A DNA stretch of 64,000 nt from Planoprotostelium fungivorum. Lineage: Eukaryota; Evosea; Variosea; Cavosteliida; Cavosteliaceae. This document shows positions 1-64,000 of this stretch, in pieces. Every line of letters starts with the position of its first letter. The stretch's first letter is position 1. The notes beneath the pieces are model-generated. The model worked only from the letters and a program-made list of their open reading frames with translations. It was not told where the DNA came from and did no database searches. The stretch is taken from contig MDYQ01000439.1 in NCBI GenBank assembly GCA_003024175.1, positions 35,900-99,899 of the forward strand, read 5' to 3'. The position numbers were made by a program, and so were the translations under genes.

Positions 1-377
1 TGGTGAGAATTTCATGAGTTCACAGTCGACGAGATTAAAAGTAGAACAGGGGAGGTGGGCGTGTTTAACTTTCCCGCACTGTTGGGTTCGATCGTTTCTG
101 GACTCGTCCTGACTGGAGCGGCTACGACCATCGTGGACCTCTTGGCAGGTGAATAGATCACGAAGAGATTCTTCTAATATGGTTTCAGTTTACGTGCTTC
201 CTCAGAAGAAACATTACGAGTGAGTCAGGCACAATAGGATCATCATCAAGCTCATGGTCGTCGTCATTATTGATCGTATGCAGGAAAGCCAAATTTTCTA
301 CTGCTACAAAAGACAAAAAGATGAAAGAGTCCCTGGAAGTGGTCGAGCTTGAGACTGAACGTCCGTCCCCTGCTTAA
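1..377 (+). CDS. P2X-type ATP-gated channel, C-terminal part only
   Basis: The gene enters from the left edge. Exons at about 26-148, 189-219 and 284-377, joined across introns of 23, 40 and 64 nt, give the last ~80 residues and stop at TAA 375-377. The first visible residues include GEVGVFNFPALLGSIVSGL and then a TGAATTIVD segment. This is the P2X pattern just before and inside the second membrane helix (glycine, phenylalanine and proline, then SGL, then a conserved Asp). Soon after the helix comes YEKAK, matching the YxxxK stabilisation and trafficking motif of P2X receptors. In amoebae P2X channels act in contractile-vacuole calcium signalling; that role is family knowledge, not visible here. 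The cytoplasmic tail is short and charged. The N-terminal TM1 and ectodomain lie outside the window. Confidence 0.78.
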
Positions 378-605
378 ACCAATACAGTCTATTTATTTCT
401 TGTCTATTTGTGACAGGCTGCCCATTCACCGTCACCATCGTGTATCGTCACATTTGAATGATCATTTGTATCACTCGCATTCATACAGCAGCAGCTCTGG
501 TCTCTGTCGAAGCAAAAAGAAAGATAATATGAGGAGGCACGTAGATAACATCACATGAAAAGCTCAAGAGAGGAGATTATGTCCATTTATACTGATACAT
601 TCATT

Positions 606-1126
606 TTACTTCTGCAGGGCGAACATGTTTCGCACAAACGATTCGTATATGACGACACCCGAACCTGTAGAATCGGCTTGGTTGAGCATGGTATCCACAG
701 CCTCATCGTCCAACTTCTCTCCCAGAGTGCACAGAACGAATCTCAGCTCGGGTATGCTGATCTGTCCATTGCCTTCCTTGTCGAAGGCTTTGAATGCTTG
801 TATCAGATCTGACTCGTCGTGGTTGTCTGACATACGGTTGCCCATCCAGGTCAAGAATCCATTACAATCAATCGTCTCGCCACCTTCAGATGTCAGTTGA
901 GAAGAAACCCTAATGTGTCGGAAGATAGATAAAGAGGATGCCACACACCTCCACACTCTCTCATCATCTCCACGGTCTCCGCATCCGATTGGATGGTACC
1001 CATGTGGCGCATAAGAGCTTGCAACTCCTTACCGTTGACCCTTCCATCGTTGTTCTTGTCGAACTCTGCAAAGGCCTCCTTGAATTCGTCTAATTGCTCT
1101 TCATCTAATTTGTTCTGATGGGACAT
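606..1126 (-). CDS. Calmodulin-like EF-hand protein (151 aa)
   Basis: Two exons (949-1126 and 606-883) are separated by a 65-nt intron at 884-948. The start is the ATG at 1126, giving MSHQNKLDEEQLDEFKEAF, which lines up with the calmodulin N-terminus. Four EF-hand regions are in calmodulin order and spacing. Loop 1 (DKNNDGRVNGKE) and loop 3 (DKEGNGQISIPE) have all calcium-coordinating positions. Loop 2 (around CGGGGETIDCNG) lacks the first acidic residues and is one residue short. Loop 4 (DSTGSGVVIYES) ends in Ser instead of Glu. Length is close to calmodulin (149 aa). It is therefore a calmodulin-like sensor probably binding two calcium ions, rather than canonical calmodulin. The gene converges on the P2X-type gene. 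Confidence 0.9.
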
Positions 1127-1296
1127 CAGGAACACCAAGATAGGATGAATAGAAGATGAATCACACACCATGACTGCTGGAGGTTGAGGATGTTCGGTAG
1201 GTGGCGGATATATCACAATGACGGATAGAAAAAAGAGCGGCCTGTTTCATCTACAAATCCAACTTGGCAAAACGAAAGGATCATCACGAAGAAAAG

Positions 1297-3077
<1,781 letters not shown>

Positions 3078-3161
3078 TGATAAACGTGATGATGATGATG
3101 ATCCTGTACCCTCTCGTCTTCTCCACGAGGATGGCTTGCGAACCTTCGTAGGAGCGCAATC

Positions 3162-3167
3162 AATAAA
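3162..3167 (+). terminator. Polyadenylation signal of SRP54
   Basis: A canonical AATAAA hexamer lies 85 nt past the SRP54 stop codon, before the next gene's start. Confidence 0.5.
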
Positions 3168-3492
3168 GAGCGTGAAATTGTTAGGGGTGGTGGTGGTTGA
3201 TGTCACCTATTACTTGAGTGATAGGGCCTCCGAAACTACGAACATTCAGCTCATGGGTGTGGTTATGATAATAGTGACAGAGGACTTACAGAAGTCTGTT
3301 CATCTCTGCTTTTCTTCCATGGTTACTTCCTCGCTACTACGACTACACGCATAAATCTCCTCGTCTTTTCTCTAATAAGAGCACTTAGGCCCACTTGAAG
3401 TGACATGTTTTCTGTCCTTTCCTTTCGTTTGACACCACGCACGCGTCGCAAGCCTGGGCAACCGCTTTTTATTCTCAAGCGCACGCCCAACC

Positions 3493-5662
3493 ATGCAGGT
3501 CCTCTTCCTTGTCCTCTGTATCTTTTCCTCTTCGGTCGCACAGGTGCACACACATCAAGCCCACCTTCTATATCTGACGATTCGCAGGACTTCGTCTTTT
3601 CTTCTATACCACCAACGGGGGTCTTTACCCCTGTGGTAGCGAGCTCTGGTCTGACGTATTATGGAGTATCAACCAATCTCACATCGGGTGTCTGTCTGGT
3701 GCAATGCGATGGAGCTGTCTCTGGGCTCTCCTCTACTTATTACCTCTGCCAGAAGATCAGTGCAGTCTTCTACTTGGAGGGAGAATTCACCAACACAACC
3801 GACATCGGTATCGCCATCACGATAGAGACGCTGGGTAGTAATCTGACATCTTCTCAATCACTGACAAGGTCAGACGTCTCGAACGCTCAGACCAATACGG
3901 CTTACCAATCGCCCAACTCTACCGTTTACCGATACAGTAATCCAGGACAGCTCCTGTCCATCAATGATGGCACATATCAGTTGTATCCACAGGGGTTAAC
4001 ATACCTGGCTGATGCAAATACCGATTTTGAATTATCTTCTACTGGTATGACGCCACCTCGGCTCCGATCTCATTCCATTCAGGTGTTCCCGTCAGTCTGT
4101 CCACAGGATCACCCATCAATGTTACCAAAGTTTCTGATAACCTCTGGAATCTTGGATCAAACAACTTCACCGTAGATGTCGCTTACATCTGCACGACATC
4201 CACTGGCTACCTCTTCTTCTCCTCCGAAGGAGGCCTTTCTTCTGGATCGGTGAGATTCACATCTTCCTTGACGATGTCCGATCGTTTACCCTCCATCAGC
4301 TCATCACATCGGGCAACTGCACTTCCTTCGTAAGCGAGATCCAGAACACACCAGTGGGATCCGATCTGCAGATCATCCTGTTTCCCAACCAGCCCTCTCT
4401 CCAAATTTCAAGTCCCGGTAACTACACCACCAACTGTTCCCCTGCGGCAGGAACCTCTTACACCTTCACCGTATTACAAATGATCGCATCTTCGGACAAC
4501 TCGTACCTCATCAACAACGGCACACCTTACATCATCTCTTTCCTGGACTCCCTCCAGTACATCAACGTCCAAGGGCAGCCACCCATCGTGTTCGACTGCA
4601 TGGGTCAGCAGAGTGTCAATCTGTACGCTCAGAGTGGTCCATGTGAATATCATTCGAGTGAATCAACGGTGAACCTTCACAGTTCAAACCGTCACCATCG
4701 CCAACGGGACGACGACGTCAGGATTAAATCCTGGATTTTACGAATTTATTGTTCCGGTCGGAGTGGCAGCTTCTTCTACGGGAGACCTCAGTGGTTTCTC
4801 TTGCCAGTGAGCTCGATCATCATCATCATCATCATCTCACACTCTGCAGGACTTCATCCACTGTAGTTCGAACCTACTACGACCCTTCCATCTCTGCACT
4901 CCAATTCATGCGTAAGTACGTTCGTCTCCACTCATCGCTCAACCATCGCAGCCTGCAAGACCGTCAACACATTAGGAAACACCGTTCCATCCAGTGCTAC
5001 ACCTCTCCTCATTCAAGTGCAACCTCCCAGTGGATACTGCTACCGCATCGAAACCGACGGCGGTTTCGTCACCTCCATCAACGGTCGCGGCTTCACTTCT
5101 CCTTCTACTCCCATCTACACTTGCGTCAGCGACAACTACATCGCAGTGTCCACGAACGTCTACTTCACTTCGGGTGAGAGACAAGTGTAAGACGTCCGCT
5201 CATTCGAACCAGTCAAGATCCAGCCTCTGACGCAATACGGTACGGTGCAAGTGCAGGGAGAGACGATCGTTCAGTATCCCATCAGCCAGCAGCCCATCGG
5301 TGTATTCACGGGCTCCGTCACCAGTGGAGACGTCACATCGTTCAACTTGGCCGGAGACGAAGTCAGCGGTGATGGATCCTTCAGGAGGGCCATTCAAGCT
5401 TCTCTGGGAAGTCAGAACGACTACACGGTCGTTCTGAGAGGAAATGGACAATACGATGTCTCATTTGGAACCGGTGAGATGGGATGATGACGATCGGATG
5501 GCTCACCGTGAGACAGCTGGAGGAATCGATGTCGTGGTGACCAGCAGCACGACGACCAGCACGACTCGTGCGTCTCCGACGAGAACGGCACCGATCGTGG
5601 CGTCAGGAGCAGAGAAGATCTTGCCGCTGTGCCTTGTCATCTTTGTCGCTCTTGCTCTGTGA
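3493..5662 (+). CDS. Secreted, probably GPI-anchored surface protein of unknown function
   Basis: I do not recognise a family. The start ATG gives a clear signal peptide (MQVLFLVLCIFSSSVAQ), followed by an intron and a long Ser/Thr/Asn-rich extracellular region of about 600 residues. It contains many N-x-S/T sequons and a few spaced cysteines, read across about eight short introns (for example at 3544-3587 and around 4057). The C-terminus is a Ser/Thr-rich stretch (TSSTTTSTTRASPTRTAP), then a small-residue site (ASGAEK), then a hydrophobic end LPLCLVIFVALAL with no basic tail. That layout is typical of a GPI-attachment signal. Sequence style suggests beta-rich repeats. A cell-surface adhesion or coat role is inference. 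Confidence 0.75.
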
Positions 5663-5679
5663 GCAGTTCATGATGTTGT

Positions 5680-5685
5680 AATAAA
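5680..5685 (+). terminator. Polyadenylation signal of the surface-protein gene
   Basis: AATAAA followed by an A run begins 18 nt after the TGA of the GPI-type surface protein. Confidence 0.5.
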
Positions 5686-5783
5686 AAAAGTTGGATCATT
5701 CGGCTCCGAATATTTGAGAGGTGTGACAGACGTTTACTCTTTTTACTCTTGTGTGACAAGATGGACAAAAATACAATCGACAG

Positions 5784-7139
5784 ATGAGAGCAGTCATCCT
5801 CCTTCTCGCTGTGTGCGCGGTGCATTCACTGTTCACTCCTATCGATGACTCCAACATCTACCACTCTCAGTTCAATTGGTACCACGACCAACAGAGGAAT
5901 TCATTAGAGACGACGAATGCTGGTGCTTATCTCAAGTTCAACGTGAACGGGACGACAAATGTGAGCGAGAAATCAGAGGAGATCTTCTAATGATTCGATA
6001 GCTGGTGCTTATCCTCGACGCTACGACCACCACTTTAGATTATGCAAAGATCGGTTGGAGTGTCGATAATGGACCCATCACCAATGTGACTGTTCCCTCC
6101 GTTGGCACCCGCATACAGCTTTTCAACAATTCGCAGACGACCCAGACTCACAACATCTTCCTCTACATCAAGAACCTGTGAGCGATTGACAAACAATCCC
6201 CATCATACTGAATCATCAGAGGTCAATTCTTGGACAGATGGCAAGGACCGGCAGCTAACATTCGCTTGCTCGGTGAGGATCGTCTCCAAATCACCCATCT
6301 GATCGTCATCATTCAGGACTGGAAGCAGACGACACCGTCAAGTTCTTCGTCCCCACTCTACTCAAGAAGAGAATCCTGGCTTACTGGGACAGCATCGGCG
6401 AGGGTGTCAACACGGTGGCCGCTCCAGGTGGCGATCTGTTCTCCAATGATGCCCTCTTAACCTGGGCCTTCTCCGCAGCGGAGGCTTTAGATGCCGAGCT
6501 CGGCATCGTCGCCTTCGGAGGTCAAGGTGAGACAAAGAGAGGTCACATCACGTCTCATCGTAACTCGCAGGCTGGACGGCCACCGGTTTGGGAGGAGTTC
6601 CTCCTCTTTGGAATGCTGATGGAGATAACATGACATCGGCATGGAGGTGGTACAGCTCGAAGCATCAGAGAGATTTCTCACAGTGTCCCGATTACATATT
6701 AAACGGACACGGCACGAACGACGGTCTCAGTTTCAGCCCTAAACCAGCTGAAGTGGTGAGCCATCGAATGTTCGTTCGTCCAACTGAACGTGCCGCAGCT
6801 GATACCACTGGTGACGGGATGGTTAAAGAGCATGAGACAGACTTGTCCAAAGTCTCACATCTTCCAGGTGATGACGTTCATCGCGATGTGCGTCTGATGA
6901 TCTCTCAGGTGGTTCCGTTCGGGTTGTTCGAGGCGGAAGCGATCGAGAAGGGACTGAACAAGTACAAGAGTGCAAGTGGAGACAGACGAGCTCATCTGAT
7001 TCAGTTGGGCCCAGAAGCTGCGAGAGGATTGACGTGGTTCGGAGCTTCTTTCTGTTCGTCGGATGGTGTTCATCCTCTGGGTTGGAGGAGTTCTCAATTG
7101 GGTGCCATGCTTGCAGTCAAGATCGCAGCTAAATTGTGA
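5784..7139 (+). CDS. Secreted SGNH/GDSL-type hydrolase (carbohydrate-esterase-like)
   Basis: The signal peptide MRAVILLLAVCAVHSLF starts at 5784. Residues ~25-140 look like the N-terminal beta-sandwich found in front of many SGNH esterases. Then come the SGNH blocks: block I reads ILAYWDSIGEG (about 6388-6420), with the nucleophile Ser in a W-D-S context where most members have G-D-S. A G-x-N-D-like block reads NGHGTNDGLSF (about 6700-6735). The catalytic Asp/His block is SSDGVHPLG near the C-terminus (about 7060). Several introns are removed, including one between QG and WTATG. The product is probably an extracellular or lysosomal esterase, perhaps deacetylating polysaccharides; the substrate cannot be told. 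The Trp before the catalytic Asp-Ser is unusual. Confidence 0.8.
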
Positions 7140-7396
7140 TCACCATCGACACCAATTATATAAAGACGCGACGTTGTTTCATTTCGTAATTCTTTGATCT
7201 TCCACCTTACTGTGCTTAATTTACAAATGTATTGATTGTCTATTCATAATCTGAGGATCTTGAGCCTGATTCTACTGACCATTTCTGTTCGTTCCTCATT
7301 ACCTGGTAATTGATCCTTCGGTCGTGATTAGTGACTCTCTCATTTGTAAATTGAAAAATGCGATTATTAGGCAGTTGAACGCATATAGAGCCAGCA

Positions 7397-10300
7397 TCAA
7401 CCGATTCTCTCTTCATTTTTCACTATTTTCGATTGAGATGCCTTCAGAGATTTGTAAAACGTCTTGGTGATATTGAAAATGTACTCTCGGTCCGAAACCA
7501 CTCGTTCTGCCTCGTCAGCCCTCTTCGCTAATTCCGACAACTGTTCTCTCGTCTCCTCTAATTGTATCTCTAATGCTGCATTCTTCTCTCTTTCTAACTT
7601 CAATTCGGATTGTTGTTGCTCCTGCGCGAGTTCAACTTTTTACATCCAATCAATGAACGAACCTCATCGATCGTAACTCCTTCACTTTCTGTGTCTTTGT
7701 TCGTTTTCAGCTTCGCCTGAACCAACGTCAACATCGAAGAGTCACATCATTATTCCCACCAATTGGATTGATTGAGATTGGATCGTGGCGTTCGCTTCAT
7801 CGAGCTCCGTCCTCTGCTTCTCCATTTCCGATTTGAGTCTGTCTATTTCCGCCTTCATTTCTTCCCTCTCTCTCGCTTCTGTCTGTTCTCTCTTCACAGA
7901 TTCAGCGTCCTCCCCTCCTCTCACACTCACCTTCTTTCTCTCGATCGAAAACGTCTTCATGTCCTCCTCTAAGATGGAAGGTGTCTTCTTTATGAATCCT
8001 CTCGGTTTCACATTGTTCGTGTTCTTCGAGTTAAACTCCTGCGAGATCGTGAGCTGACGTCCCATTCGATTCCATGTGATGGGTCGATCACCAGAGAAGC
8101 CTGAAACACGGCCTTCTTTCTCTCGAACGAAGAAGAGAGAGATAAAGCCGGTGGTGAGGTGACGCCACTGACAGAAGGGTCTCGCAGGGAAGCAATTTCC
8201 TTCTCCAGAGCGGCATTCTTACTCTGAAGAGTCGAAATCTCTCCCTGCATGGCCCTCAATATGTCCTCGGCCTCGTCTAATCTCTGTTTTCCTATCTCGG
8301 CGAACTTTGCCTGTCCCCTGATCGCGATGTCAGTGTGATGGTTGCTCATCGATGTACGATGACGGTGCGTGATGTCGTCTTCGATGTGGATGTACATCGA
8401 GAGGATCTCTCACTTTAAGTTGATGGAGCAGCGTCTCGAGATTGGAGGTGATTTGAGTTCGGGGCTGAGGTACTTCCTGAGAGAGTTCTGATCGATGTGA
8501 TTCTGCAGATCGATGAGGAAGGCTTCTTTCTCTTCTGCGGGGATGGAAAAGGAATAAGAATCGCCTCCGACGTCTAAGATCTCCACTTCCTCTCCTGATG
8601 CCAAGTTGATGATTTGACATCGTCGATGTGATATCGATGATGAGATGTCACTGATGCGATATTGTCGATGTGATGTCGTTGATGTGGTGTAATGATGGAT
8701 CACCTTCTGATTCCCCAAAGTTGATGATGATCGAACGCAGGAATAAAACTTTCTTCACTTTGTACCGCGGCCCATTACTCTTGTTCTTCGGTGTCGCGAT
8801 GATCAGTATGTCACTGTTCTCATCAGCCCTCTCATCCACCATCCGTCCACTCACTTGAACAAGAACAACTGCACGTCTGCCTTCTTCAACGTGTTCGGAT
8901 CCATCTTTCCAACTGCAGTTCGCACGAGGTACCTCGTGTGATTGACTAACATGAATTCGGCCGGTGCCCTCTCTGATAGGTCCTCAAATTGAGGGACGAG
9001 CTCTTGCAGTCGTTGCACTCTCTCCACCTGCCGATTTCTCTCGTTCACCATGGTTACCACCTACGTGGATCGGTACGCAGCGTTACGGTTCGTTCACCTC
9101 GCTGATCTGATCGGAGACCCTGCTGAGGTCGTTGTACTCTGGATGGCCCACCGTTGTGTGTCGTAATAATTCCTGTCGTTCAATATGAATACTTTCGTCT
9201 GATGACATCACGTATGATATCGTACGATGACGTCACGCATGATGTCGTGAGGTGATGTCATATGGAAATTTCGAGGAGAACTCACCCTGAGGAAGAGTGG
9301 ATATTTACATAACCTGTTATTCATTCAGCATAGAAGGAAAGAACACTCACCTCTGCAGCGGCATGATCAAGAAGGCATTCAGATTAAGATTCCTGCAGCG
9401 AGGATTGAGATGAGTCTCTTCCAAAAATAATTTTAGCCCGTTATTCTTCTCTTCTAATTCTTTCAACTTGGATAACACAGTCGGTTGGTTACTGCAATAG
9501 ACTGCGTAGAATTTCAACCGGTCGACCTGTGCAGGGTCATCACTATTTGAACAAGAGATAATATCGATGTAAACTCACTATCGTAGACAGAATATCTGCC
9601 ATACCACTGAACACAAAGTTTTTCTTCTTTCTGCTATCTAATTCCTGAATTGTATCAGTCATTGTGTTAACGTTAAGATACGAACGCGATGCAGTTCCTT
9701 GTGCAGAGTGTAAATCGTGTCTAAATTGGAGAAGATAGACGCCAGCTGTTGCTTGTTGACATGTTTTCTCATTCCCTCTTGGAAAACCTGAACAACATAA
9801 GATGAATGTAAATCTAACGATGAGCAATTCGAACGAAAACTGTCGACTCACGTCGATAAGAACTTGTAGATCTTCTAAATATAGACTCTCTGTGTCACAT
9901 ATCTCCAGCATGATCTCTTGACGGTGAATCTCTTGCGTATCGATCACACTCAGTTGATCGTGAGAGATCATCTGATCGCGTCAGCTTCTCATCGTCACGA
10001 ACGCATGCACCTCCGTGTATCTTCGCCTGTTCGGACTTCGAATGTCTGAATGTGTCCTCTCCCTCTGTCGTTCATCAACATGACATGTCAGATGATGCAT
10101 CGATCGGCTCGAATGATTCATGATGTATGGGAGGTGACGATGTGATGGATGGTGTGACGCACCTGTCCTTCTGCCTTGGAGAAGAGGAACCGTAGGTGCA
10201 GTCTTCCTTTCGCACCCTCCATGCTCTTTCGTTTGACGTTCTGGGTCAACTCCATCCTGAAACATGTTCGATCCTCTCGTTAACTCTCAACACATACCAT

Positions 10301-10789
10301 CGATCTTGAGTGACGTTCTGTTCTATATCTGACAGTAAGACATTGACCTCCCCGAGGTTTCTGTTTTGAATGATGGAACTGATTCGATGGTTAATTTCCT
10401 GGTGTAGCCTGCTGTCGAAATGAAAGTGGCTCACTCTTGAGATTTGAATCGATCCCAGTGATAAACTTTGATGCTGATTTGCGTGGAGGCATCCACACAT
10501 TTGCTACGTGAAGTTAAAACTGAGAGACAGGAAGCTCTCACAATGTGAACAGCTCTCCCCAGGTTGGATTACTGCTCTTTCTACAGACTTTCGTTTTGAA
10601 TGTTTCTTCGATGCCCGAACAACTTACGACGCAGAAGGCATCCGGATTTCCTTCTTTAGTTAGTCATTGAAGTTGATATCTTTCACCTGTGGAATCGACA
10701 CCGAGGATGTCATTTCCTTCGACCACTACACAATTATCATTCTCCTCTCGTTAAAACATGACAACACCTTCTACTGTCAGCCGATCCAT
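7397..10789 (-). CDS. C2 - RhoGEF (DH-PH) - coiled-coil protein
   Basis: The likely start is the ATG at 10789 (MDRLTVE), spliced to VVEGNDILGVDST, EGNPDAFCV, KSSNPTWGELF, VYHWDRFKSQE and NLGEVNVLLSDIEQ. Together these form a complete C2 domain with calcium-loop-like Asp residues. After SKAEGQ come exons with EIMLEICDTESLYLEDLQVLI (about 9840-9940), the first conserved helix of a Dbl-homology domain. The rest of DH is spread over 9060-9790. A PH domain follows: RYLVRTAVGKMDP, then DILIIATPK, then SFSIPAEEKEAFLIDLQNHI. The C-terminal ~250 residues (7397-8330) are heptad-rich coiled coil. The protein should exchange nucleotide on Rho/Rac GTPases at membranes. One intron is only 22 nt (10520-10541). 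The gene diverges from the kelch gene. Confidence 0.82.
9201..9265. repeat. Intronic TGATGTCA/TGACGTCA-like degenerate repeat
   Basis: A non-coding stretch within the RhoGEF gene carries repeated 8-10 nt units such as gatgacatca, gatgacgtca (palindromic TGACGTCA at 9228-9235), gatgtcgtga and gatgtcat. A similar run lies at 8615-8690. Confidence 0.6.
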
Positions 10790-11307
10790 CGCCCAGCCTC
10801 TTTAAAAATCGGCTTCACCGAAAATTCTATTTGATTGATGGACTTTATTTTATTTGAGACACAAACCGAGCTTGAGAGAGGACACCGCCTGTAGTTGCTT
10901 CTGGTCCTCTGTGATTGAATCAATACGTCAGCCTCTCACTCATCCCTCTTATGAACATTTTCTTCCGAAGTGGATTGGTATACATTCAATGATGCGTCCT
11001 CTTTGTACTAGAAAGTGTCTGTCTGGTGATCCTAGGTGGACTTTTAAATCGACCATAGATTGTCTCAATAGGCTCACTAGCCCACACACCCCACGACAAC
11101 CTATTTAGAATGTATTCGAAAGAGGACCTGAAAAGAAGCCGCTGGTTCGCTCCACTCAATTGGGAACCAGATCTCGCATCTAAAACGTACCTCAGAGGAA
11201 TCTATTTAGCCTCTGAAAGGGTCAATTTCCAGTGGGCGTAGTTCAAACGTGGAAAATGCGCGGGAAAGTGGACTACAACGAGGTGAGAGGCAGAGGAGGC
11301 AAGGAAG
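10790..11307. other. Divergent intergenic region (RhoGEF / kelch)
   Basis: This 518-nt stretch holds the shared upstream region of two divergent genes. It is AT-richer near 10800-10860 (tttaaaaa, ttttattttatttg). I see no convincing coding frame or RNA gene. Open frames here lack ATG starts or homology. Confidence 0.5.
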
Positions 11308-13725
11308 ATGGGCGACAATGAGTGGAGTGCTTCTTGGTCTTCTCTGAGTGGAGCATCAGGCACAATATCACCTCCGCCTCCGCGGGGAGGTCACACGTGC
11401 TCCTTCATAGAACCACATTCCGTTTATGTCTTTGGAGGCAGTGCTTATAATAAGAACGCACGTGAGACGTCTCTCTCTCTCGTCCCGGATGATCTATACG
11501 TGTACAACATCAATACAAATGCTTGGACCAAACCCAATACGAAAGGTGATCTAGATTATCACATCGAACATGCGTTGACGCCGAAAAGGTCATAGTCCCT
11601 CTCAGAGATATGCGCACAGTGCGAGTGTTTTCGGAAAAAAATTGGTGATCTTCGGTGGCTTCAATGGAACACATTATCTGGATGATGTCAACGTGTTAGA
11701 CACCACGAATATGAATTGGGTTTCTCTCAATATCAAAGGAAAGCCCCCATTAGCCCGCTATGCACACAGCGCCACGGCTTCCATATCGACGGGAAAGCTC
11801 TTCATCTTTGGCGGATGTGGAGAGTCCTCCGTTTTCAACGAGTTGATTGTTCTCGATCTCGGTGATCACTTTATCCATCGTGTATCATAATCCATCTCGG
11901 CGAGTCATCGGGCGAGTCGATTGACTGTTGACAGTGGGAATGAGTTGGCAGGGGAGTATCGGTGTGGGTGGAGCGGTACCATCAGGTAGAGCCTATCACA
12001 CCGCATCGATCATCGGAACCAAACTGTACATATTCGGTGGTCGAGCCGGTAACACGTACTTTAACGATCTGTACACCATCAACATGGGTGATCGTCCCAT
12101 CATCCGATCTCCATATCTCATGCGATGTCACAGAGACGTTGATCTGGGAGAAGTGTGTCTGCACCGGCTCACCATCTGCACCCAGCCCGAGAGCTTATCA
12201 CGTGGCTTGCATCGTCGGAAAGAACATCGTCATCTTTGGCGGCATGGACGGCACCCGTAGTTTCAACGACACCTGGGTCTTAGACACGGGTGAATCATTC
12301 ATCCGTTCATCCGGTTCTGAGAATGTCCCAGATATTCTCCGTTGGAGCAAATTGGCTCCCAGTGGTTCCCAGCCTCAACCCCGTCACAAGCATGCGGCGG
12401 CGACCATCAATCACAGCGTCACCACTACAAACAATGCAACCACCACTGGCATCTACCTCTGGATGTTTGGAGGAATGGATGCCCCTCCCAACTCGTACAA
12501 CGACACGTTCGTCCTGAACGTCACATGCTTAGAGAAACATCCAGAGAAGTCCAGGGTGAGGAGTTGAAGAGGTCATGGGCTGAGAGAGGTAGGTGCTGGC
12601 GGTGCAGCCTGCGACGAATGGAAGAGACTACGGATCACCCGTCAACTCGCAGGGAGAGACGTCACACCTCAGAGAAGAGATATCTCAGTTGAGGAATGAA
12701 CTGCAACGATCACAAACTCGCGTCGAATTTCTCTTGGGAAGGCAATTGGAGAGGGCTTCCCTGAATGAATTGGAAGAATTGGAGAGGATATATATAGAGG
12801 GTGAGGTAGTCATCGTTCGCATCGTTGTCTCATGAGCTATCAGGGTTGCAGAGAGTGAGCACGCAGAAGGTGAGAGAAAGGACATTGAATCGATCTGATC
12901 TTGAGATAGAAACAGAAGATCATCAATGAATTACAATCCGAGTACAACGAGAAGGTGATGCCATTTTCGATATCGAGATCATCTGTTTCAAGGAAGAGAT
13001 CGTCCTGAAATGATTCAGGTCACGGAAGTTCAAAGCTTGAGGACCCAACTGTCCCAACTGAAAGGAAACACGAGTAATCTCAACGTCAGCGTAGAAGAGG
13101 ACAGACTGCAGACCATGCAGGGACAGTTGACTCAATTGCAGACGGAGAATCTCAAATTGAGACGGAAGCTGAAAGACAATCCAAGCGAGGTCATGATGGA
13201 CACGACAAACAAGGGAGGCGTCGCATTTGGCATGGTATCTGTGGTAGAATATCAGCCACAGCAGGGACAAGGAGCCCAGCCGTCCATCGGTGCGTTTCAT
13301 CTATGACGTTCTCGTACATACGTACCGTACGTACGTGTCATCTGATGGGTGACAGGTGCGGCTCCGTTGGGAATGGGTATGCGTCCCGTCAATGAGATGG
13401 TGGAATCGATCAATACATTTGAGAGGAGGAGAGAGACAGAGAGAAGGGGAGTCGTTCGTGTTCCAGAAGAAGCCAGGTGATGATGAGAACGATGATGGAG
13501 ACTGATGACGTGTAGGATCCAGATATTACGTCAGCAGGGAGTCACGGACGAAGCCCTCATAGAAGAAGCGAGAGACGTTGAACAGGTGAAAGAGAAGATC
13601 TCGCGATGATAGTCTGATGATGAGAAAAGGTGCGATGGAATCGAATGCAATCTACGGCGAGCCCGACTTACAATGGCATCCCGGAGAATCATAGAGAGCA
13701 GATGCGAAAGATAGCCTTCTCTTGA
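11308..13725 (+). CDS. Kelch-repeat protein with C-terminal coiled coil
   Basis: The start ATG is at 11308 (MGDNEWSASWSSL). Five or six kelch blades follow, each with the pattern PPPRGGHTC..VYVFGG, ..RYAHSA..LVIFGGFNG..DDVNVLD, ..KLFIFGG, ..RAYHTA..LYIFGGRAG..NDLYTIN, ..RAYHVA..IVIFGGMDG..NDTWVLD and PRHKHAA..LWMFGGMD. These predict a single beta-propeller of about 400 residues. From about 12590 the protein changes to leucine/glutamate heptads (LREEISQLRNELQRS, VQSLRTQLSQL, LQTMQGQLTQLQTENLKL), a dimerising coiled coil. The end is uncertain. Reading straight through stops at 13608, but removing a GT-AG intron after GTTGAACAG gives a longer tail ending at 13725, directly before AATAAA. I prefer the longer form. 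It is probably a scaffold. Confidence 0.88.
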
Positions 13726-13726
13726 A

Positions 13727-13732
13727 AATAAA
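13727..13732 (+). terminator. Polyadenylation signal of the kelch gene
   Basis: AATAAA lies 2 nt after the preferred TGA at 13723-13725, which supports the longer 3' end of the kelch gene. Confidence 0.45.
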
Positions 13733-14231
13733 TTGGGTCGTCATCTCTTTATTTCTTAACAGTTTTACCTGTAGGTAGCATTGTGTGTTGCTTTAAGGCT
13801 TGTTCATCTCCGTGTACATGTCAAGGACTTGCCCGAGAGCTGCACAAGCTACCTTCACATACTGACCTTTTATTTGTTCTATTTGTGATCACCATGGTGC
13901 CCGTCCGTCAATCAGTATTTCGACCGATGTCTGTTCTGGCTTGCTCTCAGCTTTTCCTCAAAGTGATCAATCGTTTGGGCCGTGGCCCAAATAGCAATTC
14001 ACCTCTCTTTCCATCTTCACTCTTCTTGTTCAATTGACTCCGCGGGAACTGAGACTCTGACCGGACTCCACAACGGGTCGCACGTCTATTCCTCACGAGA
14101 TGACATCTTAAATGTCGCTGCAAAGCTATGTGATTTCTCTGGTGCATTACTCTACCGTGTTAGACGGTTACACTACCGAGCGACACAATTTTTCTGGATG
14201 AGAACCGCATATTTCAATCGGTCAAGGGAAG
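13733..14231. other. Intergenic stretch without recognised content
   Basis: About 500 nt lie between the kelch 3' end and the beta-helix gene. I see no supported gene; small open frames have no homology or splice support. It presumably contains the promoter of the downstream gene. Confidence 0.4.
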
Positions 14232-16476
14232 ATGAGGCACGTCCTCTCTTCAATCGTGATATTCGGCTGTCTCGTAGCTCTGAGTGGCGCAGATGATGTA
14301 GTCCGACGACCCAGTGGTATCCCTACCTATATCCCTGTGAGTACCAACTTCTCCGGTCCAGCATTCCTCGAATGGGCATTTCAACAAGATAGAATGGCCG
14401 ACGGATACCTTCATGTCGGTGTCCAGCAGGGACATTATGATGTGAGATGGATGATTTCGGCGTGGGTCCTAACACCTGATAGGTCTATACTAACGGAGTG
14501 CCCATGTTTGAATTCTCTGACGTCAACAACATCACGTTCTGGCTCGATGATGTGATCCTCACATTCAGGACCCGTTTGAACCGTTTCGCCATACAAGTTG
14601 ATGAAACCGAGAATGTTTCAATTCGAGGAATGACTGTGCATTTCAATCCTCCCGAGATGACACAAGCCGTCATCAACGGCATTCAAAAGGTGATCCACCC
14701 ATCAAGAATGAAATAATCGCATGATGTCTGAAGTACGAAAGGTCAACGAGAACAAGTGGTTAGTGAATGCAACCGTATGTGACGGTTATCCTACCGTCTT
14801 TATTCCTGGTCCAAAGGTGGGCTAATGACCAGCTCTGTCCCCTACTGACTCCATCAGACATGGTACATCTATAGCGGTAAGACTCTCATGCCCACCGAAC
14901 CTTTCCGTTCTTGCTTCGACTTGTATATCGACCCTGGGGCCAAGTTCCTCTCGACTGATAAGAAGAGATTCCAGATCCAGTTATGACCCCGCCTTCCACC
15001 TTCATTCTAACTCGTTGACAGGACCGATGCCTACCAGATGGCCAACGATAACATCAACGTGGGAGACATCATCGCTACGAGAGGCTCCGGTGTTACCTTT
15101 CACGGGATCTACGGTTCGACCAACTTCTCGTTCATCGACGTCACCATCACTGGCAGTGGAGCTTTCGCTTGGTATTTAGAATCCGGTAATGGTGGTCATC
15201 TCTTTCAGAGAGTCAAAGTCATGAGAAATCCCAAACCACCTGTCCCTGGTGGCGTCCCACCTGCATATCGACCTCAGCTGGTGAGTTTCACATCGTTTAC
15301 AAATCTCGTCCCAGAAATCATTTATTCTTATTCAGACGGTATCCACGTAGTGGGCATGAAGAAAGGTCCCATCATCATGGACAGTCTTTTCGAGGGCATG
15401 GGAGGTGATGATGCGACGCACGGGTGCGCAGGATGACGACGTCTTCTCTAGATGATGGTATCAACCTCCTCAATTGGTACGTAGAGACTTTAGCCTACGT
15501 CAACTCCACAACCGTCGTGGCCCAGCCGATGACTTATTGGAGCGCCGGAGACATCGTGCGATTGTACGCCGCTAACTTGCAGCCCCTCGGTTTCTCTCAG
15601 ATCGTCTCGATCAAGGTACAGTCCTTCAGACGCCAAGTGAGCTGAATCCAACAGACTCTCTCGGACGAGAACTCGACCATCACGTTCAAGGACTCCCATC
15701 TTGATGCCGCATTCATCTCGGACAGAACCAACGCGAACGCAGATTTCGTCATTTCGAACAACACCTTCTACAACCACAGAGCACGCAGCATATTGTGCAA
15801 AGGATCGAGGGACGTCATCACGAACAACGTCATGAATCTGACTTCTCTGGGAGGTGCTGTCCGCCGCATGTGATCCCCTTTGACCCAGGGCAGCCATTTT
15901 CGTTGCAACTGGACCAGGAGAAGGAGATTACTCGACGGACCTCATCATCGCGAATAACGTGTTGGAAAACATCGGCGCATCTTCGGACGACAGTTACGGT
16001 GGTTCCATCGCCGTCAATTTGGATTCTGACTACGTTCCCCTGGCGGGAGCTTTCATCAACGTCAGCATCGTGAACAATACGGTGAAGGGGAGTTGGGGTA
16101 AGCCGCTCACCGTCTTCTCTTCTGCAAACAGTTCGGTCGTTGGAAACTACTTTGTCGCACCCTTCAGGTGTCACCGCTTCATCAGCATCGACAAAAACTC
16201 ATCATGTTCAGATCGGGTAGTGCTCTCATGAACTTTCAGAACAACGATGGACTCGTTGTGAGGGATAACTGTGCTGTGGGGAACACGAGCGGAGTACAAT
16301 TTACGAATCCAAAAACGGCATCTGGAATTCAAGTGTGTGTTCCTGCCTCTACCTTCACTACCAACAGCGTGGTCACCACGAAGACTGAGGCGTCAAGCAT
16401 ATTGTCCACTTCAGATGCTTCAAGTCTCACCATGATTTTGAATCTATGCGCTCTATCCCTTTTAATGCTCGTCTAG
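14232..16476 (+). CDS. Secreted GPI-type right-handed beta-helix protein, GH110-like
   Basis: The signal peptide MRHVLSSIVIFGCLVALSGA starts at 14232. The spliced protein (about 640 aa, about eight introns) has repeated parallel-beta-helix rungs such as NNITFWLDDVIL, ENVSIRGMTV, FSFIDVTITGSG, DFVISNNTFYNH and FINVSIVNNTVKG. A core motif reads DGIHVVGMKKGPIIMDSLFE, and after splicing (intron about 15402-15450) GMGDDGINLLNW. The DG(I/F)H...DSxFxG..DD(P/G)IN pattern with paired Asp resembles glycoside hydrolase family 110 alpha-1,3-galactosidases, so a carbohydrate-cleaving role is likely but not certain. The C-terminus SSLTMILNLCALSLLMLV is a hydrophobic GPI-type end. The gene converges on receptor kinase A. 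Confidence 0.75.
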
Positions 16477-16815
16477 AAAATGGTCTTCATAAACACCGTT
16501 TCGTTTGCAAGGCTATGTCTATCTCAATAGGTAACTCGTCCCTTCTCGATCCATGTCATGATCATCGAAACGAAGAACACATCAAGAGCGGAAACAAGGA
16601 GTACACTTTCATTTTCTGTGGGTTCTCCTCTGAGGGATGACGCGGAAGTTGCAGGGAGGGTGTTCGTCGACCCCAACCACAATTTGAAGTATTATCAAGC
16701 GATCGATTGTGATGTCTCATGTTGTGGAGGGTAAGGGTATTGATGAGCATATCCATTACATGAACGAATCGAACCGTTTTCATAAGGAGACACAGGACTA
16801 TCTTCGTCTTCACCC

Positions 16816-19800
16816 TCAGATCCTATCACCCATTAAGAAACTCTCTTCTGTTAGCAAGTCACCTGCGCTGTCGTGGCTTAAGTGATTGGAGGAAGAAGGA
16901 TGGTCGTGCTGTAAAGCAGGATAAAGTTTCTTCATCTCTGTGTTCATGTCACGGAACGATGGTCGATTGGGTGCCTCGTACTCCCAGCATCTAGACAGTA
17001 TGCTGAACAGCTCGTCCGGACATCTGAACCATCTCAGCTCACGCTTGCAGAAAGTGACTGATTACCTGAATGGTTGTTGTAACGTCCTCCTGTCTTCGAC
17101 TACGTACCGTAAGACTTCCTTGTTTGATAATTCCCAATACGGAGCTGAGGTCTGTCAGTTCTCTGTCTTCGCCGTTCTATCCCCTCACTTCTACCCAGCG
17201 AAAAGATCTCCCTGCCTCCTGTCAGCTCGTGGATTGTTTGATGAAGAGTGTACGCACCATGCTAAGACGCCGAAGCTCCACACGTCAGACTGTAGTGTGC
17301 TCACTTTGTATCGAATGGCTTCAGGTGCCGTCCATCTGTTTCTCGAATTTAAATCTCGCACGTGTATGTCGACTCCATATGATGTGCAGGAGACTTAATC
17401 GATTTCCACACCTGAAAGGTAAGACATCTCTTTTCGCCTCGTAATGATTGTCTTCTTTGCTCATTCCAAAATCGGATATCTGCTCTTCTTTCAATCTCTC
17501 TTTCTCTTCTCTGTCTCTCACCTTCGCGTGCTTCTGTCCGTCTACCAGTATGTTTCTCGCTGCCAAATCTCTGTGTATGATCCCTGTCTTCTCATCAATC
17601 TCCTTCTTCTTCTTCTCTCACCTTTCGACTGCAGATAGAGCATACCCTTGACGATGTCAAAGCAAAAAGAGATGAGATTGTTGTCGTTCAAGTCTCGCTG
17701 GTTCTTCTGCAAGTATCTGCACTCGTTCAGTCTCACTCCATCGAAATGAATGAGACGTCACCTATCGAGCGAGCCACCTTCCAGATATTCCAACACCATC
17801 AGAAATCGACTGCCGTGCGTTGTCACGCCCAATAAATTCACCACATTCTGTACGCAGAGTTAAACAGAATTATCATCGATAACTTACGGGGTGGTTGAGT
17901 TTCTTCAACAAGATGATCTCCTTCCTAATCTCTGCATCTTCGATCGAGTTGACCGCCTGAATTCGATCAGACCTGACGATGAGAAGACGATCAACGGATA
18001 GATCGATACCTTGATGCCTTTCAGGGCCACGATTGTCTCATTCCACGATCCTCTGTACACTTCCCCAAAGTTACCGTGTCCGATCACTTCTCCCACCTTT
18101 CATCATCACTCCTTTCTCTCTGTCGACTATGACGATCTACTCACAACGACATCGTCCAGCATCAGATCTGACACGTTCAGCCTCTGCATCTCTTCTTCCA
18201 TCATCCTTTTCTTTCTGCTCTTCTCTTGCCTTCTCATCGCCAGCAGGATGGTCACGATGATAACAGAAAGGAAGAAGACAGAACCAACAATGATGCCTAC
18301 TATGGCACCTCTGCTTAATCTCGTGTCACTGATGACTTCCGTTGATGTGACAATTCTGATCTCTTGGCATGACACCGTTCCGTCTTCTCACGTCAATGGT
18401 ATATCATCATTCATAAAGGACGCACCTGAATCCATCTGTGAAGAACTACCAGGATCGCATTGTACTGATACATTGTTTGAAGGTGAGGATATCAACATCG
18501 AAGAGGACGACAGATAGACCACGTCATCGTACAGCCTGTCTCGTCCATCAATTCTTCCATTCCATCGCATCAATCATCTCAATTCTCTCACTCGGAGGAA
18601 TTCAGACGAAGGGTTCCGTTGTTCAGCTGAATACCATCTCCCCTCATTGCTGCATTTTGTGATATTCTCGTGTAAGTCACGTCTGTGTCTTGATACACCG
18701 ACATTCCTCCTCCTCGACTCGCTCGATTGAATTCGAAGGTGCTGTTGTTCACCACATTCCTTGGATACGTTGCATCGCGTACCTTTGATGTCGTCTGATC
18801 GAAGATCAGAGCACCGCCTTCTGTGGTGGCCGTGTTCCTCTGGAAGACAGAGCGGATGATCGTACTGCCACCAGTCACCGCTACGTGATTGAGTAAAAGG
18901 AATAAACGGTTTCAGCTCACAGGAGATGAAGAGAGCGCCGCCCTTGTCGCTCGCCGCGTTGTTCGTCAGCGTGCTGTCCATGACGATGAGTCCTTCTTTA
19001 ACGGAAGCGTAGACGGCTCCTCCTTTGTCTGCAGTGTTGTGGACGAAGCTGCAACTGAAGAACGAAGAGTTGCCTTGTCCTCCTGATCGGATATAAACTT
19101 CATTCTTCAATATCTAGGATGATCACCTGATGATGATATAAAGACTGCCCCTCCCATCTGCGCCGTGTTGTTGCTCATGCTGACGTTGTACAGACTGCTA
19201 CCATACTGACTGCTCTCTGTTCCCACATAGATCACTCCTCCCAGTCCTCCTTCGTTTCTGTTTTCCCCCTCAATACCTCCGTAAGTTGAGCTCTTCTCTC
19301 ACCCTGACATTTGACTGTCTGATATTTCATTCATCTGTGCCGATGTGCCACTGAGAGTAAACACTGATCCTGTCGATGTCGCCGTGTTGTTTGTAGCCGT
19401 GATAGAGATGGCACTCAGGCCAAAGATAGCAGCCGGAGTGAGATAGTAAGCCCCATACATTCCCTATCGGAATACTTCATCATCTCTTCCTCTTGATTTG
19501 TAACTCACAGAATTATGTGTCACTCCATCACTATCGATTATCAGAGATACTGATCCCATCAGTTCGATCGTTCCGCCAGACGCTGCATCGTTGTACGACA
19601 TCTCGTTGTCTGCACTCGTCATCTGTGTGATGGTGGAATCACCGTCAGAGTAGACGGCTGAGCCTTTAGGTGATGAGTTTGCCTCAAACACGTTGTCTCT
19701 CATCACGACACTGGTCTGTCTCTTTTGTCAGATGACCCTCGTCTCGTAAGAGGAGAGGACAATAACTCACAGTGTTCGTGCGAGTGATTGTCACACACCC

Positions 19801-22800
19801 CCCGAAGGAGAGGGCTGAGTTATTCGAACACTTGTTCTGTTCTAAATCTACGTTGCTAAATCCCGACAGGAACATAGCTCCACCAGATATCAACGCATCG
19901 TTCTCCTTGAATTGATTGCCTACGTTTCATCAGACCACGCATGTTGATCAATGAAGCACCCTGCATTGTGATGTTATTGCCTGACGCCGACACGAAGTAC
20001 ACAGCTCCTCCATATGATGCTGATGATTCACTGAACAACGTGTCTACTATCGTCACGTTCGAGATGATTCCTTTCTGCGACATATCAATGAAGACTCTCA
20101 TCTCCTCTCACCTGATATATAGATCCTCCGTATCCCAACGCTGTGTTATTTACAAATGTACTACGATAGACATCTATCTCGTCTCAATCTTGTCGTATTC
20201 ACACCATCGTCTCACTCATAATCTTCGTCTCTCCCGTGACTTTCACTGCACTTCCGTCTGTGTGTCCACTGATGATCACTCCATTCAGCGTCATGTTTCT
20301 CACTCTCCATGAAGAGAAGATGGCCAGTCCTTCCACTCCCTTGTTGCCCGACATCTCACATCTCGTCAGCGTCATCTCTTGTATCTGTCTCTCTCGTCAG
20401 CCACTCCTCTCCTCTCTCCCACTCACGACTCCCGTGTTCGCTATTGTAGCTCCTGATGTGGCCGTGTTATTGAAAAATTGAACGTCCGTCATGCTGACGT
20501 TCGGTGGTGGTCCATATCTCGACGTTGAATTCTGTAAATTGACCAGCATCGCTCCACCAGAGAATGTGCCCGTGTTGTTGTAGAAGGTGACGTTACTCAT
20601 CTCTACACTTCCACCTCCGTGATTGAGATACATACCGCCGCCTGCGAACGGAGAGAAGTTCGTTCGAAAAGTTACGTTCTGCAATACGATGGAGGAGATG
20701 AAGCCCGCCACGGCCCAAGTGTAGATAGCCCCACCCATAAATCGGACTACGTTTCTCTCCATGATCGAGTCTGTGTGACATGATGATGATGATCTGTCAT
20801 GACGACTCACCTCTGATCATGAGTAGGCCACCGTTCATTGCGATGCAACCTCCGTAATTCCCAAAATTACCGGTACAATTCATACCTCGTATGTAGACTG
20901 AATTTCTTACGTCGTTGTAAATAGAAATGAGGGAGCCGGTGTCGACTTGGTTACTGTAACTGCTGACATTGTGCATCGTCACGTTTGCTGTCCAATTGTT
21001 AAACATGTACATCTTCTTATCTCTTCACAGTAGATGGCGTATATCGTCGATGATTGTACTGAGCCCAATGCAAAATTTCGACTGTAAGAGTCTCGACGAA
21101 TGGACACCTTCATGTTGGAAAAAGTGGCAACTGCTGAAGCATCATCCACGTTCTCATCTTCATCTTTCACCTGAAGGATCTGCAGTATTGGATACGAAGA
21201 TATTATCGCTGAGATCAGCACTTCCATCCGTAAATACGATGGGTGTACTCTTTGAGTTCGAAAAAGTGTTGTTCACCATCGTGATCTGACAGAACCCTAT
21301 GTTAACCACTGACAGAGCGGTGTTCGATCCACTCGATCCACACTCTGTTTGATGTCACCTTATCTCTCATCAAAGCGTCTCACTCGTGAAGGAGTTTGTA
21401 TGAAATGAAGCGCGACCACCAACGATGATCCAGACATCATATTTCGAATTGCTAAAGGCGGAAGATGTAATGTCAACGGTGGCATTGTTGAAATAGAAAC
21501 CGCGTCGATTGCAGCCGGTGTGATCGAATTTACTTCCAGTGATGCTGACGGAAGAAACGACATTATTGGGAAACATGCAGGTCACATCAGAAGCTCGATT
21601 CTGATACGATTTAACACGAGATGATGAATGAGTGATCACCGATATCGATGAGAAGGAAGAAGAAGCGATGAGCAATCGAGTGATGTTTCCGTCGATCTGT
21701 GGTCTTCCCGCCTGATTCTCTCGTCATCGACATTTCATCTCTGACTCACCCGTGTGATGACCGTGTTGATCATCGAAACGTTTTCTACGTTCCGCGACGT
21801 GACGAAGAGAGGCACGACGATTCCGAACGGTATCGATTGATCGAAACGACAGCCGATGAAGCTGACGCTAGAAAGCTCATTTGCCGTAAAGAATGGAGAC
21901 GTGAGAGATATGCCTCTCCAATTTAGATTGTAGATCGCCACGCTACCTCCTCCTTCGGTAACGAAGGCACAATCTGTCACTTATCAGCTGTCGTGATGGG
22001 CGTATGGATGAATCTCCACCGGTCATATTGGTTATCGAGTTGAGTGGACCGCGTAAGGTGAGGTCGTTGTGGTAGTAGATGGACGATGTATTCTGACAGA
22101 CGATGTTGCTGGGTGGTAATTGTATGTCGAGAGAGGATGTACTCTTGGCCGTGATGTATTTCAGCGCTGTCTTTCATTCAGTAGTTTCTCTTTATTCTCA
22201 TTACGATCATCTATGAAGTAGAATCGATGGAATGATGACCATTGTTTGATCTCACCTCTCGTGATATTGCTCACTCCACTGATGTCCATTTGACCTATCT
22301 CTCTGTCATAAATGATCGTACGATAGTGCAGGAAAGATGATCTCACCGTTGCTCATCATGTACATGTCAAATGAAGCGATTGTCACGTTCGTCTGTGCTG
22401 ATACCACCTGCACTCCCACCACTCCATTCGTGTTTGTCACAAAGCACATCGCTGTCACTCTGTACGCCCCATCGTACGTGTAATCACTGCAGGTCGTGTT
22501 GGCTGCAGAGATGGACACGTTGCCCTGATATTCCTTGATGCCATAGGCAGACACGTTGATCAGCTGGGGTAAACTGGCTGATGTCCTTTAATTGATGGAA
22601 CATGATTCCATCGAATAATGTATGAATTCGGATGAATCAGATGTGAAAATCGATTTTCCGCCATAAATGTATAATACTGTTTTTGATTCACGATAGAGAT
22701 GTCTTTCTGATAGATACATAAGGAATCTTAGTGTGAATAGTATGCACCTTATTTATCAATTGTAATCAAACCCTCTCACCGTCGTAGATCTGCTGAGCTA

Positions 22801-23393
22801 CACTCTGACATTTCGTCGTCAATCTCAGCGTCACTTGCCCACTCGTCACGTTCTCTACCCTCAGACTCGGCTCTGCCTTCACATCGCAGCTCACTACCAC
22901 GTCTGCCCTTATAGTCACTGCATCCGCTCCGGACGCCGGCTTCCACTGCAAGTCTAACTTGTAATGCACCAACCCGTTCTCTCTCGTCAGAGTTGCAGCA
23001 CTTGCGTTCGACGAGAATGTGAGGCCGTTCTGCACGAGGCACATAGTTGAGCCGCCGTGCAGTGCACAATCATCCGTGATGGCCTGTGGATAGACGAGAG
23101 CTCTACATCTCATCAGTCGTTCGCTCTTTTCGAACATATCCATCACCCGCAGGGGGACCAATAGACTTTGATGCTACTCCCAGAATTGACTAGAAAATTT
23201 CCACTAGAAGAACCAGCGTGAGTGCTTCTCTCATATTCTTCTCTTCTCACTTTAATTCACCCAAACCTCTCGTCCAGCCGAGATCGATGTATCCCGTATC
23301 ATCCGAAAAGATGCAAGAGCCGCTCAGCGTCTGTGCTCGTGTGGTCAAAGGTAGGAGGACGAAGAGGGTGTAGAAACGGAGCAGAGTGAACAT
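16816..23393 (-). CDS. Receptor tyrosine kinase A with beta-helix ectodomain
   Basis: The start ATG at 23393 gives a signal peptide (MFTLLRFYTLFVLLPL). A conserved N-terminal module (CIFSDDTGYIDLGW) follows, then a very long ectodomain of repeated GGA(M/I)..N(N/K)xA rungs resembling the Pmp-type/parallel-beta-helix repeat (for example ISGGAMFLSGFSNVDLEQN). One TM helix (GAIVGIIVGSVFFLSVIIV, about 18250-18310) is followed by a basic juxtamembrane segment and [14 protein letters not shown]. The kinase has the glycine loop [11 protein letters not shown], the lysine strand [21 protein letters not shown] (about 17560), DFGMSKE (about 17470) and [23 protein letters not shown] (about 17280-17330, spliced). 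HRDLAARN plus RWTAPE marks a tyrosine kinase rather than a TKL Ser/Thr kinase. It ends MGDRI at 16816. About 20 or more short introns interrupt it. A close paralogue lies at 45.6-52.9 kb. Ligand unknown. Confidence 0.85.
20229..20655. repeat. Block nearly identical to 49568-49995 (kinase paralogues)
   Basis: Long runs match base for base between the two receptor kinase genes here, including the rung encoding the [15 protein letters not shown] region. Flanking ectodomain sequence is clearly more diverged. Confidence 0.85.
22771..23099. repeat. Block nearly identical to 52273-52601 (kinase paralogues)
   Basis: The N-terminal ectodomain exon of kinase A matches the same exon of kinase B with only scattered single-base changes, while the signal peptides upstream share little. 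Confidence 0.85.
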
Positions 23394-23719
23394 CACCGTC
23401 TTGTCTGCCCGTTTTTTCAGAAGTTTCAGATCTACCCAAATGGTCGATCTCTCAGCTGACAGACAGAATAGATCAGTTGACAACGTAAAGGGTTCAAGAT
23501 TACCTTACCGCAGAAGATATGGAAGTGACTTCATCGTTGACGTGTTCGTTGAATCTTGACAACTCGGTTATTGTCGTATTCACTTCCTCCATGACAACGT
23601 CAGAGACGCACACGTTATAGCATTAACATACATTCATCTCAGAGCTATTCCAAAAGGCGGCACAGATAATTCCCGACAAAATCATGATCTCATGTTCATC
23701 AGCAACGCGAGACTTTTAT

Positions 23720-25625
23720 TCAAGGAGTGAGTGGATTTCCGTTGAGATAATCCTGCGCCTTCTTCCCCGGTGGCGACATGTTCAGCATCAGCTTCCTGTA
23801 ACCGGCCGTCAGCCTGTTGTCCCCCATGTTCTCTAATCTGGATCCTGCTCTCTCTCAGTTCTTCTCCTCCTACGTCCACTCACCCATGACATTGCTCTCC
23901 GTGCGGACGATCTTGACTCTGGCGATCATCATCTCGTTGTACTTCTCCAGAGCAGATTCGTAAGTTTCTCCCTTCTCGTATGCGTTGGCGATGAGACTGC
24001 CGAGGAGGTAGCCAGACTCTACACCTAAACCGACACCCTGAAGATGGAGGTCAGATGCTTCGTGATGACGATGATGTGAATGAGAGGCGATGATGGTGTG
24101 TGATGTCATGTCTTTCGTTCGTCATTTCTTCTGATGCGTACCTGCAGCATGTATGGAGCCATAGCAAAAGCGGCATCACCGATGAGAGCGGCGTGAGACG
24201 ACGTGTACGCCTTCATCGTCACTTCGGCGGGAAACCACACGCGTCCCAAAATCTGCGCGGGGTCTCAATTCTCGTCGAATCATCTCCCTCACCGCAGTTC
24301 CGATCTCGCTCGCCACCGCCTTCGCGAATGGATTCTCCATGGAAGAGAAGTGATGGGCGATGGTTTCTACTGGTTTCTCTCCCGTGACGATCTGTTGAAC
24401 GGGGACCTACGGCTCATCATCAGCTCATGTGATTGTGCACGTTGAGATGATGATGAGATGTGATTCGTGTGGTGCTCACCTTCGATCGATAAGAAGTCCA
24501 AGCAAAAACGTTCTCCTTATCAACCGGTACGACAACGAGTCTCCTGCCTCTCGCCCTATTTCTTTCAATTTCTATCGATGAGAATGGATCGTGATGGTGC
24601 GTACCACACGTGCAACCAATTGTTTGCATCGAATTGAGTGGGACGAGGCATCTTGACGTAGGCTACACCCCAACCGGGGTAAGTGATGTTCGCGGCGTTC
24701 TCTTCGAAGAGTTCTGATCTGACCTGATCGGTGTGAGCCCGATGATGATGTCATCGTGATGCATCATCATGTCGATCGCGCGATCGTCAAGATGGATCGT
24801 GTGATGATGGTAATACCTTCGAGCTGATGCTATCTGCACCGATGAGGATGTTGTACGTCTCGCTGTTTAAGGATTTCTTCAGTGCCACTTTGTATCCCAT
24901 CTCTCCAGCGACTGTCTCTCTCATCACATCATTCTTTCATTTTTCCTCCCACCGTTGGTCTTGTGAATGTTCACGATGCCCGTCTGTCTCCTGACAGACA
25001 ATCCTTCGCTCAGAATCTATTCCATCGACATCAGATCATCATGATGATCGCTGCGATCGTATCACACCTGACAGAGTGTCTGTTTGTCTATACCGATGAT
25101 GTGATCACCCGTCTCATCGACGCCCTGCACGCTTCGGTAGGGAGAGTTGAAGGTGAGATTACCTCCGATACGATCGACGACGCGTTCTCCCAAAAGAGGT
25201 TGGCCTGTGGAGAATGAGAGGAGAGAGGTGAAAGAATTAACCTGCGGCATGGATGGCGGGGAAGATGCCGAGATTCTTTAAGACTTGAGTCGCATTGGGC
25301 TGTAACACGATTCCGACACCTGATTGAATGAGATGTGATAATGAGAAAAAGGCAGAATTGAAGAAGGAGGAAGGATGGAGGATGTCACCTCTGTGATGTT
25401 GTGTGTTGGGGGCTAAATCGACAATGTTGGCATCGATTCCTCTCTTCTTCAAGGTCAGAGCTGATCGAGTGAATCAGTGGAGGTAGCGACAAATGAGAGA
25501 TGTTGCACACCGCAGACGAGGCCTGAAGGACCAGCACCAGAAATGAGTATAGATGGTTTTCTGTAGTGAGACGTGCTGAACGAGCGACTGGATTTGCCAA
25601 TATGAGATATGTTAAGGCGCATCAT
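23720..25625 (-). CDS. FAD-dependent monooxygenase (PHBH fold)
   Basis: The start is at the ATG pair ending at 25625 (MMRLNISHIGKSSRSFSTS). This arginine/serine-rich leader could be a mitochondrial presequence. Next comes the dinucleotide-binding motif ILISGAGPSGLVC, then LKKRGIDANIVDLAPNTQ and VGIVLQPNATQVLKNLGI, as in class A flavin monooxygenases. NILIGADSISSK (about 24830) fits the family's DG motif region. GDAAFAMAPYMLQGVGLGVESG (read across 23990-24190 in two exons) corresponds to the second FAD motif. The C-terminus is LNGNPLTP at 23720. It probably hydroxylates a small aromatic or isoprenoid substrate with NAD(P)H. It is less like COQ6 in its GD motif, so I do not name a substrate. 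About ten short introns are present. Confidence 0.82.
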
Positions 25626-25809
25626 CGTGGCTGCGATGATGGCTGAGAAGGGTGATGTTGGCTGTTTGTAAATGAACCAAGTAAATAGAAGGATTTTTCG
25701 ACATGCAATAATGGTTGATCACGCTGAGTGATGCAAGATGATTACTGATCAGTAATGCTGACTTGATGGAGTGTCAGTACCTGCACAAAGAAGACCTCAA
25801 TCAATAGAT

Positions 25810-26118
25810 TTATATTTTTCTGTTCAATAGGGCGTTTCTCAGTGTCTTCTTCTCATCCGTTGTGAGTAACTTGCGATTCTCACACTGGGAGTATGATCCG
25901 AATCCAAACATGATGGAAAATGTGATGGACAGGTAGAACGGATACGTGACGATGGCCTTGATACCAGAGCGTCCTCCCATCGTCAGCATGAAGCCAAGGA
26001 ATCCTGCGACAGCTCCGATGGATGCCCCCGTCTTTGCACTCTTCAGACCCTTCCTGCCGCACCGAGTAAACCGACCTTCAGGGTCTCTTCTCTCCATAGG
26101 GTGTCTCTGTGGTTCCAT
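25810..26118 (-). CDS. Small membrane protein, two hydrophobic segments (about 101 aa)
   Basis: A single open frame starts at the ATG at 26118 (MEPQRHPMERRD). A basic N-terminus is followed by a glycine-rich hydrophobic segment (ASIGAVAGFLGFMLTMGG) and a second one (TYPFYLSITFSIMFGFGSY), then a C-terminal charged tail with ..QCENRKL. Size, two close TM segments and the GSY..C ending recall small mitochondrial inner-membrane assembly factors of the COX20/FAM36A kind, but the match is weak and I would not name it. It diverges from the gene at 26181 with only 62 nt between starts, so the two probably share a promoter. Confidence 0.6.
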   Translation of the reverse strand: MEPQRHPMERRDPEGRFTRCGRKGLKSAKTGASIGAVAGFLGFMLTMGGRSGIKAIVTYPFYLSITFSIMFGFGSYSQCENRKLLTTDEKKTLRNALLNRKI

Positions 26119-26180
26119 GTTTTCGTTGTGATGTGATAATGTGATTTTGACAATTTTTGTGATCACATCACAACAACGCG

Positions 26181-27604
26181 ATGAATAACGGAAGGAGGAG
26201 AGCACTGGATGTTCTGTCTCAATATTATGCAAATGCGAGATCACGCTCTAGGGGAACATTAACGAAAGCCTCTGAGTATTTTCACGTGCGATCGAAGAAT
26301 CTTCAAGGGAAAGCCAGACAATTCGGATACAAAGGAGGTGAGATTCGATCTACTCCTTCGCATCGGACCCACTGTCCATCAGGTTTTCATTTCAGCGAGA
26401 GATACAAGAAGGAAGATTGGGATAAGGCCGCAAAATCGCCTCTTCGTTACCTTCTACCAGGTCAGAGCTCCATCTTTTCCATCCATATCGATCGGCATCA
26501 GGCCCCACTCTCCGAAGGAATGCAGCTCAGTTCAACACCGTCAGTCGTCAGATCTTTCAACGATTCTCGCGTCGATTCCGCACAAAGTCCTCCGTAGCAC
26601 CATCATCTGAAGCCGTATATTCTTCTTTCGGACTTAGGAGAAAGAAAAGAGAGAGACAGACAGTAGAGGAGGATACGAATCTGACCAGACAGTCTGAATT
26701 ATCCGACACACAGCTGACATCCGATGAGCTGTCTGCCGTGTCCAATGAGCCAGTAGAAGATCCCAACGTCCCCTTGATCGATCGCATCAGGTACCGATCA
26801 TCACACGTGCATCATCACGTTCTGAACTAGGGAAAGATCGATCGATTACGAAGTTTTATCACAGCTGATCATCACGGCCGGAACGAGTTTCTCCGCCCTC
26901 GTTGGTTGTGGTGTCGTTTTCGTCGGTTCGAAATTGATCCCCACGATGGTGCCCACCATCTGGTACCCTTTCGGTTTCATATTCGGTGCCAGCATAGGTG
27001 ATCCCACATCGCATCCTGGCAATGATGTTCACGCTGGAATCAGGCATACCTATCTTTAAGAGTTTCACACCGGAGGGTACGTATCACAAAGCCACTCGAT
27101 TACTCAGAAAAGTCGACGGAAATTTCCCAGAGTTGATGAAGTTGATCAAGAATCAAGGAGAGAACAGTGAGTCATCACATCCTGATGAAAACCGCTCATC
27201 CTCTTACACATGACATGGTCACGTCATCATGATGCTCATCACGATCACAGATCAGATCGTGCACCTCCGAGAAGTTTCAGAAGAAAAATTACTGCGAGAA
27301 TTCGATCGTATCTATACCAACGAGAAGAAACCGAGAATGAAAGCGTTCAACGATTTACAAGAGATTCGGGACATCTATTGGACGGGTGATGATGAATAGA
27401 AGATGAGTCATGTGCTGATGAGATGCAGCCAACCACTATCTGTGGCAGGTGGCTGAGTTTGGGCCAGGGACGCCCACGACGGTATTACGATACACTTCGG
27501 CTGCTTTTGTGAAAAGGAATCAGAAGATTTTGAGGAATTTGAATCTGACGATCAAATTGTTGAGGTCTGATCCACAGTGCATAGAGACGACGGAGGACGA
27601 ATAG
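26181..27604 (+). CDS. Unknown protein with a central membrane hairpin
   Basis: I do not recognise this gene. The start ATG at 26181 gives a basic, arginine-rich N-terminus (MNNGRRRALDVLSQYYANAR). After two or more introns comes a Ser/Glu-rich spacer (SSVAPSSEAVYSSFGLRRKK) and a hydrophobic region (LIITAGTSFSALVGCGVVFV then TIWYPFGFIFGASIG) able to form two membrane segments. The C-terminal half is charged and probably helical (GTYHKATRLLRKVDGNF, REFDRIYTNEKKPRMKAF) and ends ETTEDE at 27604. Introns are 40-50 nt (for example about 26790-26830 and 26998-27043). The bidirectional promoter with the small membrane protein suggests co-expression. Confidence 0.65.
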
Positions 27605-27748
27605 ATGAATACAGATCACATCTTGAGTCGATAGATGTCTCTGTTTACCTCCTTATCAGGCTTGAGAAAAAGCCGCATTATTTAAATTCAATTACACCGT
27701 TACGGCGCAATTAAATGAACCAGATGAGCTGTTGTCATTCGAGCTCTG

Positions 27749-29442
27749 ATGTTTGTTGCACCTGTTGGAAGAGCGAAAACAAAAGGGACCGAAGATACTC
27801 ACCCGACACCTACATCCTCAGAATCAGATGAGACATCCAAAGCCGAAGATGTAGAGGTACCGGTAGAGAGCGAAAAGATTGAAGCACCATCACCACCGAC
27901 GGCACCTTATAAGGTATCTTTAAAGTATACAGAGCCCCCTTGGGGTGGAGAGAAAGAAGAGACACCCGCCTTCCAATTGGCTGTGATCAAGAATGGAGTC
28001 CAATGTGATACGCTCCCCTTACAAGGAAAATCGTTCTCCGTTGTTGGTGAATCGATCACTTTCACACGCAATTGATCCATCGAAGGAAGATTACCCATGT
28101 GCGATGTTACCTTGGACCACGGGAGTATATCGAGGCAACACGCCGTCTTTCAATTGAGAAAAGAAGACGGATTCCTATTCCTCTACGATCTCGGCTCAAC
28201 GCACGGCACCTTCCAAAACAAGAAGAGGCTGACACCCAACCAATATTATCAAGTCCAACAAGGTCACATCGATCCCATCTCTCTCACTGACCTCATCACA
28301 GGCGACTTCTTAAGGTTTGGAGAATCCAGTCGCATGTTCATCGTAGAGGGCGGTCCACTCAAACACATCGATGAGAAAGAAGAGGAAGAGAGAATACAGA
28401 AGGGAACTTCAGCCATACGCGCCCGTCAGAACCACATGAAGTTGGAGCAGATGGTCAAGCAGAGTCAACACTTGCGTAAATTAGACGAGGAAGCGGCCGA
28501 AGAAAAGAATGCCGCCCGAGAAGGAAAAGAAGAAGAGACGAAACCGTTGACCGAAGAAGAAGAATTGGAGAAGAATGGAGATTGGTCAGAGACGGTGAAG
28601 ACACACGAGCTCATGCAAGGGATCGAGGAAGAGGATGATGATGATGACTTCTACGATCGAACCGAGAAGAAGAAGAAGGGAGGAGCGAAGACTCACGCGC
28701 AACTCGTGGCGGAGGCGGAGGAGTTACAATCAAACATCGATCGGCTGCAGGTGTGTCTTCACGTTTTTCTTCGATCTCTCCTCTTTATTTTCTCCTGATT
28801 TCTCTCTATTGTTCTCTGTTTATTCTCTTCACGTATTTTCTCTTCTTTCTTCATCATCCTCCTTCTATCAATTATTATAACTCTCGTTGTCATCTTTTAT
28901 TTTCGATTGAATGACAAACAGGGACGAGTAGACACCATCGCGGTAGAGGAGAAGAGCGGAGAGAACGAAGACGACGCACTCGACGCCTTCATGAAAGATA
29001 TGGACCGAAATCAACACGTGAGTCATCTCTTCATCTCTTCGCTGATTCCATCCAGTTGAACGAGAAGAACAACTTGCAGCGGGAGATCGATCGATTGAAG
29101 AGAGAGAAGGCCGAAATCGATGGGCTCATCAGACTGACTGCCCCGGCCGTTCAGAACGAGAAGAAGAGAGAGATACCGAAGAAAACGGAACAGAAGGAAG
29201 AGAAGAAGGGAGAGAAAGAGAACAAGAGGAGCAGTGAAGAGAGAAAGAGAGAAGAGAAGAAAGAAGAAAAAGAAGAGAAGGAAGAAGAGAAAGAAGAGGA
29301 GAGGGAGACAAAGAAGAAGAAGGTCGAAGTCGTGAAGAAGGAGAAGAAAGTGTTCGTACCCCAACCGGAGCCAGAATTCGTGGAAGAATTCGACGATGAT
29401 GATGACTACTCTGAAGTGCCTACTGGATTTTATAAAAAATAG
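27749..29442 (+). CDS. Kanadaptin-like FHA-domain protein
   Basis: The start ATG is at 27749 (MFVAPVGRAKTKG), with an acidic/Ser-rich N-terminus. YTEPPWGG precedes the FHA domain, as in kanadaptin (SLC4A1AP). The FHA core is read across an intron at about 28059-28096 (VVG|RLPMCDVTL), then SISRQHAVFQL, LYDLGSTHGTF and FGESSRMFIVEG: the phosphopeptide-binding Arg, Ser and His of FHA domains are all present. The C-terminal half is a long Glu/Lys-rich coiled coil (about 28380-29350), ending in an acidic stretch and TGFYKK. One intron around 28750-28921 is unusually long (about 170 nt) and pyrimidine-rich. Kanadaptin homologues are nuclear proteins linked to RNA processing and trafficking. Confidence 0.87.
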
Positions 29443-29461
29443 TCGTGCAACGGTCGATGGT

Positions 29462-30871
29462 TTATCCTATCCTCTTTCTCTTATGGTTTGTTAAATTTTG
29501 CTCGGCTAACTCTTGATCGAAGTACATTGCATTACCTCTTTCTAACTGTTTTCTCACGTCCTTATTGTCTTGTAACGATATATTCGCTAGACGATGGGAG
29601 AATAGAAATCGTTCGACTTCAGCGCGGTGTCCTTTTGCAGCCTCTTTGATGGCTTCGTTGTCTTGTGCTGATGGGTCCACACGAGAATCGGTCAAGAGTG
29701 CCCGTATGGTTTCAATAGTACTATGGCCTGAAGCTTTCCTGATGGCCTTGTTGTTTTCCGCTGATGGATCGACCTTTGGATGAGCTAAGAGCAGTCTGAC
29801 GACCTCAATAGTGTTGCACTCCGAAGCGTTTTTGATGGCGTCGTTGTCTAGTGCTGATGGGTCCACACGAGAATCGGCTAAGATTGCCCGCACCATCTCG
29901 CTGTTACCGTGGCGTGAAGCATTTCTGATGGCCTTGCTGTCTTGTGCCGATGGATCCACACGAGAATCGGCCAAGAATGTCCGTACCATCTCTGTGTTGC
30001 CACAGCGTGAAGCGTTCCTGATGGCCTTGTTGTCTTGTGCTGATGGATCTACGCGGCTGTCTGCCAATAGCAGTCGTACTGTGTGCGAATTGCTATGTTC
30101 TGTTGCACCTACGATGGCTTCGTTGTCTCCCGCTGATGGATCTACACGGCATCTGTCAAGAGCAGTCGTACGATATCGATGTTGCCGTCCAGTTATCATC
30201 TGCAGATGGATCAACCATTTCAAATTGATTCGTAAGGATGGCCATCTTGATTGCATAAGTATCCATGGCTGATGGATCCACACGAGGGTCTGCCAGTAGC
30301 GTTTGTGTGACCTCAAAGTGACTGTATCTCACAGCGGTCTTAATTGCCCCGTTGTCTCTCGCTGACGGATCGATGCGAAGGTCGACCTTCAAGAGGAGTT
30401 GTACCACTTGAACATGATCTGCGGCAGCCGCCCAAGACCAGGGACATGTCGTCTTCGCCTACAACTACTGAGGATCGACCGATGGATGGGCCAGGAGCAG
30501 TCTCACCACATCGGCCCTGCCTTCCTCACAGGCCCTTGTCATGCATTCATTGTGATTGACGGATGATTCGACCCGAAGGTGAGCCAGTAAAAGTCTGACG
30601 ATCTTGGTGTGTCCGTGTGATGAAGCTTCAGTGGTAGCCTCGTTTTCAGATGCTGACGGATCCACTCTGGAATCGGAAAACAGCAGCTGCACGATTTCGA
30701 TGTGACCTGCCCGGGCTGCCTCTCATGGCCATGTTGTGATCTGCTGATGGATCGACTCTTCGATGAGCGAGCTGATGTCTTTCCACAACCTGCATATGCT
30801 GCGAAGGACGGCAAACTGTTGCCTTTTTCTTTTCTGATTATATTCTGGGCAGATGATTCTCCTCTTTGCAC
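29462..30871 (-). pseudogene. Frameshifted ankyrin-repeat array (about 93-nt units)
   Basis: About 13 copies of a 31-residue ankyrin-type unit (LLADSRVDPSAQDNKAIRNA then S..GNTEMVR) read on the minus strand. The six to eight C-terminal copies (29462-30140) form one clean frame ending NHKRKRIG. Further upstream the repeat keeps its protein consensus but jumps frame at about 30155-30180, 30440-30475 and 30715-30725, with in-frame stops. I cannot bridge these with plausible GT-AG introns. No start codon with support is seen. Either this is a decaying gene or the assembly has indels here. The intact C-terminal part could still be expressed. It sits next to another broken gene. Confidence 0.7.
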
Positions 30872-31087
30872 GGCCGTGAAATAGATTGTGATGCCACACG
30901 TTCGCCTCTCAACGCTTCATCTAATATGACTTCTGTTATATCACTACCAGTGATGGATCCGTTTGTCATCAGCCGTCTGTTGTTTGCGTAAAAAGGATGA
31001 TCTGTTTGTGCAAAGATGATTCCGGTGATCTCAGCACATCATTCCAAGCTGAACAAAGACAGAAGTAAAGAAGACTAGAAGAGAAAG

Positions 31088-32778
31088 GTGAACGACGCGA
31101 GCATCGAAGCTAAGTGGCTGGAAGAGGCCAGCAGAGTGAGCTGACGAGACCGAGTGACTGTCTCTGACGTGTGGCAGAGAATGAGGAAGGAAGCGGTACA
31201 GCATGTGCTAGACTAAGTGAAGTGGTTGTCTTCATTTCCAGATGGGTCCATCGCTCCTTCTCTTGTACCAGTGCGGCAGAGAGATTCATCACGACAGGTC
31301 TGATCAGTGATGCAGGAAGTGTGGGAATGTGATCAGCTGATCGACGAAGTGATGAAGCAGAAGCTACTGGAAGGAGCAAAAGAGTTAGAGGACGTGCCAG
31401 GTACGAAGACATATGTTGCAGTGACTGAGATGCACACAGAGGAGGAGCAGGACTGGCATCCTGGCTCAGACCATCAAGTGAGCAGCTGATGACTGTGATT
31501 TTATTCAAATCCATCGTCTTTGATTATCCCATATGAACTGACGTACAGGTACTTGACTTAGTTCATCCATCTCTCTACTGCTGTGTCTACGGAGTGACGA
31601 AAGAGGTCGAGAGGCAGATCAAGCCCACTTTGTTGTCTCAAGGCCTTTTGGTAGGAAAGTCATTGAATCAAATCTAACTTTCTATAGACAACTGCACCGC
31701 CGCTAGAAAGTGATTATGACCGCGATAATTGTGGGGTGGTGAAGATATCCCAACGATTCCAGTGGCTTCCTGCAGAGGTAAGTTGCTTCTCAGTCAATCA
31801 GTCAGATAACGCGTACAGTTTCCGGTGGGCCATGATGGCAAAGTGAAGATCGACTCTTACATCAACAACATGCATCCCATCAAGCACAGACAGCTGTACA
31901 ACACCATAGGGAAGATCTTCGAGCGCTTCGTACCTCTTCTGGAGAAGGTGTTGATTCGACGCGTAAGATATGTCCCTGAAACAAAGATCGACGTAGACTT
32001 GCGGTTGATTGGGGTAAGTGTAACGAAGGTTTGTCTTCTGCTGAACGACATCAAGGATACCAATTGGAAGACACGCAGAGAATCTCGATTAAGGAGAGCA
32101 TTGGATACAGACGAGGATGAAGAGGATGCTGACGAGGAGACATATGAATCACATGATGAAGGAGAAGAGGTGAGATTCTCCTTCAAGAGAGTTTCAAAGA
32201 TGGGGAAGTTCAACCCTGACATCCCAAAATTTGTACCACCTCAACCGAAATGCATCAGTGAGAATACGAAAGTGAAGTGTCAAACTGACCGCGACTGCAA
32301 CAGGTCTGAAGGGAAGAAGGTTGCAGGTGATCGTCAAGATGGCCAATATCGAGCTCACGCCCGACAAGCCAGGTGCTGGACTGGGCTGCGAGAGTGCTGC
32401 CAGGATCGAGAAAGATACTTGTCTTCTTCCTCGTCGATCCTTTCGTTCGCATCACCTCAACAGCCAGAGTTCCCCCACAGGTATTTCTGCCCTTGCGTCA
32501 TGTATTTCGTGAAGACTGACGTGGGCAGAGGAGAGACTGGATGTGGGACTACATCAGAGAAGAGGCAGATCTTTCTGTCTTACCTGTGGACATGCTGAAC
32601 CTGATCGAGAGTCAGTGATCTGATGACGAGAGAAGAGGCATGTCAGTACAGAGAAGAGCTGATGAGGGAGAGAAAGGTTCAAAGGAACGAATTAGATCGA
32701 GGTGGAGTGTGTGTGCTGAGAGGATCTGAAGTATATACAGAAGTGTTTGAGGCAGAGTACGATCTATGCGAACATTGA
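31088..32778 (+). pseudogene. DUF4246 gene remnant with the central core deleted
   Basis: Exon-like segments match the fungal/protist DUF4246 family in order: IEAKWLEEASR, SDVWQRMRKEAV, a segment with DWHPGSDHQ, VLDLVHPSLYCCVYG, SQRFQWLPAE, KIDSYINNMHPIKHRQLYN, LQVIVKMANIELTPDKPG, LPGSRKILVFFLVDPFVRIT, RDWMWDYIREEADLSVL and TREEACQYREELMRERK. Most are bounded by GT-AG introns. Between the LTPDKPG block (ends about 32372) and LPGSRKILVFF (from about 32393) family members carry a long core with metal-ligand-like His residues. Here about 20 nt separate them and the frame changes. I therefore read it as a pseudogene made by an internal deletion. DUF4246 function is unknown. Confidence 0.7.
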
Positions 32779-32939
32779 CGGAATAAGATTCAGAAAGGTT
32801 GGATGATAAGGCTCTTCGATCCATAGACTGCATCGTCCGCAACCTTATTGGTTTCAAATGGCTGCCGTTTACATAAACAACTCTTAACGATAATGAAGAC
32901 GTCCGCGCGCTACAAGAATAGGAGATTGCGTTCCATTTA

Positions 32940-33608
32940 TCAATGAGTGATCAAAAGGAGGACCAGGAGAAGAGTGATCGAGGCGGTCAGGCTGGATGTA
33001 CCTCCGGGATGGCCTACCGGATCAGCACTAATGAATGTGACACCCGTGGCATTGCGGTAGTTAGTGGAAGCGATGGGTGGTAAAGGCGAAGGAAGGACAT
33101 AAGTTCTCTGTCCACAGAAGATTCGGGTGCTCGGATTGCCCGGCGCTGCCTGGCAGTCGTGAGAGGCAGTGGAGTTGCAGTTGGTGTTGTAGACGATCTT
33201 GGCCCCCACGAAAGTAGAGTTGGTGCACGACGAGTTCGTGCTGTACTGCTCGGTGACAGTATCCGAAGGCTTCAGGTGGTAGGCATCGTCCGGCACAGCT
33301 GATACAGTGGCGTAATAAGGTGCGGCGTGATCGTTGTTCGAGTTTGCGATGTTCATCTGAACGTAGCGAGTGGAAGAGGGAGGTCCGGAGCAATCAACAG
33401 AGGAGAATCCGTCGACGATGTATCGTCCACCGGGGGTGACCTTGATGGATGTTGTACCTCCAGGTTGAGGCAGACACACGCCGATAGGATAAGCGATGGC
33501 GTTGGCCATGCCATCTGACAGGAAGTTGTAGGTGTAAATGATGAGAGAGGGTTGTGGCTGCTGAGCGGTGACCACAGCGAGGGTGAAGAGGAGGAGCTGG
33601 AAGAGCAT
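32940..33608 (-). CDS. Secreted GPI-anchored protein of unknown function (222 aa)
   Basis: This is one uninterrupted frame, unusual for the window. The signal peptide MLFQLLLFTLAVVTAQ starts at 33608. The mature part has several paired cysteines (VCLPQPGG, VDCSGPP, NSSCTNSTF, NTNCNS, HDCQAAP, IFCGQRT) and many N-x-S/T sequons. It ends in a hydrophobic GPI-type tail (SSLTASITLLLVLLLITH) with a small-residue site upstream (HPGGTSS). The cysteine count suggests four disulphides. No family is recognised. Small Cys-rich anchored proteins of this type are common on amoeba surfaces. Confidence 0.75.
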   Translation of the reverse strand: MLFQLLLFTLAVVTAQQPQPSLIIYTYNFLSDGMANAIAYPIGVCLPQPGGTTSIKVTPGGRYIVDGFSSVDCSGPPSSTRYVQMNIANSNNDHAAPYYATVSAVPDDAYHLKPSDTVTEQYSTNSSCTNSTFVGAKIVYNTNCNSTASHDCQAAPGNPSTRIFCGQRTYVLPSPLPPIASTNYRNATGVTFISADPVGHPGGTSSLTASITLLLVLLLITH

Positions 33609-33947
33609 CTCGTTGTTAAACTGCGCCCGAAAGAATGGTTGGTGGTGAAGATTGCTGCGGGATATATCAATCGTTGTCTGACAGGTTCCGGTTTGTATTT
33701 GCTGCCACAGCTTTCGCTTGCCGCTTCAACATTTAAGGTGGTCGGTGCCATTATCTCTTCGATAAACTTTACAATGAAGCTTCTGCGTTCTACTCTTCTA
33801 TCAGCCTATACTCCCCTGCCTCATGTGTCGGTCATCATCCGACATTACCTTCTAAAATGTGTCAATTTACAATTCGTTCACTTTCAAGGAAGAACACATC
33901 AGATCCACGCAATCTGAAAACACGAATCAAGGCACACAAACATACAA
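33609..33947. other. Divergent intergenic region
   Basis: This is a 339-nt spacer between divergent starts at 33608 and 33948. I see no coding frame with support and no clear motif. Confidence 0.4.
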
Positions 33948-35907
33948 ATGAACGTCTTGAAGATCGTATTCCAAGGTCTTCTCCTCCTCGCTTTCGCAGC
34001 TTTCCTTAGATGGTCAACCAGGCAGGTGGTATTGAAGAAGAGACCACCCATCAACCCTTTATATTCTTCTCTGGCCTACGTAGCTGTCATCATCCTCTTT
34101 GGATTTCTCTACATCATCAACTTCCCCGCCTTCATTGGAACAACCCATCCTGACGTCATAGCCGCCAAATCGCTGTCCAGATCAGAATGCAGGTGAGATA
34201 TGTCCGTCATTTCTCTCAACTGACACGATTTGCAGACAGGCCAGTGAAAAGGGATCTGTTGCTATGTGGACGTGGAACAATCAAGTGGGAAGGGTAATCA
34301 TCGATTTCTCCTCTTCAATCTTGACCGCTGTTAGGACCTGCACAAGGAATACACCAAATCATATGGTTCCTCCGCCTTCACATCACAATTATTCAACGCC
34401 CTCCTCTTTGGCTCCGGAACAATGGCCACTGTCATGCCCTTCATCTTTCAACTGATCGCAGCCGTCGCTTACAAAGTGAAGAACATGAGCTACATCGACA
34501 CGATCTCACATCCAACAGTACTTCAGTCGCGAACACAAATTGGGAAGCATCTATCCTCTGAAGCACCAAGGACTGTCCCTCCCCTTCGTCTTTGCCATCA
34601 CCATCACGTCCATTGTCATTTTCGGCACCTTCCATCTCGAAGCCGATCAAGATCGCACCCACCTATGTCTCCTCTTCTCCGGTCACTGGTTCACTTACTT
34701 CTTCACCACCCTCTTCGGTACGTCATCTCACAATCTCACCACCATGCACCATCCCGATGTTCCGACATCTGATCGACTCCGCAGGTGTACAAGCCTTGGT
34801 CCACTTTGCCGCTTCTTCTGGCCTCTTCTCTACATACACAGCACTCTACGCTGGTTACTTTGTCTTGTGTCAGACCCTCTTCTTCAGGGTCTTGAACATC
34901 ACACAACAGTTTTATCACGATTCAGAAGAAGCTCGCGGAGGACTGTCTAGAGCCATGGGTTACTCACCTTTTGTCTTTGGTGTCTTCTTGTTGGTCGAAT
35001 GGTTCAATTGGAACCGATACCAGACGGAGAAGGTGAGATTCGCATAGACATCACCATCATGATCATCTTGAAATCATCATCACAATGTAGATCGACTGCT
35101 CGCGTTATATGTGATATCTCGTGAGATATCTTGAAAACTGAACGGTACAGGCCACGAGAGACGAAGCGAAGAAGACATTGAACGGATTACCCGACGAACT
35201 CAAAACCATCTTGAAGAAGGCTGGCATCAAGAAGAGCGTCCTCTTAGATAGTGATGTCATGGGACAAGTTCAACAGAACTATGTTGATTACGTCACTTCA
35301 CTCAAGGCCCCCGCCGCTGCTGCTGCTCCCTCTACACCCGTCAAGGTGCGATGTCATGACACGATATCATATAGAATCGTTCACCTCTCATCGATGCGTC
35401 TCATATCAGATGAAGTGACGTGGAGATCTAAATATAGAACAGGCTACCGTCAGCCAGGGAGCTTCCCTCCCACCCCCAGCCCCTCCAGCCCCTCAGACAC
35501 CCATCGAAGTGAGAAACGCTCCCCTCCCTCCCCCCCCTACCCCCACCGCAAAGAAGAGCGCCACCGATCTCCCTCCCCCCCCACAGTTCGACGCCGACGC
35601 CTTACCTCAGCCTCTACCTTCTTCGAGCGACATTCAACTGCCTCCACCCCTCGTCACTTCCTTTGAAGTGTCTAAGAAGCCTGACGCGAGGTCTCTCGTT
35701 GATGCCATGCAGAAGTTAAAGAAGGTGAGAAGAAGAGGAGAGAAGAAAATTGAGGAGAGATAGGTTACACCGGGTCAGAAGCCGATCAAGGTGGAAGAGA
35801 ACAAGTTGTATAACATGCTCGTCACTGGATTAGACAGAGTGAGAGCAGCTGTCGAAGTGGAAGAAGAGGAGGGTGCATCAAGTGGAACGGACGAAGATTG
35901 GAATTAA
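33948..35907 (+). CDS. Polytopic membrane protein with proline-rich tail, unknown
   Basis: The start ATG is at 33948 (MNVLKIVFQGLLLLAFAAFL). About seven hydrophobic segments follow across several introns: LLLLAFAAFLRW, LAYVAVIILFGFLYIINF, ALLFGSGTMATVMPFIFQLI, FVFAITITSIVIFGTF, GHWFTYFFTTLFG, GLFSTYTALYAGYFVLCQ and FVFGVFLLVEWFNW. The C-terminal ~250 residues are hydrophilic. They include a helical part (DELKTILKKAGIKK), a proline-rich section (PLPPPPTPT, LPPPPQFDADALPQP, about 35470-35640) that could bind SH3 or profilin-type partners, and an acidic end GTDEDWN. I do not recognise the family. A signalling receptor or channel-like role is only a guess. Confidence 0.7.
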
Positions 35908-36042
35908 ACTTACTTCTCTCGAGCGATTCATGTGTTCATCGTCGTGTCCATCGAAGATGATGGATAACATCACGCGATGATTCGTGTCGGCTTTGTGGTG
36001 AGACGATGTGGAGAGATATTTGAAAACAAAACTCTTTTATTC

Positions 36043-36859
36043 TCAACGGCCGTCGACTGTTGTGTAGGTGTATTTCAGTTTCTGGTCCCTTCTGGCTGCC
36101 AGGTAAGACCATATGATTCCGACCGTAGGGATCACCACCAGCAGAGGTCCAGTCACCATGATGGCAAATCGCACTGGATCGTCGATCTTGTAATGGGGAT
36201 CGTGACGGGGGAGATAATGCAAGTCTCCCGTTCCGTTCTTTGCTACGGGGTACGTCCAGCATTTGTACTCTTCCTTGTATGGATTTGTCACAGCGGCTCT
36301 TCCAAACATCTGGTACCAGGCGACCACCATGCAAGCTCCGTGTAATGCCTTGAGAGAGAAGAGACGCTGGGTCCAGGTTTTCTCGGCTTTCATCTCTTGA
36401 GCCAAGAGTGATTCGACTTGTGATACAGACAGGTCCAGGTGGCCTTTCGTGGCGAAGTGATCGTCCACTCTTCTCCTCAGCTCTTTCTGGTATCTGGCTT
36501 GGTCTATGCTGATGACTATGACGCCGATGGTAAGGAAGACCAACATGAGAGCGAGGAAGAGGATGATGATCTTGGGTAGGCCGTGATTGATGATGAGAAT
36601 GGAAGAGCCAGAAGCCCACAGGAGAGAGATGAGGAAAGCTCTGCCGAACCATCTGTGGAGAGAATGGAATCGTGGAATGATGCGAGTAGCGATGGCGAAG
36701 ATTCCGGATAAAGTGGCTAAGTAAGCGGTGGTGATGTGCAGTGGATAGACCTGCACGAGGTCAATCTAGTTCAAACGTTCGCAGAGATCACACTTGAGAA
36801 AGACAGAGGACGCTGTCGAAAGCCTCAGTTCGATCGAAACCAAGAGTGAGATCGGCCAT
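36043..36859 (-). CDS. Multi-pass membrane protein, DUF2306-like
   Basis: The first exon, from the ATG at 36859 (MADLTLGFDRTEAFDSVLCL), is spliced over a ~44-nt intron at about 36751-36794 to VYPLHITTAYLATLSGIFAI. Four to five hydrophobic helices follow: LATLSGIFAIATR, FGRAFLISLLWASGSSILI, IIILFLALMLVFLTIGVIVI and FAIMVTGPLLVVIPTVGIIW. The segment RFHSLHRWFGRAF resembles the HR.(L/F)GR motif of DUF2306 membrane proteins, where the His may bind heme or metal; that family link is tentative. The loop between helices 3 and 4 is long and charged. It ends YTTVDGR at 36043, facing the 3' end of the neighbouring gene about 135 nt away. Confidence 0.7.
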
Positions 36860-37255
36860 GGTTGAGCTCTGCGGGTGATCTTGTTTGTGTGCGGATGTTT
36901 GTGCTTTGTGGAGTTTTCGGAGTCTCGCTTCAGTCGTGACGTTAATGGAATTTCTGAAACCGAGGCCGAGGGTGGTCCTTGTACCCTCGCGAGCCACTTG
37001 GTGTTTGCAGTACAGTTGAGATGAAGAGAAGTCGCGTCAGTATCGCGTGCTTGATGGAGAAGCTGTGTGGCTATCGCGTGCTAGCTCTTACACATATACC
37101 ATATATTGGTAAGATAAAGCAAGATCTCGGTTGTTGGTGTGACGGATACGAACACGATGTCCTTCAGTCCTTTCATTTTGTTTGTCAGCCACAATGAAAT
37201 AGAGATAAAAATCAGATCGAGATCATCATTGTAGAATGAGTTGATCACGTGCAGC
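36860..37255. other. Divergent intergenic region
   Basis: This is a 396-nt spacer between a minus-strand and a plus-strand start. It contains a duplicated 10-mer, tatcgcgtgc, at about 37040 and 37072. No gene is supported. Confidence 0.4.
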
Positions 37256-40200
37256 ATGGATTCACCGAATAGATTTCAAAAGACAGAAACGAGAGGAGAG
37301 ACACGAACGCAATCAATCATGGCCTCCTCTAATGAAACGTTCGAGCTCTGGGTTCAAGAGAGATTGGCTTCTTTTCATATTGACAGTCCAGACATTGCAA
37401 TCGAATTATTGAGGTCACAGAATGCCCAGCATATACAAGATTATCTTTACGTGAGTCTCTCATTAAACATCAGGTGAAAAGGTAACGTCGAATTAGGGTA
37501 TCTTGGGGAAAGATGCAAAGGTAGAAAAGTTTGTCAAGAGGCTACTAGAGAGACTCAAAACATACACCGTTGCAAGACGAATAGAGGTAAAACACCGATC
37601 ATCGCTCACGTGACATGTTAATCTCCTCTCAGATGCCAGACGATGTGACTGTCCTTCGAGGGAAAGACGAAGAAGAAGAAGAGTTTTGGTCAACTGGAGG
37701 AGCCAATAAGAAGAAGGGAAAGAAGCCGAAATCTCAACCAGTGAGCGACAATCAGACAGTGACGGAACAGCACAAGGGCAATCTGAAGATCACCACTATC
37801 ACGTGAGACCATCACCTCTCCACAAGGTCCATCACATTGACCGAAAATCAGAACGAAGAAAGATCATGTTGGCATCCGTTGCAATTGTCAGGCTACCGAA
37901 CACAATCTGAGAGGAAACTGCCTCTCCTGTGGAAAGATCATTTGTGAAGCTGAGCCAGAAGGCGCCTGCACATTCTGCGGTTTCGACGCCAAGAACAAGA
38001 AGGGAGGACAGGTCTCATCTGATACCTTAGAGAAGGCCATCAAACACAAGAACAAATTGATCGATTACCAAGAAAATAGTGCAAAGAGAACGATCATCTA
38101 TGGTGAGCGTCTGAAACAGTCCATCATGATGCAGCAAAAGTTGATCACGATCAGACGATCAGTCTGATTATTGGACGAACAACAATTGGTTGAATCCAGA
38201 AGAAAAGAAGGAGGTGAAGATAGATTCACACATCTCATTGTGATGACGATCGACAAGGTGATGAGAAGAGAAGAAGAGAACAAGTCGAAGAAGGAAGACG
38301 ACCGAAAGAAAATCAAGATCACTTTCGATTTTGCGGGCAGGCGAGTTGTAGAAGAAGACAAATTGGAGCCGTTGGACGAGAACGCAGTCGACACGAGGAG
38401 CAACGCACCTCTACTAGAGAAGGGAGGGTGAGATGAGATCGATACAGAATAGATCTGATGGACACAGGAAATCTGAGAAAGAGAAGGGGAAGAAGATTGA
38501 AGCTCAGACGGTAACTCATTCCAATGGTAAAACGAACGTGAGTCGAAACGATAGACGAGAGAATAATTTACACTATTTCATATTCTATCAAAAAATTCAT
38601 ATTCATATTGATTGAAGAGAATTTGACGGACGAATAGAATGATGTATCTCTGGTGTGTGACACTGTACCCATGCGTCCAGAATTCATTCCAAAGAAAAAG
38701 GTGAGGCACATCTCTTCACATACATCCTCGACTGATTCTCATCAGAGCACCACGAAACCAAAGTCCACCAACGTGACGAACCACAGGTGATATGAAACGG
38801 TGAGATAAGAAATGACGTAGAGACAGAGTCCAACACGATTATTATTCCATCGACACAGAGAAGGAAGAGACGAAGAATAAGAAGGAGAGACCCTTTCAAA
38901 TCAGAGGTCTCGTGGAAGGACCCGACAACTTCACACCAGAAGAGAGGAAAGTCATCGTGGACGAATTCATTCGCGACGGTAAAGTCAACCATTACCTCTA
39001 CTGTTGTAGATACGACAGAGACATGTCGTGGAGAGACAGGTGACGCGAGAGACATCGACGTAGCTGAATCTTTAGCTATTCCGCGGAACAAGAAAATTCT
39101 GTGAAGAAGGTGGTCGAGCAGATCAACCGGCCGGAAGTTCAATTCAATTTTGCCATCACATTCGGTGAAGATACAGAGTGGGACGATGCGAAAGACGTAC
39201 AACGTACGGTGCAGAAGATATCAGCTCTGCAGAAGCTGAAGGTGAGAAAGAGTTGTCCATGTGGCATCTCAATCGTTGTAGATACGACATTTCACATTCA
39301 TGTTGAATGTGACGAGCCAGTCGAAGAAGTACAAGCTGCCGGGACCCTTTCAAGCTAAATTTGTCAATCAGGTGAGAGAGAGAAATGATAAAGGAATGAC
39401 TCTAACGTCAGGTCATACAAGCTGCGAACAAAAGCGCACCGCCGGGGCTGGGTAGCACCTTCTATATCTATCCAAAGATCTCATTCGGGAACATCGAAGA
39501 GAGACAGCCGACGAAAGAAGAGGTGTGCATCATGTGATCATCACATCATCTCCCTCCATAGTCACCACAAAGATGTATCCGATCATCGGTCCCATCACAC
39601 CATCATCCGATGATCACACCCAACATCCGATCACATCTTCATCACCCGATCATCTTCATCTCATCATCACGTCCAGTTGGAATACTGGCTCGCCTTGCAC
39701 AACCATCTGGAATCGAACGTGACTGTCCTCTTCCATGGACCAGAATTCGTCTCCACAAGGATCACCCTTCCCTTCTGTGAGAAGCTCCGGAACATCTTCC
39801 AGGTGATTCTTCCGGTGATGACGTGTGATGACGTCATCAGGGACGGAAGATCTTGCTGTGGGACAATTTTCCGGTCTCTGACAGCGGTTCCCGGCTGATC
39901 TACTCTGGAGCCTACGATTGTAGAGATCCTACAATCAACAGCGTTGTAGAGGGGATATTACTGCACCCTTTGCAGCAGAGATTGATGCCCTCTCTCTTCT
40001 CTCTCCAGACTGCCTTTCACTTCTTATCATCTCCGATCAGGTGCATCATGATGATGGAAGAGGAGACATTGAACGTACGACAGTTACCAGCCCGATTTCA
40101 GTCAACAAGCCGTTTTGACTCATCTGTGCGGCGATGAGAGATTAGCTCAAGATCTCATACACATCATGACAGCATCACCTAAACCCAGCACTCCATTCAT

Positions 40201-40583
40201 CGATCGATCCATTCCACAGGGACTCTTACAGAGAAGACTCAAAAGTAGAGCCTTCTTCGAAGACATCTTGGAGAGGATCGGCCGCATCGCCAACGCCATG
40301 AAGGGTGGGAGTTCTTTAGAGGAGGAGTTGTTGACGTCAAGATGTAGAATCGAGGCTCAAGTTGGGTCATTACGAAGTTCCGACACGGATGATCTGCGAG
40401 ATGACGAGAAGGTTCTCCGTCTACAACGTGGATCGCATCATTTTCGAAGAATTTAGAAACAAGGGAGGAAACAAGGCGGACGCTGCGGTGATGAAGGCAC
40501 AGAAGAAGTTGGAGGACAAGTTGAACGAGTCAAAGAAGCTCTTCGATGCCATTCTGACGGCTGACGGCGATGTGTCCATCTGA
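37256..40583 (+). CDS. ASC-1/TRIP4-type zinc-finger protein apparently fused to a GH84 (O-GlcNAcase)-like domain
   Basis: The start is the ATG at 37256 or 37319 (MASSNETFELWVQ). The N-terminal part matches activating signal cointegrator 1: IAIELLRSQNAQHIQDYL, then the C2HC5 zinc finger RCNCQATEHNLRGNCLSCGK plus CTFCG (about 37875-37985), then KNKLIDYQENSAKRT, DQSDYW and FDFAGRRVV. GT-AG introns then join NNDVSLVCDTVPMRPEFI, KSTNVTNHR and DRVQHDYYSID without a usable new ATG. Next is a GH84-like barrel: RPFQIRGLVEG, NHYLYCCRYDRD, FNFAITFGED, IRHFTFMLNVT, LFHGPEF, KILLWDNFPVSD, RLIYSGAYDCRD and LSSP. Human OGA has GFYG and DDID where this has GPDN and LNVT, so the catalytic aspartates are missing. 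A helical C-terminus (40120-40583) follows. If it is two genes, the second would start near 38670-38820. Confidence 0.65.
39523..39676 (+). repeat. Long intron built of ATCATC/GATCA motifs
   Basis: This 154-nt intron, against about 40 nt typical here, consists almost entirely of atcatc, gatcatc, catcac and ccgat units between gtgtgc and gtccag. Confidence 0.6.
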
Positions 40584-40597
40584 TGATGGAGGAGATC

Positions 40598-40603
40598 AAT
40601 AAA
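40598..40603 (+). terminator. Polyadenylation signal of the TRIP4/GH84-like gene
   Basis: AATAAA lies 15 nt after the stop at 40583. Confidence 0.5.
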
Positions 40604-41023
40604 AGGGATCAAGACAGTCACACCGACTAGTAATCTGATGCTTCCTGTCTTTGAAAAATGGGAACGTCTTGAAAGATGAATTTGATTCCTTTCTCTCCCT
40701 CATTTCTCTGCCCACGCTCACAGCATACAACGATCGTATGCCGACCTGCGAGTCTTCTGTGCAAATGATGAAGGTTATGGACTTGGGAAATGCAGATGGC
40801 TATTAATATCTCCCCTCTATAATTGGGCGAACAAGAACGTTGTGACGGCCTGCATAAGGGTTGTATCGCCGCAATCAGGCGGGTCTGAAAGTGTTGGGGT
40901 CATTCCTCCCTACACCTTCAATCAACATTTGAACAGGAACACGGAGATATTCTGCCCATGCGCTCGCCTTTTGCGACGTTCCTCAGTCTCTATAGAGAGT
41001 TCATTCTCACTCGACACAAAGAG
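40604..41023. other. Intergenic / upstream region of the CEMIP-like gene
   Basis: About 420 nt without a recognised gene. An open frame without ATG runs from 40842 into the signal peptide of the next gene, so a first exon or 5' UTR may lie here. Confidence 0.4.
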
Positions 41024-44000
41024 ATGGCACGCATCTCTTCTGTTGGGTCTCTGTCTGGCGTCCGTTGTGTTCGGAGCGTGTCCTCCCGCAGTTCAGTCAC
41101 AGTACTCTCTCTGGCCATCCGGTGAATTTAAATTCACCTCCTTTCCTCATCATCTCCACAGCTTGGAATGTGGCAGGCAAAGCTGTTACTATCACAGCGA
41201 ATCAGAAGGTAAGGCACTCCAGTCTTAATAGGTGTTGACTCCTACAGATCATCATCAAGACTTCACCCAATGTCCAACTCGGTCCAATCATTGTAGACGG
41301 TAGTCTCTCGTTCGCCGACGCCAACATTCAGCTCAATACCACCAGCATCTTTGTGAGATGATGTCATCACGTGCATCCACCATGATGACGACATCATCAG
41401 GTCAGGAGTGGTGGAAGCATTATCGCAGGTTCCTCTGAATGCCCCATCACCAACAAGGTGCACTCTTCACATCTCGCCTCCTCACCTCTATCAGCTCATC
41501 ATCACCCTGTGTGGAAGAGCTCCCAACCCCAGGAACTCCACGGTCATCGGTAGGGACACCTACGATGCGGCTGCCTACGGAGCGAAGGGTATCGTCATCG
41601 CTTGGAACGCCAGTATACAATTGTACGGAAGTTACAAAGGTCCGACCTGGACTCACTTGGCCCAGAATGCCGCTCGCGGCACTCAGACCATCACGCTGTT
41701 GACTCCCGTCAATTGGGCCGTAGGCGACGAGATCTTCTTGACGAACACCGACTACGAAGATGTGAGCTGAAGATGGCGTAATGAATGTTGAAGAGGGTAG
41801 GCCTTCTCCACGGCATCGAGATTGGATCAGCACGAGAGGAGGAAGATCGTCTCGATAGATACCTCGAAGACATCCATCACCTTGAACTCTCCTCTTAATT
41901 TCACTCACTACGGCCAACACCCCATGCGAGGCGAAGTAGGGTGAGTGAACGATCTCATTTCATCTGGAATTGAACGGTGACGACAGACACCTCACTCGTC
42001 GCATCGTCATACAAGGGGACGAAGCCTCTGAAATGGAAGACTTTGGAGGACACTTGTTGATCCGCAGGGGTCCTTCCGTGGGTTCTTCTGTGGTCAGCGG
42101 TGTCGAACTCAATCGAATGGGTCAGACAGCCGTGCTGGGTCGTTATCCCATCCACCTTCACGTTAATCATCAAGTGTATGGTATGGGAGTACGCCTGGCC
42201 GGTAATGCCATACACGACAGCTACCAGAGGTGTATATCGGTACACGGTGAATAGTTTATACAAAGTGGAGAGTTAAAGAGGAACAGAAACACACGGTGCG
42301 ACCGTCGAGGAGAACGTGGCGTTCAATATCAGCGGACACTGTTACTTTATAGAAGACGGAAGTGAAATGGGCAACACCTTCCATCACAATCTGGGCGCCA
42401 AAGTCTATCCCATGGTTCCTCCACTACTGTGAGTCCACGTGTCTCTTCCACCTCACACGTGATAGGTACCACGATGGCTTGCCCTCTGTCTTCTGGATCT
42501 CTAACCCCAACAACACGTTCACGGACAACTGTGAGCGATTCATATCACATATCTCACCTCACCCTCCACAGCTGCCTCTGGCTCCAGCTTCGGCTATTGG
42601 TTCGCTCTACCGATGAATTACATTACAAGTGTAAATCTGGAGCGATCTGGAGCAGAGGAAGACCTTCCACTTGGAGAGATTCTTATTGGGCCGATTTCGG
42701 TTCGTTGGGATTTTTCCCCTTGAACGGACAGTTTGTCATCAACTCCACCCTGGTTGCGAATTCATCCAACATGTGAGGACATCAATTAGACCTCGCTGAC
42801 ATTTCCGAGGGGTCTGACGGCCAATAATCGAGCCAGCTGCGGTGTGAGTAACTATGACACGGGGAGTTGGACGGCCAACATAGAGAACACATTCATCAAC
42901 TTCACTTCACCTCAGGGTGCCATCTGTGATGGAACTTGTGAGCCCATCATCGACGATAACGATCCACTCATCTGCCTCAACAGTGACCCCCCAAGCTGTT
43001 CCTCCTCTCAACTGGTGAGATGTCGAAATCAGCCGTCTGACAATATGTCTGATTCAGAATCAGGGGCATGAGGAACAAGTTCATCAATGCCAATCCTACT
43101 TATATCACCGGAGGTAAAGTAGCTCACTGGGGCGTCAGTCAAAGGAATTATCTCGACGATGGAAGTGGTACTGGTTTACCTTACGGAGGTTGGATGATGG
43201 GATACCAACCCTATCTGAATTCGACGGAATTCGATGGCAGCTGGATCTCGGATTGGAATGCGATTCGTAAGCCTTACTTCCACGGGGGTATGCTCACTCT
43301 ATTCTGGGCCCTGGGCGACGATTTCGTATTGCAGAAGGACTCTGGTTACGGTGTCGCTCTGTACCGTAAGAACATGTATTTCAGACCTATTGGTCAGCCC
43401 GCCACAGCACCTGGTCTGCACGGTGAAGCTCATCCCAAATCACCGACTCTTCCTTGGACTCACCTTCACACAGGTACAGATTGGTCAAACGGTTACCTTG
43501 TCGATTATCCTACCAATGGTGTCTACGCTGGAATGTTCATTTCACAGGCGAAGACCCGTTATTCCCTTCCCACGAGTCTCAAGGTCTCCTTCGATGGCAA
43601 CGGAAAAATGGGAGACTGGTTAATCGTCGCTTTACCCTACCCTGTCAAGCCCGTCTTCAACATCACCATCAATTCAGCACCCTCAGAGTGAATTCATCGT
43701 GTAGATGAAGAGCTGACGAGATGCAGCGCCTTTTCAGCCGTGACTTCTCTCGCGAATTTGGTGCCCAGAACTTTCTTCTGGAACGACGCGGACAATCACG
43801 TTTATATTCCTCTGGTGAAGACTGGAACGAGCGGATCTTGGACCAACAACAAAGGTTTCTCCTCTTACACCACTGGTGGAATGTTCACGGTGAATAGTTA
43901 TTGATTGATGAAATCTGATGAGGACAGGTGAACGCTGATTACGATGTCAGCAAGAACAACACGGCGTACATTTCACCCAAAGTACCAGCAACTCTCCCCG

Positions 44001-45422
44001 CTTGGACACAGCACACGAAATTCAAGGCCCAGATGTATTCTAAGGTGAATGAGAATTCTCTGCATCACCTCCTAGATGTGCTCTCTTTCATCGATGGTCT
44101 CATTTTACAATTCATCTGACGAGAACAAGGCAAATCAAGTGGGAGCCTCTGTCTTTGTTCAATTGTACAAAAACTTTCTGGGTACACCCACCATCATCTG
44201 GCAGACGTACAACAACAACACCGACGCTTATCACAGAGTGAAATCCTGATTCACCGACTTACGAACGACTCACAAGAATGTCAGATCAATTTCAAGAGCG
44301 CAGACGGTACCATCTTGTGGCACACGCAGCCCGTATCGTTGACGGGGGCCGGTAACATGAAATCCATCACGCCTGCATTTTGGAATCAGATCAATCAAGG
44401 TCTCGTATACGTCACCATGGACGGTAGCAATGGAATCGAGGTGACGTCATCATCAACATCGCGATCGCATCCGTCATCATTGTCATTGTCATCATCACGA
44501 TCACTGACTCAAAGTGATAGATGATGAGAAGTCTGCTTCTCGCAGAAACACCTGCGAACAATTCTCTCCTCAGTATCGTCGGCAGCGGTTTCACCTGCAA
44601 CCCCTCCTACAAATACCTCTCCCTCTTCAACGGTACCTACTCTTCTAATGCTTTCGTCGGCAGAGTATACTACCGCGATTTCGTTGCCTCTGCGTCTTAT
44701 CCCTCTCTCTGTGGAGATAAGGTCTTGTACTTTTGGAACGACTACACTCTGTACGCCCGAATGAACGTCAGCCTTATCTTGTGAGTCAATTGTGGATGAG
44801 AAGACGTCATATTGACTCGAATGCAGGCCAAACGTGTCTCTGGCTGCGTACCAATCGGTGGAGTTCATCGTGACCACCAACGTGACTTATGCGGTTTTGG
44901 ACCTGCAAGTGTGGGCGATGGATGATAAGGGTGTCGTGAGAACAGTTTCTGTGGATGCCACGAACAACTTCAACCAGACGATCTTCCCCAATCAATGGTC
45001 AATCGGTGAGTATTCAAATCATGGGTTATCGTGCGCTATGATCTATCACATCAACGACGAGACATCAACTGATGACTCTAGTTCGCATACCACTGAATCA
45101 GTTGGGTGGAGCATCCATCAAGAAGATCGGTTTCTCCGCAGACCACTGGGCTGGAAACGACTCGGTCGCCTTCTTGATCGACGAGCTCAGGCTGTCCGCA
45201 TCTTCTGTTGTGCCCGTCTATACCTTCAAGGCCGCTCCCCGTGCCTCGAATCTGTCCATTGAAGGAGCAACCGATTCTGAGCTCTCTTCACAGTCTCCCA
45301 TCCCCTCCGGAGGCACTGATGCATTGGAGGTCGGCCAGGTGGCTGCCGGACAGAAGAATGAGATGAATCGTCTCTTCATCATGTTCACAATCCTTCTCGT
45401 CATAGCCGTCGCGTCGATCTGA
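41024..45422 (+). CDS. Secreted G8/beta-helix protein, CEMIP/TMEM2/PKHD1L1-like
   Basis: The product has a signal-like segment (LLLGLCLASVVFG) and the G8 region (IIIKTSPNVQLGPIIVDGSL, VRSGGSIIAGSSECP, ITLCGRAPN, then WAVGDEIFLTNTDYE). The conserved core is GRYPIHLHVNHQVYGMGVRL, NAIHDSYQRCISVHG, THGATVEENVAFNISGHCYF and IEDGSEMGNTFHHNLGA, the block shared by the animal hyaluronan-degrading CEMIP/TMEM2 proteins and PKHD1L1. Further beta-helix and beta-sandwich segments follow (TANNRASCGVSNYDTGSW, THLHTGTDWSNGYLVDY). The C-terminus FIMFTILLVIAVASI is a hydrophobic GPI or TM end. About 20 short introns. The start is a problem: the ATG at 41024 (MARISSV) is one frame off the signal-like segment, whose own frame has no ATG. 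The gene converges on kinase B. Confidence 0.78.
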
Positions 45423-45591
45423 TGTGTCCGGTAAAATGAATCAGATAAATTCACTACTTTCATCGAGTCGATCATCCCGTATGTAAGAGCTCGCTGTTCG
45501 ACTTATCGTTGAGGGTCAAAGAGGAACAAGTATTTGTAAAACTACGGTTGGAAATGCACGAAGATTTCACCATCCAATTTATTCCTTCTCA

Positions 45592-48500
45592 TCACGTCAT
45601 CACGCGATCGGAGTACACCTCGTGATCTGTTTCACCAGGATACACTGCCATGTGAGCGTACAGATCCAGCGGCTCGTTCGAGTTCCTCTCCGATTCGAGT
45701 CCGGACTGATAAGCACAGACGTCATAGTTTCCTTCTTGTTTCTTCGCTTCTGCTTCATCTCAGCCCAATCTCTGTCATTCTATCTCTCACCTGATTTCTC
45801 CAGAGAAGAGATGGTGAAGTTGTCCGTATCACCTGGTAGTAGAACGGTGTACAGTTCTCTCATCTGAGTGTAGATGTCACGGAACGATGGTCGATTGGGT
45901 GGCTCGTACTCCCAGCATCTAGACAGTATGCTGAACAGCTCGTCTGGACATCTAAACCATCTCAGCTCACGCTCTTGTTGTGTCATCTCACCTGAATGGC
46001 TGCAGTAATGTCTTCTTCTCTTCAACGACGTGATGTAAGACTTCCTTGTTTGATGATAATTCCCAATAAGGTGCTGTCGTCCGTCAGTTCATGTTCCATC
46101 TCTTCATCTTCTCACTCCTGCCCAAAGAAAAGATTTCCCTATATTCTATCAGTCCATGATTTCATAAGAGAGGACGCACCATGCTAATACGCCGAAACTC
46201 CATACATCAGATTGAAACGTGCTCACTTTGTATCGAATCGTCTCTGGTGCCGTCCATCTGTTCTCGTTCATCATTGAATAGAGATTTAGTAGATTTACTA
46301 TTCAATTTATCGTTGAATAGTAGAAGATCTGATATACGAAAGAATGATTACCTGAAAGGTAAGATGTTCTTCTTCGCTTCGTAATGGTTATCTTCTCTAC
46401 TCATTCCGAAATCAGATATCTGTTCTTCTTTCACTCTCTCTTTCTCTCCTCTGTCTCTCACCTTTGCATGCTTCTGTCCGTCTACCAGTATGTTTCTCGC
46501 TGCCAAATCTCTGTGTATGATCCCTGTCTCCTCGTCACTCTCTTCCTTCTCTTCTTCTCACCTTTCGATTGTAGATAGAGCATGCCCTTGACGATGTCGA
46601 AGCAGAGAGAGATGAGATTATTGTCGTTCAAGTCTCGCTGGTTCTTCTGCAGGTATCTGCACTCGTTCAGTCTCACTCGTCCGATCGATGGTCTATCCGT
46701 AGATGTCGTAGAGAAATGGGTCTGGGACGGCCATACAAATTCGAAGGGTTCGCGGAAAGATCCGCAACGATTATCGTTTAACAGGATAGAATGGAACCCC
46801 AATTCTCACGAAAATAGAGAGGTGAAATAATGAACGTCACCTGTCGAGCGAGCCACCTTCTAAATATTCCAACACCATCAGAAATCGACTGCCATGTGTC
46901 GTTACACCCAACAAGTTGACCACATTCTAAAGGGAATCAAAACACGGACGAAATAAACGACTCACAGGATGATTCAATTTCTTCAGTAAGACGATCTCTC
47001 TTCTTATCTCTGCATCTTCGATCGAATTCACCGCCTGTGTTGGTGTCAATGTGATGATGGAGGTACGTAGAATCGAGAGCAGGAGAAGAGACACACCTTG
47101 ATGCCTTTCAAGGCCACGACGGTTTCATTCCACGATCCTCTGTACACTTCTCCAAAGTTACCGTGTCCGATCACTTCTTCCACCTTCTCGACATCATTCT
47201 TCTCTCTTCATCTACGATCGTCTACTCACAGTGACATCGTCCAGCATCAGATCTGACACGTTCAGCCTCTGCATCTCTTCTGCGATCATCCTTCTCTTCC
47301 TGCCGTTCTCTCTCCTTCTCATCACCAAAAGGATGGTCACGATGATGACACAGAAGGAAGAGACAGAGCCGACAACGATGCCTGCTATGGCACCCCAGCT
47401 CAGTGGTTTCGTGATGTCACTGATGGAAGCTGTCGTGGATGGTGTGATGATTCTTATCTCTTGACACGATATCGTTCCGTCTGTACTTCTTCAGCATCTA
47501 TCATTTCTCGCAGTGTGACACACCTGAATCGACCTGTGACGAACTACCAGAGTCACACTGCACCGACACGTTGCCCGACGACGACGACATCAGAGTGGCA
47601 GAAGAGGACAGATAGATGACATCGTCATACAGTCTGTCTCGTCCATCAATCACAATCTTCCATCTTCTCACTCACTCTGATGATTCCAATCGCAGAGAAG
47701 TCCTGTTGTTCAGATCGATGCCTCCTCCCCTCATTGCTGCATTCTGTGATATTCTCGTGTAGGTCACATCCGTGTCTTGGTACACAGACATTCCCCCTCC
47801 TTTTCCCGCTCTGTTCCATTGGATCGTGCTGTTGTTCACCACGTTCCTCAGCCGAGTTGTATCGCGTACTTTCGAGGTCGTCTGGTCCAAGAAGAGAGCT
47901 CCACCTTCTGTGATAGCCGTGTTTCTGTTGAAGACTGTGCGAATGATCGCGCTGCCACCGGACGCGGCTGCATCTTGGATTAAAGGAGATGGAAAGAGTT
48001 TAAAGAGGATGGCTCACAGGAGATGAAGAGAGCGCCACCCTTGTCGTTGGCTACGTTGTCCGTCAGCGTGCTGTCCATGACGACGAGTCCTTCTTTAACG
48101 GAAGCGTAGACGGCTCCTCCTTTGTCTGCACTGTTGTGGACGAAGCTGCAACTGAAGAACGAAGAGTTGCCTTGTCCTCCTGTTTCTTTTCAGTTTCATG
48201 AAATGCTCAGAGATGATGATGAGAAGAACATTTTCATTTCTGGTCAAGCTCGTTCGCTGTGGATATCTTCCATTGAAAGACAGAAATGATCACCTGATGT
48301 TATGTACACTGCTCCTCCCATCTGTGCTGTGTTGTTGCTCATGCTGACGTTGTACAGACTGCTACCATACTGACTGCTCTCTGTTCCCACATAGATCACT
48401 CCTCCCAGTCCTCCTTCGTTTCTGTTCTCCCCCTCAACACTTGTCTATCACTAGATGTTTCTCTCACCCTGACATTTGACTGTCTGCTATCTCGTTCGTC

Positions 48501-51500
48501 TGTGTCGACCTACCACTGAGAGTAAACACTGATCCTGTCGATGTCGCCGTGTTGTTTGTAGCTGTGATAGAGACCGCGCTCAGGGTGAAGACAGAAGCCG
48601 GAGTGAGATAGTAAGCCCCATACATTCCCTATTCTACGTCATCATCTCTTCATCATCGCTCGTTAGTTAATGTGATGGTGTAACTCACAGAGTTGGATGT
48701 CACTTGATCGCTGTCCACTGTCAGAGATACTGATCCCATCAATTCGATCGTTCCTCCTGATGCTGCATCGTTGTACGACATCTCGTTGTCTGTACTCGTC
48801 ATCTGTGTGATGGTGGAATCACCGTCAGAGTAGACGGCTGAGCCTTTGGGAGATGAGTTTGCCTCAAAAATATTATCTCTCATGACTACGCTCGTCTGTT
48901 TCCTTCGTTAAATATCCTCACCACATCAGATAGCGTATCGATGTGATGTCGATTTACGATTTACATCGATGATGTGTGTATCACATCACGGTCTCATCAT
49001 GCTATGTGAAATGATGCAAATCGATTGGATATTCACCGTATTCGAGCGCGTCAGCCTCAAGCAGCCACCGGAAGACAGAGCTGTGTTATTCTTGCACTTG
49101 TTCTTCTCTATCGTCACGCTGCGAAATCCTGATAGATGCATGGCTCCTCCGGATATCGTCACGTTGTTATTGTAAAATACGTTCCCTAATCTCGGTCATT
49201 CGGCCGTGATGAATGGGTAAAGAATGAGCGGATGATCACCGTGTAGAGTGATGTTGCCGCCGGATGTGGACACAAACTGGACGGCTCCTCCGTACGATGC
49301 AGACGATGTGGTGAATGATGTGTTTGTTATCGTCACGTTATTGATGATTCCTTTCTACTTTGTGTCAAACACCTTCGTAGCAGTAGCTCGGATTATGATG
49401 ATCAGGTATACAAATGATGTCATATATTACGGTAGACTTTCATCATCTCACCTGATAGATAGCTCCTCCATATCCCAGCGCCGTATTATCTACAAACGTG
49501 CTGTTATAGATACCTGTTCCTCTTCTCAGTCTTCACCTTCACACCATCATCTCACTCATACTCGCTGTCTCTCCCGTAACTTTCACTGCACTTCCGTCCG
49601 TGTGTCCACTGATGATCACTCCATTCAGCGTCATGTTTCTCACTCTCCATGAAGAGAAGATGGCCAATCCTTCCACTCCCTTGTTGCCCGACATCTCACA
49701 TCTCGTCAGCGTCATCTCTTGTATCTGTCTCTCTCGTCGGTCATTCCTCTCCTCTCTCCCACTCACGACTCCCGTATTCGCTATCGCAGCTCCTGACGTG
49801 GCCGTGTTGTTGACAAATTGAACGTCCGTCATGCTGACGTTCGGTGGTGGTCCATATCTCGACGTCGAGTTCTGCAAGTTGACGAGCATCGCTCCACCAG
49901 AGAAGGTGCCCGTGTTGTTGTAGAAGGTGACATTATTCATCTCTACACTTCCACCTCCGTGATTGAGATACATACCGCCGCCTGCGAAGGGAGAGAAATT
50001 TCCGCGAAATGTCACGTTCTTCAGAACGAGAGATCGCACGAGATTGATCGTCTGGTAGGTGTAGAAGGCACCACCCATCACCGTGGCCAGATTGTTCTCC
50101 ATCAGTGAATCTACAACCAGTCACGTCCACTCGTTTACCATCTTGACGCGTCACCTCTGACGGACAAGGTGCCGCCCAACAATGCGATGCAGCCACCGTA
50201 AAATAAGGCGATGTTTCCTCTGCACGTTAAGCCTTGAACTTCTACGGTATTCTGTGCGGAATTGAGGATGTAGAGGACGGAGCCCGAGTTTGCCTGATTG
50301 CTGAAACCACTGATGTTGACCATGGTCGCATTCGCTGGATTGAGTCATCTTCTGCGACGATGAGGTGGATTCTCACTGTTGTAGAGGTAGATGCCGTACG
50401 ATAGATCACCCAGGCCGAGATTTCGGTAGTAATAGTCTCGATACACCGTCGCCACCATGTTATACATAACAGCCACTGTAGAGGTGAATGTCTGTATTGA
50501 ACGATCGTTATGATAGATGATCATCCATATGTTTCGATAAAATAATCGTGTTCTATAATGAAGAGATGTATCGATTGGGTTTCATGTCCCACCTCCGGCC
50601 AGAGTACCAGAATTGGAGAGGAAAAAGTTGTCACTGAGGGCAGCATTTCCTCCGTACATGTACAACGGTGTATCTTGACATCGACTGAACGTGTTGTTGA
50701 TCATGGTCGTCTGACAGTTGTAGATGTTCAAAACAAATCCCCGAATCTTTCCTCTCGATTCTAATTCGTTTCAGCCGAGAAAAAATAGAAAATGTATTTG
50801 ATTTAAATGTGAGGAATGATCTCACTTGTTATGATGTTTCCTTGGTAGAATAATCGACTGTTTGAAAATAACATGGCGGAATATAATGCGTTGCTGAAAT
50901 TAGACGTTGTGATGTTGGCCATCACATTGTAGAAAGAGAAGCCAGATATAGTGCAGCCCGTGAAATCGAAATTACTCCCCGTAATATTCACGGAAGACAT
51001 CACGTTCGTTGGAAAGAAACATCCATCTACATCAGAAGGTTGAGGCTGATGATATGAATCCAATTCCACATACAAATATCTCTCACCATGATCAACGCGA
51101 GAGAAGAAGAAGAGATGAAGAGCTGACTGACGTTACCTCCGATCTGAATCTTTCCCGCCTAAATGTCACGTCAGTATGATCCTCCGTCGTTATTCGAGTC
51201 ACTCGTAAGATGGTTGAATTGTAGAGTGAAACGATTCCGACGCTGCCTGATGCAGAGAATAAGGGTACGATGATTCCATAGGGTGCGGCCTGCTTGAATT
51301 GACAGCCGATGAAATTTACGGATGAAGCGTTATCCGTCGTGAAGAGGGGAACGGTGAGAGAGAGTGACCTCCAGTTTAGATTGTACATTGTCACGCTGCC
51401 TCCTCCTTCTATCACGAAGGCACAGTCTGTCTCTGTCAATTGTCGTGATAGACGTACAGGTCTTCACCGGTCATATTGGTCATCGAGTTGAGTGGACCGC

Positions 51501-52909
51501 GTAAGGTGAGGTCGTTGTAGTAGATGGACGATGTATTCTGACAGACGATGTTGCTGGGTGGTAATTGTATGTCGAGAGAGGATGTACTCTTGGCCGTGAT
51601 GTATTTCAGCGCTGTCTCTCATTCAGTTGTGCTTTTCCTTCCTCGTCGTGAATATCTAGTTCTATGTGAAATATGCATTTTTTTCAGATTTTATCTCTTC
51701 TCACCTCTCGTGATGTTGCTCACTCCACTGATGTCTATTTGACCTATCCCTCTGTCATCCTACATCATCATCTATGCTCATGTGCACATCGAGCGTTGGA
51801 TGATGAGAATGAGATCAGATGATCTCACCGTTGTTCATCATGTACATGTCGAATGATGCGATCGTCTCGTTCGTCTGTGCTGACACCACCTGCACTCCCA
51901 CCACTCCGCTCGTGCTCGTCACAAAGCACATCGCTGTCACTCTGTACGCCCCATCGTACGTGTAATCGCTGCAGGTCGTGTTTGCTGCAGAGATGGACAC
52001 GTTGCCTTGGTACATCTTGATGCCATAGGCAGACACGTCGATCAGCTGGGGTGAACTGACTGTTCTCATTCAGTCTCATGTTCGATCATGAAGGATGAAC
52101 TTCTTCGTATTTATCCCATAGTGCATCGACATTTATCTTATGAGCGTGGTATATTCCGTTTATTGCCTCTCACTCAGCGATGGAATTGTAGATCGTGGAG
52201 GATAGATGATGTAGATCATGAGAGATGTGAATCGATGTTTCTTGAATCGAATATGATCTCATATCTTCTTCATTCTCTCACCATCGTAGATCTGCTGAGC
52301 TATACTCTGACATTTCGTCGTCAATCTCAGCGTCACTTGCCCATTCGTCACGTTCTCTACCCTCAGACTCGGCTCCGCCTTCACATCGCAGCTCACCACC
52401 ACGTCTGTCCGTATCGTCACTGCATCAGCTCCGGACGCCGGCTTCCATTGCAAGTCTAACTTGTAATGGACCAACCCATTCTCTCTCGTCAGAGTTGCAG
52501 CACTTGCGTTCGACGAGAATGTGAGGCCGTTCTGCACGAGGCACATAGTTGAGCCGCCGTGCAGTGCACAATCATCCGTGATGGCCTGTGGATAGACGAG
52601 AGGTCTGATCAATTTCAACGATGTGCCTCTCATGTGGTTCACATCACCCGCAGGGGGACCAATATACCTTGATGTTGCCTCTAGCAATGGCGAGATAATT
52701 TCCACTGGATGGAGTCAGTCACGTGCATCATCATCAATCTTCTCTCACTTGTTCTCTCCTAAACTTCTGGGCCATCCGAGATCGACGTATCCCAAATCAT
52801 CCGAAAAGATGCAATTGCCAGTTGTCGTCTGTGATGTTGAAGGTGTGAAGAAGAAGAGGCATGTATAGAGGGTATACAATAGAAGGCGATGGGCGTGTTG
52901 CCCACGCAT
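45592..52909 (-). CDS. Receptor tyrosine kinase B with beta-helix ectodomain (paralogue of A)
   Basis: The start ATG at 52909 ([20 protein letters not shown]) gives a signal peptide. [14 protein letters not shown] then aligns with kinase A. The ectodomain again consists of GGA..N(N)TA beta-helix rungs over about 4.5 kb. The TM helix is [20 protein letters not shown] (about 47325-47400), followed by the same [13 protein letters not shown] juxtamembrane block. The kinase carries [32 protein letters not shown] (about 46490-46530) and DFGMSRVD-like sequence, and ends with the [20 protein letters not shown] block. A last intron (from about 45800) leads to a tail [20 protein letters not shown] ending at 45592. 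This tail is absent from A and contains tyrosines in YDV/YAH contexts that could be phosphorylated. An extra ~100-nt intronic insertion relative to A lies at about 46680-46800. Confidence 0.84.
46274..46320. repeat. AT-rich inverted repeat in a kinase B intron
   Basis: The 8-mer ttgaatag (46274-46281) is mirrored by ctattcaa (46298-46305) and repeated directly at 46313-46320. This gives a short stem inside sequence absent from the matching place in kinase A. Confidence 0.55.
49568..49995. repeat. Block nearly identical to 20229-20655 (kinase paralogues)
   Basis: Partner of the block in kinase A. Differences are scattered single bases, and similarity drops sharply outside. Confidence 0.85.
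52273..52601. repeat. Block nearly identical to 22771-23099 (kinase paralogues)
   Basis: Partner of the N-terminal ectodomain exon of kinase A, with only a handful of base differences. Confidence 0.85.
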
Positions 52910-53414
52910 GACCCGTTGAGAAAAGAATATCGGGCGAACTCTCGGATCCATTTGTCAAAAGGCCTTTTGATGGGTTCAAAAATTTTTGTGATAGATGCAC
53001 GCCGTATCTTGGATACAGCTACACTTGTACGCCAAACGTGCACCTCTAAAGAGTGCGGTTGTACTTCGATTGAAGTCAACTCTTTGTGTGTAGTCGAAGC
53101 TTTGTCCATTTGCGACGGGATGAAGTTTATAAATATGGAGACAAAGGAGAGATAGAGCGATACACGAGAGGGTTTGTGAGTGAAGGGCACATGGTGATCG
53201 TAAACAAAATGAAAGGATGTCTATCCATAAACTTGGTGATAGAGCTCTCATTGGCTACGCAGAAGGGCAACCAGCAGATGAAGACAAAGCTTTGGTTCAC
53301 ATGATCATGCAATGAAAAAGACGTCGACCGAAAAGAGAGGAGAAGCACGTGATCGATGATGAACATTGGATTAAATGATCGATTATGACCATTTGCAATG
53401 ATGTGAGAGGATAT
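52910..53414. other. Upstream region of kinase B
   Basis: About 500 nt between the kinase B start and the next minus-strand gene. Short open frames on both strands lack homology. No gene is supported. Confidence 0.4.
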
Positions 53415-53636
53415 TTATATTTTACCCAGTCTGATTCTCTCTTGTCTGTCTCTCTTCTTCAATTTCTTCCACTTGTGCTTCTTCATCTTCAGAGCTCTCT
53501 TGCGGACTTTGGATGTCAGTTCCATGTTGACTCCATTCTGTCCATCGTCTCCAATGACGGTCTTCTTCTCTTGTTCAATGACGTTTGGCAATCGAGAAGG
53601 TGTGATGACAGAGGGGCAACGATTGGGGACAATCAT
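53415..53636 (-). CDS. Small mitoribosomal protein mS38-like (AURKAIP1/COX24 C-terminal motif)
   Basis: A 73-residue frame starts at the ATG at 53636 (MIVPNRCPSVITPSRLPNVI). Its C-terminal third (RALKMKKHKWKKLKKRD followed by RQERIRLGK) is the very basic KMKKHK..K.+KR.R signature of mS38, known as AURKAIP1 in animals and COX24/QRI5 in yeast, a mitochondrial small-subunit protein. Homologues usually have a longer N-terminal presequence. An upstream exon between 53640 and 53700 is possible but I could not settle its start. Confidence 0.62.
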   Translation of the reverse strand: MIVPNRCPSVITPSRLPNVIEQEKKTVIGDDGQNGVNMELTSKVRKRALKMKKHKWKKLKKRDRQERIRLGKI

Positions 53637-53990
53637 TGGGTTCAAAAATGGAAGGCGTATTCCTGCTGTGAATCAAAATCGAATCATCTAACGTGAATGT
53701 CTCCCACCCTGAGGTGCGGGGGTGACCATTTCAATTTGGGAGAATGAGCGGCAACCGGTCGGTGCCAATCTAGCCATCGGTGCCGTTCGGCTCATACCCC
53801 CCACGCTGGCGCTCCACATTTTAGAAGCGAACATGTTGGAGGTGATGTGATGTTGCAGATCAGATGTCTGTTGTAGATGATATCTTAACTATGACGTCAT
53901 TTTCCTCCCTATTGGACCAACACACGACGATCACATCGCCAGTTCGCGGAGAGTTAGCTTTCGCACATTCATACATAGAAGAATAAGAGG
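53637..53990. other. Divergent intergenic region
   Basis: About 350 nt between the mS38-like and Caprin-like starts. It includes an open stretch at 53700-53830 with no family I can recognise. No gene is claimed. Confidence 0.4.
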
Positions 53991-55786
53991 ATGGCAGACA
54001 ACTCCTCAACCAGTAACGCTCCAACATCCAATGAATACGTCTCGTTGGTCAACAAGAAACTGAGATCGTTGAGGAAGAAGGTCGAGAATGCGAACAAGTT
54101 GGAGGCGAAGAAGAAGGAGGGACGCGGGTTGACAGACGAGCAGACGAAGTTCTTGGCTACAAAGCAGCAATTGGAGAGATCTTTCGCCGAGTTAGACAAG
54201 ATCAGAGGGAAACTCGCTCAGATCGCCGAGCAGGTGGGCTGTTCAGCTGGATTCGAAATTCCATCTGATTAAGAGTATCAGGAACAGAAGAGACAATCCG
54301 CTCAACCCACCGCTGCGACCGCGCCGGTCACTGAGAAGGAACAACCGGCCGCGCCAAAGGTGAGACCTAACTCCATTCGATTCCAATCGAATCGGTATCG
54401 CGATCCTCCATTATCATCTCTACAACTCCGATCTCCATCGACTCATCTCTTCCAGGCCGAAGCACCCACTCCGGCACCTCAACCCACGATCGTTCTATCC
54501 GACGATCGTCTCGTCCGTCTCTTTGTCAATCTCATCCATTTCCACACCAATGAAGACGCCCAACTCAGCCATGACTTTTCAGAGGACGAGATCGATGCCA
54601 CCCATCGCCTCGCTCACTTCATCTCGAACAGCCAAGAAGATCACGAGAGCAGCTTCACCCTGGCCAAGAACTTCCTCACTTCATCTTCCGTCTACCACTA
54701 CGATGTGACCTACGAGAGGATCAGAGATATCGTTGGTATCGTTGGACAGAGGAAGCAAGAGAAGCTGGCACCATCTCAGCCCGAGACCGTCCAAGATGAG
54801 AAGACGGAAGAGGAGCCGCCCGTTCATGATGAAGTTGCGAAGGCGACTTCCCAACCCACGACATCGAGCCCATGGATCAACGAATTGGATGAGGAAGAAA
54901 GTGCTGCACCCGTTGTAGAAGAAGCCGCTCAGCCTGCAGCCTCGCAAGGTGAAGAAGTGAAGATTGATGAGATTCTGATGAAATTTCAGATGCGAAGGAG
55001 GAGACTCTGCAGCCGGCCGAATCGATCGGCAGCCCCTCTACCCCCACGGAGACTGAATTCCGCGAACAGACTGGCAGATCTGCGATCCAGAGCGGTCGCG
55101 GCAGGAAATTCCGCGGAAATTCCAGGGGCGGAAGAGGCAGTGGAGAATTCAGATCACGTGACGGCAGCGACTCCAAGCGTGATTCTTCTGAATTCAGAAA
55201 AGGAGAGTTCAGAGGAAGAGACAATGGAGAGTTCAGAGGCAGAGAAGGAGGAGAGTTCAGAGGAAGGAGAGAGGGTGGAAGAGACAGCGGAGAATTCAGA
55301 GGTAGAGACAGTGGAGAATTCAGGGGAAACCCTCGTAGGCCCACCGGAGAGGGCAGACCAGAGAGAACAGACAGGCCAGAGAGGTCAGACAGACCCGAGA
55401 GGACAGACAGGCCAGAGAGGTCAGACAGACCTGAGAGGTCAGACAGACCAGAGAGGACAGACAGGCCAGAGAGGACAGACAGACCCGAGAGGTCAGACAG
55501 ACCCGAGAGGTCAGACAGACCCGAGAGGTCAGATAGACCTGAAGACCGTGATGGTGGAGCTAGAAGGGGTAGACTCGGACCCAGGAGAATGGGAATCAGA
55601 GAGGAAGGACAACCTGGAGAGGGTGAGGAGACGCCTCATCATGACACGAAGCATGAGAGTGAAGGAGGAACAGGCAGCCCAAATTTCAGAGCGAGACCAG
55701 CTAGAGGAGGCAACGGTGGTGCTAATCGATCCCCCAGACCACAGAGAGAGGGACAGCCACAGACGAGTGCACCTGCTCCCGTTTAA
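53991..55786 (+). CDS. Caprin-like RNA-binding protein with RG/RPER-rich tail
   Basis: The start ATG is at 53991 (MADNSSTSNAPTSNEYVSLV). Residues ~20-85 (VNKKLRSLRKKVENANKLEA, GRGLTDEQTKFLATKQQLER, SFAELDKIRGKLAQIAEQ) match the HR1 helical region of Caprin proteins. A second helical region follows (VRLFVNLIHFHTNEDA, ESSFTLAKNFLTSS, about 54500-54700). Then come an acidic linker and, after an intron at about 54947-54990, an RG-rich tail (GRGRKFRGNSRGGRGSGEFR) and a run of (S/T)DRPER units. The true C-terminus is APAPV at 55786. A longer overlapping frame to 55823 is out of register. Caprins bind mRNA and join stress granules with G3BP. That role is inferred from the family. Confidence 0.78.
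55350..55545 (+). repeat. 18-nt coding minisatellite, (S/T)DRPER x ~11
   Basis: About eleven near-identical 18-nt units (gacagaccagagaggtca type) encode alternating TDRPER and SDRPER hexapeptides in the Caprin-like tail. They differ mainly at the Ser/Thr codon. Confidence 0.9.
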
Positions 55787-55980
55787 CAGTAGAGGACACT
55801 GTCACGTGTACTCTTCTGAATAGATTTGTTTGTTCGTCTGTGACTCATGCTCTCCATCGAGTGATGATCAACGATCGTGACATTGCAGAATCCGTATCAA
55901 TGTTGATACACCGTAACGTGGGTTGTTACATACTTCGATTCTCACCTCTTACGATTAGAGACCAAGAAAGATCAACAACA

Positions 55981-56052
55981 AGCGAAGTGGCGCAGTGGAA
56001 GCGTGTGGGGCTCATAACCCCAAGGTCGTAGGATCGAAACCTACCTTCGCTA
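55981..56052 (+). tRNA. Initiator tRNA-Met (CAT)
   Basis: A 72-nt cloverleaf reads without an intron. The acceptor stem is AGCGAAG / CTTCGCT. The anticodon arm is TGGGG-CTCATAA-CCCCA with CAT at 56013-56015. The T arm is GTAGG-ATCGAAA-CCTAC. The A1-T72 pair, the run of G-C pairs beside the anticodon loop and A54/A60 in the T loop are the hallmarks of eukaryotic initiator rather than elongator tRNA-Met. A TTTT run (56053-56056) right after it fits RNA polymerase III termination. Confidence 0.93.
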
Positions 56053-56056
56053 TTTT

Positions 56057-56366
56057 ACTCTTCTCTTTCTCCTCTCCCTGCTCGTTCACCGAAACTCTCG
56101 CAAAATCAGAATTTCTCTCCTCTCATCTACACCACCATCCTCTATCGCCAACGGAATACACTGCAGCTCTTCCCTTTGTCAGCGTACAGAAGGCTCTGAG
56201 GTTGACTGATCCTGCAGGGAAGACCCTCCGGTTTGTGGTCCTACAGGAGAAGCTGCTCGTGTGACGGAAAGGCGGAAGACACATTTCCGTCGAGATATTC
56301 CATTGGAATGACGTCGCCACACATTCTAACCCAGCACCAGAGGGCACAACACGAGAGCAGTAGAAG
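56057..56366. other. Spacer between tRNA and GST gene
   Basis: About 310 nt, pyrimidine-rich at first. No supported gene or motif is seen. Confidence 0.4.
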
Positions 56367-57178
56367 ATGATCACCTTGCACTATCTGAACGATTCACGCG
56401 CGCAGAGGATCGTATGGCTTCTGGAGGAACTGGGTGCATTGCATCGCGTCCCAATTTCATCTTAGCTAACCCGTGCAGGCATCCAATATGATGTCAAGGT
56501 CTATCAGAGACAAGCGAACCAGCAAGCTCCTCCCGAGCTGACGCAGGTGACACGAACATGGTGGCTGTCCATGTTGATAGAGTGAACAGATCCATCCTCT
56601 TGGCAAGTCGCCCGTGATCACCGACGGAAACAAAGTCATCGTAGAGTCTGGCGCCATCGTAGAATATCTCATCTCTAGATATGGACGAGACCGCCTCGCG
56701 CCTCCTCCGGGAACCGACGAATACGATCGGTGACTGATCTATACTCATTCCTCTGTCATCTGATTCGATGGACAGTTACACATTTTGGATGCATTATGCA
56801 GAGGGTTCAGCCATCACACATTTAGTCATGCTTCTCGTCTTCCAAGAGATAGAGAAACAAGCACCATTTCTGGTGAAGCCCATCGTGTGGGGACTGTGCC
56901 ACACCGTTCGATCGACATTCCTCTTCCCGGAGATCAGAAAGACATTGACCTTCATCGAGTCTCAATTGAACGAAGATGGTGGATGGCTGGTCGGCGGTCG
57001 TCTGTCGGGTGCTGACATCATGATGTCCTTTCCATTAGAGGGAGCCCAAACTGCGGGGAGACTCTCTGCAGAACATTATCCAAAGTGCATCAAGTACCTC
57101 AAGAACATCCATGCGACCGAAAGTTACCGTAGATCACTGGACAAGGCAGGTGTTCCTTACAGCTTCCTGAAAGAATAA
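56367..57178 (+). CDS. Glutathione S-transferase
   Basis: The start ATG at 56367 gives MITLHYLNDSRAQRIVWLLE, the thioredoxin-fold N-terminus with the SR.QR.xWLLEELG signature and its active-site Ser/Asn region. Short introns lead to IQYDVKVYQR, HPLGKSPVITDGNKVIVESG and AIVEYLISRYG, where P and ES bind glutathione. The C-terminal helical domain runs from DSYTFWMHYAEG to YSFLKE and includes LSGADIMMSFPLEG, the conserved N-capping box region. Total about 230 aa, normal for cytosolic GSTs. It is likely involved in detoxification. Confidence 0.92.
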
Positions 57179-57483
57179 ACCATGCACTTGTACACTCTTC
57201 TGCCCCACACATCATACACCATCGCGTCGCATGCGAATACCGATCTGGGCGTGGTATTCTATAAATATGGAGGTATCGTCACGTGTCTGAAGGTAAGCAA
57301 GTAGGAGACCTCCTTATCTCCTCGGTATTCGAAAGGTGAGACAATCCTGTGACACGCCTCTTGAACGTCGACTACTGCGACGTGCGTCGATTTGTCAATA
57401 CCGCGCAGCCCCACGAAAAGTCGCCCTCTTCTTACAATACCACGAGCGAGCAGCGGGTCGAAATCATTCTAACGCCAGCCAAC

Positions 57484-59620
57484 ATGAGAACAGGAGTGTT
57501 CCTTGCCTTGGCCGCCGTCTTTGCCGTTGCCATCGCCCAGAACTGTGGCTGCGGTGGTTCAGAGTGCTGCTCTCAATACGGATACTGTGGAACCGGAAAC
57601 GACTACTGCGGTAAGAGGAGTTACATGATCTTCTGTGACTCATTTGGGATGCAGGTACTGGATGCCAACAGAACTGCGGAGGTAATAACGGAGGTAACAA
57701 CGGAAACAACAACAATGGAAACACCCAATGGGGCTCCGTTGAGGTGAACGTAGACCGAGGAGGTTTAGATCTCCCCAACCAGCCCGTCTCCGCCTCCAGC
57801 GTCGGTGACTGTCAGTCCAAGTGCTACAACAACCAGTGAATTCACCATTGTCATACGGCATTTTCTGATGGATCGATTAGGGCTTGCCAAGCTTGGGCTT
57901 TCGACAGCTGCGGAACCAACTGCTGGTTGAAGGGTGGCCTCCCGACCCCCGGTGCCGGTAACTGCAGAACCTCTGGAACCATCAACGGACGTGGAGGTAA
58001 CAACGGAGGCAGCTGTCTCTCTCGCCGTCTCGATGTGAGGGACTTCATATCACATCCCATTCCATCATCCATTCCTATGATTTCATCTTCGAGAGAAGGT
58101 CTGACCTCGATAGGATGTCAAGAGCGGAAGAGTCCCCGTCAGAGGAGGAAACCTTGGATCTTGGTTCATCCAGGTGAACGTCATATGATCCTCCATCTTA
58201 AAATTTCTTCTCACGCCTAACAGGAAGGGTGGATGGTCGGATGGCTGTTCGACAGCAACGGATGCAGTGGCGTCAAGGTACGTGTAACACACGACCTCTA
58301 ATCGTCACACGCTCATGCATCCTGCAGAATCAGGGTACCTACAAGCTCGAGCAGTGCCTCGGTGGAAACGGACAGAACGTCATGAACAACCACTGGAACA
58401 CCTTTGTCACTGAAGATGACTTCAAGACGATGGCTAGCTACAACCTCAACGCTGTCAGGTGAGACACCTCCGCATGATGCATGCATGATGTCCATCTGTG
58501 GCTGACTCGACTGATAGACTTCCCATCGGATGGTGGCAGATTTACGACACTGTCGGTGGAGCTTCCAAGGCTCAACTGAAGCAGTACATCACTCCAACCA
58601 ACTACCTCACCGGTGCCCTCGCCTACATCGACAAGGTGAGCCCCTCCATCCATCTACAAGCGTAACGTACGTACCAGGCCTTCGACTGGGGTGAGAAATG
58701 GGGAGTTGCCATCATCTTAGACATGCACGCCGCTCCCGGTTCTCAGAACGGCCAAGATCACTCTGCCCCCTCCGACCCAGGAGTCACCAACTGGGACAAA
58801 TACCCTTCCAATCCCGTACGTACATTACGTACCCTACGTACTCACCGTACACCAGGCCCAGACCCTCGATTCCGTGGAGCTGTACGTCCAGAGGTACGCC
58901 AACCGTAAGGCCTACATGGGAATATGTCTCCTGAACGAGCCCACCGTTGACACTGGCATCCTGAAGAACTACTACCTCGCCGCTTACGATCGCATCAGAA
59001 AGTGAGTCCACAACTCTACAGTCGATTTTAATTCGTTATTCAGGTACAGCAAGGACTCCATCATCATCATCAACCCTCTCATCTCGAACCAAGACACCGA
59101 CCAACCCGAGTGGACTGGCTTCATGAACCCACCTCAGTACACGAACGTTTGGATGTCCATGCACTGGTACATGGTTTGGGTGGGTTCTCTACAACTACGG
59201 TATAAATTTACGTTTCCGCAGGGATTCGAGAGCTGGAACCAGAACGACAAGTTGAACTACATCCGCAACGATCGTAAGGGACAAGTTGCCAGCTACAACA
59301 ACAACAACCCCAAGCCTGGAATCATCGACGAGTGGTCCCTCGGAGGTAGATAGACACGCGACACCGTCTATTCTATGGAGGCTGACGCTTCTGCAGGTCT
59401 CGACCAGGTCGCCCACGACGGCATGCAGACTCAGCTTGCCTCTTTCGCAGGAGTGAGAGATCGAATCGGATGGTGTGGGAGACTGACGGGATGACAGATG
59501 AAGGGAGGCTGGACCTTCTGGGCATGGTCTAAGACTTGGGGAGGTGACGTCTGGTCTCTCCGTGCTTCTTTCGAGCAGGGATGGATCACAAAGGATCAGA
59601 CTGGAGTTCCCGGTTGCTGA
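57484..59620 (+). CDS. Secreted exo-beta-1,3-glucanase (GH5) with chitin-binding module
   Basis: The signal peptide [19 protein letters not shown] starts at 57484. A hevein-type CBM18 chitin-binding domain follows ([20 protein letters not shown] then YCG, with the C..C..CC..YG.CG pattern). After a Gly/Asn-rich linker comes a PAN-like Cys module ([29 protein letters not shown]). The GH5 catalytic domain has [38 protein letters not shown] (acid/base Glu), MSMHWY and IIDEWSLGG (nucleophile Glu). The [10 protein letters not shown] block is typical of fungal-type GH5_9 exo-1,3-glucanases. About 12 introns. It should digest yeast and fungal walls (chitin anchoring plus beta-1,3-glucan cleavage), fitting a fungus-eating amoeba. 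Confidence 0.88.
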
Positions 59621-59642
59621 TCACGAGTCTCCTCTTGTTGAC

Positions 59643-59648
59643 AATAAA
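59643..59648 (+). terminator. Polyadenylation signal of the glucanase gene
   Basis: AATAAA lies 22 nt past the TGA of the exo-beta-1,3-glucanase. Confidence 0.5.
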
Positions 59649-59865
59649 ACTGTTGAAGCGAGATGTGTCGTTCTCGTCTTGTAAAGGGATATCGAGCCAA
59701 TCAAAATACGTTCATTTGTCGATTCACGTGTAGTTTATCGTTTGGCGCGCACGGGGCAATGATTCTTCACCCCGTTTACATGATTCGATATATATTCTGG
59801 ATCACGCCATCCTGGCTGCTGACTCTGATGGGTCATCGTGTCGAGATATTCACTCTGTTCAAGCA

Positions 59866-61558
59866 TCAGTCACCGTCATCACTCATCTTCGAACCCACCA
59901 TCTCTTCTAACGACTCTAACATTCTCGCATCTACTCTCTGGCTCACGGTATGGATCAATGCTTCCCACTCCATTCCAGCCAGCTGATCCGATACGATCGT
60001 GCCGCAGTGGCTCAGATGTCTATATTCGACTACGCAGAGGTCTGGTACATCGTTTGTCCACAGGACCCTCCTCTTCACCTTTCTTCCGTCATCGAGGCTC
60101 GCATAGAAATACCTCTTCTGTAGTTTACCTGGTAAGAGTTATATGGACATCTTGTCAGATGAATTCAGGATGATGATGATGATGATGATGATGACGATGA
60201 CGATGGAGTCGTGAAGTGAGAACTGTATCTCACCTCCAGCGGTGACGTTACAACTCGACCTCCACTTCAGGCCGTCTTTCACTCCCGATGGGATGAATCT
60301 TCCTCGATAGACGTAGCAGTATACGCTTCTCTCATCGATCATGAACGAGTCTGATCGAGTCAATCACAATCTGCAATCGAACTTCTTCTCACCCGGTAGT
60401 TTGTGCCGATCCATGGAAGCTAATTCTGGATTCTCCTTCACGTGAAGCAGTAAAGACTCTACAAACATATCCCATTGACTCTTCTTCCAGACCTTCGATG
60501 CAACTCTGTTTTCTCGTATGGACTCCTCCGCCTTTGGTCCCATCATGATGACTGACAGAACGACGTCAGGAGATATCTGTCACACGTCAGACTGGTGTCT
60601 ATCGGGGTCACTTGATCACCGTTATGTGTTCTTGGTGTGTCGTGTAGCCGTTCAACACTGCAGTGAAGCTAGATTTCCCTGTTTGGAAGTTGTAATTCGA
60701 GTAGTACAACCTAGAAATAGCTTCCACATCATCCGGTGAACACCCTAACTCGTCTGGCTATCGATCAATGGAGAGGTTCGTTGTAGATGAACTCACAGAC
60801 AGATTTGCCTCGGATCTCTTGTGGGCTGGACAGCTTGTGAGCTCGCGCCATATTTACATTTCCCGCCAAAAAACGAACACAGCCTTCCAGATTCTGCCTT
60901 CTCATCAGACACAGGTGCGATGATGAGATCATGAGACAATACAAGCGATGAGATTGAATCACTTGAGTCGTAAGACAGATCAAGACGGACTGTAGGCCCC
61001 CCATTCGACTCAGGGTGTCTTTTTCGATGGCATCGACGTAGAAATCGACAGTCTGATCACCAGGAAAAGTCATCTCTGTTGGATGAAGTCAGGTGCCGCA
61101 TCATCTTCACGTTCGTGTACCTCCACATTGAAACGGAGGGTCTTCGAAGTTCTGTTCCCGTAAACTTTCCAAATGGATGACCACAATGGTCTTCTCCCTC
61201 ACTTGAACTCTTTTCATCCTGTATCTCGTCACAAATGTTTGAGATGCTAGATGTCTCACTTCAAGTGAAGGTTTGGAAAGATCTCGCTGTTCGAGTCCAT
61301 GCTCTCCCCCGTATGTCCCACATGGTCCACACTACGCCAAAAATCATCCGAGAAACTGCATCTTGTCAGCCATCTTCGCAGGATGACTCATCGAAACCTG
61401 TATCCCTGCAACATCTCACGAGCTGCATCATTGACGGATAGAAATCGTCTGATGTTACCAGAAGAAGGACATTCGAAAGTGACGATACCTCTGTCGTCTG
61501 AATTTAGAACAGTCGAAGCCAACCCACTCGGTTCATCAGAGGCGCGTGATGTCTTCAT
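59866..61558 (-). CDS. Two-PAS-domain protein with a possible WRKY-like DNA-binding tail
   Basis: The start ATG at 61558 gives MKTSRASDEPSGLASTVLNS. PAS-like segment 1: NIRRFLSVNDAAREMLQGY, spliced to SFSDDFWRSV, then KTIVVIHLESLREQ and MTFPGDQTVDFYVDAIEKD. Segment 2: AHKLSSPQEIRGKSV, spliced to YELGCSPDDVEAISRLYY, then NGYTTHQEHITVIK, the usual shape of a PAS fold (entry strand, (I/V)RGKS helix, PDD). After MMGPKAEESIRENRVASKVW comes SGVKDGLKWRSSCNVTAG, spliced to LQKRYFYASLDDGRKVKRRV and then CVVEYRHLSHCG. DG.KWR followed by a KRYFY..DDGRKVKRRV..EY..L.H arrangement recalls the WRKY/GCM fold, but the first two zinc Cys are not evident. The domain call is tentative. Ends at 59866. Confidence 0.6.
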
Positions 61559-61875
61559 AGCTATGTACTTTCTCTGTGTAGCGTGTAGCCTCCCCGTCGG
61601 AGATTTTGCAGTGAGAGTAAAACGATGACGTATTAATCTGAGTTACTGGAGTGTTTCTCAACACGCCAGCTGGTCGTCCATCAAAAGACAAAGACCGATG
61701 CCAGAGTTGCCGGGCAACGCCCTAAATAGGGAGGACAAGTATCGCGTCTCGTCTCGTCTACACGTTTGGTAAGCTCCTCGTATCTTCCATCTTATATCGA
61801 GATGATTCTGCTGAACGAAAGTAAAGTAACGCTTTAAGTTCGACCCAATCAATACCCGCTTCACACACTTTTACT
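61559..61875. other. Intergenic region with X-box
   Basis: A 317-nt spacer between two minus-strand genes. It holds the palindrome described separately. Otherwise no gene is seen. Confidence 0.5.
61706..61718. promoter_or_regulatory. RFX X-box-like palindrome (GTTGCC-n-GGCAAC)
   Basis: A perfect 6-1-6 inverted repeat, gttgccgggcaac, lies about 150 nt upstream of the PAS gene start. It matches the RFX-factor X-box consensus on both half-sites. Confidence 0.55.
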
Positions 61876-63973
61876 TTACATTTGGAGATGAATTTCTTCG
61901 GTCGCGCCAGTCTTCATGTGATAGAGGAGGACACGATGATGGTTCGTGTCCGCGATGATGATCGTCTCATCGTCCACATAGTCCATGGCAGTCGGTTCTC
62001 TCAACGGTGCATCACATGGTAAACTTTCCCAACTTCAACTCGGTTTTCTTCTCCCTTTCTCACCTCTCGCAAACCAGCGTGTCTACATTCACTCTCTTCA
62101 CCTTATCGTTGTACGTGTCAGACAGCAACAGTGTACGACTGTGCGGGAGGTATAGAAGGCCCATGGGATGTTGTAGCTGTCATAATCGCGTCAAAACGTG
62201 TCGTAGAGCATCTCAAGTCTCACTCTGACTTGTCTACCTGTACCATCTACATCTCCGAAGGCTTTCAAGTTGAAATAATCTCTCTCGTCGCCACCCACCA
62301 AAGTCACAGTACTCCCGGTGCGGCTGTCGACTCGTCGCAGGGAACTGGATTCTGCGTCTGCAACGTACAGCGTACCGGACTCTCCGGTACAGATCGATGA
62401 AGGTTGGGCGAAGGCTGAGAATTCAGCTAGATTTCGATGAAAACATCTCACCGGCCACCTTGCCGTTGTCACTGTCTCGATTGGCTTCGACTCCACTGCC
62501 TGACAACCGAGACACTCTACCTGTAGGTTCATCTACAACGATTCGAAGATGATACACACCGTTTTCTTCGATCTTCCAGATCTGATGTAGAACAGACATG
62601 GCTACGTACAACGTTCCTTCTTCGTCCATGGTACAATCCCAGGGTAGGGCGATGATCTGTACGTATCAGTACGTACGTCTTCGCTTTAGGTTTGTCGACG
62701 GGACACCTGAGAAGTACCGTACGCACCGCCCTGAGTATCCCGGCCTCTCTTTCCATTACCCGCGATCGTGTCTACAACCTGCCAGATATCAATCGAGAAG
62801 CCAGCTACACGTACGTACCTTACGTCGGAGGTCGATCCTCCGAACAGAGTGATTGTACGTATCACACACGTAGAGATGATCGTTACGTACGTACAGACCG
62901 TGTGGTAGATTGAATCGACTCTTCTCGAAATTTCCGTCCACGAGTCCTCGTTCACCTCCACCGATGATCTCCTCCACCCGACCTTCCATCTGTCAAACGT
63001 CAGATTCGTCTCGTGTCATTGAATGTTACGTCTGTGACTAGGATTCTGTGATGCCCCGAATCCTGTCTTCAATGTTAAGGTGCTGATGTGGTGATGATTG
63101 TGATGATTGTGATGATGATCTCACGGAGATGTAGAGGGTTGATGTGGTGCGATCGATGCAGATACCGTTTGGAAAGAGTAACATTTGCTCTCCATCTTGT
63201 GTCTGAGAGGATATCGTCGGATCGTGAACGATCGGCTGCGGGAGTGCATCCGATGGATGTGTGGACGTATAGACGCGAATGATGTCGGCGATGTCTTCCG
63301 TCGCTGTGAAGACGTGAGATGATCTCAAGGTGAGCCGATGTCATCACCTGATTCACCTCCCATCTGATAAAGAGGTCGACCTGATGGAGAGATGAGGAAT
63401 AGAGTGGGCCAACTGGAGACGGAGAACGTTGTAAAGAGGGACATGTCTTCGTCAGAAACGACCGTCTGTCTGATGGAATACTTTTGAACAGCCGAACGAA
63501 GGTTCTCTAGATTCTTTTCGCTTGGAAACTGATTCTAGGTCATCGATTGTGATGAGATGATTGTTCGTGTGAAGAGAATTTGACCTTCGCTCCGTGGACG
63601 TGGATGATGTGCACTTCTGAACCGAATCTGTCCTCTATAAGATCTAATCGTGGGAGAGTGCTGGTCGTTCGGTCAATGTACACGCGTCATCGGATGAACC
63701 GTACCACAGACAATTCGAACAGCAATACGTGAAGAAGTGGAGGAGGATCATCCTAGAATGGGACATTGTTGTTGCTGAGTTCAACACTTGTCGACCTTTG
63801 AGCAGGGTCTCTATGTCGATCTGCGACTGTTCTTCACTGTCCAAAATGTGTTGTGTGATGCGCTGTCGTTTCTCCTCTTCACGATCTGCATTTCTCCTCA
63901 ACCAGAATGATAGATGTGCACAGTTGAGCTTGAATTGTCCCCCTTTACCACTGAAGTAATCTCCATCGCTCAT
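61876..63973 (-). CDS. NHLRC2: NHLRC2-like protein (thioredoxin-like domain plus NHL propeller)
   Basis: The start ATG is at 63973 (MSDGDYFSGKGGQFKLNC). A thioredoxin-like domain follows: LLHFFTYCCSNCLW, equivalent to the DFFTYCCINC segment of NHLRC2, then LPRLDLIEDRFGSEVHIIHV, NQFPSEKNLENLRSAVQKYS and SSWPTLFLISPSGRPLY. The NHL six-blade propeller has LLFPNGICIDRTTSTLYIS, LPHGLYVRNDHLYVCDTYNH, VDTIAGNGKRG, QPSSICTGESGTLYVADAES and IIIADTNHHRVLLYHM. The C-terminal beta-stalk of vertebrate NHLRC2 appears lacking: the protein ends EEIHLQM at 61876. Introns at 62650-62700 and 62810-62895 are rich in gtacgtac. Its role in cells is poorly known; animal homologues affect cytoskeleton and survival. 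Confidence 0.87.
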
Positions 63974-64000
63974 CGATCGTCAACAATGCAAAATTGACCA

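Follow-up and report, generated by a model that had tools for sequence, protein, structure and literature searches.

Organization of the locus

The window is the 64,000-nt stretch of Planoprotostelium fungivorum DNA analysed here, bases 35900-99899 of contig C412 in a genome of 36.9 Mb and 471 contigs. On its + strand, a spliced model of 17 exons reproduced the span of 37256-40583 given by the initial annotation and was read in frame, without an internal stop, into 828 aa (Table 1). All 16 introns of this model are GT-AG, with lengths of 34-154 nt and GC contents of 0.38-0.50 except for the intron at the junction of the two parts. Four introns that had been proposed to carry the frame across the junction were found within a few bases, at 38428-38467, 38538-38637, 38701-38745, and 38787-38820. 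The longest model intron, of 154 nt (39523-39676), lies inside the GH84 part and has abundant CATC/ATCATC-like repeats.

Gene structure was also predicted with a home-made two-strand hidden Markov gene finder. The starting parameters of the first models took in the introns of the locus and the whole window, and these models were retrained minus 36901-40900, later with 50 kb more. A further model was started from generic splice signals and took nothing from the locus. With this generic start and training without the locus, exons 4, 5, 6, 9, and 11-16 were recovered exactly, exons 10 and 17 started 6 nt later, exon 3 had 18 nt added at its start, exon 7 was recovered partly, and exon 8 was recovered from its ATG. 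Exons 1 and 2 were not recovered by the gene finder, and their basis is splice sites and a weak TRI4_N match. Elsewhere in the window, at 45592-52909 on the - strand, the predicted pieces read to us like one receptor with extracellular repeats and a kinase domain, split by the finder.

Table 1. Features of the locus, in positions of the window
Feature	Position	Strand	Evidence
TRIP4/ASC-1-like part, exons 1-7, aa 1-335	37256..38537	+	Spliced model, Pfam, human ASC1 match
C2HC5 zinc finger, all eight human TRIP4 zinc ligands present	37877..37984	+	Pfam and ligand comparison
Junction: candidate intron GTGAGT...TAG, 100 nt, GC 0.30, or portion of an intergenic gap	38538..38637	+	Model, gene finder
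TRIP4 stop codon (TAA) under the best two-gene model	38564..38566	+	Gene finder
Exons 8-9 with intron 38701-38745; basic low-complexity linker, aa 336-369	38638..38786	+	Spliced model
In-frame ATG in exon 8, possible start of a separate GH84-like gene	38671..38673	+	Model, gene finder
GH84 domain (NAGidase, PF07555), aa 398-696, exons 10-16	38903..40150	+	Profile match
Site of the catalytic Asp pair (human D174, D175), here Asn-Val, AAT GTG	39306..39311	+	Alignment
Last exon, stop at 40583; stretch beyond the GH84 domain without family match	40342..40583	+	Model, Pfam
AATAAA poly(A) signal, sole one on the + strand within 37001-41000	40598..40603	+	Hexamer scan

A single-copy TRIP4 without a detectable ASCH domain

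The initial annotation had named the first part a C2HC5 zinc-finger TRIP4 protein, and Pfam supported this assignment. Within aa 1-335, zf-C2HC5 matched with an E-value of 1e-10 (41.9 bits, cut-off 25.8) and TRIP4_3rd (PF23134) with 7.2e-17 over its full length (1-54), and a match to TRI4_N (PF23135; E-value 0.0013, 19.1 bits) stayed below its cut-off of 27.8. The same residues matched the human ASC1 chain 8alz_A with 7.4e-25. All 8 zinc ligands of human TRIP4, as listed in PMC10076317, are conserved in the amoeba finger. An exon-by-exon search of the genome, in which only the best candidates were scored, yielded one zf-C2HC5 match, which is the locus itself. Relatives of the TRIP4 part were confirmed neither in viral contigs, by search and alignment, nor in prokaryote genomes. 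Matches of the N-terminal half to YecM, ArgoN, and beta-lactamase were taken as chance.

No ASCH match was found by Pfam in either half of the 828-aa model. The sole ASCH match of the genome is at 154025-155137 of contig C173 on the - strand, in a predicted protein without any other Pfam match. This protein carries hydrophobic segments at its C-terminus and lacks a TRIP4 domain; the predicted gene may be a false join. That it represents a displaced TRIP4 tail was considered and is possible, but the predicted protein lacks a TRIP4 domain, and the candidate was set aside.

For human TRIP4, PMC10076317 describes a zinc finger that alone suffices for anchoring to ASCC3 in vitro, a lasso peptide that wraps ASCC3, and an additional need for the lasso and ASCH parts in helicase stimulation. 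When the human lasso peptide, as the one orthologue used, was compared with exons 7-9, no likeness above shuffles was seen, with 1893, 2096, and 1426 of 3000 shuffles scoring equally well for the three stretches.

Other parts of the ASCC machinery were looked up in the same genome. Sec63 matches were found on contigs C197 and C155 and on each of them span the domain roughly two times, a pattern to be expected of Brr2 and ASCC3. An AKAP7_NLS match was present on contig C47; this domain occurs in ASCC1.

A GH84 domain that has lost the catalytic Asp pair

The GH84-like barrel claimed for the second part was confirmed by a match of aa 398-696 to the GH84 profile PF07555 with 1.7e-37 (129.8 bits, cut-off 25), covering positions 1-288 of 295. 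Thermobaculum terrenum 5diy was matched with 3.2e-23 and a human OGA chain with 1.5e-14. Search and alignment confirmed no relatives of the GH84 half in viral contigs. In the genome, three exon-level GH84 matches were found at two places, namely the locus and contig C131 at about 33736-35030 (L006 4236-5530). The GH84 of C131 has an intact FDD, looks from its sequence as if it bears a signal peptide, and is probably a secreted hexosaminidase.

The window GH84 was aligned with human OGA, T. terrenum 5diy, the C131 GH84, and the best 80 of 574 prokaryotic relatives, none of the 80 being dropped. Both catalytic Asp are present in human OGA, in the C131 GH84, and in 80 of these 80 loci, which are the nearest of the 574 to the T. 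terrenum query and thus a sample leaning to canonical enzymes. The window GH84 has Asn-Val at this pair. The 5diy chain shows Asp-Asn, which we take to be a crystallised mutant. Four further positions that are invariant in the best 80 of 574 are altered in the window (K98R, Y219S, T250H, and N313H in human numbering), and the aligned FYG loop lacks its F and Y. The equivalents of W278, D279, N280, and D285 are conserved, as is the first Gly of RGxxEG. As described for OGA in PMC10636738, the acetamido group is polarised by D174, D175 serves as acid/base, and the residues in contact with GlcNAc are D174, N280, K98, G67, N313, and D285. Of these six contacts, three are identical in the window (G67 equivalent, N280, and D285) and three are changed (K98R, D174N, and N313H), where taking G67 as the first Gly of RGxxEG is our own reading, since the aligned human fragment starts at residue 73.

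Such changes have to be read against the C131 GH84, which retains the Asp pair and itself has Q, F, and T in place of K98, W278, and N313. Single pocket changes are therefore no proof of inactivity, and the argument for inactivity is carried mainly by the Asp pair. The Asn-Val codons are internal to exon 12, at a distance of 24 nt from the exon start, so that the substitution is not a splicing artefact. A long branch by itself proves no loss of function either. In a tree of GH84 domains with 31 rows, 27 of them from the best 80 of 574 loci, the window sequence had a branch of 6.44 compared to a median end branch of 0.77, too long to be placed, and the branch of the C131 GH84, with its intact Asp pair, was longer still at 10.

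Judged from its sequence, the GH84 part is thus very probably inactive as an O-GlcNAcase and a probable GH84 pseudoenzyme. The initial annotation had implied removal of O-GlcNAc by this domain, which finds no support in view of the lost Asp-Asp and the other altered pocket positions. An active nucleocytoplasmic O-GlcNAcase, which if fused would tie ribosome quality control to the removal of O-GlcNAc, is a question separate from that of the gene boundary, and we consider it extremely improbable. The strength of the family match and the retained W278, D279, N280, D285, and RGxxEG Gly would speak for such an enzyme, but both catalytic Asp are gone, K98, Y219, T250, and N313 are altered, the substituted codons are inside an exon, and the best GT41 match of the genome is SPINDLY-like. 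Ten exon-level GT41 matches were found on five contigs, and the first 326 predicted residues of the best one (C58 near 303682, L031), which combines TPR and GT41, matched plant SPINDLY with 3e-114 vs 3.5e-79 for human OGT. For this reason there is no positive evidence of O-GlcNAc cycling around the GH84-like protein.

Neither a natural GH84 pseudoenzyme nor a NAGidase domain in Amoebozoa was found described in the searched literature under CC0, CC BY, or CC BY-SA.

The junction between the two parts

According to the initial annotation, the second part has no usable ATG at its start. This did not hold, as an in-frame ATG is present in exon 8, opens the sequence MRPEFIPKKK..., and is taken as the start by the gene finder. 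Downstream of it, the 17-exon model has no further Met before the GH84 domain. If exon 8 belongs to TRIP4, with VPMRPEFIPKKK as part of the lasso peptide, GH84 would be left without a start codon of its own, and the fusion would follow. In a coding versus intergenic comparison, the 33 nt of exon 8 before the ATG scored -2.2 nats, 38671-38700 scored +1.2, and 38746-38786 scored +4.0. In the two-gene model TRIP4 ends with the exons 38468-38510 and 38555-38566, and in an alternative form exon 7 is read through to a stop ending at 38615.

The donor and acceptor of the candidate junction intron match the consensus and are in phase. The initial annotation had doubted this intron as a possible gene boundary, and the doubt proved justified, since among introns of 80-150 nt it stands out by its high AT content, with its lowest 60-nt GC at 0.18. 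Among 859 predicted introns, none of the 70 of 80-150 nt had a GC of 0.30 or less, and a lowest 60-nt GC of 0.20 or less occurred in 0 of the 70 vs 3 of the 47 tandem gaps that measured 60 nt or more; the generic-start model predicted 867 introns, 73 of them of 80-150 nt and again none as AT-rich as the junction, although all these sets were chosen by the same gene-finder models and are biased against AT-rich introns. The hexamer scan of the + strand of 37001-41000 found no AATAAA at the junction. Of 109 predicted genes, only 21 have an AATAAA no further than 150 nt away, and in this genome start-codon context and poly(A) hexamers give too weak a signal to decide the junction.

The posterior of one gene was computed as that of having no intergenic base within 38300-39000. 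In the first models the one-gene path was 2.07 or 0.91 nats below the best two-gene path, with posteriors of 0.134 and 0.323, and 0.209 when long-intron composition was used. When introns were given intergenic composition, so that AT content was ignored, the posterior rose to 0.698. The generic-start model placed one gene at -0.40 nats with a posterior of 0.43 and the same exons. Each of the three trained models gave two genes as its best path. The verdict thus depends for the most part on how AT-rich 38538-38637 is. Of the fusion proposed by the initial annotation, both family assignments stood, and a single protein received an ab initio posterior of 0.13-0.43, or 0.70 without AT content.

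Calibration on other gaps of the genome

In order to read these values, one-minus-two scores were obtained for other predicted tandem gaps and matched to the gaps by gap length. Eleven gaps were 215 nt or shorter, and seven were 121 nt or shorter (16, 66, 70, 72, 74, 113, and 121 nt). The 113-nt gap is a false split, both sides matching consecutive parts of OCD_Mu_crystall (ornithine cyclodeaminase). The gaps of 16, 66, and 70 nt also look like false splits, with one-sided Pfam matches; we take them to lie within focadhesin and GFAT. The gaps of 72 and 74 nt part different Pfam families, homeobox from SIP1 and kinase from NOP9, and look from these matches like real boundaries, which suggests that this genome does have short intergenic gaps. 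The 121-nt gap had no Pfam match on either side.

The locus scored -0.9, and in the same model the 113-nt false split scored -0.4. The likely false splits of 16, 66, and 70 nt scored -1.3, -1.1, and -8.2, the apparent real boundaries of 72 and 74 nt scored -6.3 and -5.3, and the 121-nt gap scored -3.4. All 16 gaps of 250 nt or shorter ranged from -16.9 to -0.4, including unclassified ones at -0.9 (228 nt) and -1.7 (189 nt). The long introns, 67 of 70 being tested, scored 0.0 to 20.3. The locus falls between the false-split and real-boundary classes, which hold few verified cases.

One gene or two

The sequence evidence is near even, and it is the low prior probability of a new fusion that makes two tandem genes, TRIP4 followed by a dead GH84-fold protein, slightly more likely than one gene; we give this arrangement an even chance. 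A single gene, to which we give somewhat under an even chance, would encode an 828-residue protein in which a dead GH84 barrel takes the position of ASCH in animal TRIP4 and is tethered to ASCC3 as a docking or recognition module. Its 17 exons are open, in phase, and bounded by GT-AG throughout, the locus score is nearer to the known false split than to the two pairs with distinct domains, and the posterior is 0.43 from a neutral start and 0.70 when AT content is ignored. ASCH is absent from this TRIP4 and the single ASCH match of the genome is elsewhere, and the lone + strand AATAAA of the region falls past the GH84 stop. Against a single gene stand the 100-nt AT-rich junction, with a GC under that of all 70 comparable introns (73 in the generic-start model), the non-coding score of the 33 nt upstream of the ATG, and the preference of all three trained models for two genes. 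In the comparison with one orthologue, which is weak evidence either way, exons 7-9 did not resemble the human lasso above shuffles and so give no hint of exon 8 being part of TRIP4. A mixture of both forms, with mainly separate transcripts and some read-through or spliced fusion mRNA, could use a junction that offers a fitting intron as well as a stop plus start; no positive evidence points to it, and we regard it as very improbable.

Preferring two genes, we infer a gene boundary between the TRIP4 and GH84 parts. The locus would then consist of a single-copy TRIP4 (ASC-1) without detectable ASCH and, about 55-105 nt on and on the same strand, a dead GH84-fold gene. Judging from its family, the double zinc finger of TRIP4 would dock on an ASCC3-type helicase and help to split collided ribosomes. 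The GH84-like part, with its barrel signature and without the Asp pair, would not cut and may serve as a binding or scaffold domain. We suggest only tentatively, as one of the less probable readings, that the dead O-GlcNAcase barrel replaced the ASCH domain of TRIP4, as a pseudo-glycosidase built into a cofactor of ribosome rescue. Its ligand, possibly a glycosylated protein, would be recognised on the ASCC helicase or on ribosomes that have stalled.

A GH84 domain with its fold signature retained and its catalytic pair lost would be a natural pseudoenzyme of this family. If it is fused to TRIP4, a combination for which no description was found in the searched literature under CC0, CC BY, or CC BY-SA, it would represent a new way to equip a ribosome-splitting helicase complex, in a eukaryote distant from yeast and animals. 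If the genes are separate, TRIP4 has a dead GH84 protein of an unusual kind as its neighbour, and the latter is no longer linked to ribosome rescue.

Comparison with known systems

The first part resembles human TRIP4/ASC-1 (PDB 8alz) in its double zinc finger with eight ligands and in a third domain with DDxSDY and DFAGR. It differs in having no ASCH match and in being followed by a GH84-like region, in the same or an adjacent gene, and exons 7-9 are not alike the lasso peptide of this one orthologue above shuffles. The second part can be compared with the O-GlcNAcases of GH84, human OGA and T. terrenum 5diy, with which its barrel aligns over nearly the full profile and shares the equivalents of W278, D279, N280, and D285 as well as the initial Gly of RGxxEG. 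Unlike human OGA, it has Asn-Val for Asp-Asp, altered K98, Y219, T250, and N313, and no F or Y of the FYG loop. A further system for comparison is the inactivated bacterial GH84 CpOGA used in the laboratory as an O-GlcNAc binder, which likewise has the GH84 fold minus catalysis and, as reported in PMC8386111, binds O-GlcNAc-modified proteins with high affinity. This makes a binder role conceivable for the amoeba protein. The CpOGA binder is the laboratory version of an enzyme, whereas the pocket at the locus is altered at several sites, so that sugar binding is not implied and the altered pocket does not point to the same ligand.
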